Below are positions 1 to 64,000 of a stretch of 64,000 bases of DNA, piece after piece; the stretch's first letter is position 1, and each line of letters opens with the position of its first letter. Origin of the DNA: Bradyrhizobium retamae. GTDB taxonomy: Bacteria > Pseudomonadota > Alphaproteobacteria > Rhizobiales > Xanthobacteraceae. The notes under the pieces are model-generated. The model did no database searches and had not been told where the DNA came from. It worked only from the letters and a program-made list of their open reading frames with translations. Both the position numbers and the translations under genes were made by a program. Where the stretch lies: assembly GCF_001440415.1 (NCBI RefSeq), contig NZ_LLYA01000079.1:1-64000 (forward strand), in the 5' to 3' direction.

Positions 1-331
1 CGCCCGCGAGAACGCCGAATGATCCGGGATAGCATCCTCGATACCGAGCTTGCAGAACCAGCGATAGGCGAGGTTCACCTGCACTTCACGGCAGAGCAGC
101 CGCTCCGAGCGGATCGCAAAGACGTACCCCACGACCAGCATCCGGATCATCAGTTCCGGATCGATCGACGGGCGACTCATCGACGAATAGTGAGGTGCAA
201 GCTCGCTGCGAAGCCAGGAAAGATCGAGAGCAGCATCGATCTTCCGCACCAGATGATCTTCGGGAATCGCGGCGCTAAGATCAAACTCGTAGAACAGTTG
301 ACCTTGGTCACTCTTCAGACGGCCCGATCAT
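1..331 (-). pseudogene. IS transposase N-terminal fragment, IS1182-like, cut by window edge
   Basis: Reading the minus strand from 327 to 1 gives 109 uninterrupted residues that look like the N-terminus of an IS1182-type (DUF772) transposase: GQLFYEFDL, DHLVRKID, SRPSIDPELMIRMLVVGY, ERLLCREVQVNLAYRWF and DHSAFSRA. The catalytic part lies outside the window. The open frame has no usable start: it is preceded directly by TGA at 330-328. An ATG at 331-329 sits in the other frame, as if one C had been inserted after ATGAT; removing it would give a normal M-M-G-R-L-K start. The gene therefore looks frameshifted at its first codons, or it uses a non-canonical start. The family call is from recognition of the motifs, not a search. 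Confidence 0.7.
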
Positions 332-507
332 GGATCGACCTCGTCGCGATTCGCCTCAACACAACGGAATCTCGCCTCGAGGCCTCTCTCAACCGACTTT
401 TGCAACAAAATCTGCCATGAGGCAACATCGCAAGGTGCCGGGCAAAGTCCCATGCGGGTGCCAACTTCACTTCGGCTACGAGCACTCGATATTTGAGATC
501 AGAGACG

Positions 508-1989
508 TTAGTGCGCAGGCTTCTGCCGCACATTCGGCTTATGGTGCGTCCCGAACCGCTCGACCATGGTCGCACTCGCCTCGTTCAATCCAATCACTTC
601 AACATGCGCACCGTGGCGACGAAGCTTCAGGACGATATCGTCCAGCGCGCCGATCGCGGTGATGTCCCAGAAATGCGCGTCGCTCACGTCAATGCGAACG
701 CGGTCGGGCACGTCCTGATAGTCAAAGGCATCGACGAGGCTATTGGAGGACGCGAAGAACACCTGTCCGGTTACAAAATAGGTGATCTCGCGACCGTCTT
801 CCGACAGCTCGGTGATGATCCCGAGCAACCGGGCAACCTTTGCGGCAAAAAAGACACCACTCAGGACGACACCGGCGAGAACACCCAGCGACAGGTCACC
901 GGTGGCCACTACAACGACGACGGTCGCCAGCATCACCCCGCTTGAACTTAAGGGGTGCGACCGCAAGCTGACGATGGACGACCAGTTGAAAGTACTAATC
1001 GAGACCATGATCATCACGGCGACCAGCGCCGCCATGGGGATTTGCTTGACCCAATCGCCCAGCACAACAATCAGGAACAGCAGGAATGCACCGGCGAAGA
1101 ATGTTGAAAGTCTGGTCCGGGCGCCGGCGGTGACATTGATCACCGATTGGCCGATCATCGCACACCCGCCCATCGCGCCCAAGAAGCCCGTCACGAAACT
1201 GGCGAGGCCTTGACCGACGCATTCCCTGTTCTTGTTGCTGCCGGTGTCGGTCATGTCGTCCACGATTGAAGCAGTCAGAAGACTCTCCAGCAATCCAACA
1301 GCAGCCATCGTCAGCGAATAAGGCAAGATGATCTTCAGCGTCTCCAGATTGAGCGGGACCTGAGGCACCGCGAAGAAGGGGAGGCTTGACGGCAATTCCC
1401 CCATGTCACCGACAGTGCGCAGTTCGATGCCGGAATAGATCGTGAAGGCAGTCAGGACCACGATGCTGACAAGAGCCGACGGAACCCGTTTTGTGACGTA
1501 CGGGAAAAGATAGATGATCGCGAGGCCGACGCCGACCATCGCATAAGTTTCCCAACCGACATGCATCAGTTGCGGCAACTGGGCCAGGAAGATCAGAATG
1601 GCAAGCGCATTGACGAAACCAGTCATCACCGAGCGTGATACAAACTTCATCAGCAGACCGAGGCGCAAGGCTCCGGCCACTATCTGGATCACTCCCATGA
1701 GAACCGTGGCTGCGAACAGATATTGCAGGCCGTGGTCTCGCACCAGCGTGATCATGAGAACGGCGGTAGAGGCGGTTGCCGCCGAGATCATGGCCGGTCG
1801 GCCACCTACGATGGCGGTGACGCACGCAATCGAGAAGGAGGCGTAGAGGCCGACCTTAGGATCAACACCAGCAACAATAGAGAACCCGATTGCCTCTGGA
1901 ATAAGGGCCAGTGCAACGAGTACGCCTGACAGCAGTTCGGTTGGGATGTTCGTCAGCCACTCGCGACGCAACGATTGAAGGAATCTCAT
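508..1989 (-). CDS. SulP family inorganic anion (sulfate-type) transporter
   Basis: Integral inner-membrane SulP/SLC26 transporter of about 493 residues. The N-terminus carries the family's first membrane segment with [19 protein letters not shown], followed by around ten more hydrophobic segments ([50 protein letters not shown]). The C-terminal 100 residues form a STAS domain ([38 protein letters not shown]). The substrate cannot be read from sequence: sulfate, bicarbonate and dicarboxylates are all known in the family. The start at ATG 1989 has no clear ribosome binding site; a TTG at 2001 would add four residues. It stands alone between IS remnants. Confidence 0.9.
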
Positions 1990-2401
1990 TTTTAGAACCA
2001 AATAGGACCAGCGAGGCGACGGGCGACGCCCGATCGGCCTTGAATTAGGTACATCGCTATTCGCTGAGGGGTTTCCGGGGGATAGGCGCCCGGCCGAGCC
2101 ACCCGATCAAATCGGGTCCGACGAGACTTGGATAATGCCCTCGCTGCGCCGCAACATCAAGCGAGAATTTGACCAGCGGACTTCACTGAAATCTGAAGGG
2201 CGGAAGGGCAGACGTTAATTGAGGTTCTGCGACAAAGCTAGCAGTTGCGTTGGCTCTTATGATGTCCGTTCAGGGTCATAAGCGCCATTTCGACATTCAA
2301 CCAACCACTTCCGGTCTAGCCCGGTCAACGGACATGGCCAGACCGGTACGGTTGGTCCGTTTAGTGCCCAATAGCAGCCATCACGGACTTCCTGCCTCAA
2401 C
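1990..2401. other. Intergenic stretch with a decayed repeat-like segment
   Basis: About 410 bases without a convincing gene on either strand. The part from about 2260 to 2390 alternates short GGTC/GACC and CCGGT/ACCGG motifs and looks like decayed intergenic repeat DNA of the kind common in Bradyrhizobium. I recognise the style only and cannot name a family. No terminator or promoter stands out. Confidence 0.35.
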
Positions 2402-2875
2402 TCAGCCGCGGCGCGCCGCCTCGATCGCAGCGACATCCATTTTCCTCATTTTCATCATGGCATCAAACGCGCGCTTGGCTTCGTCGCCACCTGCCGCCAT
2501 TGCTGCGGTCAGCACGCGGGGTGTAATTTGCCACGACACGCCCCATTTATCTTTGCACCAGCCGCAGGCGCTCTCTTGGCCGCCATTGCCGACGATGGCG
2601 TTCCAATAGCGGTCGGTCTCAGTTTGATCGTCAGTGGTGATCTGGAACGAGAAGGCTTCGTTGTGTTTGAACATGGGGCCGCCGTTGATGCCGATACACG
2701 AGACGCCGGCAACATTGAATTCGACCGTAAGCACATCTCCCTTCTTACCGGATGGGTAGTCACCCGGCGCACGGTGGACGGCACCCACGGTGCTGTCAGG
2801 AAAGGTTTCGGCATAAAAACGAGCGGCTGCCTCAGCATCCCCATCGTACCATAGACAAATAGTGTTCTTTGCCAT
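2402..2875 (-). CDS. VOC family protein, PhnB-like (3-demethylubiquinone-9 3-methyltransferase-type fold)
   Basis: A 157-residue single-domain vicinal-oxygen-chelate protein of the PhnB-like group. Characteristic pieces are ICLWYDGDAEAAARFYAETF at the start, DVLTVEFNVAGVSCIGINGG, FKHNEAFSFQITTDDQTETD, the W-C-K-D-KWGVSWQI segment, and a helical tail with AFDAMMKMRKMD. Such proteins bind or modify small molecules, and most members have no proven activity. The start is placed at ATG 2875, where family similarity begins; nine further upstream residues are open. It lies between two IS remnants, so it may be part of a laterally acquired or rearranged segment. Confidence 0.82.
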   Translation of the reverse strand: MAKNTICLWYDGDAEAAARFYAETFPDSTVGAVHRAPGDYPSGKKGDVLTVEFNVAGVSCIGINGGPMFKHNEAFSFQITTDDQTETDRYWNAIVGNGGQESACGWCKDKWGVSWQITPRVLTAAMAAGGDEAKRAFDAMMKMRKMDVAAIEAARRG

Positions 2876-3176
2876 CGTGCATATCCACTCACTTTGACCC
2901 AAGCCCGGCGGGCTGGTTTAAGCCCTAAGGACGAAGTCAATTAATGCCGGCCGACATCGGCCCAAGGTTTTTTTGGAAGCCAAAGATCCCGTCAACCGCC
3001 AGTTGCGAAATGGGTCAATCGCAACACCGGCGACCCAGCGGCAAGTCCGGCCATGTCGGCTATACCTCCGAAAGCGGAAGTAAATTCAGAGGCATTAGCG
3101 GCTCCGCTAGGGGCCGGTGCGGATTGATGGCGCTACCCTGGACGTCATTCGAGCTTCGAAACCGAAGCCTCGAATC
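2876..3176. other. Intergenic flank of IS5 remnant, nothing else seen
   Basis: About 300 bases between the VOC gene and the truncated IS5 transposase. There is a short run of seven T at about 2969. I see no intact inverted repeat, operator or small reading frame that I would defend. Confidence 0.3.
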
Positions 3177-3395
3177 ATGCGCTACGAATTCAGCGAACAT
3201 GAGTGGACCGCCATTAAGCCGACGTTGCCGGACAAGCCGCGCGGCGTTCGGCGAGTAGATGGCCGCCGCGTGCTCGATGGCATCGTTTGGGTCCTGCGTT
3301 CAAGTGCGCCATGGCGCGACCTGCCCGCGAGCTATGGTCCCCGCACGACTTGTTACAATCGCTACCTTCGGTGGATGATGGTCTTGTCTCGCTGA
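3177..3395 (+). pseudogene. Truncated IS5 family (IS427-like) transposase
   Basis: The first about 65 residues match the N-terminal DUF4096 domain of IS5/IS427-type transposases: MRYEFSEHEWTAIKP, PRGVRRVDGRRVLDGIVWVL, RSSAPWRDLPASYGPRTTCY, NRYLRW. Similarity stops at about 3380 and the frame closes with unrelated residues (MMVLSR). The DDE catalytic domain is absent. This is a dead insertion-sequence remnant. The following 180 bases up to the phosphatase gene hold no gene; they contain a short hairpin, GGCACTCGACGAGTGCC, at about 3424-3440. Confidence 0.8.
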
Positions 3396-3575
3396 TTTGC
3401 CGGACGTGTCAAATGTCTACTTCGGCACTCGACGAGTGCCGGCTACTGTGCATGGGGTTGTTTTCAATATTTTGGCTGGGAGCGCCGAGGCTCCTCCGTG
3501 TCCTTCCGCCGCCTGCGGAAGGCTGCATCACCCGATCGCGGATGATGCGACGGCGCGTGGCTTGCAACCGTCGCC

Positions 3576-4370
3576 CTATTTTCCCAGCGGCCCGAGTATC
3601 TTCAACAACTCGCCGTGCACGAACTCGTTTCCGCACACCACATGCCCGGTTGTCAGCGCGTCGTCGCTGCCCTCGATCCCACTCACGATCCCACCGGATT
3701 CCCGCACCATGATCTGCCCCGCTGCGATATCCCACGGCGACAGGTTGCGCTCCCAGTAGCCGTCGAGGCGGCCGGCGGCGACGAAGGCGAGGTCGAGCGA
3801 GGCGGCGCCGAAGCGGCGGAAGCCCGCGACCTTGTTCTGCAGCGCGGCCATCTCACGGTTTGCCAGTTGATGGTCGCCGCGGCCGATATGCGGCAGGCCG
3901 CATGCGACCACGCATTCGTTGAGCTGGCGGCGGCCGGCGACGCGCAGCCGCTGGTCGTTGAGGAACGCGCCCTTGCCGCGCTCCGCGATGTACAACTCGT
4001 CGTTGGCCGGGTTGTAGATCACGCCGGCGATTACGGTGTCTTCGCGCCGCAGGCCGATCGAGATCGCGAATTGCGGGATGCCGTGCAGGAAGTTGGTGGT
4101 GCCGTCAAGCGGATCGACGATCCAGGTGTGGGTCTTGTCGGCGCCTTCGCGCGTGCCGCCTTCCTCGCCGATGAAGCCGTAGCCGGGACGCGCCTTGGCG
4201 AGATCCTCGTACAGCATTTCCTCGGCGCGCTTGTCGGCCTTGGTGACGAAGTTCGCCGGCCCCTTCAGCGACACCTGCAGATGCTCGATCTCGCCGAGGT
4301 CGCGCTTGAGGCTGCGGCCGGCGCGGCGCGCGGCTTTCACCATGACGTTGATAAGGGCGGAGTAGAGCAT
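3576..4370 (-). CDS. Inositol monophosphatase family protein
   Basis: A 264-residue member of the Li-sensitive, Mg-dependent phosphatase superfamily (IMPase/SuhB/CysQ/HisN). Metal-site motifs are in order: GEE (FIGEEGG, about residue 70), WIVDPLDGTTNF (about 88-99) and the C-terminal SPWDIAAGQIMVRESGG. The exact substrate (inositol phosphate, histidinol phosphate or PAP) is not decided by these motifs. The start at ATG 4370 (MLYSALINVMVKAARRAG) is where family similarity begins; a much longer upstream open frame is non-coding. It is the last gene of the minus-strand carbon-metabolism block, separated from it by a palindromic repeat. Confidence 0.9.
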   Translation of the reverse strand: MLYSALINVMVKAARRAGRSLKRDLGEIEHLQVSLKGPANFVTKADKRAEEMLYEDLAKARPGYGFIGEEGGTREGADKTHTWIVDPLDGTTNFLHGIPQFAISIGLRREDTVIAGVIYNPANDELYIAERGKGAFLNDQRLRVAGRRQLNECVVACGLPHIGRGDHQLANREMAALQNKVAGFRRFGAASLDLAFVAAGRLDGYWERNLSPWDIAAGQIMVRESGGIVSGIEGSDDALTTGHVVCGNEFVHGELLKILGPLGK

Positions 4371-4424
4371 GATGAACAGGTTTCGTTGGCGCGATGATTG
4401 TGAGTGGCGATCTGAGTATTGTTC

Positions 4425-4556
4425 CGTCATCCCAGCAACAACGGCTACGCCGTTATTGCCGGGAGCGCGGGACGCGCGCCTTAAAGGACGACGGCCACCG
4501 GCGGGATCGTTCATCCTTCGAGGCTCGCATATAGCGAGCACCCGAGGGATGACGGG
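4425..4556. repeat. Palindromic intergenic repeat between Sel1-repeat gene and phosphatase gene
   Basis: Imperfect inverted repeat with arms at 4511-4528 and 4534-4552 (TCATCCTTCGAGGCTCGC against GCGAGCACCCGAGGGATGA), within a larger segment that starts and ends with GTCATCCC/GGGATGAC-type sequence. It resembles the mobile palindromic units scattered through rhizobial genomes. It lies in the 226-base gap between two co-directional genes and could attenuate or terminate transcription. Confidence 0.6.
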
Positions 4557-4596
4557 AAAGGCATGGGTGCCCTCTGGAGCCGCCGCCGTCAAGGCG

Positions 4597-5697
4597 TCAT
4601 TTACTGGCAGTGCCGATCCATTTTTTCGCAGCTTCCTGGGCCTTGGCGCGCTCTTCGGGACTGATCTCGGAGAACCTTTCGTCCAGCTCGGGGTCGCCTT
4701 TGCCGGCGGTCTTGGCGACAATGTGCCACTTGAAGCCCTCGATCTTGTCCATCGGCGCGCCCTGTCCGGTGACCAGCACGCGGGCGAGCCGGTTCTGCGC
4801 GATCGGCGAGTTCTGCCGCGCCGCCTTGCGCAGCAGCGCGACCGCCGCGGCCTGGTTCTTCGGCGTGCCGGTGCCGTTGTAGAGCGCAATCGCATATTCG
4901 ACCTCGGCGTCGACATTGTCGGCCAGCGATGCCGCCTGCAGCAGCCGCACCGCCTTGTCGATGTCCTTCGGCACGCCGGTGCCTTCCTTGTAGAAGGTCG
5001 CTAACGCGTATTGTGCTTCCGGACTGCCTGCGTCGGCTGCGACGCGCAGCAATTCGGCAGCGCGCCGGACATCCTGCGGCAGCGTGTTGCCGTCGAGGTA
5101 GAGCAGCGCCAGATTGTAGGCCGCCTTCGGGTTGCCGAGCTTGGCCGCGGAGGCCAGGAGCTTGACGGCCTGTTCCCGATTGGTCGGCCCGCCGCGGCCG
5201 GACAGCCGCATCATGGCGAGTGCGAACATGGCCTCGCGGTCGCCGGCATCGGCCGCACGCTGGTACCAATCGGCCGCCTTCGCATAGTCGCGCTTGATGC
5301 CGAGCCCATTGGCGTAGAGCTCGCCCAGCATCGTCATCGCCTTTGGGTCGCCGTTATATTGTGCGCGCGTCGTCGCGAGATCGAACGCCGTCTTGTACAT
5401 GCCGCGCTGATAGGCGCCGTAGACGAGATCGACGTTGGGATCCTCGAAGGCCGTCGTCGGCGAGGGTGCCGGCGTGGGCGTTGCCTCCGGTTTGGGCGCA
5501 GCCACCGGTTTCGGCGGTGCGGCGGCGGGCTGTTTCGCTGCGGGCGGAGCCTTTGGCTTGGGCGGCGCTTCCTTTTTCGCCGGCGGAGGGCTGGCGGGCG
5601 GTTGCGCGGCAGGCGGCGTCAGCGAGATCTGCGCGGAGGCGCCGGCCATCGTCATCACGAGGCCTGCAAGCAGCGATATGGGACGCAGGAGTTTCAT
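4597..5697 (-). CDS. Periplasmic Sel1-like (TPR-type) repeat protein
   Basis: A 366-residue exported repeat protein. Residues 1-22 are a Sec signal peptide ending in AGASA. Residues about 28-85 are a Pro/Ala/Lys-rich linker. From about 115 to 340 there are about six Sel1-like helical repeats of around 36 residues, recognisable by A-x-Y-N-L-A-L-L-Y and G-x-G-x-x-x-D-x-x-K-A patterns such as MTMLGELYANGLGIKRDYAK and QYALATFYKEGTGVPKD. Sel1 proteins usually scaffold other proteins; no enzymatic site is present. Its start lies 10 bases from the end of the upstream ThiE-like gene, so the two are probably cotranscribed. Confidence 0.88.
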   Translation of the reverse strand: MKLLRPISLLAGLVMTMAGASAQISLTPPAAQPPASPPPAKKEAPPKPKAPPAAKQPAAAPPKPVAAPKPEATPTPAPSPTTAFEDPNVDLVYGAYQRGMYKTAFDLATTRAQYNGDPKAMTMLGELYANGLGIKRDYAKAADWYQRAADAGDREAMFALAMMRLSGRGGPTNREQAVKLLASAAKLGNPKAAYNLALLYLDGNTLPQDVRRAAELLRVAADAGSPEAQYALATFYKEGTGVPKDIDKAVRLLQAASLADNVDAEVEYAIALYNGTGTPKNQAAAVALLRKAARQNSPIAQNRLARVLVTGQGAPMDKIEGFKWHIVAKTAGKGDPELDERFSEISPEERAKAQEAAKKWIGTASK

Positions 5698-5706
5698 TGT
5701 CCGGCG

Positions 5707-6417
5707 TTATCCGTGCCCGGCCTTATCCGTGCCAGACTTATCGGTACCAGCTTTGGCTTTTCCGAACGCGGCTTCGTACGCCTGCGCGACTGCCTGCGCG
5801 GTGTCGACTAGTGCCGCCTTGGCGCCGCGCGGATCGGCCCAGATGAAATCGCCGACCAGCACGAAATCGGCTCCGGCAGCCGCAAATTCGCAAACCTCCT
5901 CGCGCGAGGCGGCAAAGCCGACGCAGGGCGGCTCGAACAGTTCATCCCACCATTGCAGGCGTTCGGCAATCGCTTCAGTCGATGGCCGCTGTCCCTTGGC
6001 ATCGGGCTCGCCGAACAGCACGTAGTCGGCGCCCGCTTCGCCCGCGGCCATCGAATCGTGCCGCGTGGCAAGGCCGCCGATGCCGGCGATGCGGTCCGGC
6101 TTCAGCGACGGCCAGGCATCTTCCAGCGCGGCGAGGCCGGTCAGATGCGCACCGTCGGCGCCGGCACGCGCCACCAGTTCGACATGGCCGTCGAGCAACA
6201 GCGCCGCGCCGCCATTCTGGATCGCGGGCGCGAGTGCTTTCACGCGCGAGATCATCGTGCGCTGGTCGGTCTGCTTCAGCCGCAACAGCACCGCCGCGAC
6301 GTCGGCCGCGGCCAACAGCTCCGGAAGCTGGTTTGCGAGCTGCGATGGATCGTCCACCTCGGGCGTCGCGAGATAGAGGCGCGGCGCCGGGCGCGGCGGA
6401 ACGGGTTTGTTGGACAA
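5707..6417 (-). CDS. Thiamine phosphate synthase-like protein (ThiE family)
   Basis: A TIM-barrel protein related to ThiE, which joins the thiazole and pyrimidine halves of thiamine. Visible motifs are ADVAAVLLRL, ALLLDGHVELVARAGADGAHL (like GADGVHLGQ in ThiE), IAGIGGLATRHDSMAAGEAGADYVLFGEP and AAAGADFVLVGDFIW. The usual pyrophosphate-binding Gly/Ser-rich C-terminal loop is not well preserved, so true TMP synthase activity is uncertain. The likely start is TTG 6417 (MSNKPVPPRP), just after the stop of the class I aldolase gene; an ATG at 6453 would overlap that gene by 34 bases. The C-terminus carries a short KSGTDKAGTD-type low-complexity tail. Confidence 0.72.
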   Translation of the reverse strand: MSNKPVPPRPAPRLYLATPEVDDPSQLANQLPELLAAADVAAVLLRLKQTDQRTMISRVKALAPAIQNGGAALLLDGHVELVARAGADGAHLTGLAALEDAWPSLKPDRIAGIGGLATRHDSMAAGEAGADYVLFGEPDAKGQRPSTEAIAERLQWWDELFEPPCVGFAASREEVCEFAAAGADFVLVGDFIWADPRGAKAALVDTAQAVAQAYEAAFGKAKAGTDKSGTDKAGHG

Positions 6418-6419
6418 GT

Positions 6420-7445
6420 CTAGGCGACCTTCTTTTCCTGGCCGGTGTCCCACTCGCCCTTGCTCGCCAGCGCGTTCATCCGCGCACGGTGTGTGAACGC
6501 GCGCTGGCCTGCGGCGACGTTCTCGGCCTTACCCGACCACGCCTTCTGCGGCGCCGCCTGCAGCGCTCGGCCATAGGAGAAGGTCAGCCGCCACGGCAGG
6601 CCGCCGATCCGGTTCATGGCGTTCAGATGCGCGGTCGCTTCCTCATCGGACTGTCCACCGGAGAGGAAGGCGATGCCTGGCACGGCCGCGGGAACGCACG
6701 CCTTCAGGAGACGGACGGTTTTCTCCGCAACTTCCTCGACGGAAGCCTGCTTTCCGCACTTCTTGCCTGAAATGGCCATGTTGGGCTTCAGCACCATACC
6801 CTCGAGTTCGACACGCTGGACCCGCAATTCCTGGAATGTCTTGTTCAGCACACGCTGGGTCACGTCGTAGCAGCGCTCGATATCGTGATCGCCGTCCATC
6901 AGCACCTCCGGTTCGACGATCGGCACGATCTGCGCCGCCTGGCACAGCGCGGCGTAGCGCGCCAGCGCATGCGCGTTGACGTGGATCGCCGTCTGTGTGG
7001 GGATGCCGCTGCCGATATCGATCACCGCACGCCACTTGGCGAAGCGCGCGCCGCGCTCGTAATATTTTTTCAGGCGCTCGGCGAGCTTGTCGAGGCCGAT
7101 GGTCACCAGTTCGCCCGGACATTGCGGCAGCGCTTGCGTTCCTTCATCGACCTTGATGCCGGGGATGGCGCCGGACTGCTCAATCAGCTTGACCAGCGGC
7201 GTGCCGTCCTTGGCGTTCTGCCAGATGGTTTCGTCGTAGAGGATGACGCCCGAGACGTACTTGCTCATCGCCTCGGTGGAGCGGAACAGCATTTCACGGT
7301 AGTCGCGGCGGTTCTCCTCCGTGGATTCGACCTTGATGGCGTCAAAACGCTTCTTGATCGTGCCCGAGGATTCGTCGGCGGCGAGAATGCCCTTGCCTGG
7401 GGTGACCATGGCGAGGGCAACCTTGTTGAGATCAGCAAGATTCAT
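6420..7445 (-). CDS. Fructose-bisphosphate aldolase class I
   Basis: A 341-residue Schiff-base aldolase that splits fructose 1,6-bisphosphate into DHAP and glyceraldehyde 3-phosphate. The N-terminus has the family signature GKGILAADESSGTIKKRF, and the Schiff-base lysine is in EGMVLKPNM at about residue 215. GIAFLSGGQSDEEAT is the phosphate-binding part. The start at ATG 7445 follows a good ribosome binding site (GGAG seven bases upstream); 13 upstream open residues are not family-like. It is the neighbour of a class II aldolase gene, so both mechanistic classes are encoded side by side. Confidence 0.96.
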   Translation of the reverse strand: MNLADLNKVALAMVTPGKGILAADESSGTIKKRFDAIKVESTEENRRDYREMLFRSTEAMSKYVSGVILYDETIWQNAKDGTPLVKLIEQSGAIPGIKVDEGTQALPQCPGELVTIGLDKLAERLKKYYERGARFAKWRAVIDIGSGIPTQTAIHVNAHALARYAALCQAAQIVPIVEPEVLMDGDHDIERCYDVTQRVLNKTFQELRVQRVELEGMVLKPNMAISGKKCGKQASVEEVAEKTVRLLKACVPAAVPGIAFLSGGQSDEEATAHLNAMNRIGGLPWRLTFSYGRALQAAPQKAWSGKAENVAAGQRAFTHRARMNALASKGEWDTGQEKKVA

Positions 7446-7558
7446 GGGAACGTTCTCCGAAAACATCATGCCCTTGCGCACCAAAATAGGCGGTTCTCGG
7501 GCAATTGCCTAGAAAACGTTCGTCGCACCCCGGGTGTTTGCAAGGCGCGGGGGCCGGC

Positions 7559-8626
7559 TCAGGCGACCCGCGGGTCCAGCTCACCCTTGCCGTACCGCTT
7601 GGCCATTTCGGCCGTCGTCAGCACCTTCTTGATCTTGCTGGCTTGCCCTGCGGTATTGAATTCCTGCAGCCGCTGCTTGCACAGCTTGGCCATCGCTTCC
7701 ATCGCGGGCTTGAGGTATTTGCGCGGGTCGAACTCTTCCGGATTGTCCTTGAAGACTTTGCGGATCTGCCCGGTCATCGCCATCCGGTTGTCGGTATCGA
7801 TGTTGATCTTGCGCACGCCGTTCTTGATGCCGCGCTGAATCTCGGACACCGGCACACCCCAGGTCGGCTTCATCTTGCCGCCATTGGCATTGATGATTTC
7901 CTGCAGGTCCTGCGGCACCGAGGACGAGCCGTGCATCACCAGATGCGTGTTCGGCAGCTTGCGATGGATTTCCTCGATCACGTTCATGGCGAGGATGTCG
8001 CCATCCGGCTTGCGGGTGAACTTGTAGGCGCCGTGCGAGGTGCCCATCGCGATCGCCAGCGCGTCGACCTTGGTCTCCTTGACGAACTTCACGGCTTCGT
8101 CGGGGTTGGTGAGCAACTGGTCGTGCGAGAGCTTGCCCTCGGCGCCGTGGCCGTCTTCCTTGTCGCCCATGCCGGTCTCCAGCGAGCCGAGCACGCCGAG
8201 TTCGCCCTCCACCGAGATGCCGCCGAGATGGGCCATGTCAGTGACCGTCTTGGTCACGCCGACATTGTAGTCCCAATCACCCGGGGTCTTGCCGTCGGCC
8301 TTGAGCGAGCCGTCCATCATGACCGAGGTGAAGCCGGCCTGGATCGCGGTCATGCAGGTCGCGGGCTCATTACCGTGGTCGAGATGCACGCAGACCGGGA
8401 TCTGCGGATAGATTTCGGTGACGGCATCCATCATGTGCCTGAGCATCACGTCGTTGGCATAGGAACGCGCGCCGCGTGAGGCCTGGATAATGACGGGCGC
8501 ATCGACCGAGGAGGCGGCCTCCATGATGGCGAGCGCCTGCTCCATGTTGTTGATGTTGAACGCCGGCACCCCGTAATCGTGCTCTGCCGCATGATCGAGC
8601 AGTTGACGCAAGGTAATGCGAGCCAT
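7559..8626 (-). CDS. fba: Fructose-bisphosphate aldolase class II (Zn-dependent, Calvin-cycle subtype)
   Basis: A 355-residue metal-dependent aldolase acting in glycolysis, gluconeogenesis and, in autotrophs, the Calvin cycle. Zn-site and catalytic motifs are visible: [16 protein letters not shown] (ligand His, about residue 82), SVEGELG (Glu), [12 protein letters not shown] and [10 protein letters not shown]. The phosphate loop is NIDTDNR. Length and the [14 protein letters not shown] start match the CbbA-like subtype. It follows pgk in the order tkt-gap-pgk-fba on the minus strand; the 52-base gap from pgk fits an operon. Confidence 0.96.
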
Positions 8627-8679
8627 TCAAATTCTCCTGTATTTGCCGCGCCTTTGGCGCTTCTTCATTAAGTCCTGGT

Positions 8680-9876
8680 CTAACGCTGCTTGAGAACTTC
8701 GACGCCGGGAAGCGGTTTGCCTTCCATCCATTCGAGAAACGCGCCGCCGGCCGTCGATACGTAGGAAAAATCGTCGGCCACGCCGGCCTGGTTCAGCGCC
8801 GCGACCGTATCGCCGCCGCCGGCGACCGAGATCAGCTTCTTCGCCTTGGTGCGCTCCGCTGCGTGCTTGGCCGCAACCACCGTGCCGCGGTCGAATGGCG
8901 TCATTTCGAACGCGCCGAGCGGGCCGTTCCAGACCAGTGTCGCGGCGTCGTCGATCGCGGCGTGAATCCGCGCGATCGATTGCGGCCCGACGTCGAGGAT
9001 CATGCCGTCGGCCGGGATGGCGTCGAGGCCGTAGGCGTGCGAGGGCGAGTTGGCGGCGAAGTGATAGGCGACCACGGCATCGACGGGGAGGATGATGGCG
9101 CAGTTCGCGGTGCTGGCCTTTTCCAGGATACGCAGCGCGGTCGCGGCGAGGTCTTTTTCCGCCAGCGACTTGCCGACGCCGACGCCCTGCGCGTGCAGGA
9201 AGGTGTTGGCCATGCCGCCGCCGATCACCAGCGCATCGACTTTCGTCACCAGGTTTTCGAGCAGATCGATCTTGGTGGAGACTTTTGCGCCGCCGATAAT
9301 CGCGATAACCGGTTTGGTCGGCGCTTCCAGCGCTTTGCCCAGCGCGTCGAGTTCGGCCTGCATGGTGCGGCCGGCATAGGCGGGCAGCTTGTGGCCAAGA
9401 CCTTCCGTCGTAGCGTGCGCGCGGTGCGCTGCCGAAAAGGCGTCGTTGACCCAGATGTCGCCGAGCTTCGCCAGCTCCGCGACGAAGGCAGGATCGTTCT
9501 TCTCTTCCTCTTTATGGAAACGGGTGTTTTCCAGGCAGAGGATACCGCCGTCCTTCATCGCAGCCACGGCCTTGGCGGCGGCTTCGCCGATGCAGTCGTT
9601 GGCGAAAGCGACCGCCTTCTTGATGACCTTCGACAGGGCTTCAGCGACGGGTTTGAGCGAATCCTTGGCGTCGCGCCCCTTCGGGCGGCCGAAATGGGCG
9701 AGCAGGATGACCTTGCCGCCCTTGTCGGCGATCTCGGCAATGGTCGGTGCGACGCGCTCGAGCCTGGTCGCGTCGGTGACGCGGCCGTTCTCCATGGGCA
9801 CGTTGAGGTCGACGCGCAGCAGCACGCGCTTGCTCTTCACGTCGACGTCATCGAGGGTGCGGAATTTTTTGGACAT
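8680..9876 (-). CDS. pgk: Phosphoglycerate kinase
   Basis: A 398-residue cytoplasmic kinase interconverting 1,3-bisphosphoglycerate and 3-phosphoglycerate with ADP/ATP. Motifs are [11 protein letters not shown] near the N-terminus, [50 protein letters not shown] and [12 protein letters not shown] near the C-terminus. ATG 9876 ([13 protein letters not shown]) is the family start; the longer upstream open frame is GC-rich artefact. It lies between gap and the class II aldolase gene. Confidence 0.97.
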
Positions 9877-10006
9877 TGGCGCTCTCTTGTCCCCGGGCGC
9901 ACTGCGGCGCCAAGCGCCGCTGTGCAGAACCGGGACCTCTACGCTGGAGTGGGTCCCGGCTCTGCGTCGCGTCACTTCGTGCCGCGCCGCGTCCGGGACA
10001 CGAGAC

Positions 10007-11014
10007 TTACAGCAACTTCCCCATCGCCACGGCGGTGTCCGCCATGCGGTTGGAGAAACCCCATTCATTGTCGTACCAGGACATCACGCGCACCAGCGTG
10101 CCGTTCTGCACCTTGGTCTGGTCCTCGTGGAACGTCGACGAGTGCGGATCGTGGTTGAAGTCGATCGAGACATTCGGCGCGGTGGTGTAGCCGAGGATGC
10201 CCTTGAGTTGCTGCTCGGAGGCGCGCTTCATCGCCGCGTTGATTTCCTTGGCATCGGTTGCGCGCTTGGCGACGATCTTGAGATCGACGACCGAGACGTT
10301 CGGCGTCGGCACGCGGATCGCGACGCCGTCGAGCTTGCCCTTTAGTTCGGGCAGCACGAGGCCGATCGCCTTCGCCGCACCGGTCGAGGTCGGGATCATC
10401 GACATCGCCGCCGCGCGGCCGCGATAGAGATCCTTGTGCAGCGTGTCGAGCGTCGGCTGGTCGCCGGTGTAAGCGTGGATCGTAGTCATGAAACCGGTCT
10501 CGATGCCGACGGTGTCGTTCAAGACCTTGGCGAGCGGCGCCAGGCAGTTGGTGGTGCAGGAGCCGTTGGAGACGACCAGGTGATCCTTGGTCAGGATGTC
10601 GTGGTTGACGCCGTAGACGATGGTGGCGTCGGCGTTGTCGGCGGGCGCCGAGACCAGCACGCGCTTGGCGCCGGCGGTCAGGTGCGCGGAGGCCTTGTCC
10701 TTGGCCGTGAAGATGCCGGTGCATTCCAGCGCAATGTCGACGCCGAGCGCCTTCCACGGCAGCTTCGACGGATCGCGCTCGGCGGAAACCTTGATCTTGC
10801 CGTTGCCGAGGCTGATCGAGTCACCGTCGACGGTCACGGTGCCGGGGAAGCGGCCATGCACGGAATCGAAGCGCAGCAGGTGGGCGTTGGTCTCGACCGG
10901 GCCGAGATCGTTAATGCCGACCACTTCGATATCCTTGCGGCCGGATTCTGCGATGGCGCGCAAGATATTGCGGCCGATGCGGCCAAATCCGTTGATCCCG
11001 ATGCGGACTGCCAT
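10007..11014 (-). CDS. gap: Type I glyceraldehyde-3-phosphate dehydrogenase
   Basis: A 335-residue NAD(P)-dependent dehydrogenase. It starts [16 protein letters not shown] (dinucleotide fold), has the catalytic cysteine in [15 protein letters not shown] (about residue 153) and the substrate-binding [11 protein letters not shown], and ends with [14 protein letters not shown] purine-rich ribosome binding site (AGAGGAGA) precedes ATG 11014. It is second in the tkt-gap-pgk-fba order; the 312 bases before it carry two large hairpins that separate it from tkt. Confidence 0.97.
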
Positions 11015-11159
11015 GCTGGTTTCTCCTCTGATAGCCGGTGCCCGCCCCGCGGAGACGTTCCACGGAGGTGCTGACGGCGGAACGCCCGGTTCGGCCGGGC
11101 GGGAACGGTCAATATGGGGGTCTAGGTAGTCCTTTTTCCCCCACAGCTCAACCGCCAGC

Positions 11160-11238
11160 GGAGCGCCGCCGATTTGAAGTTCCTGCTATGGTTGCTGCGA
11201 GCACCGTCAGGAACTTCAAAATCTACAAGCGGCGCTCC
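11160..11238. repeat. Large imperfect palindrome (first of two) between gap and tkt
   Basis: Left arm 11160-11185 and right arm 11208-11238 are inverted copies: GGAGCGCCGC + GATTTGAAGTTCCTG pairs with CAGGAACTTCAAAATC + GCGGCGCTCC, with a few unpaired bases and a 22-base loop. The remainder of the 11015-11159 gap shows no gene. Possible roles are transcript separation of tkt from gap, or a mobile palindromic unit. Confidence 0.75.
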
Positions 11239-11252
11239 CAAACGTATTCAAT

Positions 11253-11333
11253 CGTCTAGTGCCCATCTATTTCCGAAGTTCGCATCGCACGGGCCGCAAA
11301 AAGCGCGCGAACTTCGGAAACGGGCACTAGACG
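11253..11333. repeat. Large palindrome (second of two) overlapping the tkt stop codon
   Basis: Left arm 11253-11283 and right arm 11307-11333: CGTCTAGTGCCC and TTTCCGAAGTTCGC are repeated in inverse orientation as GCGAACTTCGGAAA and GGGCACTAGACG. The stop codon of tkt (TAG at 11329-11327) lies inside the right arm, so the last codons of tkt are part of the stem. A strong hairpin at the 3' end of the tkt message would be expected. Confidence 0.8.
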
Positions 11334-13309
11334 CGCTTCAGGACAGCGTTAACCGCAGCCTCGGCGGTAATTCCGAAGTGCTTGAAAAGGTCCTTGGCGG
11401 GGGCGCTTGCACCGAAACCGTGCATGCCGATGAATTCACCATCCTGGCCGATCACCGCGTCCCAGCCCCAGCGTACCGCGGCCTCGATGGCGACCTTGAT
11501 CGGCGCATCGCCGATAATGGCTGACTTTCGGTCTGCCGGCTGCGCCAGCAGGAGCTCGAGCGAGGGCACGGAGACCACCCGCGACGGGATGCCACGCTCA
11601 CTCAGTTGCTTCTGGGCTGCCACCGCGATCTCGACCTCGGAGCCCGAGGCGAACAGTGACACTTTTGCGTTGCCCTGCGCCGCGACCAGCTCATAGGCGC
11701 CATGCGCGCAAGGATTATCGTTCGGTGCACTGGTGCGAAGCTGCGGCAGGTTCTGGCGGGTGAGCGCCAGTACCGTCGGGCCGTCGACACGGTTGAGCGC
11801 CAGTTCCCAGCATTCCGCGACCTCGACGGCGTCGCACGGCCGGAACACGCGCATGTTGGGAATCGCGCGAAGCGCCGCGAGATGCTCGACCGGCTGATGC
11901 GTCGGCCCGTCCTCGCCAAGCCCGATCGAATCATGGGTCATCACGTAGACGACGCCCGCGCCCATCAGCGCGGCGATCCGCATCGCGGGTCGGGCGTAGT
12001 CCGTGAACACCAGGAAGGTCGCGCCGTTCGGCGCGAAGCCGCCATGCAGGAAGATGCCGTTCATCGCGGCGGCCATGCCGTGCTCACGGATGCCGTAATG
12101 GATGAAGCGGCCCTTCGGCGCCTTGGCCGAGAACGCCACTGCCGACTTCGCCTTGTTGTTGTTGGAGCCGGTGAGGTCGGCCGAGCCAGCCAAAAATTCC
12201 ATCGGCATCGCAGCCGCAATTGCCTCGATCGCCGATTCGGATGATTTCCGCGTCGCGACATTCTGCGGCGATTCCAATAGCGCCTTCTTGTGCGCCCGCA
12301 GCGCCTTCGACAGCGCGGCCGGCCGCTCGTGCCGCATCCGCCGCTCGAACTCGGCGCGCTTGCGGGGGCCGAGCTCGGCGAAAACGCTTTCCCATTCCTC
12401 GCGCGCGGCTGCGCCCCGGCTGCCGGCGGCACGCCATGCCTTCAGCACATCGTCAGGCACCGAGAAGGCGTCGAGCGAAATGCCGAGCTTTTCCTTGGCG
12501 CCCTTGAGCTCGTCGGCGCCGAGTGCCTCGCCATGGGCCTTCGCCGTGCCGGCCCGCGTCGGCGCGCCGTAACCGATGGTGGTCTTGCAGGAGATCAGCG
12601 ACGGCTTGTTGGATTTTTGCGCGCGGGCGATGGCGGCGGCAATCGCCTTCGGGTCCTGGCCGTCGATCAGTTCGGCCGCCCAGCCCGCGGACTTGAAGCG
12701 CTTCACCTGGTCGACCGAATCGGCGAGCGATGTCGGGCCGTCGATCGAGATGCCGTTGTTGTCATACAGCACGATCAGCTTGTTCAGCTTCCAGTGCCCG
12801 GCCATCGCGATCGCTTCCTGCGACACGCCTTCCATCAGGTCGCCGTCGGAAGCGAGCACGTAGGTGTGGTGGCTGACCACCTTTTTGCCGAACTCGGCGG
12901 CCAGCATCTTTTCCGCCAGCGCCATGCCGATCGAGGTAGCGATGCCCTGACCGAGCGGGCCGGTGGTGGTCTCGACGCCGCTGGTCTCGAAATTCTCCGG
13001 ATGTCCCGGCGTCTTGGAGCCGAGCTGACGGAAATTCCGGATCTGATCGAGCGTCATGTCCTTGTTGCCGGTGAGGTACAGCAGCGCATAGAGCAGCATC
13101 GAGCCGTGTCCGGCCGACAGCACGAAGCGGTCGCGGTCCGGCCAGGTCGGTGCCGCCGCGTCGAATTTGAGGAACTGCGTGAACAGCACGGTCGCGACGT
13201 CGGCGGTGCCCATCGGCAGGCCGGGATGGCCGGATTTCGCCTTTTCGACGGCATCCATGGCAAGCCCGCGAATCGCATTGGCCATACGGGTATGATCGAC
13301 CTGCGTCAT
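11327..13309 (-). CDS. tkt: Transketolase
   Basis: A 660-residue thiamine-diphosphate enzyme moving two-carbon units in the pentose phosphate and Calvin pathways. TPP and substrate motifs are [48 protein letters not shown] (TPP/Mg site, about residue 155), [39 protein letters not shown] and [16 protein letters not shown]. The start at ATG 13309 ([19 protein letters not shown]) is where family similarity begins. It is the first gene of the minus-strand carbon block. Confidence 0.97.
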
Positions 13310-13597
13310 GATGAAAATCCGCCTGAAGTGAGGTGCTTGGTTAGGGGAATGTACCGGGCGAAGGCCGCAATACGGGCGTGTTTGAGGGAAAGTGCGGGCT
13401 GGATAGCACCTCAATCCCCGGGAGTCCAAGGCGTGGAAACGCCCTTGCCATGCGAAAAGTTGCTTAGCAGTGCATAGCTTCGCGCGGGCGTTGCGCTTGG
13501 CTCGCTTGCCACGTAAATTTCATCCTCTAACCGCTTGCCGAACCGCGGATTTTGCTGCTGTGCGGCGGGCCTACCGCGAGGGTGCGCGCTGTCTCTC

Positions 13598-13924
13598 ATG
13601 GGCGATCGTCACACCAACGGGGCCGGCAATGCCGAGCCGGTCTATGCCGACATCGACGCCGCCACACGGCGCCTGATGATGGCGCTGGATGCGCTCGAGG
13701 CCGCGGCCGAGCGGCGGCGTGACGCCGACCGCGACGAGAACGAGCTGGCGAGCCGGATCCAGGCGCTCGGCGCCGATCGCTCGCGGCTCGCCGACGAACT
13801 CGACGGTTCGCTGGTGAAGACGCGGCGGCTGGAGCGCGCCAACCGCGAGATATCTGAAAAGCTGGATGCCGCGATCGGCACCATCCGTGCGGTGCTCGAT
13901 GCCGACGCCGGGGAGAGTGAATGA
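13598..13924 (+). CDS. DUF4164 family coiled-coil protein
   Basis: A 108-residue, highly charged helical protein. From about residue 20 to 95 it is one long heptad-rich coiled coil (RLMMALDALEAAAERRRDAD, ELASRIQALGADRSRLADEL, KTRRLERANREISEKLDAAI). Proteins of this kind are found next to zapA in many rhizobia, and a role in division is inference from that context. ATG 13598 is chosen because upstream residues are Cys/Ala-rich non-helical sequence. Its stop overlaps the zapA start (ATGA), so the two are translationally coupled. Confidence 0.85.
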   Translation: MGDRHTNGAGNAEPVYADIDAATRRLMMALDALEAAAERRRDADRDENELASRIQALGADRSRLADELDGSLVKTRRLERANREISEKLDAAIGTIRAVLDADAGESE

Positions 13925-14304
13925 GTCACATCAACGTCACCATCAACGGCCGGCAGTACCGCATGGCCTGCGAGGAAGGGCAGGAGGTGCGGCTGTTGAA
14001 GCTCGCCGAGAGCCTGGAATCGCGGGTCGGCGAGTTGCGCGGCAAGTTCGGCGAGATCGGCGATGCGCGCCTGACGGTGATGGCCGCACTCACCGTGTGC
14101 GACGAACTGCTGGATGCCAACGCGCGCATCCGTGCGCTGGAGGGCGAACTCGAAACCCTGCGCAACGTTCGCACCGCCGCCGCCGATCGCGCCAAGGCCA
14201 CCCAGGTCGCCGTCGCCAACGCGCTCAACGCCGCCGCCGACCGCATCGAGAAAACCACGCAGGTCATCAACCGCACCATCGGCAGCGGCGTCGCGATCGG
14301 GTGA
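13921..14304 (+). CDS. zapA: Cell division protein ZapA
   Basis: A 127-residue FtsZ-ring-associated protein. The N-terminal domain MSHINVTINGRQYRMACEEG is followed by EEGQEVRLLKLAESLESRV, the typical ZapA beta-helix head, and then a long helix (LDANARIRALEGELETLRN). It bundles FtsZ filaments at mid-cell. The start overlaps the previous gene by four bases. Downstream lie the 6S RNA candidate and fau, the order seen around zapA in many proteobacteria. Confidence 0.94.
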   Translation: MSHINVTINGRQYRMACEEGQEVRLLKLAESLESRVGELRGKFGEIGDARLTVMAALTVCDELLDANARIRALEGELETLRNVRTAAADRAKATQVAVANALNAAADRIEKTTQVINRTIGSGVAIG

Positions 14305-14349
14305 TTGGTAGCGTTAGCGCTGGCGGATTGGCTCCGTAACGCTTACATT

Positions 14350-14521
14350 GCATCCTGCGAAGCTGCGTCGTGCGTCAGGAGCCATATATCCCCGGGGCCT
14401 TATCGATCCTTTAGGGAACTGTCCCTGGCCGGGTCCGTGGATCCGGACATATGGTGCCCACCTACTTTCGTAGGGAACTCCGGGATCGAGTGCTTCAACG
14501 GCGTTCGCGGCTTCGCACTTT
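14350..14521 (+). ncRNA. ssrS: 6S RNA candidate
   Basis: The zapA-fau interval is the classical site of 6S RNA, the regulator that mimics an open promoter and holds sigma-70 RNA polymerase. A 12-bp closing stem is visible between TGCGAAGCTGCG (14356-14367) and CGCGGCTTCGCA (14506-14517), with one G-U pair. Inside it are a GC-rich internal region (CCCCGGGGCC, about 14390) and an apical hairpin GTCCGTGGATCCGGAC. The predicted size, about 165-170 nt, fits the family. It is followed by a T-rich stretch (TTTAATTTG). The call rests on position and structure; a covariance search would settle it. Confidence 0.72.
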
Positions 14522-14564
14522 AATTTGTTGCTTGCGACCTCGTCCTACCCGCGCACGTCCCGCC

Positions 14565-14647
14565 ATACCCCGCGCATGCGGGGTATCCAGTACGCCGCGG
14601 CGTCTCGGTTGAATCACTGAAGTCTCTGGAATACTGGATCACCCGCC
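14565..14647. repeat. Intergenic repeat family A, copy 1
   Basis: Begins with the hairpin ATACCCCGCGCATGCGGGGTAT (14565-14586; arms of nine bases) and continues TCCAGTACGCCGCGGCGTCTCGGTT, ending GTCTCTGGAATACTGGATCA. The outer TCCAGTA / TACTGGA pair makes the whole unit palindromic. Two further copies in opposite orientation lie at 22839-22934 and 56156-56253. It sits between the 6S RNA and fau. Confidence 0.85.
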
Positions 14648-14711
14648 TTGCGCCTTCGCTCGTTGAGCTTCGGCGGACAGGTCGCGGGTGATGACAGCGG
14701 AAAGATACTGG

Positions 14712-15287
14712 ATGACGGCAACCTTGTCGAAAGCCGATCTCCGCGCCGCAGCTCTGGCGAAACGCGATGCGTTGAGCGACGAGCAGCGTGCGGCTGCGGC
14801 GCAGGCGATGGCGAAGCGCGGCCTGCCATTCGAGGTCGAGCCAGGGCTCGTCGTGTCGGGATACTCGCCGATCCGCAGCGAGATCGATCCCGCGCCCTTG
14901 ATGCGCAAGCTCGCCGAGCAGGGCGCAAGGCTCGCGCTGCCGGCGGTGCTGTCGCGCGGCAAATCGCTCGCGTTTCGCGCGTGGTCGCCCGACGATAGGC
15001 TGATGATGGGGCCGCTCGGCATTCTCGAACCGTCGCCGGCTGCGGCCGAACTCGTTCCCGATATCATGCTGGTGCCGCTGGCGGCGTTCGATCGCGCCGG
15101 CCACCGCATCGGCTATGGTGCCGGACACTACGACTTCACGCTTGCCCACTTGCGCAAGGCGAAGGCCATTACGGCTGTCGGCACCGCCTTTTCCGTGCAG
15201 GAAATAAAGGGCGTTCCCGCGCTGCCGCACGACGTGGCGCTGGATTATGTGCTAACGGAAAAGAAAGTGTTCGATTTCCGGAGCTGA
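14712..15287 (+). CDS. fau: 5-formyltetrahydrofolate cyclo-ligase
   Basis: A 191-residue ATP-dependent enzyme converting 5-formyl-THF to 5,10-methenyl-THF in one-carbon metabolism. Motifs are KADLRAAALAKRDALS at the N-terminus, the folate-binding VSGYSPIRSEIDP and, near the C-terminus, the phosphate loop RIGYGAGHYD (usually GYGGGYYD; here A and H replace G and Y). ATG 14712 gives the family N-terminus MTATLSKADL; an ATG 24 bases upstream is also open. Linkage to zapA and 6S RNA is conserved in proteobacteria. Confidence 0.92.
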   Translation: MTATLSKADLRAAALAKRDALSDEQRAAAAQAMAKRGLPFEVEPGLVVSGYSPIRSEIDPAPLMRKLAEQGARLALPAVLSRGKSLAFRAWSPDDRLMMGPLGILEPSPAAAELVPDIMLVPLAAFDRAGHRIGYGAGHYDFTLAHLRKAKAITAVGTAFSVQEIKGVPALPHDVALDYVLTEKKVFDFRS

Positions 15288-15290
15288 ACT

Positions 15291-16112
15291 TTGCGTATTC
15301 TCTTCGTTGGTGACGTGGTCGGTCGCGCTGGGCGCGCCGCAGTCGCGGCATATCTGCCCGGCATGATCAGGGACTGGGCGCTCGACCTCGTCGTCGTCAA
15401 TGGCGAGAATTCTGCCGGCGGGTTCGGTATCACCGAGGTGATCTATCAGGAATTGCTCGACGCCGGGGCGGATGCCATCACGCTCGGCAATCACGCCTGG
15501 GATCAGCGTGAGGCGCTGGTGTTCATCGAGCGCGCGCCGAAACTGGTCCGGCCCGCGAACTATCCAAAGGGCACGCCGGGCCGGGGAGCGGCGCTGGTCG
15601 ATACCAAGAACGGCAAGCGCGCGCTCGTTATCAACGCGATCGGCCGCGTCTTCATGACGCCGTTCGACGATCCCTTCGCGGTGCTTAATCAGGAGCTCGA
15701 GGCCTGTCCGCTGCGCGAAGCCGCGGATGCGATCGTGGTCGATTTCCATGGCGAGGCGACCAGCGAGAAACAAGGCATCGGCTACTTCTGCGACGGCCGC
15801 GCCAGCCTCGTCGTCGGCACGCATACCCATGTGCCGACCGCCGATCATCAGATCCTCGCCGGCGGCACCGCCTACATGACGGACGCCGGCATGACCGGCG
15901 ATTATGATTCCATCATCGGCATGCAGAAGGAAGAGCCGCTGCGGCGCTTTACGACGGGCATTCCATCAGCCCGTTTCGAACCGGCCGCAGGGGTGGCGAC
16001 ACTCAGCGGTGTCGCGGTCGAGACCGATGATTTAACCGGCCTCGCGCTGCGTGTTGCGCCGGTGCGGGCCGGCGGCAGGCTCGAGCCGGCCGTGCCGGCG
16101 TTTTGGGCGTGA
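15291..16112 (+). CDS. TIGR00282 family metallophosphoesterase (YmdB-like)
   Basis: A 273-residue binuclear-metal phosphoesterase. All family motifs are present: RILFVGDVVGRAGR, VVNGENSAGGFGI, ITLGNHAWDQRE, VVDFHGEATSEKQGIGYF and VVGTHTHVPTADHQIL. Bacillus YmdB is a 2',3'-cyclic nucleotide phosphodiesterase that affects biofilm and RNA turnover; the alphaproteobacterial substrate is not established. It starts at TTG 15291, three bases after the fau stop, and has no alternative ATG, so it is very likely translated from the fau message. It converges with the molybdenum hydroxylase operon. Confidence 0.92.
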   Translation: MRILFVGDVVGRAGRAAVAAYLPGMIRDWALDLVVVNGENSAGGFGITEVIYQELLDAGADAITLGNHAWDQREALVFIERAPKLVRPANYPKGTPGRGAALVDTKNGKRALVINAIGRVFMTPFDDPFAVLNQELEACPLREAADAIVVDFHGEATSEKQGIGYFCDGRASLVVGTHTHVPTADHQILAGGTAYMTDAGMTGDYDSIIGMQKEEPLRRFTTGIPSARFEPAAGVATLSGVAVETDDLTGLALRVAPVRAGGRLEPAVPAFWA

Positions 16113-16125
16113 GGCCGCGACGGAT

Positions 16126-18333
16126 TCAATTGAACTGAACCACCTTGTCGAGCGTGATCGGCAGGTCGCGGACGCGCTTTCCCGTCGCATGATAGACCGC
16201 GTTGGCGATCGCCGCCGCCACGCCGACGATGCCGATCTCGCCGAGGCCTTTGATACCGAGCGGATTGACGATCTCATCCGGCTCATCGACGAAGATCACC
16301 TTGATGTCGTGCACGTCGGCATGCACCGGCACATGGTATTCGGCGATATTGGCGTTCATGACGCGTCCGAAGCGATGGTCGAACAGCGTTTCCTCGTGCA
16401 GCGCCATGCCGATTCCCCAGACCACGCCACCCATGACCTGGCTGTGGGCGGTCTTCGGGTTGAGGATGCGGCCTGCGGCGACGGCATTGACCACACGGGT
16501 CACGCGGATCACGCCAAGCTGTTCGTCCACCTTGACCTCCGCGAAGATGGCGGAGTGGACGTTGCGCGCGTGAGACTTGTCTTCGGCAACCTTGTTGGCC
16601 TCCTCGCGCGTGATGCGATCGGCGTTGCCGGACTGCATCGCGCTGGCAATCGAGACCGCGCGGGTCGCATCCCGCTTGCTGACGATCTTGCCGTCGATCA
16701 GCGCGACGTCGTCCACGCCGGCGCCCGCCAGCGGCGAATCTTTCATGCCGATTGCAAGCTTCAGCAAGTCGCCGCGAACCGCGCGGGCGGTATTGGCAAT
16801 CGCGTTGCATACTGAGGATGCGATCCACGAGCCGCCCTCCAGCGGACATTGCGGCAGCGTGGAATCGCCGAGCTTGACGTTGATGCTGTCGATCGGCAGG
16901 CCGAGCATGTCGGCCGCGACCTGTGCCATGATCGTGTAGGTGCCGGTGCCGATATCGGAGGCTGCGGTCGCCACTTCCGCATGGCCGTTCGCCGTCAGCA
17001 CGATGCGCACCGTGGCCGGCATCTGCAGCGCCTCCCATACGCCGGATGCCATGCCCCAGCCGACCAGGTCGCTGCCCTCGCGCATCGAGCGCGGCTCCGC
17101 TGTGCGCTTGTCCCAGCCGAACGCCGCCGCGCCCTGCCGGTAGCACTCACGCAGTTGTTTGCTGGTATAGGGAATATCCGCGCCTTGATCGCGGTCGGAA
17201 TAGCATTGCAGCCGCAACTGCACCGGGTCCATCTTGAGCGCGACGGCGAGTTCGTCCATCGCGCACTCGAGCGCATAGACGCCGGTCGCAGCCCCCGGCG
17301 CGCGCATGTCGCAGGACGTCGGCACGTCGAGCTTCACGAGCTTGTGCTCGAACTTCGCGTTGGGACTCTTGTAAAGCAGATTGCCCCAGCCGGTGTCGTT
17401 GCGCGCGAATTCCTCGAACTGCGAGGTCACGGCGATGGCCTCGTGCGTCATCGCATCGAGCGTGCCGTCGCTATTGGCGCCGAGCGCAAGGCGTTCGATG
17501 GTCGCGGGCCGGTGGCCTAAGGCGTACATCTGTGCCCGGCTGAGCATGACGCGAACCGGACGGTTGAGCGCGCGCGCCGCCAGCACCGCCAGCACGACCT
17601 GGTATTGCGGGCGCAGGCCGGAGCCGAAACCGCCGCCCATATACGGCGACATGACGCGAACCGCGTCCGGCTTCATCTTGAACACGCTGCACAGATATTG
17701 CTGCACGTTCTGGACGCCTTGCGTCTTGTCATAGACCGTGAGCTGGCCGTTATCCCAGATCGCCGTCGAGGCGAACAATTCCATTGGATTGTGGTGCTCG
17801 GTCGGAATGAAATATTCGGCTTCGTGGCGCAGGGCGGCGGACGCAAATGCCCTTTCGGCATCGCCGCGCGGCTTCTCCGGCTTGTCGATGGCATACGCGT
17901 TGGCGCGCTCGGCGTGCAGATCGGTGATGTGAGGGGCCTTCTCGTATTCGACCTTTACCAGCGAAGCAGCGACGCGCGCGGTTTCCCAATCCTCGGCCAG
18001 TACCAGCGCGAGCGGTTGTCCGCTGAAAAGGACTATGTCGTCGTAGAGTGGGCGATAGGGTGAGCCTTTTTCCGTCGCGACTTCGTCCTTGTAGGCGTCG
18101 TCCTTATCGGCCATCTGCGGCCGATTCCGATGGGTCAGCACGTCGATCACACCGTCAACCTCAAGCGCCCCGCTGGTGTCGATGCGCACGATCCGCCCCT
18201 TCGGAATGGTCGATTCGACGACATAGCCATGGACGAGGCCGGGGACGTTGAACTCGCCGGCATATTTGGCTTCGCCGGTGACCTTTGCCCTGCCGTCGAC
18301 GCGGGATGTCGCTGATCCGATATGGGATGCCAT
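16126..18333 (-). CDS. Molybdenum-cofactor-binding subunit of xanthine dehydrogenase / aldehyde oxidoreductase family (YagR/PaoC-like)
   Basis: A 735-residue large subunit carrying the molybdopterin site. It starts with SATSRVDGRAKVTGEAKYAG (ald_Xan_dh_C domain, about residues 15-125), followed by the Mo-binding domain with MGGGFGSGLRPQ (about 245), QFEEFARNDTGWGN and DMRAPGAATGVYALE (equivalent of the R-A-P loop), and ends with the catalytic glutamate in KGLGEIGIVG (about 692). The closest match in pattern is the periplasmic aldehyde oxidase PaoC. It is the last gene of a three-gene operon and starts five bases after the FAD subunit stop. The substrate is not evident. Confidence 0.93.
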   Translation of the reverse strand: MASHIGSATSRVDGRAKVTGEAKYAGEFNVPGLVHGYVVESTIPKGRIVRIDTSGALEVDGVIDVLTHRNRPQMADKDDAYKDEVATEKGSPYRPLYDDIVLFSGQPLALVLAEDWETARVAASLVKVEYEKAPHITDLHAERANAYAIDKPEKPRGDAERAFASAALRHEAEYFIPTEHHNPMELFASTAIWDNGQLTVYDKTQGVQNVQQYLCSVFKMKPDAVRVMSPYMGGGFGSGLRPQYQVVLAVLAARALNRPVRVMLSRAQMYALGHRPATIERLALGANSDGTLDAMTHEAIAVTSQFEEFARNDTGWGNLLYKSPNAKFEHKLVKLDVPTSCDMRAPGAATGVYALECAMDELAVALKMDPVQLRLQCYSDRDQGADIPYTSKQLRECYRQGAAAFGWDKRTAEPRSMREGSDLVGWGMASGVWEALQMPATVRIVLTANGHAEVATAASDIGTGTYTIMAQVAADMLGLPIDSINVKLGDSTLPQCPLEGGSWIASSVCNAIANTARAVRGDLLKLAIGMKDSPLAGAGVDDVALIDGKIVSKRDATRAVSIASAMQSGNADRITREEANKVAEDKSHARNVHSAIFAEVKVDEQLGVIRVTRVVNAVAAGRILNPKTAHSQVMGGVVWGIGMALHEETLFDHRFGRVMNANIAEYHVPVHADVHDIKVIFVDEPDEIVNPLGIKGLGEIGIVGVAAAIANAVYHATGKRVRDLPITLDKVVQFN

Positions 18334-18338
18334 GGCGC

Positions 18339-19355
18339 TCACCGTATTTTCTTGTCGGAGTTCGACTGCGGCGTGCCCCGCGCGGCCTGATCGAGCGTCC
18401 GTATGATGGCGCGCCGCGCCAGGCCGATCTTGAAGTTGTTGTGTCCGTAGCCTTTGGCGCCGTGCAGCAGCCAATCCGCGGCCTTCGCAAACGCGGTCGC
18501 GTCAGCGCGTTGTCCGAGCAGGGCCGCTTCGGCCGCGGAACTGCGCCACGGTTTGTGCGCAACGCCGCCGAGCGCCAGGCGGGCTTCCTTGATCGTGTCG
18601 CCGTCGAGTTCGAGCGCTGCCGCCACCGATACCAGCGCGAACGCGTACGACAGACGATCGCGAATCTTCAGGTAGGAATAGTTCGCGCTAAACCCTTTTG
18701 GCGGAAGCTCGATGGCCGTGATGATCTCATCGGGTTCCAGATTGGTGTCGCGCTGCGGCGTGTTGCCGGGCAGGCGATGGAAATCGGCAAACGCGATGGT
18801 GCGCGCCCCGGCCGGACCTGTGACATGCACGGTGGCTTCGAGCGCTGCGAGTGCCACACACATGTCGGAAGGATGCGTAGCGATGCAGGCCTCGCTCGTT
18901 CCGAGGATCGCATTGATGCGGTTGACGCCATCGATCGCCGAGCAGCCGCTACCCGGCTCACGTTTGTTGCACGGCGTCGCCGTGTCGTAATAATAGAAGC
19001 AGCGCGTCCGCTGCAGCAGGTTGCCGCCGGTCGAGGCCATGTTGCGCAACTGCTGCGACGCGCCTGATAGTATCGCGCGCGAGAGCAGTGGATAGCGCCC
19101 TTCGATCAGGGGGTGGTAGGCGAGGTCGGTGTTCGGCACCATCGCGCCGATCAGAACGCCGCCGGCGGAGGTTGGTTCGATACTCCTGAGCGGCAGGTGC
19201 GAAATATCGATGAGCCGGCTCGGTCCCTCGACATCATATTTGATCAGGTCGATCAGGTTGGTGCCGCCCGCGATGAATTTTGCGGAAGGATCGGTGGCAA
19301 TCTGCTTGATGGCGTCGGCGACGTCGTTTGCGCGCGCATATTGAAACGGGGTCAT
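18339..19355 (-). CDS. FAD-binding subunit of molybdenum hydroxylase, with YagS-type [4Fe-4S] insert
   Basis: A 338-residue flavin subunit. The FAD-binding N-domain shows [24 protein letters not shown] and the pyrophosphate motif [13 protein letters not shown] (about 110-122). The C-terminal CO-dehydrogenase flavoprotein domain contains [20 protein letters not shown]. Between them, [15 protein letters not shown] and SAIDG provide the extra cysteines that in E. coli PaoB (YagS) bind a [4Fe-4S] cluster not found in ordinary xanthine dehydrogenases. Its ATG overlaps the stop of the iron-sulfur subunit by four bases. Confidence 0.92.
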
Positions 19356-19867
19356 GATCGCTCCATCGCCTGCTGGATCGCCGCCACGATGTTCGGATAG
19401 GCGCCGCAGCGGCAGATGTTGCCGCTCATGAGTTCGCGAATCTCGTCGGCCGTTTTGGCTTTGCCCTCGGCGATCAGCCCGGCGGCCGAGCAGATCTGCC
19501 CCGACGTGCAGTAGCCGCACTGAAATGCATCGTGATCGATGAAGGCCTGCTGCAGCGGATGCAACTCGCCGTCTTGTGCAAGGCCCTCGATGGTTACTAT
19601 TTCGGCGCCTTGCTTCATCACCGCCAGCGTCAGGCAGGAATTGATCCGCCGCCCGTCGACCAGAACGGTGCACGCGCCGCATTGTCCGTGGTCGCAGCCC
19701 TTCTTGGTGCCCGTCAGGTCGAGATGGTCGCGTAGCGCGTCGAGTAACGTCGTCCACGGGGCGACCGTGAGTTCCATATGGTTGCCATTGACGGTCAGCC
19801 TGATCGGAATTTTCTCCGGCACCGTAGCAGTCCGCGTTACACGTTTTGCCGTGCCAGATCGCGCCAT
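19352..19867 (-). CDS. [2Fe-2S] subunit of molybdenum hydroxylase (YagT/PaoA-like)
   Basis: A 171-residue small subunit with two [2Fe-2S] domains: plant-type [22 protein letters not shown] (about residues 56-77) and the helical CGYCTSGQI plus [12 protein letters not shown] (about 116-160). It passes electrons from the Mo site to FAD. In E. coli PaoA a Tat signal exports the complex, but with the start at ATG 19867 no twin-arginine hydrophobic leader is visible here, so the enzyme is probably cytoplasmic. First gene of the operon. No XdhC/PaoD-type chaperone gene is adjacent. Confidence 0.92.
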
Positions 19868-20095
19868 GTTGATCTCCGCCTGCCTGGGCTGGTGCGCAAG
19901 GATGGTGCGCCGGGATGATCCAGCCTGAGTTCGCGCTGAGGGGGCCAAGCCCGCCTATCAACGAGTTCGAACAGGGAAGGTTCAGAGCGAAAGCACGATA
20001 TGCGAATCTGCTTGCTGTACAGTTTTTGGACAGGCTTCTGGCGCGATCGCGCGAAACCGCGCGACTGAATGCGGCTTGTCGGCCGGTTAAAGTGA

Positions 20096-21868
20096 TTACA
20101 GCCGGTAGGCCGTGCGAAAGCCGCCCCAGTGGCGGCCCTTGACGCGGATCGGCACGTCGATTTCGCGCATCATCACGGTGTTGCCGTTGCCCATGTCGCG
20201 GGCGTAGCTCTGGATCAGATAGGCGCGCTGATTGCGTCCGGCAGCGAGTCCGGCCGGATCGTTGAAGATACGGCGGTTGCGGCTGTTGGCGGTATTCCAG
20301 GTGACGTCGCCCGGCCGCTGCGGGTGCGAATAGATTTTGTTGTGCACCGGCAAATAGCCGTTGGTGTCGATCATGGCGCAGAACGCCATCCGCTCGTCCT
20401 TGGCAAGGAACGCTTCTTGGAACGGCGGCAGCGCGCGATCGGCCCAGTCCAGGATTTTGGTGCGGTATTGCACCGGGTTGCTGCCTGGTATCTCGACATA
20501 GTTGGTATCGAACATGTCTTCCATCGAGATGGCGCCGCTATCGATGCCATTCTCGAAAATCTTCTTCAGTGCTGCGCCGGCTTCCATCGCGCGGGTGACC
20601 GCTTCGGTGTTGTCGTCCTGAATCGACCACAGCTTGTCTTCGATCTTCTCGGTCAGCGCGGCATTCGTCCGCTCAAACCGGGCCTGCGTTCCGGCCTTCG
20701 AGCGCTCACTGACGCGAATGCGACAAGCGCCGATGTCCTGGAGCGTCGCCTCGAAACTCTGGCCCTGCGCGAGCCCTTCGGCGTCTGGCCCGCTGACCAG
20801 GATGCCGTCGATCGAAATCTCATAGACCGGCGCCGATATCACGCCGCGCGGCGTCTGGATTTCGATCTTGAGGCTGCAAGGTAGCTTTTGCTGTTCGCGG
20901 CGCTCCGGGCGCTCGCCTTGCCGCAGCAGCACCGCGCAACGCGCCTTGAGCTTCTGCGCAAACGTGGTGACGGCCCGTCCGGCCTTGGCGACGCTTTCGC
21001 CATGGGCCTCGGCTTCCTTGGTGGCGCTGTCGATTTCGATGGCGCTGGCGCCGACGGAAGCGATGAAGCTCGAAGCGGAGGCCGCATTGTCGGCCATCTC
21101 GCCGGTGGTCGCGCTCTGCTCGGCGACCGCGCCGTTGACGTTCTCGAACACCGGGCGGATCGCCTCGATCGCCTGCGTGATGCGATGCACGGCATCGACC
21201 GAGCCCGCGGCATCCCGCTGCAGCGCCTCGATCTTCTTGGTGATTTCCTCTGTCGCGTTCTGGGTCTGCACCGCGAGCGCCTTCACTTCGGTGGCGACCA
21301 CGGCAAAACCGCGCCCGGCTTCACCGGCGCGTGCGGCCTCGATGGTGGAATTGAGCGCCAAGAGCGTGGTCTGCCGCGCGATCTGCGCGATCAGGTTGAC
21401 CACGTTGCCGATCGCGGCCGATGATTCCCGCAGGCGGTCGACATTGGCGCCGGCTTCGCGGGCGGCCTCACTGGCTTGGTCGGCGAGCTTGCCGGCGTCG
21501 CGTACCTGGGAGCCGATCCCTTGCGCCGATTGGGTGAACTTGTCGGCGGCGTGCGAAAACGTCGTCGCCGTGCCCTGTGCAGCGCTGGTGCGGCTCGTCA
21601 GGGCGTCGGTGCGCTGGCGAATGGTGGTGAGCGTCGCAGCGGTCGCCTCGGCGCCGCCGGCGACCAAATTGGCCGCGCGCTCGAGCTGGCGGATCATCGC
21701 GCCGAGTTCGAGTTCCAGAAGTTCGAGGATCGCCCTTGCCGACTCGTCCTCGCCGGAGGAGCCGGCTTCCGTCACGGCAGCGGCCGGCTGAGCCGCCGTT
21801 TGAAGCTTGGGCTGGACGGTAGGCAAGGCCGGTTCCGGTACCCGCTTTTTGAACAAACCGAAGGCCAT
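20096..21868 (-). CDS. Soluble methyl-accepting chemotaxis protein with PilZ-like middle and C-terminal sensor region
   Basis: A 590-residue chemoreceptor without membrane segments. The signalling helical hairpin comes first (about residues 100-310), with the conserved tip [20 protein letters not shown]. It is followed by a PilZ-like domain (about 320-425) with RPERR and, later, [13 protein letters not shown], which approximates the RxxxR and D/NxSxxG c-di-GMP motifs (E replaces D/N). The last 160 residues ([40 protein letters not shown], ending [16 protein letters not shown]) look like a Cache-type ligand domain of the kind also found at the C-terminus of other soluble receptors. The order signalling-PilZ-sensor is unusual. 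The start at ATG 21868 is at MAFGLFKKR. Confidence 0.88.
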
Positions 21869-22069
21869 GACGTCTCTTAAAAGTTGAGGATCGGTGCGAA
21901 ATCCTCTCATCCGGGCATGAAATCATGGTTAACAACTGCCTGATATTTCGGCGCGCGGCAGTACCGGCATACCCGGATGGGCTGTAAATCTTTGATTTCG
22001 GCCAGTTGCCGGCCTATAAGGCCGCGCTTCACCCCCTACATTCCCCGGGACGAATCCAAGAGACTCCGC

Positions 22070-22816
22070 ATGGCCGGCCATTCCCAATTCAAGAACATCA
22101 TGCACCGCAAGGGCCGGCAGGATGCCCAGAAGTCCAAGCTGTTCAGCAAGCTGGCGCGCGAAATCACGGTCGCCGCCAAACTTGGAACGCCGGATCCGGC
22201 GATGAACCCCCGGCTGCGCGCGGCCGTGATCGCGGCGCGCCAGGAGAACATGCCGAAGGACAATATCGAGCGCGCTATCAAGAAGGCGATCGGCGGTGAG
22301 AGCGAGAGCTATGACGAGATCCGCTACGAGGGCTACGGCCCCGGCGGCGTCGCCATCATCGTCGAGGCGCTGACGGACAACCGCAACCGCGCCGCCTCTG
22401 ACATCCGCTCCTATTTCACCAAGTCCGGCGGCAATCTCGGTGAAACCGGTTCGGTCGCCTTCATGTTCGACCGCACCGGCATCATCGAATACGACGCAAG
22501 CAAGGCCTCCGACGACGCGATGCTGGAAGCCGCGATCGAGGCCGGCGCCGACGACGTCGTATCCAGCGAAAGCGGCCACGAAATCTACGCCTCGCAGGAA
22601 ACCTTTCGCGACGTTGCGAAAGCGCTGGAAGCCAGGTTTGGCGAAGCCCGCAAGGCAGCGCTGACCTGGAAGCCGCAGAACACGGTCGCGGTCGACGATG
22701 AGACCGGCGAGAAGCTGTTGAAGCTGATGGATCTCTTGAACGAGCACGACGACGTGCAGAACGTCTACGCCAATTTCGAGGTCTCCGACGCGCTGGTCGC
22801 CAAGATGGGCGGGTAG
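22070..22816 (+). CDS. yebC: YebC/PmpR family protein
   Basis: A 248-residue conserved cytoplasmic protein. It begins [20 protein letters not shown], with [13 protein letters not shown] (about 60-72), [20 protein letters not shown] and [13 protein letters not shown]. Family members act in transcription control (PmpR) and, in recent work on YebC paralogues, in relieving ribosome stalling at proline stretches; which applies here is unknown. It is commonly upstream of ruvC, as here, with a 205-base gap that holds repeat family A copy 2. Confidence 0.94.
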
Positions 22817-22838
22817 TTGGTCGTCACACTCCACTGTC

Positions 22839-22934
22839 GTCGCCCGGCTTGACCGGGCGATCCAGTATTCCAGAGGCCGTTGTGATTGTACCGAGAAGCC
22901 GCGGCGTGCTGGATCCCCGCCTTCGCGGGGATGA
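22839..22934. repeat. Intergenic repeat family A, copy 2
   Basis: Starts with the perfect hairpin CGCCCGG-cttga-CCGGGCG (22841-22859), then ATCCAGTATTCCAGAGGC, a variable centre, CCGAGAAGCCGCGGCG, TGCTGGATCC and a terminal hairpin CCCCGCcttcGCGGGG. It is the reverse complement of copy 1 at 14565-14647. It lies in the yebC-ruvC interval and could act as a terminator of yebC. Confidence 0.88.
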
Positions 22935-23021
22935 CAAGAGGAGCAAGGGGCGACGACCGGGGCAGGGGATTTCCGTTCTCTTTATGTTTCGTTCACCCGG
23001 CTCTGGCGTTATCACTACGCC

Positions 23022-23549
23022 ATGACATCCCCACCGATTCGCCAACCCGTCCGGATTATCGGCATCGACCCCGGCCTGCGCCGCACCGGCTGGGGCGTGA
23101 TCGAGACCGAGGGAAACCGGCTCGTCTTCATCGGCTGCGGCTCGGTGGAGCCGCCGGATGGTCTGCCCCTGGCCAGCCGTCTCTTGGCGATCCATGAAGG
23201 GCTTGCCGCCGTGCTCGGCGATTTCACGCCGGCGGAAGCTGCGGTGGAGCAGACCTTTGTCAACAAGGACGGCGTCGCCACGCTGAAGCTCGGCCAGGCC
23301 CGCGGCGTCGCCATGTTGGCGCCCGCGATGTTCGGCATTGCCGTTGCGGAGTATGCGCCCAATCAAGTGAAGAAGACCGTGGTCGGCGCGGGCCATGCCG
23401 ACAAGAACCAGATCGCGGTGATGCTGAAGATATTGCTCCCGAAGGCCGAGCCCAAATCCGCCGACGCCGCCGATGCGCTGGCGATCGCCATCACCCACGC
23501 CCATCATCGCCAGGGCGCGGCGCTGCGGCTGAAAGTGGCGAGCCTATGA
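23022..23549 (+). CDS. ruvC: Crossover junction endodeoxyribonuclease RuvC
   Basis: A 175-residue Holliday-junction resolvase. The acidic metal-binding residues sit in [27 protein letters not shown] and [17 protein letters not shown]. It cuts four-way junctions migrated by RuvAB. Its stop overlaps the ruvA start by four bases (ATGA). Confidence 0.97.
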
Positions 23550-24163
23550 TCGGCAAACTCAAAGGCCTGATCGATTCCTACGGCGAGGATTACGTGATCC
23601 TCGACGTCGGCGGCGTCGGCTATCAGGTGCATTGCTCGTCGCGGACGCTGCAGGCGCTGCCGTCGCCCGGCGACGCTGCGGTTCTCTCGATCGAGACCTA
23701 TGTCCGCGAGGATCAAATCAAGCTGTTCGGCTTCCGCACCGACACGGAGCGCGAGTGGTTTCGCCTGCTTCAGACCGTGCAGGGTGTCGGCGCCAAGGTC
23801 GCGCTGGCGGTGCTCTCCACGCTGCCGCCTGCTGAACTCGCCAACGCCATCGCGCTGCGCGACAAGGCCGCAGTATCGCGCACGCCCGGCGTCGGGCCAA
23901 AGGTTGCCGAGCGCATCGTTTCTGAATTGAAGGACAAGGCGCCGGCGTTTGCCAATGTCGATCCGGCCGTGGTGCATCTCGCCGGCGCGATCGACAGCGA
24001 CCGCGCGCCGCGCCCGGTCACCGACGCGATCTCGGCTTTGGTCAATCTCGGCTACGGCCAGCCGCAGGCGGCCGCTGCGATTGCCGCCGCCTCGCGCAGC
24101 GCGGGCGAGAATGCCGAGACCGCGCAACTGATCCGGCTGGGCCTGAAGGAACTGGCGAAATAG
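23546..24163 (+). CDS. ruvA: Holliday junction branch migration protein RuvA
   Basis: A 205-residue junction-binding subunit. The N-terminal OB fold starts [20 protein letters not shown], the two helix-hairpin-helix motifs are [14 protein letters not shown] and [16 protein letters not shown], and the C-terminal RuvB-contacting domain ([20 protein letters not shown]) ends the protein. It is coupled to ruvC by overlap and separated from ruvB by a deaminase-like gene. Confidence 0.97.
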
Positions 24164-24204
24164 ACTATGTTCGCCAGTGACAGATGAAGGAACGCGTTTC
24201 CGCC

Positions 24205-24624
24205 ATGTTGAGTGAAAAAGACCAGGAACTAATTGACGCCGCGATTGACGCGATCAGGCCGCGTTATCGCAACAAGTGGCAGGAGGTCGGCGCTGCGATG
24301 CGCACCCGCGACGGCCGCATCGTCACCGGCGTGAATATCGATGCCTATATCGGCCGGATCGCCGTCTGCGCGGAGGCGATCGCCATTGGGCGCGCCATCA
24401 CCGAAACCGGCGATCGCGGCATCGAGACCATCGTCGCCGTGCGCCATCCCAAGCCGGACGAGCCCGGCGATATCGCCGTGGTCTCGCCCTGCGGCATCTG
24501 TCGCGAGCTGATCCACGATTACGATGCAAAGGCGCGGGTCATCGTCCCTGACAATGGCCGCGAGCCGAAGGTCGTCACCATCGGCGAGCTTTTGCCCAAC
24601 AAGTACCGGAGGGGCAACGGGTGA
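24205..24624 (+). CDS. Cytidine deaminase-like protein inserted between ruvA and ruvB
   Basis: A 139-residue single-domain zinc deaminase. The metal and catalytic motifs are CAEAIAIG (Cys/His ligand position plus catalytic Glu) at about residue 57 and [10 protein letters not shown] at about 94, the pattern of the tetrameric cytidine deaminase / blasticidin-S deaminase group. The substrate is not settled. The start is taken at ATG 24205 ([15 protein letters not shown]); ATG 24184 would add seven residues. It sits 41 bases after ruvA and overlaps the GTG start of ruvB by four bases, so it is translationally coupled to a recombination gene with which it has no obvious link. Confidence 0.85.
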
Positions 24625-25670
24625 ACACCCCCTCCCGCATCGTCACCCCCGAGCGCCGGTCCGACGATGTCGGCGACACCGCGTTGCGCCCGCAACTGCT
24701 GTCCGAATTCGTCGGCCAGGCGCAGGCGCGCAAGAATCTCTCGATCTTCATCGAGGCGGCGCGCAAGCGCGGCGAGGCGCTGGACCATGTGCTGTTCGTC
24801 GGGCCCCCCGGCCTCGGCAAGACCACGCTGGCGCAGATCGTGGCGCGCGAGCTCGGCGTCGGCTTTCGCGCCACCTCCGGTCCCGTCATCGCCAAGGCCG
24901 GCGATCTTGCAGCACTGCTCACCAACCTCGAAGAGCGCGACGTTCTGTTCATCGACGAGATCCATCGCCTCAGCCCAGCGGTCGAGGAAGTGCTGTATCC
25001 CGCGATGGAGGATTTTCAGCTCGACCTCATCATCGGCGAAGGGCCGGCGGCGCGTTCGGTCAAGATCGATCTCGCAAAGTTCACCCTTGTCGGCGCCACG
25101 ACGCGCGCCGGGCTGTTGACCAATCCGCTGCGCGACCGTTTCGGCATTCCGATCCGGCTGAACTTCTACACCGAGGAAGAGCTGGAGAAGATCGTCAGCC
25201 GCGGCTCCCGCGTGCTCAATATCGGCATGACGGCCGACGGTGCCAACGAGATCGCGCGCCGCGCCCGCGGCACGCCCCGCATCGCCGGCCGCCTGTTGCG
25301 TCGCGTGCGTGATTTTGCATCCGCAGCCGACGCCAGCTCGGTCGACCGCGCCATCGCCGACCACGCGCTGAGCGCGCTGGAAGTCGATGCCGCTGGCCTC
25401 GATGCCATGGACCGCCGTTATCTCACGACGATTGCGATGAACTATGGCGGCGGCCCGGTCGGCGTCGAGACCATGGCGGCCGCGTTGTCCGAACCACGCG
25501 ATGCGATCGAGGACATCATCGAGCCGTTCCTGATCCAGTGCGGCTACCTCCAGCGCACCCCGCGTGGCAGGCTGCTCACCTCGCACGCCTTCCGCCATCT
25601 GGGGCTTGCTGAGCCCACACGCGATCCCGCCCAGTTCGGCCTGTTCGGCAATGGCGATAGCGACGACTGA
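24621..25670 (+). CDS. ruvB: Holliday junction branch migration ATPase RuvB
   Basis: A 349-residue AAA+ motor. Walker A is [13 protein letters not shown] (about residue 57), Walker [11 protein letters not shown], the sensor/arginine-finger region [20 protein letters not shown], and the C-terminal winged helix has [18 protein letters not shown]. It starts with GTG at 24621, overlapping the previous stop (GTGA). Confidence 0.97.
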
Positions 25671-25871
25671 GCGTTCGAACCCGATCCTTCCAGCGGTGCA
25701 CTAAGGGCAAAATAGCCGGCGCGCCGGATGAGCTGAAGACGCGCCTGGACGCTCTTGTGGGACAGAATCGCTGGTGAGAAGCTGCTGGAGGTCTGCTAAC
25801 GTTCTGCACAAACGTACCCCAATTCGGGCCCAATCCGCCACCATGTTGGCGCTGCATCACGATTGGATCAC

Positions 25872-26783
25872 ATGTTAACACGCCGTCATTTCTTGAAGTC
25901 CATGGGTGGATTGGGCGCGCTGGGCGTCTCGACCACCGCTTACGGGTTCAGCGCGCCGGTCGTCCGGCTTCGCGTCGTGCGGTACGATATCTCGCCGCCG
26001 CAATGGCCGGCAGGTCTCAAGCTCAGGATCGCCGCCATCGCCGACCTCCACGCCTGCGATCCCTGGATGTCGCTCGATCATATCGGTGAGATCGTCGAAC
26101 GCACCAATGCGCTGAAGCCTGACATCGTCGTCATGCTCGGCGACTACGTGGCCGGACATCGCAAGGTGACGCGCTTCATTCCCGACGCCGAATGGGCGGG
26201 AGCGTTGGCCGGATTGAAGGCGCCGCTCGGCGTGCATGCGGTGCTCGGCAATCACGACTGGTGGGAAGACAAGGAAGTGCAGCGCAACGGGCAGGGGCTG
26301 CCGAGCGCGGGCCGTGCGCTGGAAGCGGTCGGTATCCCGGTGTACGAAAACGACGCCAGGAAGCTCAGCAAGAATGGTCACTCGTTCTGGCTCGCCGGTC
26401 TCGGTGACCAGCTCGCCTATGTGCCGGCGCGCCGCTTCAGATCGCTCAAGCGGATCGGCGTCGACGATCTCGGCGGGACACTGACGAAGATCACCGACGA
26501 CGCGCCTGTGGTTCTGATGGCGCACGAGCCCGACATCGCGCGTCGCGTGCCCTCGCGCGTTGCGCTGCAGCTCTCCGGACACACCCATGGCGGCCAGGTG
26601 CGGATGCTGGGTTGGTCGCCGATCTCACCCTCCGGCCAGCAGCTGGCCTACGGCCACATCAAGATGAACTGCGATGTCGTCGTCTCCGGCGGCCTCGGCT
26701 GCAGCATCATGCCGTTCCGGCTCGGCGTTCCTCCGGAGATCGTGCTGGTGACGGTGGGGGCGGGGCGGCCGGCCGTGGCGTAG
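25872..26783 (+). CDS. Tat-exported calcineurin-like metallophosphoesterase (YkuE/YaeI-like)
   Basis: A 303-residue exported phosphoesterase. The N-terminus MLTRRHFLKSMGGLGALG is a twin-arginine signal. Metal-site motifs follow: IAAIADLHACDP (about 57), VVMLGDYVAG (about 89), AVLGNHDWWEDKE (about 124) and LSGHTHGGQVRM (about 236). Related proteins cleave UDP-2,3-diacylglucosamine (lipid A pathway) or act on other membrane-related phosphodiesters; this one's substrate is inferred only at family level. The start at ATG 25872 is favoured over an in-frame TTG nine bases upstream. The 200-base gap after ruvB shows no terminator. Confidence 0.88.
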   Translation: MLTRRHFLKSMGGLGALGVSTTAYGFSAPVVRLRVVRYDISPPQWPAGLKLRIAAIADLHACDPWMSLDHIGEIVERTNALKPDIVVMLGDYVAGHRKVTRFIPDAEWAGALAGLKAPLGVHAVLGNHDWWEDKEVQRNGQGLPSAGRALEAVGIPVYENDARKLSKNGHSFWLAGLGDQLAYVPARRFRSLKRIGVDDLGGTLTKITDDAPVVLMAHEPDIARRVPSRVALQLSGHTHGGQVRMLGWSPISPSGQQLAYGHIKMNCDVVVSGGLGCSIMPFRLGVPPEIVLVTVGAGRPAVA

Positions 26784-26834
26784 CCAACCCGCATCTCGTC
26801 GAGCTATTATTCCTCGACGATCAGGCTGGTCGAA

Positions 26835-27009
26835 ATGAGAATCGAGATTTCAATCGACGATCATCTATTTGCAAGCGCGCAGCGATTCGCCGGGGTCGCC
26901 GATAAATCTGCTGTCGTGCGAATAGCATTAAAGGCGTTTGTTGAGCGCGAAGTCAGAGATGGGCGGCTCTGCTCCGGACGCAGAAGCGCCGCCACGCCGC
27001 CGTTGCTAG
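26835..27009 (+). pseudogene. Frameshifted VapB-type antitoxin gene
   Basis: The first about 45 residues are a VapB (DUF2191-type) antitoxin: MRIEISIDDHLFASAQRFAG, DKSAVVRIALKAFVEREV. After about 26955 the frame runs into unrelated sequence, but the +1 frame reads GGSAPDAEAPPRRR and stops at 27009, which is the usual VapB C-terminal tail. A small indel near 26950-26960 therefore separates head and tail. No VapC toxin gene is next to it; ybgC follows. It looks like a decayed toxin-antitoxin remnant or a solitary broken antitoxin. Confidence 0.62.
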
Positions 27010-27036
27010 TCGCGCTCAGAGGATAGATAGCTCGAA

Positions 27037-27489
27037 ATGACTCCTTCCCTCGACGGCGAGATCCGCGACGGTCGCCATCACATGCAGGTCCGTGTCTATT
27101 ACGAGGACACCGATTTCTCGGGCATCGTCTACCACGCCAATTATCTGCGTTTCATGGAGCGCGGCCGCACCAACCATCTGCGGCTGATGGGCGCCTCGCA
27201 GCATGCGCTGTTCGAGCAGGCGCAGGAGGAGACGCCCGGCTTTGCCTTCGTGGTGCGCTCGATGCAGCTCGACTTCCTGCGGCCGGCGCGGATGGATGAC
27301 GTGCTCGACGTGGTGACGTGGCCGGTTGCGGTGAAGGGCGCTTCCATCACGCTGGCACAGGAGGTGCGGCGAGGCGAGGATGTCCTCATCAAGGCGGCAG
27401 TGCGCGTTGCCTTCATCAGCGAGGGACGGGCGAAGCCGATCCCGAAATCGCTGCGGCTGTTGATGAAGGCCGATCTGGCGCCGGAGTAA
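27037..27489 (+). CDS. ybgC: Tol-Pal-associated acyl-CoA thioesterase YbgC
   Basis: A 150-residue hotdog-fold thioesterase. It contains the YbgC signature VRVYYEDTDFSGIVYHANYL with the catalytic Asp, then FMERGRTNHLRLMG and LDFLRPARMDDVLDV. In most proteobacteria ybgC heads the tolQRAB-pal operon; in rhizobia it follows ruvB. Here it follows ruvB after an inserted phosphoesterase and a dead vapB, and the genes after it are not tol genes, so the usual operon is broken up. Confidence 0.93.
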   Translation: MTPSLDGEIRDGRHHMQVRVYYEDTDFSGIVYHANYLRFMERGRTNHLRLMGASQHALFEQAQEETPGFAFVVRSMQLDFLRPARMDDVLDVVTWPVAVKGASITLAQEVRRGEDVLIKAAVRVAFISEGRAKPIPKSLRLLMKADLAPE

Positions 27490-27498
27490 ATCTTCGGA

Positions 27499-27525
27499 TT
27501 GACTCTATGTACCGTTCGGTACAAT
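27499..27525 (+). promoter_or_regulatory. Promoter with TetR-type operator for the DUF1348 gene and its TetR regulator
   Basis: TTGACT (27499-27504) and TACAAT (27520-27525) form a promoter with a 15-base spacer. The 16-base palindrome TGTACCGTTCGGTACA (27508-27523) covers the spacer and -10 box. A repressor bound there would block RNA polymerase. The TetR gene 28028-28594 is the second gene downstream, so autoregulation is the likely logic. Confidence 0.68.
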
Positions 27526-27555
27526 GTCTCGGGGTTAGCAATCCGGAGAAACCTC

Positions 27556-28023
27556 ATGTCGCGTCCGCCGCTGCCGCCCTTCACCCGCGAAACCGCAGCC
27601 CAGAAGGCGCGCATGGCCGAAGACGCCTGGAATTCGCGCGATCCGGTCCGGGTATCGCTGGCCTATACCGAGGATAGCCGTTGGCGTAACCGCGCCGAAT
27701 TCTTCCAGGGCCGCGAGGCGATCGTCGAATTCCTCACCCGCAAATGGGCGAAGGAGCACGAGTACCGCCTGATCAAGGATCTCTGGGCGTTCGATCAGAA
27801 CCGCATCGCGGTGCGCTTCCAGTATGAGTGGCACGACGATACCGGGCAGTGGCATCGCTCCTACGGCAACGAGCAGTGGGAATTCGACGAACACGGCCTG
27901 ATGCGGCGGCGCGAGGCCAGCATCAACGATATCGCCATCAAGGAAAGCGAGCGGCGCTTCCATTGGCCGGCCCCGGGTCCGCGCCCGACGGACGTCGCGG
28001 GGCTAAGCGAGAATCCGCTGTGA
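27556..28023 (+). CDS. NTF2-like protein, DUF1348 family
   Basis: A 155-residue single-domain protein of the nuclear-transport-factor-2 fold group, DUF1348. Typical pieces are [60 protein letters not shown] and [20 protein letters not shown], ending [14 protein letters not shown]. The biochemical role is unknown; the NTF2 fold often serves small-molecule isomerases or hydrolases. Four bases separate it from the next TetR gene, so they form an operon behind the palindromic promoter. Confidence 0.86.
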
Positions 28024-28027
28024 TGAG

Positions 28028-28594
28028 ATGCTGAAAAGAGGCGTCGAACGTGGAGAGGTACTGCGCGCGCTCGGCGAGGTGTTTCGCGCGCATGGCTACG
28101 AGGGCGCCTCGCTGACGCTGATCACGGAGGCCACAGGCCTCGGCAAGGGCAGCCTCTATCATCTGTTTCCCGGCGGCAAGGAGCAGATGGCCGCCGAGGT
28201 GCTGGCCGAGATCGACCGCTGGTTCGAACTCCATATTTTCGCGCCCTTGCGCACCGCCGACGATCCTGCGCGCGCCATCGCTGCGATGATCGCTCGCGTC
28301 GATCAATATTTCCACTCGGGCGATCGCGTCTGCCTGGTCGGCATGGTGGCGCTCGGCTCGGCGCGCGACAGTTTTGCCGAAGCGGTCGATGGTTATTTCG
28401 CGCGCTGGCAAACGGCGCTGGCGTCGCTGTTGCGGCGATCCGGGCTGACGAACAGCCAGGCACAGCGGCGCGCCGAAGATGCGCTCCTCACCATTCAGGG
28501 CGCGCTGGTGCTGGCACGGGCGCGGGCCGATGCCAAAATTTTTCGTCGCGCGTTGAGCGATCTGACGGCGCGGTTGCTGGCGCCACCGGCGTGA
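28028..28594 (+). CDS. TetR/AcrR family transcriptional regulator
   Basis: A 188-residue repressor-type regulator. The N-terminal helix-turn-helix region is LRALGEVFRAHGYEGASLTL, TEATGLGKGSLYHLFPGGKE; the C-terminal ligand domain (residues about 60-185) has CLVGMVALGSARDSF and looks like the TetR_C group seen in LmrA/YxaF-like regulators. It is the second gene of the DUF1348 operon and probably binds the TGTACCG palindrome upstream. Confidence 0.9.
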   Translation: MLKRGVERGEVLRALGEVFRAHGYEGASLTLITEATGLGKGSLYHLFPGGKEQMAAEVLAEIDRWFELHIFAPLRTADDPARAIAAMIARVDQYFHSGDRVCLVGMVALGSARDSFAEAVDGYFARWQTALASLLRRSGLTNSQAQRRAEDALLTIQGALVLARARADAKIFRRALSDLTARLLAPPA

Positions 28595-28615
28595 CGGCTG
28601 CTAGAACGATGCGAA

Positions 28616-28735
28616 AGCAGGGACCCATACGCCGCGGCCTTTCGAGTTGTACGCGGTGAGTGGCGATTGCCCTCACGGATGCCGGTGGTTATGGGTCCCC
28701 GCGCCAGTGCGCAATTGCGCACAAGGCGGGGACGA
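28616..28735. repeat. Intergenic repeat family B, copy 1
   Basis: Contains GGGACCCATACGCCGCGGCC at the left and GGTGGTTATGGGTCCCCGC towards the right, which pair as an inverted repeat through the GGGACCCATA / TATGGGTCCC ends. It is followed by a second hairpin, CCCCGC...GCGGGG, enclosing the perfect palindrome TGCGCAATTGCGCA. An inverted relative lies at 30174-30286. It separates the TetR gene and the convergent GST gene. Confidence 0.75.
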
Positions 28736-28754
28736 CACGTTGAGAGATAACGCC

Positions 28755-29399
28755 CTACGCCGCTGCCTTATGCCGCGCGAGTTCGGCCTTGTAGAGTTCG
28801 AACTCCTCGGCGACCGCCTTTGCAATGCTCGGGCGGGCGCGCAGCCGCTCGTAATAGGCCTTCACCGCCGGCCACTTCGCCAGTTCGATCGGCGGCGTCG
28901 CCATCGTCCAGTTGATGATGGTGACAAGATAAGCATCCGCGACGCTGAAGTGATCGAGCAGGAATTCGCGGCCCTTCAGGTAGTTCTCGAGATAGTCGAG
29001 CCGCGACATATTTTTGTTCAGCGCATACGTCTTTGCGTCCTGCGGCGCTGTCTTGTCGAGCAGCGGCACGAACAGCGCCTTGTGCAGTTCGGTGCCGATG
29101 AAGCACAGCCATTGATGCAGGCGGCTGCGCTCCTCGGCGGAGTTGGCCGAGATGCCGGCGCCCGGAAAGCGGTCGGCGACATATTGCAGGATCGCCGCAT
29201 TCTCCGTCAGCACGGTCCCGTCGTCGGTGCGCAGCGTCGGCACCAGGCCGAGCGGGTTGACGGTGCGGAAATCCGAGCCGTCCTTCTGCACCACCTTGGT
29301 CTTGGGATCGACCTCGAGATAGTTGGCCTCAACGCCGGCTTCGTACAGCGCAATCCGGGTCGCCAGCGAGCAGGCGAGCGGCGAGAAATACAGGTCCAT
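28755..29399 (-). CDS. Glutathione S-transferase family protein
   Basis: A 214-residue cytosolic GST. The thioredoxin-like N-domain starts MDLYFSPLACSLATRIALYE (Cys/Ser near the glutathione thiol) and has GLVPTL and the glutathione-binding TENAAILQYVADRFP. The all-helical C-domain includes FLLDHFSVADAYLVTIINW. Its start sequence is typical of the beta-class/GstA-like group. The start at ATG 29399 follows AAGGAGG seven bases upstream. It is divergent from a TetR gene that probably controls it. Confidence 0.92.
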   Translation of the reverse strand: MDLYFSPLACSLATRIALYEAGVEANYLEVDPKTKVVQKDGSDFRTVNPLGLVPTLRTDDGTVLTENAAILQYVADRFPGAGISANSAEERSRLHQWLCFIGTELHKALFVPLLDKTAPQDAKTYALNKNMSRLDYLENYLKGREFLLDHFSVADAYLVTIINWTMATPPIELAKWPAVKAYYERLRARPSIAKAVAEEFELYKAELARHKAAA

Positions 29400-29451
29400 G
29401 ATTTGCCTCCTTGGCGGTTGATCAATCGGCCAGCGTTCAAGGCGGGCAGGA

Positions 29452-29479
29452 TTGATTTTTATACTGTTCCGCATAGTAT
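29452..29479 (+). promoter_or_regulatory. Putative promoter/operator between GST and TetR genes
   Basis: On the plus strand TTGATT (29452-29457) and TAGTAT (29474-29479) are spaced by 16 bases. An inverted repeat ATACT...AGTAT (29461-29465 / 29475-29479) overlaps the -10 box. It lies between the divergent GST and TetR genes, consistent with autoregulation. The arms are short, so this is tentative. Confidence 0.42.
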
Positions 29480-29506
29480 GGACCCGGTCAAGGAATTATT
29501 TGCGAA

Positions 29507-30187
29507 ATGGTACAAAAAAGGAAGAGGCCTCCGATCCCCCGGATCGACGCCCCGATCCCGCCCAAGCGGCGGGGCCGCCCTCGCGCCTATGAGCCAGGCG
29601 TGGCGCTCGGCAAGGCGCTCGACCTGTTTCGGAAGGACGGTTTTGCGGCCACCTCGCTCGACGATCTCTCCGCCGCCACCGGCATGAACCGGCCGAGCCT
29701 CTATGGCGCGTTCGGCGACAAGCGCGAACTCTTCATCAAGAGCTACCGGCGCTATCGCGACGACGCGCGGGTCGCGATGGGGGACATCTTCCGGAACGAG
29801 CTGCCGATCCGAAAACGCCTGGAACGCATCTACGCGGTGGCGCTCGACATCTATCTGTCCGGCGAATCCGGTCCGCGCGGCTGCTTCACGGTAATGACCG
29901 CAGCCTCCGAGGCGGTGCATGACGCCGATATCCGCGCGATGGTGCTGGAAGGCTTTGCCGAGCTCGACAAGGCATTTGCCACCTGTTTCCGGCTCGCCCA
30001 GGAAAGGGGCGAGCTACCGGTGAGCGCCGACGCGACCGTGCTGGCGCAACTTGCCTCCGCCACCATTCACACCATCGCCATCCGCGCCCGCGCTCAGGTG
30101 CCGCGCAAGGAATTGGAAGCGATTGTCAACGGTGCGATCGACGTGATGGTTGGGGCGGCGAAACAACGCTCTCCGTCGTCCCCATAA
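29507..30187 (+). CDS. TetR/AcrR family transcriptional regulator
   Basis: A 226-residue regulator with a basic N-terminal extension (KRRGRPRAYEPG) before the HTH: ALDLFRKDGFAATSLDDLSA, ATGMNRPSLYGAFGDKRELF. The ligand domain (about 95-210) is of the TetR_C type with YLSGESGPRGCFTVMTAASE. It is divergent from the GST gene. The last codons and stop lie inside repeat family B copy 2, so the C-terminal QRSPSSP may be repeat-derived. Confidence 0.9.
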   Translation: MVQKRKRPPIPRIDAPIPPKRRGRPRAYEPGVALGKALDLFRKDGFAATSLDDLSAATGMNRPSLYGAFGDKRELFIKSYRRYRDDARVAMGDIFRNELPIRKRLERIYAVALDIYLSGESGPRGCFTVMTAASEAVHDADIRAMVLEGFAELDKAFATCFRLAQERGELPVSADATVLAQLASATIHTIAIRARAQVPRKELEAIVNGAIDVMVGAAKQRSPSSP

Positions 30188-30286
30188 CCACCGGCCTTTG
30201 TAGTTGCGACGGCAACCGGCCCCAGCGTCAAGACGAGAGGCCGCGGCGTATGGGTCGCCGCGTTCCGCGGGGACGACGATCTTTTT
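30174..30286. repeat. Intergenic repeat family B, copy 2
   Basis: Inverted relative of 28616-28735: CGTCCCCATAACCACCGGCC at the left and GAGGCCGCGGCGTATGGGT at the right, followed by CCGCGttCCGCGGGGACGAC. It overlaps the 3' end of the TetR gene (stop at 30187) and ends before the VOC gene. Confidence 0.75.
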
Positions 30287-30354
30287 TGCGCCCCATGTCG
30301 GTTTTCAGCGTGCTCATTCGTCCTCGTGACGTGTCCAAAATCAGGAGCCCAGAA

Positions 30355-30783
30355 ATGACTGAACCCGTCCAGATCGTTACCCCCCATCTCGTCGTTAGCG
30401 ACGCCAACGCGGCGCTCGAGTTCTACAAGAAGGCGCTCGGCGCCACCGAAACGCTCCGAATGCCGGCCGAGGATGGCAAGCGGCTGATGCATTCGGAAAT
30501 TCACGTCAACGGCGCGCGCATCTTCGTCATGGACGACTTTCCCGAGCACCGCGGCTCCCATGGCGTCGACGCGGTATTTCCGCCGGATCAGATCAAGGGC
30601 ACCTCGGTCACCATGCATCTCGAAGTCGAGAACTGCGATGCCGCGGTGAAACGTGCAAAGGACGCCGGCGCCGCCGTGACGCTGGAGCCATGGGATTCGT
30701 TCTGGGGCGACCGCTATGCTCGCATCATGGACCCGTTCGGCCATTCCTGGAGCTTTGCGCACAGGTTGCCGGCGAAGGGGTAA
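30355..30783 (+). CDS. VOC family protein (PhnB/glyoxalase-like)
   Basis: A 142-residue vicinal-oxygen-chelate protein: VTPHLVVSDANAALEFYKKA, LGATETLRMPAEDGK, NGARIFVMDDF, the central VTMHLEVENCDAAVKRAKDA and FWGDRYARIMDPFGHSWSFA, which is typical of the PhnB-like/Glo_EDI_BRP subgroup. No specific substrate can be read. The start at ATG 30355 follows AGGAG 9 bases upstream. It converges with the reductase gene on the other side of repeat family C. Confidence 0.88.
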   Translation: MTEPVQIVTPHLVVSDANAALEFYKKALGATETLRMPAEDGKRLMHSEIHVNGARIFVMDDFPEHRGSHGVDAVFPPDQIKGTSVTMHLEVENCDAAVKRAKDAGAAVTLEPWDSFWGDRYARIMDPFGHSWSFAHRLPAKG

Positions 30784-30794
30784 GGCGTTCACCG

Positions 30795-30874
30795 CCGTCA
30801 TTGCGAGCGAAGCGAAGCAATCCATATCTCGGCATAAGTGGATTGCTTCGTCGCTTTGCTCCTCGCAATGACGG
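30795..30874. repeat. Intergenic palindromic repeat (GTCATTGCGAGCGAAGCGAAGCAATCC type)
   Basis: Left arm 30795-30824 and right arm 30839-30874 form a long imperfect stem, GTCATTGCGAG...GCAATCCA against TGGATTGC...CTCGCAATGAC. The same kind of unit is widespread in intergenic DNA of Bradyrhizobium and other bacteria, as far as I recall. It lies exactly between two convergent genes and could terminate both. Confidence 0.85.
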
Positions 30875-30878
30875 AGAA

Positions 30879-31850
30879 CTAATATCCTCGCTTACGGTCC
30901 ACCACATTCTCCAGCGCGCCGCCTTCCTCGAAACGCCCGATCTGGCGCGCGACGTATGTCGATATCTCGTCGGGATCGGTGTCGGCGGCGTTGTGCGGCG
31001 TCAGCACTACCTTTGGATGAGTCCAGAACGGGCTGTCGGCGGGCAGCGGCTCGGTGGCATAGACGTCGAGCGAGGCGCCGCCGAGCGTGCCGTCGTCGAG
31101 GCATTGCAGAATGTCGGCCTCGTTCTGCAGGCCGCCGCGGCCGGCATTGATCACGACCGGCGCGCCGAGCGGACTTCTGCGATTTAGTTTCTCAAACAGC
31201 TCCCGATTGAGAATGTGCTGCGTCTCCGGCGTCAGCGGCAGAAGGCATACCAGAATGTCGGTCCGCCGCAGGAATGGCTCAAGCTGCGCTTCGCCGTGAA
31301 AGCATTCGATGCCCTCGATCGTTCGCGGGCTGCGGCTCCAGCCTGCGACACGAAAGCCCAGTCGCCTGAGCACCTCAGCCGCATCAGCTCCGAGCGTACC
31401 CAGCCCCATGATACCGACCGTAATTGCGCCCGCCGCCCATTGCGATTTCGGCGCCCAACGCTTTTTGCGCTGCGATTCCCGCAAGTACGGCTCCTGCCGG
31501 TGGTGCATCAGGACATGCAGCACGACATATTCGGTCATCCGCGCGGTGAGATCGCCGACCGCGACGCGCACCAGCGGCACGTCAGGCAATGAGCGATCGG
31601 CCATCAGCGCATCGACGCCCGCGCCGAGATTGAAGATGACACGCAAGTTGGGGAAGGCGGCAAGCTCGCCCGGATGCGGCTTCCACACCGCCGCGTAATG
31701 GACATCAGCCGGATCGAACGACGCATCCGGCAACAGCAGCACGGACCGCCCCTCGCAAACGTCATCGAACCGGCTCTTCCAGCGCTGCGGCGACCAGTTT
31801 TCGGTCCCGCCATGCACCAGCAGCGCAAGGGCACCCTTCGTCATTGCCAT
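30879..31850 (-). CDS. 2-hydroxyacid dehydrogenase, glyoxylate/hydroxypyruvate reductase (GhrA-like)
   Basis: A 323-residue NAD(P)H-dependent D-2-hydroxyacid dehydrogenase. The dinucleotide fold is TVGIMGLGTLGADAAEVLRR (about 143-162); catalytic residues are Arg in VINAGRGGL, Glu in DVYATEPLP and His in LTPHNAADTDP. The N-terminal sequence LVHGG...W and the short length match GhrA, which reduces glyoxylate and hydroxypyruvate. It is a single gene on the minus strand. Confidence 0.93.
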   Translation of the reverse strand: MAMTKGALALLVHGGTENWSPQRWKSRFDDVCEGRSVLLLPDASFDPADVHYAAVWKPHPGELAAFPNLRVIFNLGAGVDALMADRSLPDVPLVRVAVGDLTARMTEYVVLHVLMHHRQEPYLRESQRKKRWAPKSQWAAGAITVGIMGLGTLGADAAEVLRRLGFRVAGWSRSPRTIEGIECFHGEAQLEPFLRRTDILVCLLPLTPETQHILNRELFEKLNRRSPLGAPVVINAGRGGLQNEADILQCLDDGTLGGASLDVYATEPLPADSPFWTHPKVVLTPHNAADTDPDEISTYVARQIGRFEEGGALENVVDRKRGY

Positions 31851-31942
31851 TCCTTTCGCATCGCCAACCCGGCGTGACCCGCCTCACATCGCGGACCGAG
31901 GTGTTTCTCTAGCCTCCTTTCATCCGACAAGGGAGACCTTGC

Positions 31943-32086
31943 ATGGTCAATCAGGGTCGAGGCCGTCAGATGAAAACGCTCAGGTGCATCGTTCTCATTC
32001 TCGGAGTGTGCAGCCTTTGTTCCACGGCGGCCATTCACGCCTACAGGCACTTCAATCCACCACCGCCGCCGATTGTAGGTCCCTGA
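31943..32086 (+). CDS. Small secreted or membrane protein, 47 residues
   Basis: An ATG at 31943, preceded by AGGGAGA at proper distance, opens 47 codons ending at TGA 32086. The product starts MVNQGRGRQMKTLRC, has a hydrophobic core IVLILGVCSLCSTAAIHA that could be a signal peptide or a single membrane anchor, and ends FNPPPPPIVGP. It is not similar to anything I know. It fills a gap between two divergent genes. Support is the ribosome binding site plus the signal-like hydrophobic stretch; conservation would have to decide. Confidence 0.45.
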   Translation: MVNQGRGRQMKTLRCIVLILGVCSLCSTAAIHAYRHFNPPPPPIVGP

Positions 32087-32178
32087 CGGCAGGCAGGCGT
32101 CTTCAAAATTTCTTCGACGCGCCTGTCGGCTCCGGGCATAATCGTTCGTCATCAAGACAACGGAGATGCTTGAGCCTC

Positions 32179-32547
32179 ATGCTGTACGCCATTCTTTGCT
32201 ATCACGATGAAGACACCGTCGGTTCCTGGACCAAGGAACAGGACGCCGCGGTCATGAAGAAACTGACCGTCGTTCAGGACAAACTGACCAAACAGGGCCG
32301 GCTCGGCCCGGTCGCGCGTCTGTTGCCGACCACGGCGGCGACCACGCTGCGCAAGGACGATCCGCCGCTGGTGCTGGACGGCCCCTATGCCGAAACCAAG
32401 GAACAATTGCTCGGGTTCTATCTCGTCGACTGCAAGGACCTCGACGAGGCGCTCGACGTCGCCCGGGATCTCGGCGCGGCCAATCCCGGCGGCGCCTACG
32501 AGATTCGCCCCGTCGGCCACTTCACGGCGGGGAGCGTGCAGCCATGA
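32179..32547 (+). CDS. YCII-related DGPF-type protein coupled to an ECF sigma factor
   Basis: A 122-residue YCII-fold protein: MLYAILCYHDEDTVGSWTKE, LPTTAATTLRKDD and the family motif LDGPYAETKEQLLGFYLVD. Such DGPF proteins are the hallmark genomic neighbour of group ECF42 sigma factors, and their biochemical function is unproven. ATG 32179 is the family start. The gene overlaps the sigma factor gene by four bases (ATGA), meaning coupled translation. Confidence 0.88.
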   Translation: MLYAILCYHDEDTVGSWTKEQDAAVMKKLTVVQDKLTKQGRLGPVARLLPTTAATTLRKDDPPLVLDGPYAETKEQLLGFYLVDCKDLDEALDVARDLGAANPGGAYEIRPVGHFTAGSVQP

Positions 32548-33815
32548 CCGATACCGCCTGGATCGATGCCGCACTGACTTCGGCGCGCCCCCAGGCGGTC
32601 GGCGCGCTGCTGCGCTATTTCCGTAACCTCGATACCGCCGAGGAAGCCTTTCAGAACGCCTGCCTGCGCGCGTTGAAGAGCTGGCCGCAGAACGGCCCGC
32701 CGCGCGATCCGGCGGCGTGGCTGATCATGGTCGGGCGCAATGTCGCGATCGACGATATCAGGCGCGGCAAGAAGCAGACGGCGCTGCCCGAGGACGAGGC
32801 GATCTCCGACCTCGACGACGCCGAGGAGGAGCTTGCCGAGCGGCTCGACGGCTCGCATTACCGCGACGACATTCTGCGGCTATTGTTCATCTGCTGCCAT
32901 CCGGACCTGCCGGCGACGCAGCAGATCGCGCTTGCGCTGCGCATCGTCTCGGGTCTCACGGTGAAACAGATCGCGCGCGCCTTCCTGGTCTCGGAAGCCG
33001 CGATGGAGCAGCGCATCACGCGGGCGAAGGCGCGGGTGGCGGACGCTAAAGTGCCGTTCGAAACGCCGGGCGCAGCGGAGCGTTCTGAGCGCCTCGCCTC
33101 CGTCGCCGCCATGATCTATCTGATTTTCAACGAGGGCTACTCGGCCTCCGGCGACACCGCCGAGATTCGCAAGCCCCTGTGCGAGGAAGCGATCCGCCTG
33201 GCGCGGCTGCTGCTGCGGTTGTTCCAGAGCGAGCCCGAGATCATGGGGCTGACCGCGCTGTTGCTGCTGCAGCATGCGCGCTCTGATGCGCGGTTCAATG
33301 CCGATGGCGCCGTGATCCTGCTCGACGACCAGGACCGTTCGAAATGGAATAAGACTCTGATCGCCGAGGGGTTGGCGCTGATCGACAAGGCGATGCGCCA
33401 TCGCCGCAGCGGGCCCTATCAGGTGCAGGCCGCGATCGCCGCGCTGCATGCCCGCGCCGAGAAGCCCGAGGATACCGACTGGACCCAGATCGACCTGCTC
33501 TATGGCGCGCTGGAGATCATGCAGCCGTCGCCGGTGGTGACCTTGAACCGCGCGGTCGCGGTGTCCAAGGTGAAAGGGCCGGAAGCTGCGCTCGACATGA
33601 TCGAGCCGCTGGCGGCGCGGCTGTCGAACTATTTTCATTTCTTCGGCGTGCGCGGCGCCTTCCTGATGCAACTCGGCCGCAATGACGAGGCCCGCGTCGC
33701 CTTCGACCGCGCCATTGCGCTGGCCAACACCTCGGCCGAAGCCGCCCACATCCGCATGCACCTCGACCGTCTGCAGCGCGACAGCCAGCCCCGCGGCAAA
33801 AAAGCCGGGAAGTAA
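32544..33815 (+). CDS. ECF sigma factor, ECF42-like, with C-terminal TPR-type extension
   Basis: A 423-residue sigma factor. Region 2 is at residues about 20-85 (ALLRYFRNLDTAEEAFQNAC, PRDPAAWLIMVGRNVAIDDI), region 4 at about 115-170 (LALRIVSGLTVKQIARAFLV, SEAAMEQRITRAKARV), and the rest is a DUF6596/TPR-like helical extension with LIFNEGYSASGD, RLARLLLRLFQSEPE, PSPVVTLNRAVAVSKVKGPE and VRGAFLMQLGRNDEARVAFD. This architecture and the DGPF neighbour define ECF42. No anti-sigma gene is present, in line with that group, where the C-terminal extension is needed for activity. Confidence 0.92.
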   Translation: MTDTAWIDAALTSARPQAVGALLRYFRNLDTAEEAFQNACLRALKSWPQNGPPRDPAAWLIMVGRNVAIDDIRRGKKQTALPEDEAISDLDDAEEELAERLDGSHYRDDILRLLFICCHPDLPATQQIALALRIVSGLTVKQIARAFLVSEAAMEQRITRAKARVADAKVPFETPGAAERSERLASVAAMIYLIFNEGYSASGDTAEIRKPLCEEAIRLARLLLRLFQSEPEIMGLTALLLLQHARSDARFNADGAVILLDDQDRSKWNKTLIAEGLALIDKAMRHRRSGPYQVQAAIAALHARAEKPEDTDWTQIDLLYGALEIMQPSPVVTLNRAVAVSKVKGPEAALDMIEPLAARLSNYFHFFGVRGAFLMQLGRNDEARVAFDRAIALANTSAEAAHIRMHLDRLQRDSQPRGKKAGK

Positions 33816-33840
33816 CCCTTCTCCCACAGGGGGAGAAGGG
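33816..33840 (+). terminator. Hairpin downstream of the ECF sigma factor gene
   Basis: Perfect 10-bp stem CCCTTCTCCC / GGGAGAAGGG with a five-base loop, beginning two bases after the TAA stop. There is no U-tract after it, so it is either a weak terminator, an RNA-stabilising hairpin, or an intergenic repeat. Confidence 0.55.
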
Positions 33841-33938
33841 AAGAACCGACACCACGAAAATTTTTCTTCCCCTGTCGGTTTCCACCTCCCTCGTTCGTCT
33901 TGAATCCGAGCAGCCATTCAAGACAACGGGGACCGATC

Positions 33939-34352
33939 ATGACCGTCATCGCCGAGACCGCGCCTGTCTCAAATCCGGCACGCTGGATGGGCCGCATTCT
34001 CTCTGGCCTCGTCATCCTGTTCCTGATGATCGACGGCGCCATCAAGCTGGTGCCGTGGCCGGTCGTCACCGAAACCATGGAGAGAATGGGTTATGAATCG
34101 AGCGACGCGCTGATGCGCGGCCTTGGCGCCATCACCATCGTTTGCACTGTGCTCTACGCCATTCCGCCGACCTCGATCTTAGGGGCGATCCTGCTCACCG
34201 GCTATCTCGGCGGCGCGATTGCTTCGCATGTGCGGATCGATAGCCCCCTGCTTACGCACACGCTGTTCGGGCTCTATCTCGGCCTGATGCTGTGGGGCGG
34301 GCTGTGGCTGCGCGACAAGAACCTGCGCAGCTTGATCCCCCTTCGCCGCTGA
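33939..34352 (+). CDS. DoxX-like family membrane protein
   Basis: A 137-residue protein with four membrane segments: ILSGLVILFLMIDGAIKLV, LGAITIVCTVLYAIPPTSIL, GAILLTGYLGGAIASHV and HTLFGLYLGLMLWGGLWL. It is a DoxX-like (DUF4260/DoxX_2-type) inner-membrane protein of unknown function. The start at ATG 33939 follows a ggggaccg-type upstream region. It opens a co-directional run of three small genes (DoxX-like, SRPBCC, VOC). Confidence 0.82.
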   Translation: MTVIAETAPVSNPARWMGRILSGLVILFLMIDGAIKLVPWPVVTETMERMGYESSDALMRGLGAITIVCTVLYAIPPTSILGAILLTGYLGGAIASHVRIDSPLLTHTLFGLYLGLMLWGGLWLRDKNLRSLIPLRR

Positions 34353-34384
34353 TTAGCTTCAACCAATTGTTCACGGAGCCCGAT

Positions 34385-34921
34385 ATGCTGGAAGTCATTG
34401 CCGTCGTCGCCGTCATACTGGCGATTGCCGTCGCCATCGTGCTCGTTCTCGCCGCAACGAAGCCGAATACGTTACGGGTGCAGCGCGCCGTCAGCATCAA
34501 GGCGCCGGCGGAGCGGATATTTCCGCTGATCTCCGACTTTCAGCAGTGGCGGAGCTGGTCGCCCTACGAGGAGAAGGATCCGGCGATGAACCGCACCTAT
34601 AGCGGTGCGGAGCGCGGCAAGGGTGCCGTCTATGCCTGGGACGGCGACAAGAATGTCGGTTCCGGCCGCATGGATATTCTCGAGGCCCTCGCGCCGTCGA
34701 AAATCGTCATCAAGCTCGATTTCTTTAGGCCGTTCGAAGGTCACAACACCGCCGAGTTCACAATGCTGCCGCAGGGCGATGGCACCCATGTCACATGGCT
34801 GATGCATGGTCCGGCGAACTTCATGTCCAGGCTGATGCAGGTGTTCATGAACCTGGATCGCATGATCGGCAGGGATTTCGAAGCCGGTCTCGCCAATCTG
34901 AAGACGCTCACCGAGAAATGA
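34385..34921 (+). CDS. Membrane-anchored SRPBCC (START-like) family protein
   Basis: A 178-residue protein. Residues 1-25 are one membrane anchor (VIAVVAVILAIAVAIVLVLA); residues about 33-175 are a polyketide-cyclase/START-type lipid-binding fold: VQRAVSIKAPAERIFPLISD, FQQWRSWSPYEEKDPAMNRT, SGRMDILEALAPSKIVIKLD and VTWLMHGPANFM. It is probably involved in binding hydrophobic ligands; the actual ligand is unknown. It starts at ATG 34385, 32 bases after the DoxX-like gene. Confidence 0.85.
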   Translation: MLEVIAVVAVILAIAVAIVLVLAATKPNTLRVQRAVSIKAPAERIFPLISDFQQWRSWSPYEEKDPAMNRTYSGAERGKGAVYAWDGDKNVGSGRMDILEALAPSKIVIKLDFFRPFEGHNTAEFTMLPQGDGTHVTWLMHGPANFMSRLMQVFMNLDRMIGRDFEAGLANLKTLTEK

Positions 34922-35036
34922 GCGACGCGACAATGTCGCCGACACTATCGTGTCTCGGACGCGTGCAGCACTTCGTGCTGCGCAGCATCCGGGGAACGCC
35001 GCGGACGCGACTGATCGACAACCAAAGGAGCCACCG

Positions 35037-35450
35037 ATGCAGGTCAATCCCTATCTGTTCTACAACGGTAATTGCGAAGAAGCGCTGAACTATTATCAGA
35101 AGGTGTTGGGCGCCCAGATCGAGGCGAAGATGCCGTATGGCGAGGGGCCCGCCGATATGCCGGTCCCAGGGGACTGGAAAACCAAGATCATGCATGCCCG
35201 CATCACCATCGACGGCGAATTGCTGATGGCCTCCGACGCGACGCCCGGCGATTACCATCAGCCGCAGGGCATGTCGGTTGCGCTGGCGGTCGAGGATCCC
35301 GCCGACGCCGAACGCCGCTTCAATGCGCTCGCCGAAGGCGGCACGGTCAGGATGCCTTTCGGCAAGACCTTCTTCTCCAACGGTTTCGGCATGTGCGTCG
35401 ACAGGTTCGGCATTCCCTGGATGGTGAACTGTCCGAAGGAAGATATGTAG
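35037..35450 (+). CDS. VOC family protein (PhnB-like)
   Basis: A 137-residue protein: NPYLFYNGNCEEALNYYQKV, LGAQIEAKMPYG, HARITIDGELLMASDATPGD, SVALAVEDPADAERRFNALA and NGFGMCVDRFGIPWMVNC. The pattern is the PhnB-like subgroup of glyoxalase-fold proteins. The start at ATG 35037 follows AAAGGAG (seven bases spacing). It is the third VOC gene in the window and the third gene of the small run after ECF42. Confidence 0.9.
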   Translation: MQVNPYLFYNGNCEEALNYYQKVLGAQIEAKMPYGEGPADMPVPGDWKTKIMHARITIDGELLMASDATPGDYHQPQGMSVALAVEDPADAERRFNALAEGGTVRMPFGKTFFSNGFGMCVDRFGIPWMVNCPKEDM

Positions 35451-35504
35451 ATTTGGTAGGATGGGGCAAAGCGACTTGTCCGCCGTAGCTCAACGCGCGA
35501 ACGC

Positions 35505-35575
35505 GGAAGCGTGCCCACCATGCTTGCCGCAACGACGATGGTGGGCACGGCGCTAGAGCGCCTTTGCCCACCCTA
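35505..35575. repeat. Intergenic hairpin repeat (GTGCCCACCAT type)
   Basis: Perfect 11-bp arms GTGCCCACCAT (35511-35521) and ATGGTGGGCAC (35538-35548), followed by GGCGC...GCGCCTTTGCCCACCCTAC. The flanking GGGCAAAG / CTTTGCCC elements at about 35464 and 35572 extend the symmetry. It resembles a common rhizobial intergenic unit. It lies between two convergent genes. Confidence 0.78.
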
Positions 35576-35579
35576 CAAA

Positions 35580-36017
35580 TCATCTGCACCGCGGGTAGAT
35601 CGCCGCCAGGTCACGCCCGCGCAGCAGCAACAGCCGCGAGGTCAGGCCGCCGCGGCTCCTGATCCAGTCCCGCACCGGCGCTGGATAAGCTGCCTGCACG
35701 GCGCGCGAGGCTTCCGGCTCGGCATAGATCCGGCCGCGGCCGTCGATCGAGCGCGCGGCGTGGAATCCGAGCACCGCCCGGCGCGTCACGCAGATGCGCT
35801 CGGCCGGCACCGTCATCAGCACCAGCGTGCAGGCCGACAGGCATGGCCCGTCGATCACCACCCGCTCGCCGGATTCGCGCACGCGCTCGAACAGCTCGAG
35901 AAACGGCCCGACCTGTCCGCCGGGGCTGGCGAGAATGCGGATCTCGGCCCGCCCCGGCACGATTGCCGCCAACAGCGCGGCGGCGACAACGATGAGCTTG
36001 ATGAGTGCCATTCCCAT
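35580..36017 (-). CDS. Small exported ClpP/S49-like protein (SPGG...CxSxC...H motifs)
   Basis: A 145-residue exported protein with a signal peptide (MGMALIKLIVVAAALLAAIV, cleavage near GRA). The mature part shows RILASPGGQVGPF (oxyanion-type SPGG), GPCLSACTLVLM with a serine between two cysteines, and VLGFHAARS with a histidine. The same three-motif pattern occurs in the longer 61668-62525 protein, suggesting one family of periplasmic ClpP/crotonase-fold proteins (COG3904-like). A disulfide between the two cysteines flanking the putative nucleophile is plausible. The start at ATG 36017 follows AAGGAG six bases upstream. Function unknown. Confidence 0.68.
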   Translation of the reverse strand: MGMALIKLIVVAAALLAAIVPGRAEIRILASPGGQVGPFLELFERVRESGERVVIDGPCLSACTLVLMTVPAERICVTRRAVLGFHAARSIDGRGRIYAEPEASRAVQAAYPAPVRDWIRSRGGLTSRLLLLRGRDLAAIYPRCR

Positions 36018-36284
36018 GTGGGGCTCCTTCGTCAGCACGGCCCTCCTGGCACAGTTACCCTGAGATAAGTGGCAAGGTTTCGTCAAGCGTCTGCGCTGAA
36101 GACGCCGGCCTCGGTAAACGTTGCCATCCCGGCGTGGCAGGCGAGTGCGCGCCAGCGGAATCGCAAAATGACGCGTCCACCGTGGCTTTCACGAGCGAAC
36201 GCGGGACCGGACCCTTCGCCTCCGCCCGTTTACGGGCGCTGAGAAGCTCAGCGTTACTCCATCGAAAACGGTCCGCGCAGTCGC

Positions 36285-36309
36285 GGAACGAATAGTGCAG
36301 CTCCTCGTT
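36285..36309 (+). promoter_or_regulatory. EcfG (general stress sigma factor) promoter, copy 1
   Basis: GGAAC (36285-36289), 16 bases, CGTT (36306-36309): an exact match to the alphaproteobacterial EcfG consensus GGAAC-N16/17-CGTT. The predicted transcription start is around 36316, right at the ATG (36318) of the small gene downstream. Confidence 0.7.
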
Positions 36310-36317
36310 GAGGCCCG

Positions 36318-36518
36318 ATGGATCATCTTTTCCTCAGCATAATCTGCGCGGGCGTTCTACTGCTCGTGACGGCGTTCGCACTGGGAACGCCGAGCATGAG
36401 ATCGGATGTTCCGCTGGAAAGGACGGTGTTGCTGCATCGCGGCGCACTGAACAACGACCTGCCTCCTCGATCCAGCAATGATGGGCCGCCAGCCAAGTTC
36501 ATTCTTACTGGGCTCTGA
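36318..36518 (+). CDS. Small predicted membrane protein behind an EcfG promoter
   Basis: A 66-residue product beginning MDHLFLSIICAGVLLLVTAF, i.e. one N-terminal membrane segment or signal, followed by a polar tail (RSDVPLERTVLLHRGALN, PPRSSNDGPPAKF). No family is recognised. An EcfG-type promoter ends nine bases before the ATG, so the message would be leaderless or almost so; a later start is possible but none has a clear ribosome binding site. Expression under general stress is inferred from the promoter. Confidence 0.5.
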   Translation: MDHLFLSIICAGVLLLVTAFALGTPSMRSDVPLERTVLLHRGALNNDLPPRSSNDGPPAKFILTGL

Positions 36519-36550
36519 TCCGCACTCCGAGCAACATAGCCACTGAGGAA

Positions 36551-37339
36551 CTACCCGTTCCGCCGCTGGCCGCGCAGCGTCGGCAAACCGATGCCGGCGG
36601 CATCAAAACCGCCATCGACGGCGAGGATCTGCCCGGTGATGTAACTAGCGCGATCGCTGCAAAGGAAGAAGATCGCTTCCGCCAGTTCCTCCTCGAGGCC
36701 ATAGCGGTTGAGCGGAATGGCGTCGTGATAATCGGCGCGGATTTCCGGCGTGTGGACCTGCTTTGCCATCGCGGTCTCGACCGGACCGGGCGCCACGGCG
36801 TTGACGCGAATGCCGAGCGAGGCCAATTCGACCGCGAGCTGTTTGGTCAAATGCGCGAGCCCCGCCTTGCTGGTGCCGTAGGCCGAGCGCAGCGTGGAGG
36901 CGCGCACTGCCGAGATCGACGTGACGTTGACGATCGCGCCGCCGCCATGTTCGCGCATCAATGGCGCCGCCGCCTTGGTGCACAGGAAAGGACCGGTGAG
37001 GTTGACCTGCAGGATGCGGTTCCAGTCGTCATCCGAGGTGTCGAGCAGCGGCGCGAACACCGCGATGCCGGCATTGTTGACCAGCGCGTCGAGCCGGCCG
37101 AAACACTCGCTCACCGCCGCCACGGCGTTCGCCACCGCCTTGCCGTCGGAGACGTCGCAATGCAGCGCCAGCGTATTGTCGGGGTCGGCGAGGCCGGCGA
37201 CCGCGCCGCGCAGCAATTCGCCTTCGATGTCGAGCAGCGCCACCTGCCAGCCCTCGGCGACAAAGCGTTTCGCCGTCGCAAGCCCGATGCCGCGCGCGGC
37301 GCCGGTGACGAGAGCAACTTTTTGCGGAGAGGGAGGCAT
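36551..37339 (-). CDS. SDR family NAD(P)-dependent oxidoreductase
   Basis: A 262-residue classical short-chain dehydrogenase/reductase: cofactor motif VALVTGAARGIGLATAKR, acidic residue ALLDIEG suggesting NAD preference, NNAGIA, catalytic Ser in NVTSISAVRAS, YxxxK as YGTSKAGLAHLTKQ, and VNAVAPGPVETAM. The substrate is not deducible. The start at ATG 37339 follows AGGG-type sequence; upstream open residues do not fit the fold. Confidence 0.92.
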   Translation of the reverse strand: MPPSPQKVALVTGAARGIGLATAKRFVAEGWQVALLDIEGELLRGAVAGLADPDNTLALHCDVSDGKAVANAVAAVSECFGRLDALVNNAGIAVFAPLLDTSDDDWNRILQVNLTGPFLCTKAAAPLMREHGGGAIVNVTSISAVRASTLRSAYGTSKAGLAHLTKQLAVELASLGIRVNAVAPGPVETAMAKQVHTPEIRADYHDAIPLNRYGLEEELAEAIFFLCSDRASYITGQILAVDGGFDAAGIGLPTLRGQRRNG

Positions 37340-37505
37340 GGGCGGGTCCGTTTGCGAGAGAGAAGATTTCCCGCTCCTATAACCCAGGCCCCGTCGCATG
37401 TCCCGGCGACAGTGATGCAGACTTCAGCGCTGCCCGGCCGAGCCCCGGCATAGCAAATCCGGTACGGGCGGCTGTCCCGTACCTGACGCATTTCGATGGT
37501 GGTAT

Positions 37506-39203
37506 CTAACTGCCCGCGCGCTGCGCGATCGCCTTCGCTTCCGCGGCGGCGCGCTGCATGTTGGCCGACATCTCGCCGGTCACCGTGCTCTGCTCCTCGA
37601 CTGCGGCCGCGGTGGCGGTAACATATTCGCTGACGCCCTGGATCGCACTCTTTATGCTGTCGAGCGCGCCAACGACGTCGCCGGAGATGCCGTTGAGATT
37701 GCCGATCTCCTGGCCGATCTTGTCGGTCGCCTGCTTGGCCTGGGTGGCGAGGTTCTTGACCTCGGAAGCCACCACGGCAAAGCCGCGTCCGGCCTCGCCG
37801 GCGCGCGCCGATTCGATCGTCGCATTGAGCGCCAACAGGTTGATCTGGCCAGTGATGTTGCCGATCAGTTCCACGATGCCGCTCATCGCCTGCGCCGCTT
37901 CGTTCAGCCGCTGCGCCTGGGCGTCGGCCGCCTCGACCCGCCCGACCGCGGTCGCCGCCGTCTCGCGCGACTTGGTCATGGCTTCGGAGATTTCCCGGAC
38001 CGAAGCGTTCAGTTCCTCGGCGCCTGCCGCCACCGATTCCATCATGCCGCGCACGCGCTCGTTGCCCATGCGGACCAGCACCTGCGCGGTGGTGTCGGTG
38101 GCGTATTTCACCACCTTGAACGGCTTGCCGTTGAGGTCGAGGATCGGATTGTAGGACGCCTGGATCCAGATCTCCTTAGCCCCCTTGCCGATCCGCTTGT
38201 ATTCGGCCGCCTGATATTCCCCGCGGTTGAGTGCCACCCAGAATTCACGATAGGCCGCGCTGTCGCGCTCCGTCTGTTCGACGAACATGCTGTGGTGCCG
38301 GCCGCGGATCTCGTCCAGCGCATAACCGACCGTCCTGAGGAAGTTCTGGTTGGCGCCGATGATGGTGCCGTCCATCTTGAACTCGATCACGGCCTGCGAC
38401 TTGCCGATGGCGGCAATCTGGCCGGCGAGATCGGCGGTCGAAACTTTCTGGCTGGTGATGTCGGTGGCGAATTTCACCACCCGGAACGGCTTGCCCTTCT
38501 CGTCGAGCACGGGGTTATAGGAGGCGAGAATCCAGACTTCCTTCCCGCCCTTGCCGATCCGCTTGTACTCGGCCTGCTGGCTTTCGCCGCGGTTGAGGCT
38601 CGCCCAGAACTGCCGGTAGGCGGCGCTGTCGCGCTCCGACGGACTGACGAACATGCCGTGATGCTTGCCCTGGACTTCGGCGAGCGTGTAGCCCATCGTT
38701 TTCAGGAAGTTGTCATTGGCGGTGACGACGGTGCCGTCCATCTCGAACGCAATGACCGCCTGCGTACGGTTGATCGCGGCTATCTGGCCGGCATCCTCCA
38801 TGCCCTTGAGCTTGCGGGCGGTGATGTCGGTCGCGAACTTCACGACCTTGCAAGGTTTGCCGCTGCCGTCGAGCACGGGGTTGTAGGTCGCCTGGATCCA
38901 GACTTGCTTGCCGCCCTTGCCGATCCGCCTGTATTCGGCGGCCTGGCATTCGCCGCGCTTGAGCGCCGTCCAGAAGTCGCGATACGCCGCGCTGTCGCGC
39001 TGCGATGGATCGACGAACATGCTGTGATGCTTGCCCTTGATTTCGCCGAGCGAGTAGCCAAGAGCTTTGAGGAAATTGTTGTTGGCGGTGAGAATCGTGC
39101 CGTCCATGCCGAACTCGATAACGGCCTGCGAGCGGCCGAGAGCGTCGGCAAGCGCTTTGTCTGTCGAGGAACTCCTGAGAAACTGAAACACCGAAGGCCT
39201 CAT
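37506..39203 (-). CDS. Soluble chemoreceptor with three tandem near-identical PAS domains
   Basis: A 565-residue methyl-accepting chemotaxis protein without membrane segments. Three PAS domains repeat with an exact 122-residue period, starting at residues about 25, 147 and 269; each has QAVI-F-MDGT, FLK-GY-L-EI/V-G-HH, RDSAAYR-FW, AEY-RIGKG-K-VWI, YNP-LD and VVKFATD. The signalling hairpin (about 390-555) has the tip [20 protein letters not shown]. The period in DNA is 366 bp. PAS domains of this type often bind heme or flavin for energy/oxygen taxis; no ligand is proven here. No che genes are nearby. Confidence 0.92.
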
Positions 39204-39401
39204 CCAAATGGCGGTAAGATGTTGAGGCCGTCGTCCGGTTTACCCGAGCCTCATTGCTTTCCTACGTTTGACCGGAAGGCAAAAAGAATGCGTTAACGCT
39301 GTTCTCCGTAATATGACGGATCACATCGCGACGTAATGCTGATCTTAAGATGTCCCCGCGCGCCACGCCGGCTTGACGAGCATGCGGCCCGTCAACCTGG
39401 G

Positions 39402-39902
39402 CTATCTTCCGTTCACGACGCTTTCATACGCTGCCTGCAGTCGCTCACCGACCGAAGGACCGCTACGCCTGCGCCGCTTTGCGCCGAGATGGCTCTCGCG
39501 CAGTTCGTCCATGAATTCGGTCCACATCTTCGGTCCGCCCTCGCTGAGCAGCCGCGCGCGGATGCCGAGTTCCTCGGTGACGGGTAGATACTTGTAACCC
39601 CAGGCCGCCATCTGCGCGAGAACGGGCAAGAGCTCGATGCCTTGCTCCGTCAGCGAATAGATTCCCTTCTGCTTGTGCGTGGGATCGTCTTCGCGGGTGA
39701 TGATGCGCTGCTCGAGCAGGGTCTTCAGCCGGTCGGCGAGGATGTTGGAGGAGATGCCTTCCTCCGATTTGGTCAGAAGCTCGCGAAAATGCCGCCGGTT
39801 GCCGAACATCATGTCGCGGATGATCAAAAGGCTCCATTTGTCGCCGAGCACTTCCAGCGAAAGATTGATCGGGCAGCCGGAGCGCTGGTGGGCATCGGTC
39901 AT
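39402..39902 (-). CDS. HxlR family winged-helix transcriptional regulator
   Basis: A 166-residue regulator: CPINLSLEVLGDKWSLLIIR (HxlR signature with the N-terminal cysteine), DMMFGNRRHFRELL, GISSNILADRLKTLLEQRII and KGIYSLTEQGIELLPVL. It ends in a longer tail with basic KRRRRSG. HxlR proteins often sense electrophiles through that cysteine. It is divergent from the RibD/DHFR-like gene; three CAGTT-type repeats lie between them. Confidence 0.92.
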   Translation of the reverse strand: MTDAHQRSGCPINLSLEVLGDKWSLLIIRDMMFGNRRHFRELLTKSEEGISSNILADRLKTLLEQRIITREDDPTHKQKGIYSLTEQGIELLPVLAQMAAWGYKYLPVTEELGIRARLLSEGGPKMWTEFMDELRESHLGAKRRRRSGPSVGERLQAAYESVVNGR

Positions 39903-39946
39903 GGTCGTCTCCAGGGCGGGCGCCAAGGCGCCCTCAAAAAAACTGC

Positions 39947-40003
39947 TTGCAATATCGCACCAGTTTGGTCATCCTGCAACCAGTTGCAATTCGCAATCAG
40001 TTT
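39947..40003. promoter_or_regulatory. Repeated CAGTT motifs in the hxlR / DHFR-like divergent promoter
   Basis: CGCACCAGTT (39956-39965), TGCAACCAGTT (39975-39985) and CGCAATCAGTT (39992-40002) are three direct copies with 17-19 base spacing. A larger direct repeat pairs TTGCAATATCGCACCAGTTT with TTGCAATTCGCAATCAGTTT. They are probable binding sites for the divergently encoded HxlR protein. Confidence 0.55.
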
Positions 40004-40016
40004 AGGAGAGATCGCA

Positions 40017-40562
40017 ATGGCGAAATTGATCATGTGGAACCTGATGACGCTGGATGGCTTCGTTGAAGGCCCCAACCGCGACATTTCCTGGCATTCCGAT
40101 GTTTGGGGCGAGGAACTGGCGCAATTGTCGATCGTGCAGTTGAACGCCGCCGGTGGATTGCTGTTCGGCCGCGTCACCTATGAGCTGATGGCGGGCCACT
40201 GGCCGAGCGCGACCGGCGAGGTCGCCGACTTCATGAATGCCGCGCCGAAATATGTCTTCTCGCGCACGGTGAAGAAGTCCGACTGGAACAACACCCAGAT
40301 ATTCCGCGCTGATGTGCCGGAGACCGTCGCGCGGCTGAAGCGCGACAGCGCCAAGGACATGTTTCTGTTCGGCAGCGCCGATCTCGCCAGCAGCCTGATC
40401 CCGCACGGGCTGATCGACGAGTTTCGTATCGCGGTAAGCCCCGTTATCCTCGGCGGCGGAACGCCGCTGTTCAAGCCGGGGGAAAAGCTCAAGCTGAAGC
40501 TGCTCGACAGCCGGCCGTTGTCGACCGGCATCGTGATCCTGCGCTACGTGCCGGCGCCATAA
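40017..40562 (+). CDS. Dihydrofolate reductase family protein (RibD C-terminal domain-like)
   Basis: A 181-residue protein of the RibD-C/DHFR fold: KLIMWNLMTLDGFVEGPNRD, LLFGRVTYELMAGHWP, KYVFSRTVKKSDWNNTQIF, KDMFLFGSADLASSLIPHGL and DEFRIAVSPVILGGGTPLF. Related stand-alone proteins (YyaP/YwjB) are NADPH-dependent reductases of unknown substrate; it is unlikely to be the housekeeping DHFR. It is divergent from HxlR and probably its target. A good ribosome binding site (AGGAGAG) precedes ATG 40017. Confidence 0.9.
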   Translation: MAKLIMWNLMTLDGFVEGPNRDISWHSDVWGEELAQLSIVQLNAAGGLLFGRVTYELMAGHWPSATGEVADFMNAAPKYVFSRTVKKSDWNNTQIFRADVPETVARLKRDSAKDMFLFGSADLASSLIPHGLIDEFRIAVSPVILGGGTPLFKPGEKLKLKLLDSRPLSTGIVILRYVPAP

Positions 40563-40614
40563 ATGTCGGCATCACCAGGCGCAGATCGTCTTGCAAAGGC
40601 AAACCGGAGTTTCC

Positions 40615-41268
40615 ATGTCGCTGACACTGCACTTCCACCCGCTGGCCTCGTTCTGCTGGAAGGCGCTGATCGCGCTCTACGAGAACGACATTCCGTTCCG
40701 GCCGAATCTCGTCGATCTCGGCAATCCGGCCGAGCGCGCCGCGCTGCTGAAACTGTGGGGGATCGGCAAGTTCCCGGTGCTGCGCGACGATGCGCGGGAT
40801 CAGACCGTGCCGGAATCCAGCATCATCGTCGAATATCTCGATTCATACTATCGCGGCCGAGTCCGGCTTATTCCCGAAGATCCCGCCCGCGCCTTGCAGA
40901 CTCGGCTGCGCGACCGCTTCTACGATTTCTATGTGCATATGCCGATGCAGAAAATCGTGACGGACCGGCTGCGACCCGAGGGCAGGCAGGACCCGCACGG
41001 CATCGAGGAGGCGCGGGCGCAGTTACACACTTCCTATGCCATGATCGAGCAGCAGATGAAAAGCGGCGGCTGGGCGATGGGCGAGGATTTCAGCCTCGCC
41101 GATTGCGCGGCAGTGCCGTCATTGTTCTACGGCAACATGGCGATGCCGTTCGGCGAAGCGCAGAAAAACCTCAGCGCCTATCTCGAGCGGCTGAAGGCGC
41201 GTCCCTCCGTCGCGCGCGTGTTGAAGGAAGCCGAGCCGTATTTTCAGATGGTGCCCAAGGAGCCTTAA
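40615..41268 (+). CDS. Glutathione S-transferase family protein
   Basis: A 217-residue GST. N-domain: MSLTLHFHPLASFCWKALIA (Ser/Cys near the thiol), RPNLVDLGNPAERAALLKLW, GKFPVL and the glutathione motif PESSIIVEYLDSYY. C-domain: DFYVHMPMQKIVTDRLRPEG, DFSLADCAAVPSLFYGNMA. It lies 52 bases after the DHFR-like gene and 11 bases before the SnoaL-like gene, suggesting one transcript of small-molecule defence genes. Confidence 0.9.
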   Translation: MSLTLHFHPLASFCWKALIALYENDIPFRPNLVDLGNPAERAALLKLWGIGKFPVLRDDARDQTVPESSIIVEYLDSYYRGRVRLIPEDPARALQTRLRDRFYDFYVHMPMQKIVTDRLRPEGRQDPHGIEEARAQLHTSYAMIEQQMKSGGWAMGEDFSLADCAAVPSLFYGNMAMPFGEAQKNLSAYLERLKARPSVARVLKEAEPYFQMVPKEP

Positions 41269-41279
41269 AGGAGTGCTGA

Positions 41280-41648
41280 ATGGCCGAAGCAAACAGGGCG
41301 GAGACGATCCGCAAGATCTTCGCAGCTTATCTGTCCAACGATCGCGAGTTCGTCGAGAATGCCTTCAGCGAGGAGTTCCGCTTCACCAGTCCGTTCGATG
41401 ACAACATCGATAAAGCGACCTATTTCGCGCGCTGCTGGCAGAGCAGCGACTGGATCGAACGGCACGAGCTGGAGCGAATTCTCGTCGAAGGCGATCAAGC
41501 CTTTGTGACCTACCGCTGCACGGCCAAGGGCGGAAAGAGTTTTTGCAACACCGAGTTCCTTGTGTTCGACGGCGACAAGGTGAAGCGCATCGACGTCTAT
41601 TTCGGCGCGACCTACCAGGACGGCAAGTTCGTCAGGCAACAGCTATAG
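41280..41648 (+). CDS. Nuclear transport factor 2-like (SnoaL-type) protein
   Basis: A 122-residue NTF2-fold protein: ETIRKIFAAYLSNDREFVEN, AFSEEFRFTSPFDDNIDKAT, QAFVTYRCTAKGGKSFCNTE and VKRIDVYFGATY. Such proteins range from isomerases to ligand carriers; no catalytic dyad is certain here. It overlaps no neighbour and has AGGAG nine bases before ATG 41280. Confidence 0.85.
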   Translation: MAEANRAETIRKIFAAYLSNDREFVENAFSEEFRFTSPFDDNIDKATYFARCWQSSDWIERHELERILVEGDQAFVTYRCTAKGGKSFCNTEFLVFDGDKVKRIDVYFGATYQDGKFVRQQL

Positions 41649-41730
41649 AAATCACGCGCCAGATCGTCTGCCATGTCGGCAAGAGGCAGGCCGGATCGTC
41701 GTGGTTGCAATCTCGAGAGGAGAATGGGCC

Positions 41731-42939
41731 ATGCCGACAAATTCAGATGCCGGTGGACTGTCGGGATCGCGGCTCGGCCGTATGCATGAGATCCTCTCGG
41801 GGCATGTCGAGCACGGCGGTGTTCCCGGTCTGGTGGCGCTGGTCAGCCGCCGCGGCGAAATTCATGTCGATGTCATGGGCAGCATGGCAATCGGCGGCAC
41901 GCCCATGCAGCGCGACAGCATCTTTCGCATCGCGTCCATGACCAAGCCGGTGACGGCGGTGGCCGCGATGATCCTGGTCGAGGAATGCAAGTTGCGGCTC
42001 GATGATCCCGTCGATGACTTTCTGCCAGAACTAGCCGACCGCAAGGTGCTGCGTGCGATCGACGCAGCCATCGACGACACGGTGCCGGCGAAACGCGCCA
42101 TCACGCTGCGTGATCTGCTGACCTTCCGGCTCGGCCTTGGCATGATTGCGATATTTCCCGATCGCTATCCGATCCAGAAGGCGATTGCGGAAGCGGGCTT
42201 CGCGCCCGGGCCGGTATTTCCCTCGTTTCCACCGGACGAACTGATGCGCCGCTACGGCACGCTGCCGCTGATCTATCAGCCCGGCGAGCGCTGGCTCTAC
42301 AACAGCGGCAGCGAAATCCTCTCCGTGCTGATCGCGCGCGTCGCGGGAATGAGCCTTGCAAAATTCCTGGGCGATCGCATCTTCGCGCCGCTCGGCATGA
42401 AAGACACCGGCTTCCACGTGCCCAAGGAAAAGCGCGACCGGCTCACGACCGCCTATGCGCGGGATCAAGCGAGCGGCGAATTGAAAGTCTTCGATGATCC
42501 TGCCACCGGCAAATATGCAAGCCCGCCGGTGTTCGAGAATGGCGCCGCCGGATTGGTATCGACTGCGGACGATTTCAACGCGTTTGCGCAAATGATGCTG
42601 AATGGCGGCCGGCTCGGCAGCGAGCGCATTCTCTCCCGTCCGTCCGTTGAACTGATGGCGAGCGACCAGCTCACCTCGGAGCACAAGCAGGGTTCCGAAC
42701 TGTTTTTTGGCGACAACAGGGGCTGGGGTTTTGGTGTGTCGGTCTTCACGCGGCGTGACGATCTCGCTGATACGCCCGGCCGTTTCGGCTGGTATGGCGG
42801 CTACGGCACCTCCTGGTATTCCGATCCCAGCGAAGGCCTCACCGGGATCGTGCTGACCCAGCGAATGATGGAATCGCCGCAGCCGCCGCGGGTGATGACC
42901 GACTTTTGGACCTCGACCTATCAGGCGATCGACGATTGA
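41731..42939 (+). CDS. Serine hydrolase, class C beta-lactamase/esterase family
   Basis: A 402-residue penicillin-binding-protein-like hydrolase. The nucleophile is in FRIASMTKPVTAV (SxxK, about residue 73), the second motif region is RWLYNSGSEILSVLIARVAG (YNS), and the C-terminal part has ENGAAGLVSTADDFNAFAQM and WYGGYGTSWYSDP, the likely equivalent of the KTG region. There is no signal peptide, which favours a cytoplasmic EstB-like esterase over a lactamase. ATG 41731 is chosen; an in-frame GTG at 41701 would add ten residues. Confidence 0.9.
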   Translation: MPTNSDAGGLSGSRLGRMHEILSGHVEHGGVPGLVALVSRRGEIHVDVMGSMAIGGTPMQRDSIFRIASMTKPVTAVAAMILVEECKLRLDDPVDDFLPELADRKVLRAIDAAIDDTVPAKRAITLRDLLTFRLGLGMIAIFPDRYPIQKAIAEAGFAPGPVFPSFPPDELMRRYGTLPLIYQPGERWLYNSGSEILSVLIARVAGMSLAKFLGDRIFAPLGMKDTGFHVPKEKRDRLTTAYARDQASGELKVFDDPATGKYASPPVFENGAAGLVSTADDFNAFAQMMLNGGRLGSERILSRPSVELMASDQLTSEHKQGSELFFGDNRGWGFGVSVFTRRDDLADTPGRFGWYGGYGTSWYSDPSEGLTGIVLTQRMMESPQPPRVMTDFWTSTYQAIDD

Positions 42940-43071
42940 CCGGCCTGCTGGTCAAATTACTTCCGAAATAATTTTGCAGGACATGTCGGCGGCGTAAAAG
43001 CCCGCTCGTCTTGTTGACGAAGGCCGACGCGGCAAGTGGCCGGCCCAAGAAGATCAACACGGAGAATGACG

Positions 43072-43488
43072 ATGCGATTCATGGTGATTGTGAAGGCAAA
43101 CAAGGATTCGGAAGCCGGCGTGATGCCGACTACGGAACAACTGGCGGCGATGGGCAAATTCAACGAGGAGTTGGTCCAGGCGGGCATGATGGAAGCAGGC
43201 GAGGGCCTGCATCCGACCTCGAACGGTGCGCGGATCAAGTATGCAGGCGGGCAGGGCAGTGCCAGCCGCGGTCCGTTCCCGCTCTCGGGTGATCTCGTCG
43301 CCGGCTTCTGGCTGATTAACGCCAAATCGCTCGATGAAGCGATCGGCTGGATGAAGCGCGCGCCGTTCGGCGATGGCGACGAGGTCGAAATCCGCCAGGT
43401 GTTTTCGACCGAGGATTTCGGCGAAGCCCTCACGCCCGAACTTCGCGAGCAGGAAGAGTGGCTGCGGGCGCAGACTGCGAAGAAATGA
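43072..43488 (+). CDS. YCII family (DGPF-related) protein
   Basis: A 138-residue YCII-fold protein: MRFMVIVKANKDSEAGVMPT, MGKFNEELVQAGMMEAGEGL, GARIKYAGGQGSASRGPFPL and GFWLINAKSLDEAIGWMKRA. The DGPF core is altered to RGPF. It is first of three YCII-type genes in tandem. ATG 43072 gives the canonical MRFM start; an ATG six bases upstream, with GGAG before it, is also possible. Function unknown. Confidence 0.86.
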   Translation: MRFMVIVKANKDSEAGVMPTTEQLAAMGKFNEELVQAGMMEAGEGLHPTSNGARIKYAGGQGSASRGPFPLSGDLVAGFWLINAKSLDEAIGWMKRAPFGDGDEVEIRQVFSTEDFGEALTPELREQEEWLRAQTAKK

Positions 43489-43547
43489 CGGCGCGCCGTC
43501 GCTGCGCGATGCCCCGGAATGACGACACCTGAACAAGGACACCCACC

Positions 43548-43973
43548 ATGCGATTCATGATGCTGATGATCCCCCTGGGCTATGAGACCGCACCGCCGGA
43601 CGTGCAGCTCGATACCGAGCGTGTCAAGGCGATGATGAAATACAACGAGGCGCTGAAGGAGGCCGGCGTGCTGATCGCGCTCGACGGGTTGCATCCGCCC
43701 TCGACGGGCGCGCGGGTCTCCTTCGCCACCGGCAAGCCTGTCGTTACCGACGGCCCGTTCACGGAGGCCAAGGAAGTGCTCGGCGGCTACTGGATGATCA
43801 ACGTGAAGTCGCGCGAGGAGGCGATCGAGTGGGCGAAGAAGTGCCCGGCCTCCGAAAACGAGATCATCGAAATCCGCCAGGTGCAGGAAATCGGCGATTT
43901 CTCCGAGGAAGTGCAGCAGGCCGCCAAAGGCTTCGAGGAATTGCAGAAGGGAAATGCGAACAAGGCGCGGTGA
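43548..43973 (+). CDS. YCII family DGPF-domain protein
   Basis: A 141-residue YCII-type protein with the full motif TDGPFTEAKEVLGGYWMINV, plus MRFMMLMIPLGYETAPPDVQ and MMKYNEALKEAGVLIALDGL at the N-terminus. It is the closest of the three tandem genes to the PCP/DGPF proteins that partner ECF sigma factors, yet no sigma gene is adjacent here; the only one is the ECF42 gene 10 kb upstream. Function unknown. Confidence 0.88.
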   Translation: MRFMMLMIPLGYETAPPDVQLDTERVKAMMKYNEALKEAGVLIALDGLHPPSTGARVSFATGKPVVTDGPFTEAKEVLGGYWMINVKSREEAIEWAKKCPASENEIIEIRQVQEIGDFSEEVQQAAKGFEELQKGNANKAR

Positions 43974-44058
43974 ACCGGGAGGCGCTGTAACTTGGCTCCG
44001 CCCGACGTCAAGTCGACAGCCTATCGCTATCAGTCAAACCGCAAGGGAGGAGAACCTC

Positions 44059-44424
44059 ATGAGCACCAACGATACGTTCCTCGCAGTCTTCCTCGGCAGC
44101 AAGACCAATGCGAAAATGGCGGCCTGGAATGCGTTGCCCGAGGCTGAGCGGCGCGCCAAGGAGCAGCAGGGAATCGCGGCGTGGAAGGCTTGGGTCGAAA
44201 AGCACCAGGCGGCGCTCGTCGCCATGGGTGGCCCGCTCGGCAAGACCAAGAAGGTCGATTCAAACGGTATTGCTGACGTCGCAAACGAGATGGGCGCCTT
44301 CACGGTGGTGCGCGCCGGCTCGCATGAGGACGCCGCAAGGATGTTCGAGAACCACCCGCACTTTACGATCTTTCCCGGCGAGCGCGTGGAGATCATGCCG
44401 GTCCTTCCGATCCCGGGCGGTTAG
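44059..44424 (+). CDS. YCII-related protein
   Basis: A 121-residue protein: NDTFLAVFLGSKTNAKMAAW, EAERRAKEQQGIAAWKAWVE, ALVAMGGPLGKTKKVDSNGI and the C-terminal FENHPHFTIFPGERVEIMPV, typical of the YCII-related group that keeps the His-Asp-type ligand fold but lacks DGPF. A strong ribosome binding site (GGGAGGAGAA) precedes ATG 44059. It is the last of the tandem YCII genes; the next gene begins after a palindromic operator. Confidence 0.82.
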   Translation: MSTNDTFLAVFLGSKTNAKMAAWNALPEAERRAKEQQGIAAWKAWVEKHQAALVAMGGPLGKTKKVDSNGIADVANEMGAFTVVRAGSHEDAARMFENHPHFTIFPGERVEIMPVLPIPGG

Positions 44425-44524
44425 GCCGGGCGGCTTGGAATCCTCGGAATTTGCGCCGCCCGCACGCCGTTAATCTTGATGAACACCAGTTAACGGCCTC
44501 AAATTAAGTGACCTTTACGGCCAC

Positions 44525-44549
44525 CTCATGTAAAAGCCTTTAACATGAG
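44525..44549. promoter_or_regulatory. Palindromic operator overlapping the TetR start codon
   Basis: CTCATGT (44525-44531) and ACATGAG (44543-44549) form a perfect inverted repeat; the inner AAA / TTTA continue the symmetry. It includes the ATG at 44545. The half-site ATGTAAA recurs in the operator in front of the DUF2852 gene (45325-45343), so one regulator may bind both. Confidence 0.55.
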
Positions 44550-45270
44550 TTGGCAAAAGGACCGCCGCGGCGAGCGTGGCTACCATCACGGCAATCTGAA
44601 AGAGGCATTGCTGCAGGCGGCGCTCGACCTGATTACGCAAAAAGGCCCCGCCGGCTTCACCTTTGCGGACGCCGCACGCATGGCCGGCGTCAGTCCGGCC
44701 GCGCCCTATCGTCATTTTCGCGACCGCGAGGAATTGCTGTCCTCGATCGCGCAGCGCGGCTTCGAGCAGTTTGAGGCGCTGCTGACGCAGGCCTGGGACG
44801 ACGGTCGCCCGGACACGGTCACGGCGTTCGAACGGGTCGGCAAGGCCTATCTCGCCTTCGCCCGCAACGAGCCGGCGTTCTATTCGGCGATGTTCGAATC
44901 TGGGGTGCCTGTCGATTCGAGCCCGGCATTGATGGCTGCCAGCGAGCGTGCGTTCGCGATCATTCGCGCCGCCGCCGAGCGGCTCGCCGCACTGGCGCCG
45001 CCCGGCATGCCGCGGCCTCCCGCGATGATGATGGCGCTGCATATCTGGTCGATGTCGCACGGCATAGCCTCGCTGTTCGGCCGCGGCGACGCCGCGCGCC
45101 GCAAATTGCCGATGTCGCCGGAAGAGCTGTTGGAAGCGGAAGTGCTGATTTATCTGCGCGGCCTCGGCTTCCCGACCGACCGCCGGCCGTCAGACCAGAA
45201 ACCGTCCCGCCCGCCGCCGGTGCCGCCGGAAGGGGGCGCGCCCTCAGGCCCCTGGGGAACCCGCAAATAA
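44545..45270 (+). CDS. TetR/AcrR family regulator with WHG domain
   Basis: A 241-residue regulator: RRGERGYHHGNLKEALLQAA, GFTFADAARMAGVSPAAPYR, HFRDREELLSSIAQRGFEQF, and the C-terminal TetR_C_33 (WHG) domain with PAMMMALHIWSMSHGIASLF. The tail (about 205-241) is Pro-rich and disordered. Its TAA stop lies in the loop of a small hairpin (CCCGCAAA-TAAT-TTTGCGGG, 45260-45279). It is flanked by two palindromes that share a half-site, implying autoregulation and control of the DUF2852 gene. Confidence 0.9.
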   Translation: MSWQKDRRGERGYHHGNLKEALLQAALDLITQKGPAGFTFADAARMAGVSPAAPYRHFRDREELLSSIAQRGFEQFEALLTQAWDDGRPDTVTAFERVGKAYLAFARNEPAFYSAMFESGVPVDSSPALMAASERAFAIIRAAAERLAALAPPGMPRPPAMMMALHIWSMSHGIASLFGRGDAARRKLPMSPEELLEAEVLIYLRGLGFPTDRRPSDQKPSRPPPVPPEGGAPSGPWGTRK

Positions 45271-45279
45271 TTTTGCGGG
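45260..45279 (+). terminator. Small hairpin enclosing the TetR stop codon
   Basis: CCCGCAAA (45260-45267) pairs with TTTGCGGG (45272-45279); the stop codon TAA forms most of the loop. No U-tract follows, so terminator activity is uncertain. It may limit read-through into the DUF2852 gene. Confidence 0.4.
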
Positions 45280-45297
45280 CTGCGCCCAGCCGCCCGC

Positions 45298-45343
45298 TTG
45301 ACAAAAACGCGGGCCGGTTTAATTATGTAAATGTTATTTACAT
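45298..45343 (+). promoter_or_regulatory. Promoter with perfect palindromic operator for the DUF2852 gene
   Basis: TTGACA (45298-45303) is followed at 16-17 bases by TAATTAT. Immediately overlapping is the perfect palindrome ATGTAAAT-GTT-ATTTACAT (45325-45343). Eight-base arms with a three-base centre and position at the -10/start site are typical for a TetR operator. Confidence 0.7.
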
Positions 45344-45377
45344 TCACAACGGCGTGATTGCCGTCATGGAGAGGGAA

Positions 45378-45863
45378 ATGGCCTACACCGCAGATGTCAA
45401 TCGATGGCGCGGTCAGACGGAACAGACCTATCGACCGCATATGCTTGAGAGCCCCTGGCACCCCGGCTGGATCGTGGTGACTATCCTCGGCTTCATCATC
45501 TGGTGGCCGATCGGGCTTGCCCTTCTCTTTTTCACACTAGGGAGCAGAAAAATGGGTTGCTGGAGCAACGGAGACCGCTGGCAGAACAAGATGGAGCGGA
45601 TGCAGTACAAGATGGACCGGATGCGCGACCGCATGGAGCGTCGCGGCTTTGGCGGCTTCGGATTCGGCCCGCCGTCCAGCGGCAACCGCGCCTTCGACGA
45701 GTACCGCATGGAAACCCTGCGCCGGCTTGAGGAAGAGCAGGTCGAGTTCAAGAATTTCCTCGAGCGTCTGCGCCAAGCCAAGGACAAGGAAGAGTTCGAC
45801 GCCTTCATGGCGCAGCACAAGCAGCGTCCGACCCCGCCGAACGACCAGCCGCAGCAGGGATGA
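45378..45863 (+). CDS. DUF2852 family membrane protein
   Basis: A 161-residue protein. Residues about 25-55 hold one membrane segment (HPGWIVVTILGFIIWWPIGL ALLFFTLG). The rest is a charged coiled coil: RWQNKMERMQYKMDRMRDRM and YRMETLRRLEEEQVEFKNFL. This is the DUF2852 arrangement, function unknown. The start at ATG 45378 is placed behind GGAGAGGG; ATG 45366 is possible. It is preceded by a palindromic operator and closed by a strong terminator, so it is a single-gene unit. Confidence 0.88.
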   Translation: MAYTADVNRWRGQTEQTYRPHMLESPWHPGWIVVTILGFIIWWPIGLALLFFTLGSRKMGCWSNGDRWQNKMERMQYKMDRMRDRMERRGFGGFGFGPPSSGNRAFDEYRMETLRRLEEEQVEFKNFLERLRQAKDKEEFDAFMAQHKQRPTPPNDQPQQG

Positions 45864-45922
45864 GCTCGAAATACGCATTCAGCCGCAGGCGTGATGCCCC
45901 CATGACGCCTGACGGCGGATAC

Positions 45923-45965
45923 AACCGCCCATCTGCGAGAAGCAGGTGGGCGGTTTGTTTTGTGT
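45923..45965 (+). terminator. Rho-independent terminator after the DUF2852 gene
   Basis: AACCGCCCATCTGC (45923-45936) pairs with GCAGGTGGGCGGTT (45941-45954) around a GAGA loop, followed by TGTTTTGTGTG. Fourteen base pairs and a T-rich tail make this the clearest intrinsic terminator in the window. Confidence 0.82.
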
Positions 45966-46022
45966 GGACGGCAACCCTGAAACGCGCTGTAACTGCGGCA
46001 GCGTTCGTCCTATAATTGAATA

Positions 46023-46433
46023 ATGATGTTGCTTGCGATGATTTACCGAATGGTCGGAATGGCGGTCGTCTTGGCCGTGCTTTCGTTCATTCCGTCTGCA
46101 GCCAAGGCCCATTCGGGTCATCAACATCATGCCGCGCATCACGCGGGTGTTGCATCCATTGCGACGGCAAGCACCCATCACCAGGCATCTCTCTCCGCCG
46201 CGGCGGAGGCGAAGCTGGACCAGGATGGAGATCAAGCGCCCCCGGAAGGACCCTGCGTGGGCGGATGCTGCTCCTCGGCCTTCGGCTCGTGTTGCCCTTC
46301 GGGACTTCCCAGCGCCTCGCCGCTGCTGATTCCTTATCTGCAGAGTGTCTCGCGCTTAGGTTTTCCGCCGTCGCAAGCGGGGGTACGCCGCACCCCGGAA
46401 TCTTTCGAGCGTCCTCCCAGAACGTCCCTCTGA
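46023..46433 (+). CDS. His- and Cys-rich periplasmic protein at the head of the metal efflux cluster
   Basis: A 136-residue exported protein. Signal peptide: MVGMAVVLAVLSFIPSAAKA. The mature start is HSGHQHHAAHHAG, a dense histidine stretch, and the middle has GPCVGGCCSSAFGSCCPSG, six cysteines in 17 residues. Such sequence is expected to bind soft or borderline metals in the periplasm. It lies just upstream of the CusBA-like pair on the same strand. No named family is recognised, and no sensor-kinase or MerR/CueR gene accompanies it. Confidence 0.7.
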   Translation: MMLLAMIYRMVGMAVVLAVLSFIPSAAKAHSGHQHHAAHHAGVASIATASTHHQASLSAAAEAKLDQDGDQAPPEGPCVGGCCSSAFGSCCPSGLPSASPLLIPYLQSVSRLGFPPSQAGVRRTPESFERPPRTSL

Positions 46434-46505
46434 GTGCTGAATCCGCGTGAGCGCGCCCGCGTGTGGCGCTTCTCGCGGCACGAATCTCGAGTGAGGACGA
46501 CTGCC

Positions 46506-48158
46506 ATGTTTCGAAAGTTTCGGCGCATCTCGTGCGCCATCGCCTTTGCCGTTGTTGCGACCTGCGCCACGCCAACGGCTGCATCGGCCCATGAAGGCCA
46601 TAACCACGCCGATGAGCCGCCGGCGAGCGTCAGCGCGGCGCCGCGCGGCGAAGCCGCCTCCGCAGACTTTGAGCTGGTTGCGGTCGCTCGTGGCGACGCC
46701 ATCGATATCTATGTGGACCGTTTCGCGACCAATGAGCCAGTGACCGGCGCCAGCCTGGTCGTTGAGACGCCTGCCGGGCCTGCCACGCCGAGCGAGCAGC
46801 CGGATGGCGCCTATCGGCTGGCGGCGCCCTGGCTCGCCAAGGGCGGCCGAACCGATCTTGTCGTTTCGATCACGGCCAGGGACCTGACCGACATCCTTCC
46901 GGTAAGCATCGAAACGCCACCGCAGACATCTGCATCGCCGGTTGCGCAGGCCGGATTGTCAGCCGACCCGCGCACGATTTTGCTCATCGGTGGCGGGTTT
47001 GTTGCGGGTCTTCTTGTCGCGGCGGTTGCCCTGCGCCGCCGCGCGGCCATTGTCGCCCTGGCTTGCATGGCACTCGCCGGCAGCGTGGAGCAAGGCCGGG
47101 CGCATGAAGGCCACGGTCACGAGGAGGAAAAGGGGCAGGTCGCGATCAGGGCAAATTCGGAGGAACGTGCCCAACGCCTTTCGGATGGAACGGTGTTCGT
47201 TCCTAAGTCCGTCCAGCGCATCTTTGCCCTGCGCTCGATGGTGACGGAGAAGGCGCGTCATCCGAAGGTCGCCGAGCTTCCCGGTCGTATCATTCCGGAC
47301 CCCGCCGCCAGCGGTTACGTGCAGTCATCCGTCGGTGGTCGGCTGTCGGCGTCGACGGACGGCTTTCCCCGGCTCGGCACCCGCGTGAAGCAGGGGGATA
47401 TTCTGGGCTACGTCACGCCGCCCTTGCAGGCCATCGATCTGTCGGACATGCGCCAGCGGCAGGGTGAACTGGATCAGCAAATCTCGATCGTCGAGCGGCG
47501 CGTGGCGCGCTACGAGCAGCTCGCGGCGGGCGGGGCCGTGTCCCGAACACAGCTCGAAGAGGCCCGCCTTGAACTCGAAGGGTTGCGCGACCGCCGCGCC
47601 TCGATCGAGAAGGCCCGTCGCGAACCCGAAGCGCTCGTCGCTCCGGTGGCCGGCGTGATCGCCGAAGGCACTGCGGTCGCCGGACAGATCGTGCAGCCGA
47701 GTTCGATCGTCTTCAATATCGTCGATCCGTCGCGCCTGTGGGTCGAAGCATTGAGCTTTGAGACCATCGAAGGCGCAACGAGCGCGCGCGCCACGACCTA
47801 TTCGGGCCGGAGCCTCGACCTTGAATATCGCGGCGCCGGCTTTGCCGACCGCAGCCAGTCGGTACCGGTGCATTTTTCCATCGTCGGCGATACGGCCGGC
47901 TTGAGGGCGGGGCAGTTCCTGACCGTTCTTGTCCCGACGCGGGAGGAGAAAGAAGGAATCGCGGTCCCGCGCACCAGCCTTGTCCGCGGCTCGAACGGCC
48001 AGGACTTCGTCTATGAGCATGTCGGGCCCGAGCGGTTCGCGCCGAGGAGCGTGCGCGCGGAGCCGCTCGACGGCGAGAAGGTGCTGATCATGTCGGGCGT
48101 CGCCGCCGGCAAGCGAATCGTCTCGCAAGGAGCCGAGCTCCTTGAACACGTACGCTGA
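46506..48158 (+). CDS. RND efflux periplasmic adaptor (HlyD/CusB-like) with an extra secreted N-terminal domain
   Basis: A 550-residue adaptor. Residues 1-28 are a signal peptide, followed by HEGHNHADE. Residues about 50-150 form a small beta-type domain (VDRFATNEPVTGASLVVETP). Residues about 163-182 are a membrane segment (LLIGGGFVAGLLVAAVALRR), and immediately after it a second signal-like stretch ends AHEGHGHEEEKG (about 205-225). From about 230 on it is a standard adaptor: GRIIPDPAASGYVQSSVGGR, LSASTDGFPRLGTRVKQGD, a coiled coil, then VAPVAGVIAEGTAVAGQIVQ. It reads as two secreted proteins fused head to tail. It pairs with the pump gene 13 bases downstream. Confidence 0.88.
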   Translation: MFRKFRRISCAIAFAVVATCATPTAASAHEGHNHADEPPASVSAAPRGEAASADFELVAVARGDAIDIYVDRFATNEPVTGASLVVETPAGPATPSEQPDGAYRLAAPWLAKGGRTDLVVSITARDLTDILPVSIETPPQTSASPVAQAGLSADPRTILLIGGGFVAGLLVAAVALRRRAAIVALACMALAGSVEQGRAHEGHGHEEEKGQVAIRANSEERAQRLSDGTVFVPKSVQRIFALRSMVTEKARHPKVAELPGRIIPDPAASGYVQSSVGGRLSASTDGFPRLGTRVKQGDILGYVTPPLQAIDLSDMRQRQGELDQQISIVERRVARYEQLAAGGAVSRTQLEEARLELEGLRDRRASIEKARREPEALVAPVAGVIAEGTAVAGQIVQPSSIVFNIVDPSRLWVEALSFETIEGATSARATTYSGRSLDLEYRGAGFADRSQSVPVHFSIVGDTAGLRAGQFLTVLVPTREEKEGIAVPRTSLVRGSNGQDFVYEHVGPERFAPRSVRAEPLDGEKVLIMSGVAAGKRIVSQGAELLEHVR

Positions 48159-48171
48159 AGGAGGCGTCTTG

Positions 48172-51100
48172 ATGTTTTCGCTTCTCGTCAGCGCCTCGCT
48201 CCGCAACCGGCTTTTCGTGCTCGCCTTGGCCGGCCTGCTCGTGGTTCTCGGCGCCTACACGGCCCGACAACTCCCCGTGGACGTATTTCCTGATCTTAAC
48301 CGCCCGACGGTCACCGTCATCACGGAGTCCGAAGGCTACGCGCCGCCCGAGGTCGAGCAGCTCATCACATTTCCGATCGAAACCCAGATGAACGGTGTTC
48401 CCGGCGTCAGCCGTGTTCGTTCGGTTTCGGGAATCGGGCTTTCGATCGTCTACGTCGAGTTCGACTGGGGCACGGATATCTACCGCAACCGGCAGCTCGT
48501 GGCCGAGCGTCTGGCGCGGGTTCAAAGCCAGCTTCCCCTCAATGTCACCTCGCAGATCGCCCCGATCAGCTCGATCATGGGGCAGATCCTTCTCGTGGCC
48601 GTGACCTCGAAGACGGCATCGCCCATGGAAGTGCGCGAGGTCGCCGACTTCACGATCCGTCCGCGCCTGCTCGCCATCCCCGGCGTCGCACAGGTGATCC
48701 CGATCGGCGGCGAAGTCAGGCAATACCGGATTGCGCCGCAGCCTTCGGCGTTGCGAGCGCTTTCGGTGAGCTATGAACAGCTTGAGCTTGCGCTGGCCCA
48801 GTTCGGAACCAATACCGGCGGCGGCTTCACCGACCAGAACACCCGCGAGTACCTGATCCGCAATATCGGACGGACGACAAGCCTGGACGATCTGCGAAGC
48901 ATCGTCGTGGCCACCATCGACGGCAGGCCGGTCTACATGCGTCAGGTGGCGGATGTCGACTTCGCGCCCAAGATAAAGCGCGGCGATGCCGGGTATATGA
49001 GCAAGCCCGCCGTCATTGTCTCGGTCGAAAAGCAACCCGGCATCGATACCGTGCGGTTGTCGGGTCAGATCGAGCAGGCGCTTTCCGAACTCGCGCCGTC
49101 GCTTCCGTTCGGCATCAAGGCCGACGAGGTCGTCTTTCGCCAGGCGGACTTCATCGAGAATTCGCTCCACAATGTCGGCCGGGTTCTGATTGAGGCGGCC
49201 ATCGTCGTTTCGGTGATCCTGTTCGCATTCCTTCTCAATTGGCGCACCACGGCCATCTCGCTCACGGCCATCCCGGTATCGATCCTGACCACGGCGATCG
49301 TTTTCAAGCTTCTTGGTCTGTCGATCAATACGATGACGCTCGGCGGACTTGCGATTGCCATCGGCGAGCTTGTCGACGACGCGGTGGTTGATGTCGAAAA
49401 CATCTTTCGGCGGCTGCGGGAAAACAGGGAGCAGGGCAATCCGCGGAGCGTGTTCGAAGTCGTCGTTGCCGCCTCCAGCGAAGTCCGTTCCGGCATCGTT
49501 TATGCGACGACGATCATCGTGCTGGTGTTCGTGCCGTTGTTCGCGCTCTCCGGCGTCGAAGGGCGCCTGTTCGCCCCGCTCGGCCAGGCCTACATCATTT
49601 CCATTCTCGCAAGCCTTGTGGTCTCGATCACGCTCACGCCGGTCATGGCCTATTACCTGCTGCCGGGCGCAAAACGCATGGCGGAGGGCGAAGGCTGGCT
49701 GGTGCGACAGCTCAAGCGCATCAACCGCGCCGCACTTGATGCGGCTTTCGTCCGCGGGAAGCTTCTGCTGGCGCTGACCTTGATCGCGGTGGTGGCGGCG
49801 GGGTGGGGCGCGTTCCAGCTCAAGCGCGCCTTTCTGCCGGCATTCAACGAAGGCACGTTCACCATCAACCTCGCCTTCAATCCCGGCGTTTCGCTGGCAG
49901 AATCGAACCGCGTCGGCACGATCGCCGAACGGCTGCTGCTGGACGTCCCGGAGGTGATCAGCGTGGGCCGGAGGACCGGCCGCGCCGAGCTGGACGAGCA
50001 TGCGGAAGGCGTGCATTCCTCCGAGCTCGATGTCGCCTTGAGGCATTCGGATCGCGCGAAGGCGGACATCGTTGCCGACATACGCTCGCGCCTCGCTGTC
50101 CTGCCACTGTCCGTCAACGTCGGGCAGCCGATCTCACACCGGCTCGATCACCTGCTCTCCGGTGTCCGGGCAGAGATCGCCTTGAAACTGTTCGGCGAGG
50201 ATCTCGACACCCTGCGCGGTACGGCAGAGGAAATCCGGAGCCGAATCGCCGGCCTGCCCGGCATCAAGGACCTCCAGGTCGAAAAGCAGGTGCGAATTCC
50301 CCAGCTTGAAATCCGCGTCAACTATACCCGCGCTGCGCTTTACGGGGTTCAGCCGGGCGCGGTCGTCGAGCAATTGTCGCGGCTGTCAAGCGGCCGCGTG
50401 ATATCGCGCGTCGTCGACGGCTATCGCCGCTTCGATGTTGTCATGCGCCTTCCGGACCGTCTGCGAACCACGGAAAAGCTCGGCGATCTCCTGATCAAGA
50501 CGCCGACCGGATGGATACCGGCGCGACAGATCGCCGATATCACGGAGACCGACGGACCCAATCAGATTTTGCGGGAAAACGGCCGGCGGCGCATCGTCAT
50601 CCTCGCAAATTCCGATGCCAAGGCCGACATGGCCAAGCTGGTCGAGGGAATTCGCGGCGAGCTGCAAGCCGCGAAACTGCCATCGGGCGTGACCGCAAGC
50701 CTTGAAGGAACCTTCCAGGCGCAGGAAGAAGCGAGCCGGACCATCGGCATTCTCGCGCTCATCTCGCTCTCCCTGATCTTCGCAATCCTGTACAGCCGCT
50801 ATCGGTCCGCGGTGCTGGCGCTGATCATCATGGGCGGCATTCCGCTCGCCTTGATCGGATCGGTTGCCGCGCTGGCCATCACGGATCAGCCGCTCTCGGT
50901 TGCGAGCCTGGTCGGGTTTGTCACGCTCACCGGCATCGCCGCGCGCAACGGCATCCTCAAGATCAGCCACTATATCAATCTGGCGCTGCACGAGGGGATG
51001 GCGTTCGGGAAGGAGCTGGTCGTCCGGGGAAGCCTCGAACGGATGACGCCGGTCTTGATGACGGCGCTGTCGGCGGGGGTGGCGCTGGTGCCGCTCCTGA

Positions 51101-51300
51101 TTGGCGCCGATGAATCGGGCAAGGAGATTCTCCATCCCGTTGCGGTGACGATCTTCGGCGGCCTCGTCAGTGCGACACTGCTCGATACCGTCGTGACGCC
51201 GGTGCTGTTCCTGTGGTTCGGGAGAAAACCGCTTGCGCGCTTGTTGCAACGGCAGGCCGACGACACGGGCAAACGAACCGCCCCGGCCCACTCTTACTGA
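48172..51300 (+). CDS. Efflux RND transporter permease, heavy-metal (CusA/CzcA) type
   Basis: A 1042-residue inner-membrane proton-driven pump with twelve predicted membrane segments and two large periplasmic loops. Start MFSLLVSASLRNRLFVLALA; LPVDVFPDLNRPTVTVITES is the HME signature. The TM4 motif is AIAIGELVDDAVVDVENIF: it keeps the VD and E-N residues but has Ala where CzcA has its first Asp, as in CusA, which hints at monovalent rather than divalent cations. This is pattern inference only. A GGAGG ribosome binding site precedes ATG 48172. No outer-membrane factor is encoded nearby. Confidence 0.94.
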   Translation: MFSLLVSASLRNRLFVLALAGLLVVLGAYTARQLPVDVFPDLNRPTVTVITESEGYAPPEVEQLITFPIETQMNGVPGVSRVRSVSGIGLSIVYVEFDWGTDIYRNRQLVAERLARVQSQLPLNVTSQIAPISSIMGQILLVAVTSKTASPMEVREVADFTIRPRLLAIPGVAQVIPIGGEVRQYRIAPQPSALRALSVSYEQLELALAQFGTNTGGGFTDQNTREYLIRNIGRTTSLDDLRSIVVATIDGRPVYMRQVADVDFAPKIKRGDAGYMSKPAVIVSVEKQPGIDTVRLSGQIEQALSELAPSLPFGIKADEVVFRQADFIENSLHNVGRVLIEAAIVVSVILFAFLLNWRTTAISLTAIPVSILTTAIVFKLLGLSINTMTLGGLAIAIGELVDDAVVDVENIFRRLRENREQGNPRSVFEVVVAASSEVRSGIVYATTIIVLVFVPLFALSGVEGRLFAPLGQAYIISILASLVVSITLTPVMAYYLLPGAKRMAEGEGWLVRQLKRINRAALDAAFVRGKLLLALTLIAVVAAGWGAFQLKRAFLPAFNEGTFTINLAFNPGVSLAESNRVGTIAERLLLDVPEVISVGRRTGRAELDEHAEGVHSSELDVALRHSDRAKADIVADIRSRLAVLPLSVNVGQPISHRLDHLLSGVRAEIALKLFGEDLDTLRGTAEEIRSRIAGLPGIKDLQVEKQVRIPQLEIRVNYTRAALYGVQPGAVVEQLSRLSSGRVISRVVDGYRRFDVVMRLPDRLRTTEKLGDLLIKTPTGWIPARQIADITETDGPNQILRENGRRRIVILANSDAKADMAKLVEGIRGELQAAKLPSGVTASLEGTFQAQEEASRTIGILALISLSLIFAILYSRYRSAVLALIIMGGIPLALIGSVAALAITDQPLSVASLVGFVTLTGIAARNGILKISHYINLALHEGMAFGKELVVRGSLERMTPVLMTALSAGVALVPLLIGADESGKEILHPVAVTIFGGLVSATLLDTVVTPVLFLWFGRKPLARLLQRQADDTGKRTAPAHSY

Positions 51301-51326
51301 CGCAACACGAGAAGGAAAGAATTCAC

Positions 51327-51701
51327 ATGAGACACAACGCCATTGTCATTCGTTTTGTGCTTCTGATGGCGTTGATGGCCTCGCCAGCCGGCGCTCACTC
51401 ATCGAAAGGGCCGCATGGCGGTCGGTTCGTCGATGCCAAGCCCTACCACGCCGAACTCGTAACCAAGGGCGACATCGTCGAAATCTTCATCAGCGACGCC
51501 GACGAAAAGCCGATGAATGCTGCCGGCTTCAGGGGCGTCGCTATTTTCCAGGTTAGCGGCAAGGTGGAACGGATCGAACTGCGGCTAAGCGAGTCGGGTG
51601 CGCTTGCCGGAAAAGCCGGTGAGGCGCTTCCAGAAGCCGTCAAGGGCGCGGTCCAGCTTACCGGCCCCGACGGAAAAACGACCATTGCTCGCTTCGAGTG
51701 A
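51327..51701 (+). CDS. Small periplasmic protein of the metal efflux operon
   Basis: A 124-residue exported protein: signal peptide MRHNAIVIRFVLLMALMASP AGA, then HSSKGPHGGRFVDAKPYHAE LVTKGDIVEIFISDADEKPM. The HGG...YHAELV motif resembles the N-terminal metal-binding extensions found on some metal-efflux adaptors, so it may be a stand-alone metal chaperone. It starts 26 bases after the pump gene behind AAGGAAAG. No firm family call. Confidence 0.78.
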   Translation: MRHNAIVIRFVLLMALMASPAGAHSSKGPHGGRFVDAKPYHAELVTKGDIVEIFISDADEKPMNAAGFRGVAIFQVSGKVERIELRLSESGALAGKAGEALPEAVKGAVQLTGPDGKTTIARFE

Positions 51702-51748
51702 TTACTTCTCTGTGAGGATGAGTCCGTTTACTGGCACGAACGGATATC

Positions 51749-51775
51749 CGCCAGCGCACCGGCTGGCGCGTTCTT
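51749..51775 (+). terminator. Short hairpin after the efflux operon
   Basis: CGCCAGC (51749-51755) and GCTGGCG (51762-51768) pair around a six-base loop, followed by CGTTCTTG. It is 48 bases past the stop of the small periplasmic gene and before the acetyltransferase gene. Modest in strength. Confidence 0.45.
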
Positions 51776-51825
51776 GTAAGTGGCTTATATTGCCTCGGCA
51801 GCATTAGGGTCACGGGCGGACCGCG

Positions 51826-52593
51826 ATGATTCCAAACGAAATTGCACCAGTCGGTCAACTCTGGCAGGCGATCCGGCGTGAAGCCGAGGGTGTGCTCGCA
51901 AATGATCCGGTATTTGGCGCCGCGCTGTCATCAGCCATTCTCGACCAGCCCGATTTCGGCGGCGCATTATCGCATCAGATCGGCGCGCGGCTCGGCAAGA
52001 CTCCAGCGGATCGCGCGCGCTTTGCGGAGCTTGCCCGTGACGCCGTCAGATGCTCCCCTGATCTGATCGACGCGGCGAGCCGCGATCTGCAAAGCATTGC
52101 TATTCACGATCCCGCGACGATGATGCTTCTGCCGCCGCTGTTGAACTTCAAGGGCTATGTCGCACTGCAGACTTGGCGCGTCTCCAACTGGCTCTGGCGC
52201 CAGAGCCGCAACGATCTCGCGCTGTTGCTGCAAAGCCTGTCGGCCGATCAGCTTCAGATCAGCATTCACCCCGCCGCTTCGATCGGCACGTCGGTGTTTC
52301 TTGATCACGCCACCGGCATCATCATCGGCGCCTTTGCCGTGATCGGCGATGAGGTGACGATTTTACAAAACGTCACCATCGGCCGAAAGCATTCGGAACC
52401 GGACCGCGCGCCGAAGATCGGCAGGGGAGTGCTGCTTAGCGCCGGATCGACCATTCTCGGCAACGTTACCGTCGGCGACTTCGCGAAAATCGGCGCAGGC
52501 GCAGTCGTCGAGCACAACGTGCCGCCCGGCTGCACCGCCGTCGGCGTTCCCGCGCGGCTGACCAATTGCCCAGAAGCGTCGGTGCCGGCCTGA
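51826..52593 (+). CDS. Serine O-acetyltransferase (CysE/EpsC-like)
   Basis: A 255-residue left-handed beta-helix acetyltransferase. The N-terminal helical domain has LWQAIRREAEGVLANDPVFG and LLNFKGYVALQTWRVSNWLW. The catalytic region is IHPAASIGTSVFLDHATGII (His), then ILQNVTIGRKHSE, APKIGRGVLLSAGSTILGNV and IGAGAVVEHNVPPGCTAVGV. It makes O-acetylserine for cysteine. The usual loop GGTGK is replaced by GRKHSE, and the C-terminal tail that binds CysK is absent. It may supply cysteine/thiols alongside the metal cluster; that link is inference. Confidence 0.88.
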   Translation: MIPNEIAPVGQLWQAIRREAEGVLANDPVFGAALSSAILDQPDFGGALSHQIGARLGKTPADRARFAELARDAVRCSPDLIDAASRDLQSIAIHDPATMMLLPPLLNFKGYVALQTWRVSNWLWRQSRNDLALLLQSLSADQLQISIHPAASIGTSVFLDHATGIIIGAFAVIGDEVTILQNVTIGRKHSEPDRAPKIGRGVLLSAGSTILGNVTVGDFAKIGAGAVVEHNVPPGCTAVGVPARLTNCPEASVPA

Positions 52594-52598
52594 GCGCT

Positions 52599-52637
52599 GC
52601 ACCCGCACAGGCAGTCACGCCGACGTCCTCGAACAGC
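52599..52637 (-). pseudogene. Fragment of a ferritin-like gene (duplicate of 55268-55306)
   Basis: Thirty-nine bases match 55268-55306, inside the ferritin-like gene, with four mismatches. Both read LFEDVGVTA(Y/C)AGAA on the minus strand. No other part of that gene is recognisable here. The rest of the 52594-52840 gap is without a gene. It looks like a relic of a duplicated or rearranged copy. Confidence 0.6.
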
Positions 52638-52840
52638 GTAGTTGGGAAGAAGAGGTAATATGGCTGCCCTGATTTTTGTGGAAGGGCCCTCGCTTGGCGC
52701 TGTCCGGCCTTAAGCAGCGATCTGTGTGACCTCGCTGCAAAGGAAAGCTCGGCAATGCGAGGAACAACGCGTCCCTCAGTAAATTGTTTTGATCGTCTGG
52801 AAGACCGCGAATGGTCCCTCCACAACCCCGGAGGACACCC

Positions 52841-53218
52841 GTGAGCGAGCACTCGAAAAAGGAATCCATTTCGCGTCGCAATTTTATTGGAAAAACCCTC
52901 TGTGGAGCGGCACTTGCCGGGACGGCGCTGCCGGCATGGGCGGCCCCGCCGATTACGCCCCTGCCATTAGATGACGGGCTGCTGCAAGAGATACGCGGCC
53001 GGCGAAAAGTCAGCAAAGCATCGGCCCAGTATCGCGATAGTCCAAATGGACCCCAGCGCTGCGGCGGCTGCGTCAATTTCCGCGGAGGGACCTGCGCGAT
53101 CGTCGAGGGACGCATCAGCGCCAACGGCTGGTGTCGCCACTACCGAGCCGCTAGTAGAGGCCGAGCGCCCGGTGCTTCCGGCGGCGGAGGTGCGCGTGGA
53201 GGCGGAAGCAGTTACTAG
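52841..53218 (+). CDS. Tat-exported high-potential iron-sulfur protein (HiPIP)
   Basis: A 125-residue secreted electron carrier. The twin-arginine signal is SRRNFIGKTLCGAALAGTAL. The four [4Fe-4S] cysteines are arranged as QRCGGCVNFRGGTCAIVEGR and NGWCRHY (CxxC-x8-C-x12-C spacing region), the HiPIP signature. The tail is Gly/Arg-rich. GTG 52841, with GGAGG ten bases upstream, is a better start than ATG 52811. HiPIPs shuttle electrons in the periplasm; a partnership with the neighbouring sugar dehydrogenase is possible but inferred only from position. Confidence 0.87.
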   Translation: MSEHSKKESISRRNFIGKTLCGAALAGTALPAWAAPPITPLPLDDGLLQEIRGRRKVSKASAQYRDSPNGPQRCGGCVNFRGGTCAIVEGRISANGWCRHYRAASRGRAPGASGGGGARGGGSSY

Positions 53219-53414
53219 AACTGCCCCCAACACGTACGGCACCGTAGGCGGTGTCTGCGCTGACAGGACGGTGCCGCGACCACAGCGGCGCAGCAATGAA
53301 TGTCTGGGCGGCAGCAAGACGATCAGGACAGACCACTGATCAGCCTGAAGGCGGCGCTGCGCTCAAGTGTCTTAAACTCGAAAAGCCTGACTCGACTTCG
53401 ATGAGAGGCTCGCA

Positions 53415-54829
53415 ATGAAAATCCCTTCTTCCCGCCTCGTGACCCTTACGGCAGTTCTCGTTGCGATTGGCTTCGCGCTTGCACCAGCCTGGGCTCAGCG
53501 TAGAAACGCGCCCGCCGCTCAGCCCCCGGCAGAAAAGCCGGCGGACCCGGCGCTCTTGCCCGACCAGGAACTTGGACGCCGGTTCACGGTCAAGGCGGAG
53601 GACCTGCCGCCCCCGAAGACCGGCCCGATCGTCAGCAACCGCTCCCTTGTCATTCCCCACCAGGGCAAACGCCCCGCGTCCTTGAAGGCTTCATCACGAC
53701 AGCTTTCATGACCGGCCTTGAGCATCCGAGGCGTCTGCTCGTGCTGCCGAACGGCGACGTGCTCGTGGCCGAACAGAAGGCGGGCTATCTCACATTGCTG
53801 CGCGATGAGGACGGGGACGGCAAGGCCGACTGGATTCAGCGCCACGCGGAGGGACTCAACCAACCTTACGGACTCGCCTGGCGGGACGATCACGTCCTGG
53901 TCGCGGATCAGGATGGGATCTGGAAGGTACCGCACCGGCTTGGCGCATTGCGTGCAGGCCGTGGTGGCGAGCAAACGAAGGCTGCCGATGTGCCGCCGGA
54001 TCAGCGCAAACCTTCGCCCGCCGTGGTTGGCGAGGAAATGATCACCAGGAAGGGCGTGTTCGGCATCGTTCAAGGCCATATGAACCGACACCTCGCGATT
54101 GATCCCAAGACCGGCGGACTATTCGTCGGTGTCGGCTCGTCCGGAAACGTCGGTGTTGAACCGGAGGTCAAGGCGACGATCCAGCGCTTCGATCCCAATG
54201 GCGCGAACCAAGTCACGTTCGCTTCGGGATTGCGCAATCCGACGGCGCTCGCCTTCGAACCTGGAACGGGCGATCTCTATGCGGTGGTTCAGGAGCGCGA
54301 CGGTCTCGGCGACCGGCTTCCGCCCGATTATCTGACGCGTGTCGAGAAGGGCGCCTTCTACGGTTGGCCTTACGCATATATCGGTCAACACCCGCAGCCG
54401 GGTTTCGCCAATTTGAAACCAGACAAGGTCAAGGCTTCAACCAAGCCCGACCTTCTGTTCGAAGCGCATTCCTCGGCGATGGATCTGGTGTTCTACGATG
54501 GCGAACAGTTTCCGCCCGAATTCCGCGGCGGCGCCTTTGTCGCCCTCAAAGGGTCGTGGAATCGATCCGAACCAACCGGTTACAAGATCGTGTTCGTGCC
54601 GTTCAAGGATGGCCGTCCGCAAGGCTGGTACCAGAATTTCGCCGTCGGCTTCTGGGTTTCCGGCATGCATCGCGCGGAGATCTGGGGCCGACCTGCCGCG
54701 CTTGCCATTGCCAAGGACGGTTCGTTGCTCGTTGCCGACGACACCGGCGGCACCGTCTGGCGCATTGCTTACGCAGGGCCTCAGAACCGTACAGGAAAAC
54801 CCGATGGCAATACCGAGGCGCCACGCTAG
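53415..54829 (+). pseudogene. PQQ-dependent sugar (L-sorbosone-type) dehydrogenase split by a frameshift
   Basis: The first part (53415 to about 53678) encodes a signal peptide (LTAVLVAIGFALAPAWAQ) and ELGRRFTVKAEDLPPPKTGP, IVSNRSLVIPHQGKRPA. The second part reads on in another frame from 53678: VLEGFITTAFMTGLEHPRRL, LVLPNGDVLVAEQ, GLNQPYGLAWRDD, SGLRNPTALAFEPGTGDLYA, GAFYGWPYAYIG, ALKGSWNRSEPTGYKIVF and a final GTVWRIAY. Together they make one beta-propeller dehydrogenase of about 470 residues. A single missing base near 53678 (GCGTCC where GCGGTCC is expected) breaks it. It may be a real mutation or a sequencing error. An internal ATG at 53708 would give a 373-residue product without signal peptide. 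Confidence 0.85.
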
Positions 54830-54912
54830 CTTGAACGGCTGTCCGAACAGCCAGCGCGGCGGATGCCGGCACGATCACAACCTGGATTCGTGCGGCAGAG
54901 TGCGTATCGCAG

Positions 54913-55806
54913 TCAGGTGCTCCTGAGCTCTCCGTTCATTCCGTTCGGGTAGAACCCGCCCTTGCTGACGCCGGCCTTGTCGGTCAGATAGACGATACGC
55001 AGCACCTCTTGCGGCGTGCGGTGGAAGGCGATCGCGTCGGCGGTCGAAGGCACGAAGTTGGCTTTGCCGTCGATCCTGATCCCCTCGTCTTCTTTTTCGG
55101 GCGTCCCGTCAATTTTATCCCGTGCATCCGAAATGGCGTTGGCGGCGTCCCACGCCTTCTCGCCCATCATGTAGAGCTGGGAGCGCGCCATTCCCATGTG
55201 GTAGGCCTCAACAGCAAGTATCCCCGCTGCAGCCTCCACGAATTCCTTTTTCTTGAGTAGGGGAGCCGCGCCCGCATAGGCGGTCACGCCGACGTCCTCG
55301 AATAGCATGCCGCCGAGCAGAACCGACATGTCGTCGGCAAAGGGATCGAAATCGGCTGGCAATCCGGCAGCCTCAGCAGCAGCCTTGAAGCCGGCGTCGA
55401 AGTCGATCGCAGGTCTTGAAATAGCGTTTCGGCCAAGCGTCTTGCGATAGAAGCGAACATGGGCCAGTTCGTTCTCCGCCGTCTCTTCAATGAACTCGCG
55501 GATCGCTTTCTCCTTGAACTGGGCCTCGTGGCCGCCCACGACCCTGCCGGCATCCATACCGGCGTCGGTATCGCTGATGCCCTTGCCGGTCGTTGCACGC
55601 AGATAGAACTCGGCTTCCATGTATTCGAGGTTCAGCGCGAAGGTGAGAATGTCCTCGTCGTCGATCGCTGCTCCCTTCTTGCCGATCCCAACGCCCGTGG
55701 TCTCGCGCTTCTGCTGGGCATAGGCAGGTGGAATAAGCAGTCCCGCGAGTCCTGCGACGGACAGGCCGGCGATCGATTGCCGGCGAGAAATGCGCAATGC
55801 ATCCAT
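54913..55806 (-). CDS. Tat-exported ferritin-like domain protein
   Basis: A 297-residue exported protein. The twin-arginine signal is RISRRQSIAGLSVAGLAGLL. The four-helix ferritin-like domain (PF13668-type) has carboxylate/His ligands in FALNLEYMEAEFYL, TAENELAHVRFYRK and ILAVEAYHMGMAR. The C-terminal part (DGKANFVPSTADAIAFHRTP) is typical of this family. Members are stress-induced and of unproven function, possibly di-iron. An EcfG promoter lies 108 bases upstream (55914-55938). The start at ATG 55806 is chosen for the Tat signal. Confidence 0.9.
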   Translation of the reverse strand: MDALRISRRQSIAGLSVAGLAGLLIPPAYAQQKRETTGVGIGKKGAAIDDEDILTFALNLEYMEAEFYLRATTGKGISDTDAGMDAGRVVGGHEAQFKEKAIREFIEETAENELAHVRFYRKTLGRNAISRPAIDFDAGFKAAAEAAGLPADFDPFADDMSVLLGGMLFEDVGVTAYAGAAPLLKKKEFVEAAAGILAVEAYHMGMARSQLYMMGEKAWDAANAISDARDKIDGTPEKEDEGIRIDGKANFVPSTADAIAFHRTPQEVLRIVYLTDKAGVSKGGFYPNGMNGELRST

Positions 55807-55913
55807 GGCGTAACCTCCTCCGTTCTGGATTGGGGGCCGCGCCACTCACTGTTCAACGCTAATAAGGGCGCTTCATGGCGCGACCTCGGTACCAGCTAGT
55901 ACTGGCGCGGTAC

Positions 55914-55938
55914 AACGTTAGGCCGCAGGCCACGTTCC
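55914..55938 (-). promoter_or_regulatory. EcfG promoter, copy 2, for the ferritin-like gene
   Basis: On the minus strand GGAAC (55938-55934), 16 bases, CGTT (55917-55914). It matches the general-stress consensus exactly and points at the ferritin-like gene, giving a leader of about 100 nt. Confidence 0.78.
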
Positions 55939-56155
55939 AAGCGAACTCGAAATCAGGCAGGCACGACGTCGTGAGGCCGCTGAGCCATGCTTGGCCTGTG
56001 CATGCAAGAGTGGACAAAGGCGCGAAGGCGTCGTGGGCGAATCACTTCTGATTTTCAGAAATCGAGACCATGGATGCGCGCGCACCCGGTCTTCCCTGCG
56101 GCCCTCGAACGAGAGGGCGGGAGGTTGAGAGCAAACCTTGGGCAGTTCATGTCGC

Positions 56156-56253
56156 GAGACCGGGCGATCAGTATTCCAGAGACGTCAATGATTGAACCGA
56201 GAAGCCGCGGCGTACTGGATCCTGGATACCCCCTTGCGGGGCGTAAGGGGGAG
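56156..56253. repeat. Intergenic repeat family A, copy 3
   Basis: Same orientation as copy 2: GATCAGTATTCCAGAGACGT, AATGATTGAACCGAGAAGCC, GCGGCGTACTGGATCC, then a CCCCTTGCGGGGCG hairpin. It lies in the 479-base gap 55807-56285 between the ferritin-like and AbrB genes; the rest of that gap holds the EcfG promoter and otherwise nothing I recognise. Confidence 0.85.
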
Positions 56254-56285
56254 GGAGCCCATCGTCCGTGTGGGGACGGCGTGCC

Positions 56286-57371
56286 CTAATCGTCCACGTC
56301 CTCCTGCGGGCGGCCGAACAGGTGCACGATGCCGGGCGTGGTGATCGAGACGAACACGAAGCGCGACAGATGATGGGCGCCGACGAAGATCGGATCGATA
56401 TGCAGCGTGAGCGCCAGCGCCAGCATGGCGTCCATCGCGCCTGGTGCAAACGCCACGACGACGTCGGCGAAGCGCACATCGGTGGCCAGCATGATCAACG
56501 TGACGAAAATGGCGGAGATGAAAATCGCGACCGCAAACGAGCCGAGCCCGGCATTGATGTGGCTGAGCAGCGTCGACTTGCTGATCCGCGCAAAGCGCGT
56601 GCCGATCACGGCGCCGATGCCGACCAGCGCCACGCCGCGCATCCAGGGCGGCAGGCCGCCCTCGATCACGTCGGTGCCGTGCAGCACGGCGGAGGCGATC
56701 ATCGCGCCGAACATCCAGCTCGCCGGAAATTTGGCGAGCCGCAGGAGCAGCGCGACCGCGATGGCCGCGGCCGCCAGCACGGCGAGCTCGAGCGGCGAAG
56801 CAATGAGGCTCGCCACTTCCCTCGGCGTACTCGACGCAACGCCGGTGAAGGCCAGCAGCAGCGGCAGGGCGGCGGTCAGGATGATCACGCGCATGGTCTG
56901 CACCACGGCGATTGCAGCGACATCGGCACCCTTCTCGGCGGCGAGCATGGTGATCTGCGACAGCGCACCGGGACTTCCCGCCAGCAGCGCCGAGGTCGGG
57001 TCCCAGCCGTGTACGCGCTGCAGATAGAAGCTCGAGCCGAAGGTCGTGCAGAACGTCGCCAGCGCCAACAGGCCGATGGTCAGGGGATAGGCGCTCATGT
57101 GCTGGATCAACTGCCGCGATACCAGTGAGCCCAGCGTGATGCCGAGCAGCACCAAAACGCTCTGCGTCAGGGTCGCCGGCATGGTGACCGGCCGCCCCGC
57201 CAGCGCCGCGATGCCCACCGCGACCATCGCGCCGGAAATCAAGCCGCCCGGCAGGTTGAGCCACAGAAACAAGAGGCCGCCGGCGGCGCCGATGACGAGC
57301 GTCTCGAGCGTGCCGAGAATCTTGGCGCGGTCGGACATAGCGGAGGATATCGAGGCGGGGATCAGGCTCAC
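56286..57371 (-). CDS. AbrB family membrane protein (PF05145, AbrB duplication)
   Basis: A 361-residue protein with about ten membrane segments, made of two related halves: ETLVIGAAGGLLFLWLNLPG in the first and LAKFPASWMFGAMIASAVLH in the second, each with a G-A-M-I/V motif. SPGALSQITMLAAEKGADVA and VAFAPGAMDAMLALALTLHI are the conserved loops. The family is often labelled ammonia monooxygenase or AbrB regulator, but it is a transporter-like membrane protein of unknown substrate. A GTG start at 57371 is listed; ATG 57338 is equally possible. Confidence 0.85.
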   Translation of the reverse strand: MSLIPASISSAMSDRAKILGTLETLVIGAAGGLLFLWLNLPGGLISGAMVAVGIAALAGRPVTMPATLTQSVLVLLGITLGSLVSRQLIQHMSAYPLTIGLLALATFCTTFGSSFYLQRVHGWDPTSALLAGSPGALSQITMLAAEKGADVAAIAVVQTMRVIILTAALPLLLAFTGVASSTPREVASLIASPLELAVLAAAAIAVALLLRLAKFPASWMFGAMIASAVLHGTDVIEGGLPPWMRGVALVGIGAVIGTRFARISKSTLLSHINAGLGSFAVAIFISAIFVTLIMLATDVRFADVVVAFAPGAMDAMLALALTLHIDPIFVGAHHLSRFVFVSITTPGIVHLFGRPQEDVDD

Positions 57372-57553
57372 GCCGCCTTATGGCAAATCCTCTTGCACCG
57401 GACAAATGCGCCACGCGATTGCAGCAATGCAGGGAGGAGGCCTGCATTGCCTGCACAAACGTTCCGTGGCCTTGGCTGAACGCGGGCTGAATGCGACGGC
57501 GGATCGCGCCTATTCGCCTCAGAAAATTTTTACCGCAGGGTTCGTTCGATGCG

Positions 57554-57581
57554 TTGTCGCAAGCTGTGGTTGCGCTAGGAT
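57554..57581 (+). promoter_or_regulatory. Putative sigma-70 promoter for the secreted Cys protein gene
   Basis: TTGTCG (57554-57559) and TAGGAT (57576-57581) with a 16-base spacer lie 37 bases before ATG 57619. Moderate match only. Confidence 0.4.
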
Positions 57582-57618
57582 GGTCGCGCAGATGACTACT
57601 GCCCTAAGGAGACCAGGG

Positions 57619-58089
57619 ATGACTATCGAAGCAAAAATACTGGGCGCGTGTGCGCTGTCGGCATTGGCTGCGTTTGCGATGACCTCGCAGGCGAATGCCC
57701 TGACGGCGCAGGAATGCAGCGCCAAATACCAGGCCGCGAAGGCCGCCGGCACGCTGGGCGACCAGAAGTGGAGCGACTTCCGGAAAGCCCAGTGCGGCGC
57801 CGACGCCGCGCCCGCCGCCGCCGCTGCGGCTCCGGCCGCCGCGAAGGAAGAGAAGACGGCTGCCAAGAAGGAAGCCGCACCTGCGGCGGCGCCATCCGGC
57901 CCCGCGACTTTTCCGAGCGCGGTCGACGCAAAATATTCGAAGGAGACGGCGACGAAGCAGCGCTTCCACACCTGCCTCGATCAATACAACGCCAACAAGG
58001 CCAGCAACGCCAACGGCGGGATGAAGTGGGTCCAGAAGGGCGGCGGCTATTACAGCGAATGCAACAAGAAGCTGAAGGGCTCGGCCTAG
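57619..58089 (+). CDS. Secreted protein with two cysteine pairs and Ala-rich linker
   Basis: A 156-residue exported protein: signal peptide MTIEAKILGACALSALAAFA up to about residue 27, then LTAQECSAKYQAAKAAGTLG...FRKAQC, an Ala/Lys-rich linker (about 62-95), and RFHTCLDQYNANKASN...YYSECNKKLKG. Each end holds a Cys-x(23-25)-Cys pair that could form a disulfide. This type is common and abundant-looking in Bradyrhizobium, with no known function. AAGGAG precedes ATG 57619. Confidence 0.82.
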   Translation: MTIEAKILGACALSALAAFAMTSQANALTAQECSAKYQAAKAAGTLGDQKWSDFRKAQCGADAAPAAAAAAPAAAKEEKTAAKKEAAPAAAPSGPATFPSAVDAKYSKETATKQRFHTCLDQYNANKASNANGGMKWVQKGGGYYSECNKKLKGSA

Positions 58090-58142
58090 CCAGCAATCGA
58101 CGCGGGCGCGGCCGGAGCTTTCGGCCGCGCTCACAATTCGGC

Positions 58143-58739
58143 TTACAATCCACGGAGCAACGTCTCGGCCGACTTCGCCACCAGTTGTGTGCGCTTGCGC
58201 TGGCCGCGTTCGAGAAACAGCAGGCTCTGTCCGAACACGAAGCAGTAGAACAAAAACGCCTGCGCATCGGCCTCCTCGGCCGCCAGTCCCGTCGCGCGAT
58301 AGAGATGCCCGACATTCTTCAGCCGCGCGGCGTCCACGCTCGCCACCGCATTGGCTGCCAGCTCGTCGGAGCGGGCCCATTGCCGGATCGCCAGTTCGAC
58401 CGCCATGCCCTCGGTGTTCATGCGCTCGGAATAAAGCGCGATCAGCGCCTTCAGCCGCTCGCGCGCGGTCGCGCCGTCGAGGCTGGTCTGTTTCTCAATC
58501 GCGGCGATGCGGCCCGCGCTCCAGTGCTGCAGCATGGCGTCCAGCAGGGCCGCGCGGTCGCGGAAGCGGCGGTAAAAGCCGCCCTTGGTGACCCCGAGGT
58601 TCTTGGCCAGCACCTCGACCCGTACGCCTTCGACGCCGGTCCGGGCGATTTCCTCAAAGCCGGCCTCGATCCAGCTCTCGTGGCGAACCTCGCCGGCGCG
58701 CGCCTCTCCGGTTCGCGCCTCTCCTTTGGCATCGCTCAT
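58143..58739 (-). CDS. TetR/AcrR family transcriptional regulator
   Basis: A 198-residue regulator. N-terminal low-complexity GEARTGEARAGEVR precedes the HTH: WIEAGFEEIARTGVEGVRVE, VLAKNLGVTKGGFYRRFRDR. The ligand domain has a cysteine-containing FLFYCFVFGQSLLFL. It is divergent from two thioesterase genes; the shared region holds two copies of a GATACGGTACCGTATC-like palindrome, one near each gene. Confidence 0.92.
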   Translation of the reverse strand: MSDAKGEARTGEARAGEVRHESWIEAGFEEIARTGVEGVRVEVLAKNLGVTKGGFYRRFRDRAALLDAMLQHWSAGRIAAIEKQTSLDGATARERLKALIALYSERMNTEGMAVELAIRQWARSDELAANAVASVDAARLKNVGHLYRATGLAAEEADAQAFLFYCFVFGQSLLFLERGQRKRTQLVAKSAETLLRGL

Positions 58740-58762
58740 GGTCCGGTCCCACGGAGTGGTTG

Positions 58763-58812
58763 ATACGGTACCGTATTGCTAACCCGGGGAGGGCATGATA
58801 CGCTACCGTATC
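58763..58812. promoter_or_regulatory. Twin TetR operators between the regulator and thioesterase genes
   Basis: Perfect palindrome ATACGGTACCGTAT (58763-58776) lies 24 bases from the regulator start. A second, GATACGCTACCGTATC (58797-58812), lies 26 bases from the thioesterase start. One site per divergent gene fits simultaneous repression of both directions. Confidence 0.78.
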
Positions 58813-58837
58813 GAGAACAAAAGAGCGGGAGCAAGCG

Positions 58838-59263
58838 ATGGAGACGGACGCGACCTATCGCGGCACGGTCTATCCGTGGCAATGCGATCATGTCGGGCAC
58901 ATGAACATCATGTGGTATGTCGGCAAGTTCGACGAAGCGAACTGGAATCTGTTCGCCCGGCTCGGGCTGACGCCGTCGTACTTGCGCACCTCCGGCCGCG
59001 GCATGGCCGCCGTGCAGCAGAACATCACCTACAAGCGCGAAGTCCTGGCCGGCGATATCATCGAGGTCAGAAGCCAGGTGCTCGAGATTCGCGACAAGTC
59101 GATCCGCTTCGTCCACGAGATGCGTAACGCCGAAACCGGCGAAATCGCCGCGACTTGCGAATTCGTCGGCGTCCACATGGACCGGCAGGCGCGCAAGTCG
59201 ATCCCGTTCGCTCCCGTGATCCGCGACGCCGCAAGGCGGCATCTCGAACCGGCGATGGCGTGA
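58838..59263 (+). CDS. Acyl-CoA thioesterase, 4HBT hotdog family
   Basis: A 141-residue hotdog-fold thioesterase: YRGTVYPWQCDHVGHMNIMW (catalytic Asp in CDHVGHMN), KFDEANWNLFARLG, VQQNITYKREVLAGDIIEVR and TCEFVGVHMDRQARKSIPFA. It hydrolyses an acyl-CoA of unknown chain length. It is followed after three bases by a second thioesterase gene and is controlled by the divergent TetR. Confidence 0.9.
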   Translation: METDATYRGTVYPWQCDHVGHMNIMWYVGKFDEANWNLFARLGLTPSYLRTSGRGMAAVQQNITYKREVLAGDIIEVRSQVLEIRDKSIRFVHEMRNAETGEIAATCEFVGVHMDRQARKSIPFAPVIRDAARRHLEPAMA

Positions 59264-59266
59264 CCC

Positions 59267-59752
59267 ATGCCGCGCTTCGAGCCGAAGAACCCGGATTATC
59301 GCGCGGTCGCCACCGCCATGTTCGAGCAGCAGCGGGCGATGAAGACGCTGGGCATTTCGATCGCGCGGCTGGAGCCGGGCGAGGTCGATCTGGCGATGGA
59401 CTATTCGGCCGATCTCACCCAGCAGCACGGCTTCATACACGCCGGCATCATCACGGCGGCGCTCGACAATGCCTGCGGCGTCGCCGCCTTCACGCTGATG
59501 CCGCCGGGTGCGGGAATTCTCACCGTGGAATTCAAGACCAACTTGCTGGCGCCGGCGCGCGGCGAGCGGTTCGCGTTCCGCGCCAGCGTCGTCAAGCCCG
59601 GCCGCACGATGACGGTGTGCGAGGGCCGCGCCTATGCGGCGGATGACGGCAAGGAGACGCTGATCGCGACCATGACCGGCACGCTGATGGCGCTGACCAG
59701 CCGCGAGGGCGCTTCGCCGGAGAAGGGGGTACGTCGTAGCCTGATCGGCTGA
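59267..59752 (+). CDS. PaaI family thioesterase
   Basis: A 161-residue hotdog protein: VATAMFEQQRAMKTLGISIA, LTQQHGFIHAGIITAALDNA with the HGG-like H-G-F-x-H-A-G active-site helix, CGVAAFTLMP and TVEFKTNLLAPARGERF. PaaI proteins cleave (phenyl)acetyl-CoA-like thioesters. It is the second gene of the operon and differs in subgroup from its neighbour, so the two probably act on different acyl groups. Confidence 0.92.
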   Translation: MPRFEPKNPDYRAVATAMFEQQRAMKTLGISIARLEPGEVDLAMDYSADLTQQHGFIHAGIITAALDNACGVAAFTLMPPGAGILTVEFKTNLLAPARGERFAFRASVVKPGRTMTVCEGRAYAADDGKETLIATMTGTLMALTSREGASPEKGVRRSLIG

Positions 59753-59840
59753 TGTGTATTGCAGGGCAGCTTTGTGCTGCGGCCATGGCGATCTGCAGAA
59801 AATCCTTCTATGGTCGCGCCGTGCAACAGAGTCTTTCAAC

Positions 59841-60629
59841 TTGATCATCTCCACCGCGCAAGGCGTGCTGGGACTGGCGTCGGGGATGCTGGTCGGGTTC
59901 TCGCTTGGCCTGGTCGGCGGCGGCGGCTCGATCCTGGCGGTGCCGCTGATGGTCTATGTGGTCGGCGTGGCGGAGCCCCATATGGCGATCGGCACCAGCG
60001 CGATTGCGGTGGCCGCCAACGCCGCGCTCAACCTGTCCAACCATGCGCGCGGCGGCACCGTGATCTGGTCCTGCGCGCTGATCTTCGCCGCGGCCGGCAT
60101 GGCCGGCGCCTTCGGCGGCTCGATCCTCGGCAAGATGATGGACGGTCAGCGGCTATTGGCGCTCTTCGCGCTGGTGATGATCGTGATCGCGCTGTTGATG
60201 CTGAAGACGCGCTCGCGGATCGGCCTGCCTGACGTCAAGGTCTCGATGGCGAACATGCCGGCTATCGTCGGCCTCGGCCTCGCCACCGGAACGGTGTCGG
60301 GATTTTTCGGCATCGGCGGCGGATTCCTGGTCGTGCCGGCCCTGATGCTGGCGACCGGCATGCCGATCATGAACGCGGTCTCCTCCTCGCTGGTCGCGGT
60401 TACCGCGTTCGGCCTGACCACCGCCGCCAGCTATGCCTGGTCCGGGCTGGTGTCGTGGGCATTGGCGGGACTGTTCGTGGCGGGCGGCCTCGCCGGCGGA
60501 CTGGCCGGCACGCGTTCGGCGCGGCACCTCGCCGAGCGCCGCGGCGCGCTCAACATCGTGTTCGCCGTGGTCATTATTGCCGTGGCGCTCTATATGCTGG
60601 CGCGTAACATATCCCTATCTCAACCGTAG
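59841..60629 (+). CDS. TauE/SafE family sulfite/anion exporter
   Basis: About 262 residues with eight membrane segments in two repeats, each starting with a Gly-rich GxGGG-type motif: GMLVGFSLGLVGGGGSILAV and TGTVSGFFGIGGGFLVVPAL. SAIAVAANAALNLSNHARGG and SSSLVAVTAFGLTTAASYAW follow at equivalent places. The family exports sulfite or organosulfonates. The start is unclear: TTG 59841 (MIISTAQGVLGLASG) fits homologues best; the reading frame is open to ATG 59754. Confidence 0.88.
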   Translation: MIISTAQGVLGLASGMLVGFSLGLVGGGGSILAVPLMVYVVGVAEPHMAIGTSAIAVAANAALNLSNHARGGTVIWSCALIFAAAGMAGAFGGSILGKMMDGQRLLALFALVMIVIALLMLKTRSRIGLPDVKVSMANMPAIVGLGLATGTVSGFFGIGGGFLVVPALMLATGMPIMNAVSSSLVAVTAFGLTTAASYAWSGLVSWALAGLFVAGGLAGGLAGTRSARHLAERRGALNIVFAVVIIAVALYMLARNISLSQP

Positions 60630-60659
60630 ACAGGAAATGCAGCCCTTGGCGAGACCCAG

Positions 60660-61331
60660 ATGAAGCGATTGAATAATCCGGCCGGGACGATCCCAGGCCC
60701 GACGCGGCGCGAAGCGCTTGGCTTGCTCGGCGCGGGCGTGGCGCTGTTCGGCGCGGGCATGTCGCGTCCGGCGTTCGCGCAAGGCGACGACGTCCTGACC
60801 GAAGCCCTGGTGCTCCGCGACCCCGACGCTCCCGCGACCGGCAATCTCGACGGCGACATCAACATCGTCGAATGGTTCGACTACAACTGCCCGTATTGTC
60901 GCAAGATCGCGCCCGAGATCCAGCAGGTGGTGCAGGACGACGGCAAGGTCCGCCTGGTGCTGAAGGACTGGCCGATCCTGGGCGACGTCTCAAAGTACGC
61001 GGCGCGGGTGGCGCTCGCCGCCAAGTATCAGGACAAATACCTGCCGGCGCACGAGGCAATGATCGGCGTCAGTTCGAAATTGACCGAACCGCGCATCCGC
61101 GAACTGGTAGCAGGCGCCGGCATCGATATGGACCGTCTCAACCGCGACCTCACTTCCAATGCGAAGGCAATCGACACCATTCTCGCCCGCAACCACGATC
61201 AGGCGGTGGCCTTCGGATTCAAGGGAACGCCGTCCTTCATCGTCGGCAAGTTCCGCGTGCCGGGAATCCTGACCATGGCGGAATTCGAGATGGTGATTGC
61301 CGACGCGCGCAAGGCGAAGAAGAGCAATTAG
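60660..61331 (+). CDS. DsbA family thiol:disulfide protein, exported
   Basis: A 223-residue periplasmic thioredoxin-fold protein. The N-terminus TRREALGLLGAGVALFGAGM is Tat-like (RR) and ends at PAFAQ. The active site is EWFDYNCPYCRKIAPE (about residue 75), with cis-proline in FKGTPSFIVG. CPYC rather than CPHC suggests a DsbA relative of the BdbD/DsbG-like type. It follows the TauE gene by 30 bases and is closed by a strong terminator. Confidence 0.92.
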   Translation: MKRLNNPAGTIPGPTRREALGLLGAGVALFGAGMSRPAFAQGDDVLTEALVLRDPDAPATGNLDGDINIVEWFDYNCPYCRKIAPEIQQVVQDDGKVRLVLKDWPILGDVSKYAARVALAAKYQDKYLPAHEAMIGVSSKLTEPRIRELVAGAGIDMDRLNRDLTSNAKAIDTILARNHDQAVAFGFKGTPSFIVGKFRVPGILTMAEFEMVIADARKAKKSN

Positions 61332-61338
61332 AGCGTCA

Positions 61339-61367
61339 AAACGCCGTCGTTCGGGACGACGGCGTTT
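61339..61367 (+). terminator. Rho-independent terminator-like hairpin after the DsbA-like gene
   Basis: AAACGCCGTCGT (61339-61350) pairs perfectly with ACGACGGCGTTT (61356-61367) around TCGGG. The stem ends in T-rich GTTTGAATG. It lies between convergent genes and may serve both. Confidence 0.78.
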
Positions 61368-61406
61368 GAATGTTGCGATTGATCTCGCCAGGAAGTTATC
61401 AAGGAA

Positions 61407-61613
61407 CTATCGCGACGAGAGCTTGACCCAATCGTCGTGGGCGCGCGTTTTCAGCGCCTTCCAGTCCTCTGCCACGACATCCCAGTTGACGAGGGTGCGA
61501 CTAGCCTGCGCGACCTGGCCGCTGGCGACACTCGACGTCCGCATGGAATCGTAGACATAGACGCCGAAAACCAGCAGCAGCGCGCCCAAAATCATTCCGA
61601 CAAACGTCCGCAT
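61407..61613 (-). CDS. Small single-span membrane protein under an EcfG promoter
   Basis: A 68-residue protein: MRTFVGMILGALLLVFGVYV (membrane segment or uncleaved signal) and a soluble part TLVNWDVVAEDWKALKTRAH, rich in Trp and charge. A very good ribosome binding site (GGAGG, seven bases) precedes ATG 61613, and an EcfG promoter lies just upstream (61638-61662), giving an 18-nt leader. Unknown function; general stress induction is the inference. Confidence 0.78.
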   Translation of the reverse strand: MRTFVGMILGALLLVFGVYVYDSMRTSSVASGQVAQASRTLVNWDVVAEDWKALKTRAHDDWVKLSSR

Positions 61614-61637
61614 GCGATACCTCCGTGACCGCTCACT

Positions 61638-61662
61638 AACGCGGAGGACGAGGGATGGTTCC
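61638..61662 (-). promoter_or_regulatory. EcfG promoter, copy 3
   Basis: On the minus strand GGAAC (61662-61658), 16 bases, CGTT (61641-61638). An exact match to the EcfG consensus, directed at the 68-residue membrane protein gene, which starts 25 bases further. Confidence 0.85.
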
Positions 61663-61667
61663 CTGAT

Positions 61668-62525
61668 CTAGGATCGCGCCTTCGGCGGCGCCGGGCGGGG
61701 AGCCGAGGCGGAAGGTGCTGCCGCCCCGGTGGCTGTCGCCAGGTTGAGCGACTTCAATTCATCGGGCTTGAACACGAAAAGCTTGTCGTGCGGCGTCTCC
61801 ATCGCATGTACCCAGACCTGGAGGTTCACGCCCATATCGCCGAGATAGCGTTGGCACCGCGCCGAGACATTTTGCGCCACGTTCATCTCGTCGCGGGGCA
61901 GGCCGGCTGTGGTGCCCAGCGCCGCCACCTGATGCACGCCGACGATGGCCTTGTCGCCGACCCGGCGCTCGACGCCGCCGGCGAACATCAGCGGGCAGGA
62001 TGAGGCGCAGTATTTGCCAGCCTCGATCTCGGTCGCGAAACTACGCTCTCGAATGAGTCGTCCCATCGCCAACGCATCGCTGACCGAGCCGCCCGGCGAG
62101 TTGAGCACCACCGTCTTGATGTAATCGCCGCGCTTGGCGACCTCGGCTGCAAACGCATCCGAAATCCCTGGCGTAATGGTGCCGATCGCCATCAGCTTGC
62201 CGCCACCCACCAGTTCGAAGGTCATGGGCTCGGCCATCGCGCCATCTGCTTGCGGTCGCGGCGTCAGGCGCTTGTTGTCGCCGGGTGCCAGCGGCGCCAG
62301 AATGGATGGCACCGCATTGGGAAGGTTCAGCGAAGGCGTGTCCTGCCTAAGCTCGACGGCAGGATCAGCAGTGCCGATCCATCCATTCATGCCGGCGAGG
62401 TCGGCCGCCAGTACAGCGATCGTGATCGTGACGATGCTGCGGAACAGCCAGCGCAGGATCGCTTCGTCCGGATTGGCCGCAAGAAAGGCTTGAACGCGCT
62501 GTTGAAGCGTTGCGGAGCGCTGCAT
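61668..62525 (-). CDS. Membrane-anchored ClpP/S49-like periplasmic protein (COG3904-like)
   Basis: A 285-residue protein. One membrane anchor (WLFRSIVTITIAVLAADLAG, about residues 26-45) is followed by a linker and a ClpP/crotonase-type domain: TVVLNSPGGSVSDALAMGRL (oxyanion SPGG, about 142), AGKYCASSCPLMFAGG (serine between two cysteines, about 172) and AIVGVHQVA (histidine, about 196). The C-terminus is Ala/Pro-rich. It is probably a periplasmic serine hydrolase or an inactive relative. It starts eight bases after the upstream membrane-protein gene, so the two form an operon. Confidence 0.78.
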   Translation of the reverse strand: MQRSATLQQRVQAFLAANPDEAILRWLFRSIVTITIAVLAADLAGMNGWIGTADPAVELRQDTPSLNLPNAVPSILAPLAPGDNKRLTPRPQADGAMAEPMTFELVGGGKLMAIGTITPGISDAFAAEVAKRGDYIKTVVLNSPGGSVSDALAMGRLIRERSFATEIEAGKYCASSCPLMFAGGVERRVGDKAIVGVHQVAALGTTAGLPRDEMNVAQNVSARCQRYLGDMGVNLQVWVHAMETPHDKLFVFKPDELKSLNLATATGAAAPSASAPRPAPPKARS

Positions 62526-62533
62526 CGCGACAC

Positions 62534-63889
62534 CTACTTGGTATGCCGCGCCGACGATAGCGAGGTAACGTTTTCGTCCGTCTCCGCCGCCTGATCGGCC
62601 ACAGGCTCTTCAGCGGGCGCCTTGGTCCCGGCCTCACGTGGCGCCACCTGGCGCGCGTCCTCGACTTCGCGGGCCATCTGCAGGGCCGCAACCAGTTCGC
62701 CCGCGGTCATGTCAGAGGCGCTGAACGCGGGAAGCCCCTCGCGCCGGATCGCGGCGTGCACGACACACAGGATCAAGACCAGCACCGCCGGCATCAGGTC
62801 GATCGAGATCGCGCCGGCCCAACTCGGAATGAAATCGCCGGCATAACGAAGCACGGCTTCGGCGGGCGACATGGTCTGGAATCGGGCCGGCTCGACCCGT
62901 GGCAAAGCCAGGATCTTGTCGGCCGCCCCGGCGAGCGAAGCCGCCTGTGTCGCGATGGAGCCCTCGACCTTGCCGACCACGGCAGTCTGCCGGTCGGCGA
63001 GATCGGCAGTGCGGCCGCCCGCCGCGGGCGCGATGAAGCCTGACGACAGCGACGCCGCCGCGCGCTTGACGGCGGGTGCCACCGAGGTCTGCTGCAGGTT
63101 GGCGATCACGCCGGAGAGCGCCAGCGATTCGGTCGCAAAGGCGTCGCTGCGCGTCGAGATCGGCCCCCGGTCGGAAATCAATTCGCGCATCTTCGCCAAA
63201 TGCTTGCCGCCCTGCTCGAACAGGGTCGAGACGCGCTTCGCCGACGCCTGGACTTCCTGCCCGAGACTGTCGAGCTGTCCGGACATCTGCGTCAGAAGCT
63301 GCACGACGGTACCGGATCCGGAGGTGCCGGTCAGCGATCCCGCGCGTTCGGCGTCGGCCAGTTTCGCAAACCGGGATGACGCCAACTGAATATCAGGCAA
63401 CAGCCCCTGCGCGGCGATAGCATTGCTGTTGGCGGTATCGAGGTCGCGGGTGTAATTCTGCACGGTGATGGCGAGATGCTGCTGGATCGCGGCCGCGCCT
63501 GCCAGCGCCGAAGCGTTGAGCCAGGATGACATCGCCACGATCATCAGCGAGCCCAGCAGCATGCAGCCGAACATCAGGCCGCGGCCGGTGCGGTCCACCA
63601 CGTGGGGCATGAACTGCATCAGGAAAATCCAGAAGGCGTAAATGCCGACCGATACGGCAACCGAATAGATCACGGCGGCGAAGAACACCGTGGTCGGATC
63701 GCCGTTGAGCAGTTCGCGGACGCCGAGATAGGTGTAGACGCCGGCGGCCAGCGCGAGAATCGCAGTCGTCAGCTTCAGCGTGACTTCAAGGCGCGTGACG
63801 CCTTTCGACAGCAGCAGCGAATTGGAGGAAGGCGCGTTGGAGGCAGGCGTGGTGGCCGCGGGAGCGCCGAGGCCGGAGTTCGAGGGCAT
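62534..63889 (-). CDS. Uncharacterised four-span membrane protein with large periplasmic coiled-coil domain
   Basis: A 451-residue protein. The N-terminal about 30 residues are Ser/Ala/Asn-rich. Three membrane segments follow (TTAILALAAGVYTYLGV; FFAAVIYSVAVSVGIYAFWI; LMFGCMLLGSLMIVAMSSWL), then a 215-residue helical region predicted periplasmic (IQQHLAITVQNYTRDLDTAN, LTQMSGQLDSLGQEVQASAK), a fourth segment (ISIDLMPAVLVLILCVVHAA) and a cytoplasmic acidic tail. No family is recognised. AGGATA-type ribosome binding site before ATG 63889. Operon with the ClpP-like gene. Confidence 0.8.
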   Translation of the reverse strand: MPSNSGLGAPAATTPASNAPSSNSLLLSKGVTRLEVTLKLTTAILALAAGVYTYLGVRELLNGDPTTVFFAAVIYSVAVSVGIYAFWIFLMQFMPHVVDRTGRGLMFGCMLLGSLMIVAMSSWLNASALAGAAAIQQHLAITVQNYTRDLDTANSNAIAAQGLLPDIQLASSRFAKLADAERAGSLTGTSGSGTVVQLLTQMSGQLDSLGQEVQASAKRVSTLFEQGGKHLAKMRELISDRGPISTRSDAFATESLALSGVIANLQQTSVAPAVKRAAASLSSGFIAPAAGGRTADLADRQTAVVGKVEGSIATQAASLAGAADKILALPRVEPARFQTMSPAEAVLRYAGDFIPSWAGAISIDLMPAVLVLILCVVHAAIRREGLPAFSASDMTAGELVAALQMAREVEDARQVAPREAGTKAPAEEPVADQAAETDENVTSLSSARHTK

Positions 63890-64000
63890 GACGTATCCTC
63901 TCGCGGTTCCAATGAACCGGCTGATCAACGCCCCCACGTTGTTGGCTAAGTCGTTCTGCTCATAGGGATAAATTCAGACGAGATTGTGTCGGCAGCATCG

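Follow-up and report, generated by a model that had tools for sequence, protein, structure and literature searches.

Two adjacent genes, encoding a predicted inner-membrane protein (P0002) and a membrane-anchored relative of ClpP (P0001), behave as one conserved two-gene unit, as supported by their constant pairing, order, and strand across genomes. From comparison of their sequences, the pair points to a putative, unstudied cell-envelope enzyme complex in soil, plant-symbiotic, and marine bacteria. The window, by which we mean the whole stretch of 64,000 nucleotides analyzed, lies on contig C79 of an 8.47-Mb genome, and the nearest named relatives at the P0002-P0001 locus belong to Bradyrhizobium (96% identity). 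A preliminary description of this DNA had reported two genes eight bases apart, the second carrying SPGG, CASSC, and VHQ motifs; both open reading frames (ORFs), the gap, and the three motifs are confirmed:

62534-63889, minus strand: P0002, 451 aa, predicted inner-membrane protein with a C-terminal tail
P0002 residues within 34-63 (weak), 68-86, 104-122, and 359-377: predicted spans, from hydropathy and the model
62526-62533, minus strand: 8 bases between P0002 and P0001
61668-62525, minus strand: P0001, 285 aa, ClpP-like, predicted anchor at residues 23-41
P0001 residues 143-146, 173-177, and 197-199: SPGG, CASSC (C173-x-S175-x-C177-P178), and VHQ (H198), read from the sequence
61407-61613, minus strand: ORF of 68 aa, hydrophobic at its N terminus and assigned to no family, downstream of P0001, a doubtful member of the unit
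L036:4009-6150, past the window end, minus strand: genes for an alpha/beta hydrolase and a trypsin-PDZ (HtrA-like) protease, both upstream of the pair and sharing its strand

An AGGTG sequence overlaps the P0002 stop codon immediately ahead of the P0001 ATG, which makes it likely that translation of the two genes is coupled. The 68-aa ORF was matched by tblastn in 17 of 22 loci, no more than 100 bases from the P0001 stop in 16 of the 17, and was not seen in the Sinorhizobium meliloti pair neighborhood inspected. No sigma-70-like site was found in 8 kb, a result within the shuffled range. Elsewhere in the window, two adjoining hotdog thioesterase genes whose best Pfam families differ lie at 58838-60629 on the plus strand, and a TauE-type transporter gene follows.

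With P0002 as the query, 32 distinct genomes gave a strong profile match (at least 535 bits), comprising 5 from the class sample, 12 further genomes from the family, and 15 further genomes from the phylum. P0001 was found beside P0002 in the fetched flanks of all 32, and in each of the 51 loci with both genes P0002 lies upstream of P0001 and shares its strand (a P0001 C-terminus found more than once was counted a single time, and two S. meliloti strains were retained), so that the co-occurrence and gene-order check suggested in the preliminary description comes out in favor of the pair. P0001 as the query gave 22 named loci, and P0002 stands directly before P0001 in 21, in L008 as broken pieces; in the remaining one, L021, the contig starts inside P0001. 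At L008:4625-5973, in a Bradyrhizobium assembly, the P0002 frame is in pieces and the P0001 frame is open, reflecting assembly error or decay.

The window's genome being counted each time, P0002 was matched in at least 10 of 385 class-sample genomes when searched as a single protein (E ≤ 1e-3), in at least 8 of the 385 as a profile (E ≤ 1e-5), in at least 13 of 100 genomes of the family, and in at least 19 of 398 phylum-sample genomes. All 19 of the latter belong to one class, a figure to be read with the share of the 398 outside that class left unstated. A reverse search of the same 100 family genomes found strong P0001 matches in the identical 13 that carry P0002. The candidates scored per genome numbered at most 4 for P0002 in the class and phylum samples, 17 for P0002 in the family, and 25 for P0001 in the family, with misses possible. 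Any P0001 match was detected in 20 genomes of a class sample of 142; only the window's genome and G015 gave strong ones, and the other 18 gave weak matches of at most 98.6 bits. The distribution is patchy: three further genomes of the genus, within the family sample, have neither gene. Some pairs are plasmid-borne. P0001 has matches in 333 plasmid records and P0002 in 139, with pairing checked in four records (L046, L047, L169, and L170).

The two proteins gave a mirror-tree correlation of 0.96, calculated without a control, and P0002 is the more conserved (mean pairwise difference 0.42 versus 0.56). Alignments of 52 P0001 and 50 P0002 sequences, the latter leaving out the broken frame of L008, contain 19 invariant and 86 near-invariant columns, more than expected by chance. 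The outer neighbors of the pair vary between Bradyrhizobium-type, S. meliloti, and Phaeobacter loci. At Bradyrhizobium-type loci, tblastn detected the upstream alpha/beta hydrolase in 16 of 22 fetched flanks (reduced in two of them to fragments at the end of a contig or flank) and the trypsin-PDZ protease in 14. In S. meliloti, response-regulator genes are followed by the pair and then by an ion transporter gene on the other strand, as judged from annotation and by eye, and in Phaeobacter gallaeciensis the pair is flanked by an MgtC/SapB gene and a lytic transglycosylase gene, with STAS and ATP-binding genes beyond. The constancy of the pair amid changing neighbors provides the strongest evidence that the two genes function jointly.

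By sequence comparison, P0001 is a ClpP relative, homologous over the catalytic domain. A profile of 17 P0001s searched against PDB sequences matched ClpP best (3q7h, E 7.4e-6), and profile-profile alignment with 12 ClpPs from the window's genome and 11 relatives covered 156 columns with a probability of 94.5 and E 7.5e-8, values that apply to that single comparison. Pfam CLP_protease was matched by 7 of the 17 members (E ≤ 0.1; best 2.3e-6), the window P0001 alone falling under the cut-off (11.7 versus 20.2 bits), and the annotation of one copy in Phaeobacter reads "ATP-dependent Clp protease proteolytic subunit." The label "ClpP/S49-like" in the preliminary description therefore holds in its first half. 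Its second half was rejected: the alignment with peptidase S49 (SppA) spanned only 19 columns around SPGG, with a probability of 6, when P0001 was compared with 12 S49 proteins from the window's and related genomes (12 of 13 fetched loci, one lost to a motif filter). Ser-Lys chemistry is the mark of S49, and P0001 has an invariant His as in ClpP. Matches to phage families were weak (PHROG 26024 "protease," E 5.8e-7; head-maturation families from 5.3e-4; the NCBIfam head-maturation ClpP-related family, E 4.6e-5, 23.4 bits against a cut-off of 120), and no phage genes were noticed around the paired loci; we read these matches as a shared ClpP fold and set aside a phage-protease identity.

In the profile-profile alignment, S175 and H198 fall on the nucleophile Ser and the His of ClpP, respectively. 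Both are invariant in all 52 P0001s, together with D42 at the edge of the anchor, G115, G120, S143, G145, G146, C173, C177, P178, G184, R187, G196, Q199, Q218, G232, A241, and T244, and positions 174 and 176 vary. The catalytic Asp of ClpP falls on L249 of P0001, a position that is hydrophobic in 51 of 52 sequences (36 L, 11 I, 3 M, 1 V) and a gap in one. At position 150, all 52 carry an acid (49 D, 3 E), and no other acid of the soluble domain is retained in every sequence; D150 is one candidate replacement for the missing Asp. The simplest marker of the paired type is Pro178, present in 52 of 52 paired P0001s versus 1 of 28 unpaired relatives, all retrieved with a search profile built from paired rows. 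Hydropathy averaged over 51 aligned sequences gave one segment above 1.5, the predicted anchor, in line with the anchored protein described earlier; a single N-terminal hydrophobic segment followed by the enzyme domain suggests that this domain is periplasmic. The structural model of P0001 is poor (mean pLDDT 55.8). Foldseek returned no match for it at E ≤ 0.001, the best being ClpP and crotonase-type enzymes from 2.7e-3, and its best structural Z of 7.9 (CtpA), tied with ClpP at 7.2, is within the range that unrelated folds can give. One P0001, at L013:6001-6792, has lost about 20 residues directly following T244.

It is common to find weaker P0001 relatives unaccompanied by P0002, as the larger number of plasmid records matched by P0001 also indicates, and weak P0002 relatives likewise occur without P0001, so that neither fold is tied to the pair alone. 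Two weaker P0001 relatives are encoded by the window's genome itself, one on C179 and one on C135, and the stretches fetched around them contain no P0002; the one on C179, at L048:2383-6662, is a ClpP-like CxSxC protein encoded after a 1124-aa protein with Sel1 repeats. A FastTree phylogeny of 81 sequences (52 paired P0001s, 23 of the 28 unpaired relatives, and 6 of the 12 ClpPs, after two matches of the ClpP search and three partial rows were dropped) placed 7 unpaired rows inside the paired P0001s with support of 0.175, and the ClpPs formed no clade in the rooted tree; for these reasons, we do not claim a clade of paired P0001s. COG3904, a name for the wider P0001 family, was not met in the literature search.

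Hydropathy averaged over 51 aligned P0002 sequences gave three separate segments above 1.5, corresponding to the second, third, and fourth predicted spans. The first span is weaker, with hydropathy of 0.9 to 1.5 in the window protein, and lies inside a predicted helix at 21-61. The model is moderate and almost all helix (mean pLDDT 63.6); between spans 3 and 4 it predicts a mostly helical domain at about 126-355 (about 220 residues), with blocks between 131 and 340 mostly at pLDDT 70-91 and dips to 53-63. The best structural matches of this domain are four-helix bundles, with a Z of 13.8 that is no more than helical models commonly give, and the model suggests a helical bundle rather than a coiled coil. 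Of the "four-span coiled-coil" protein in the preliminary description, the four spans thus stand as three clear and one weaker prediction, and "coiled coil" may be better replaced by "helical bundle." Foldseek found no match for the P0002 model at E ≤ 0.001, and similarities to designed bundles, ClyA, and BAR domains were taken as a common helical arrangement and not as kinship. The near-invariant stretches fall where span 3 ends and around span 4, a pattern suggestive of packing within the membrane or of contacts there with a partner. No Pfam family reached its cut-off in the window P0002, four paired relatives, or five weak relatives, and P0002 had no NCBIfam or PHROGs match at E ≤ 1. DUF4407, which is similar in layout, was rejected as its family after giving no match at E ≤ 1e-5 in 13 genomes, the window's genome counted.

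Weak P0002 matches in five class-sample genomes (G097, G124, G107, G148, and G058) had no P0001 seen beside them, an absence that is not judgeable in G124, where the contig stops 117 bases past the weak P0002 gene. G843 carries a second, weak P0002 copy (L166) without P0001 in the fetched flank. Integrases occur near the weak relatives of L041 and L043. At L033:1191-3381 (G107:C29), a weak P0002 relative overlaps a gene whose product has a HEIGH motif and a hydrophobic N terminus, is weakly M48-like (Pfam E 0.0034, under the cut-off), and has relatives in 9 plasmid records; the annotation of the one such neighborhood inspected (L168) names no P0002-like gene. L033, a single case, would fit a P0002-like family whose members are partners for anchored peptidases.

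An orthologue of P0001 appears to have been studied in S. meliloti, as far as excerpts of the sources cited here report. The ORF adjoining the P0002 orthologue on pSymB of S. meliloti 1021 encodes 267 aa if read from the earliest possible start and 243 aa if read from an internal ATG. SMb20360 is listed as a 243-aa protein of the Clp-protease superfamily (PMC3462710), and the neighboring tag SMb20366 is placed at about 379 kb (PMC2573895), which fits a P0001 orthologue near 371 kb; the S. meliloti records among the matches listed, strain 1021 not being one of them, have one matching place each. Because length, family, and place agree, we infer that the S. meliloti P0001 is SMb20360. This gene was disrupted and its expression measured in 2012 (PMC3462710): GUS expression was seen in nodules with each of two strains (8 of 13 and 13 of 16) and not in free-living cells, and the gene was not needed for symbiosis, plants being like those with the wild type. 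The same paper cites a signature-tagged SMb20360 mutant as being highly competitive when exposed to salt and detergent stress. Nodule expression and the mutant stress phenotype point to the envelope and to conditional use; the greater fitness of the mutant may mean either that expression is costly or that a protective protein is normally turned over. In the available parts of PMC3462710, SMb20360 appears as a lone ClpP-superfamily protein, with no mention of a membrane partner, and the matches listed in our literature search contained no text linking P0001 or SMb20360 to one. The pair had been called "undescribed," which holds for P0002 as a family without a named match and needs qualifying for P0001, given the work on SMb20360 and the Clp annotation in Phaeobacter.

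We consider it an even prospect that the unit comprises a periplasmic ClpP-fold serine hydrolase that is held in the inner membrane, has a scaffold or adaptor of its own, and acts in envelope stress. P0001 and P0002 would form one inner-membrane complex, in which P0001 would be an N-in, single-span protein with its ClpP-fold domain in the periplasm. It would act as an ATP-independent serine hydrolase, most likely a peptidase, through the Ser175-His198 pair and the SPGG loop. P0002 would be a dedicated scaffold or adaptor whose spans hold P0001 in the membrane and whose helical periplasmic domain may present substrates or gate access. The unit would remove or trim envelope proteins under stress and be dispensable in standard growth; the reported phenotype of one orthologue lends the stress role weak support. 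The interpretation offered in the preliminary description is partly supported. A bolder version, which we hold to be improbable, is that alphaproteobacteria possess a new class of ATP-independent, membrane-tethered periplasmic ClpP machine, a Ser-His enzyme switched by the cysteine pair, in which a dedicated four-span helical partner replaces the AAA+ unfoldase as both gate and substrate receptor, partners of this kind also serving other anchored peptidases on mobile elements. If the hydrolase reading is true, the pair would show how the ClpP fold is controlled without ATP in the periplasm by a non-ATPase partner, and S. meliloti and Phaeobacter would offer a simple two-gene system, one gene of which has a published expression and stress lead.

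P0001 could be a dead enzyme whose ClpP fold serves binding or oligomerization within a structural or sensing envelope complex, as the hydrophobic residue (or gap) at the catalytic Asp position and the retention of a single acid, D/E150, throughout the soluble domain would allow. However, S175, H198, and the SPGG glycines are invariant while positions 174 and 176 vary, as expected of an active site, and other serine hydrolases are known that use a Ser-His or a Ser-Lys dyad; we regard a dead enzyme as possible but doubtful. A hydrolase gated by redox state or metal is unlikely: in this reading, C173 and C177, which flank the nucleophile, would form a disulfide, or a metal site with H198, and thereby switch the enzyme according to the redox state of the periplasm. 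CxSxC is invariant in the paired-type P0001s, and tblastn detected a DsbA-like gene in the fetched flanks of 16 of 22 loci, but that gene is on the opposite strand to the pair and none was noticed in the other pair neighborhoods inspected. Of the 28 unpaired relatives, 20 share C173 and 18 share C177, which makes these cysteines a trait of the wider family, and the disulfide is shown in no structure.

Descent from, or service to, conjugation would place P0002 in a family of mating-apparatus membrane proteins; weak P0002 relatives do lie near type IV coupling proteins (T4SS-DNA_transf) in two genomes (L041:8922-13999 and L044:6562-10334, the latter with a 191-aa ORF between the two genes), and some pairs are on plasmids. 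We nevertheless think this very unlikely, since no transfer genes were noticed, from annotation or by eye, beside the paired copies in the neighborhoods inspected. The preliminary description had likened the layout to NfeD/stomatin pairs with unrelated sequences, and this view is borne out. That the unit belongs to the NfeD-stomatin system itself, its SPFH partner having diverged past recognition, would explain the same logic of an anchored ClpP-like protein adjoining a membrane partner; NfeD1b proteins have an N-terminal ClpP domain, according to excerpts of PMC2636767, and NfeD1b_N, the ClpP-like part, was matched weakly in 2 of 17 P0001s (best E 0.0031). Yet Pfam gave no SPFH/Band_7 match at E ≤ 1 in P0002, four paired relatives, or five weak relatives, the P0002 model is helical, and P0001 consists of an anchor and then a ClpP domain, with no NfeD domain matched at E ≤ 0.1 in 17 members, all of which makes such membership extremely unlikely.

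The hydrolase-and-partner reading can be set beside several known systems. ClpP (peptidase family S14) shares the homologous domain, and its SPGG loop, Ser, and His align with P0001, where they are invariant. Known ClpPs are cytoplasmic (or organellar) and operate together with an ATP-driven unfoldase, and the classical form is a soluble tetradecamer fed by an AAA+ ATPase; the predicted anchor of P0001 argues against that form. P0001 further differs in its probable periplasmic location, its CxSxC motif, its hydrophobic residue at the catalytic Asp position, and a neighbor that is P0002 and not an AAA+ ATPase. NfeD1b uses a Ser-Lys dyad. As excerpts of PMC2636767 describe them, NfeD1b-SPFH operons are likewise two-gene units of a ClpP-domain membrane protein and a membrane partner. 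Prc-NlpI and CtpA-LbcA, in which a periplasmic S41 protease works with a helical adaptor, also invite comparison, and S41 chains are among the structural matches of P0001. Their adaptors are TPR lipoproteins, however, and no PDZ match was found at E ≤ 0.1 in 17 P0001s. The pair would operate in the manner of NfeD1b-SPFH or Prc-NlpI pairs but lacks matches to the domains that define them, and its putative enzyme is a ClpP relative with a hydrophobic residue in place of the catalytic Asp; we file the pair provisionally as a variant among membrane proteases that act with a partner.
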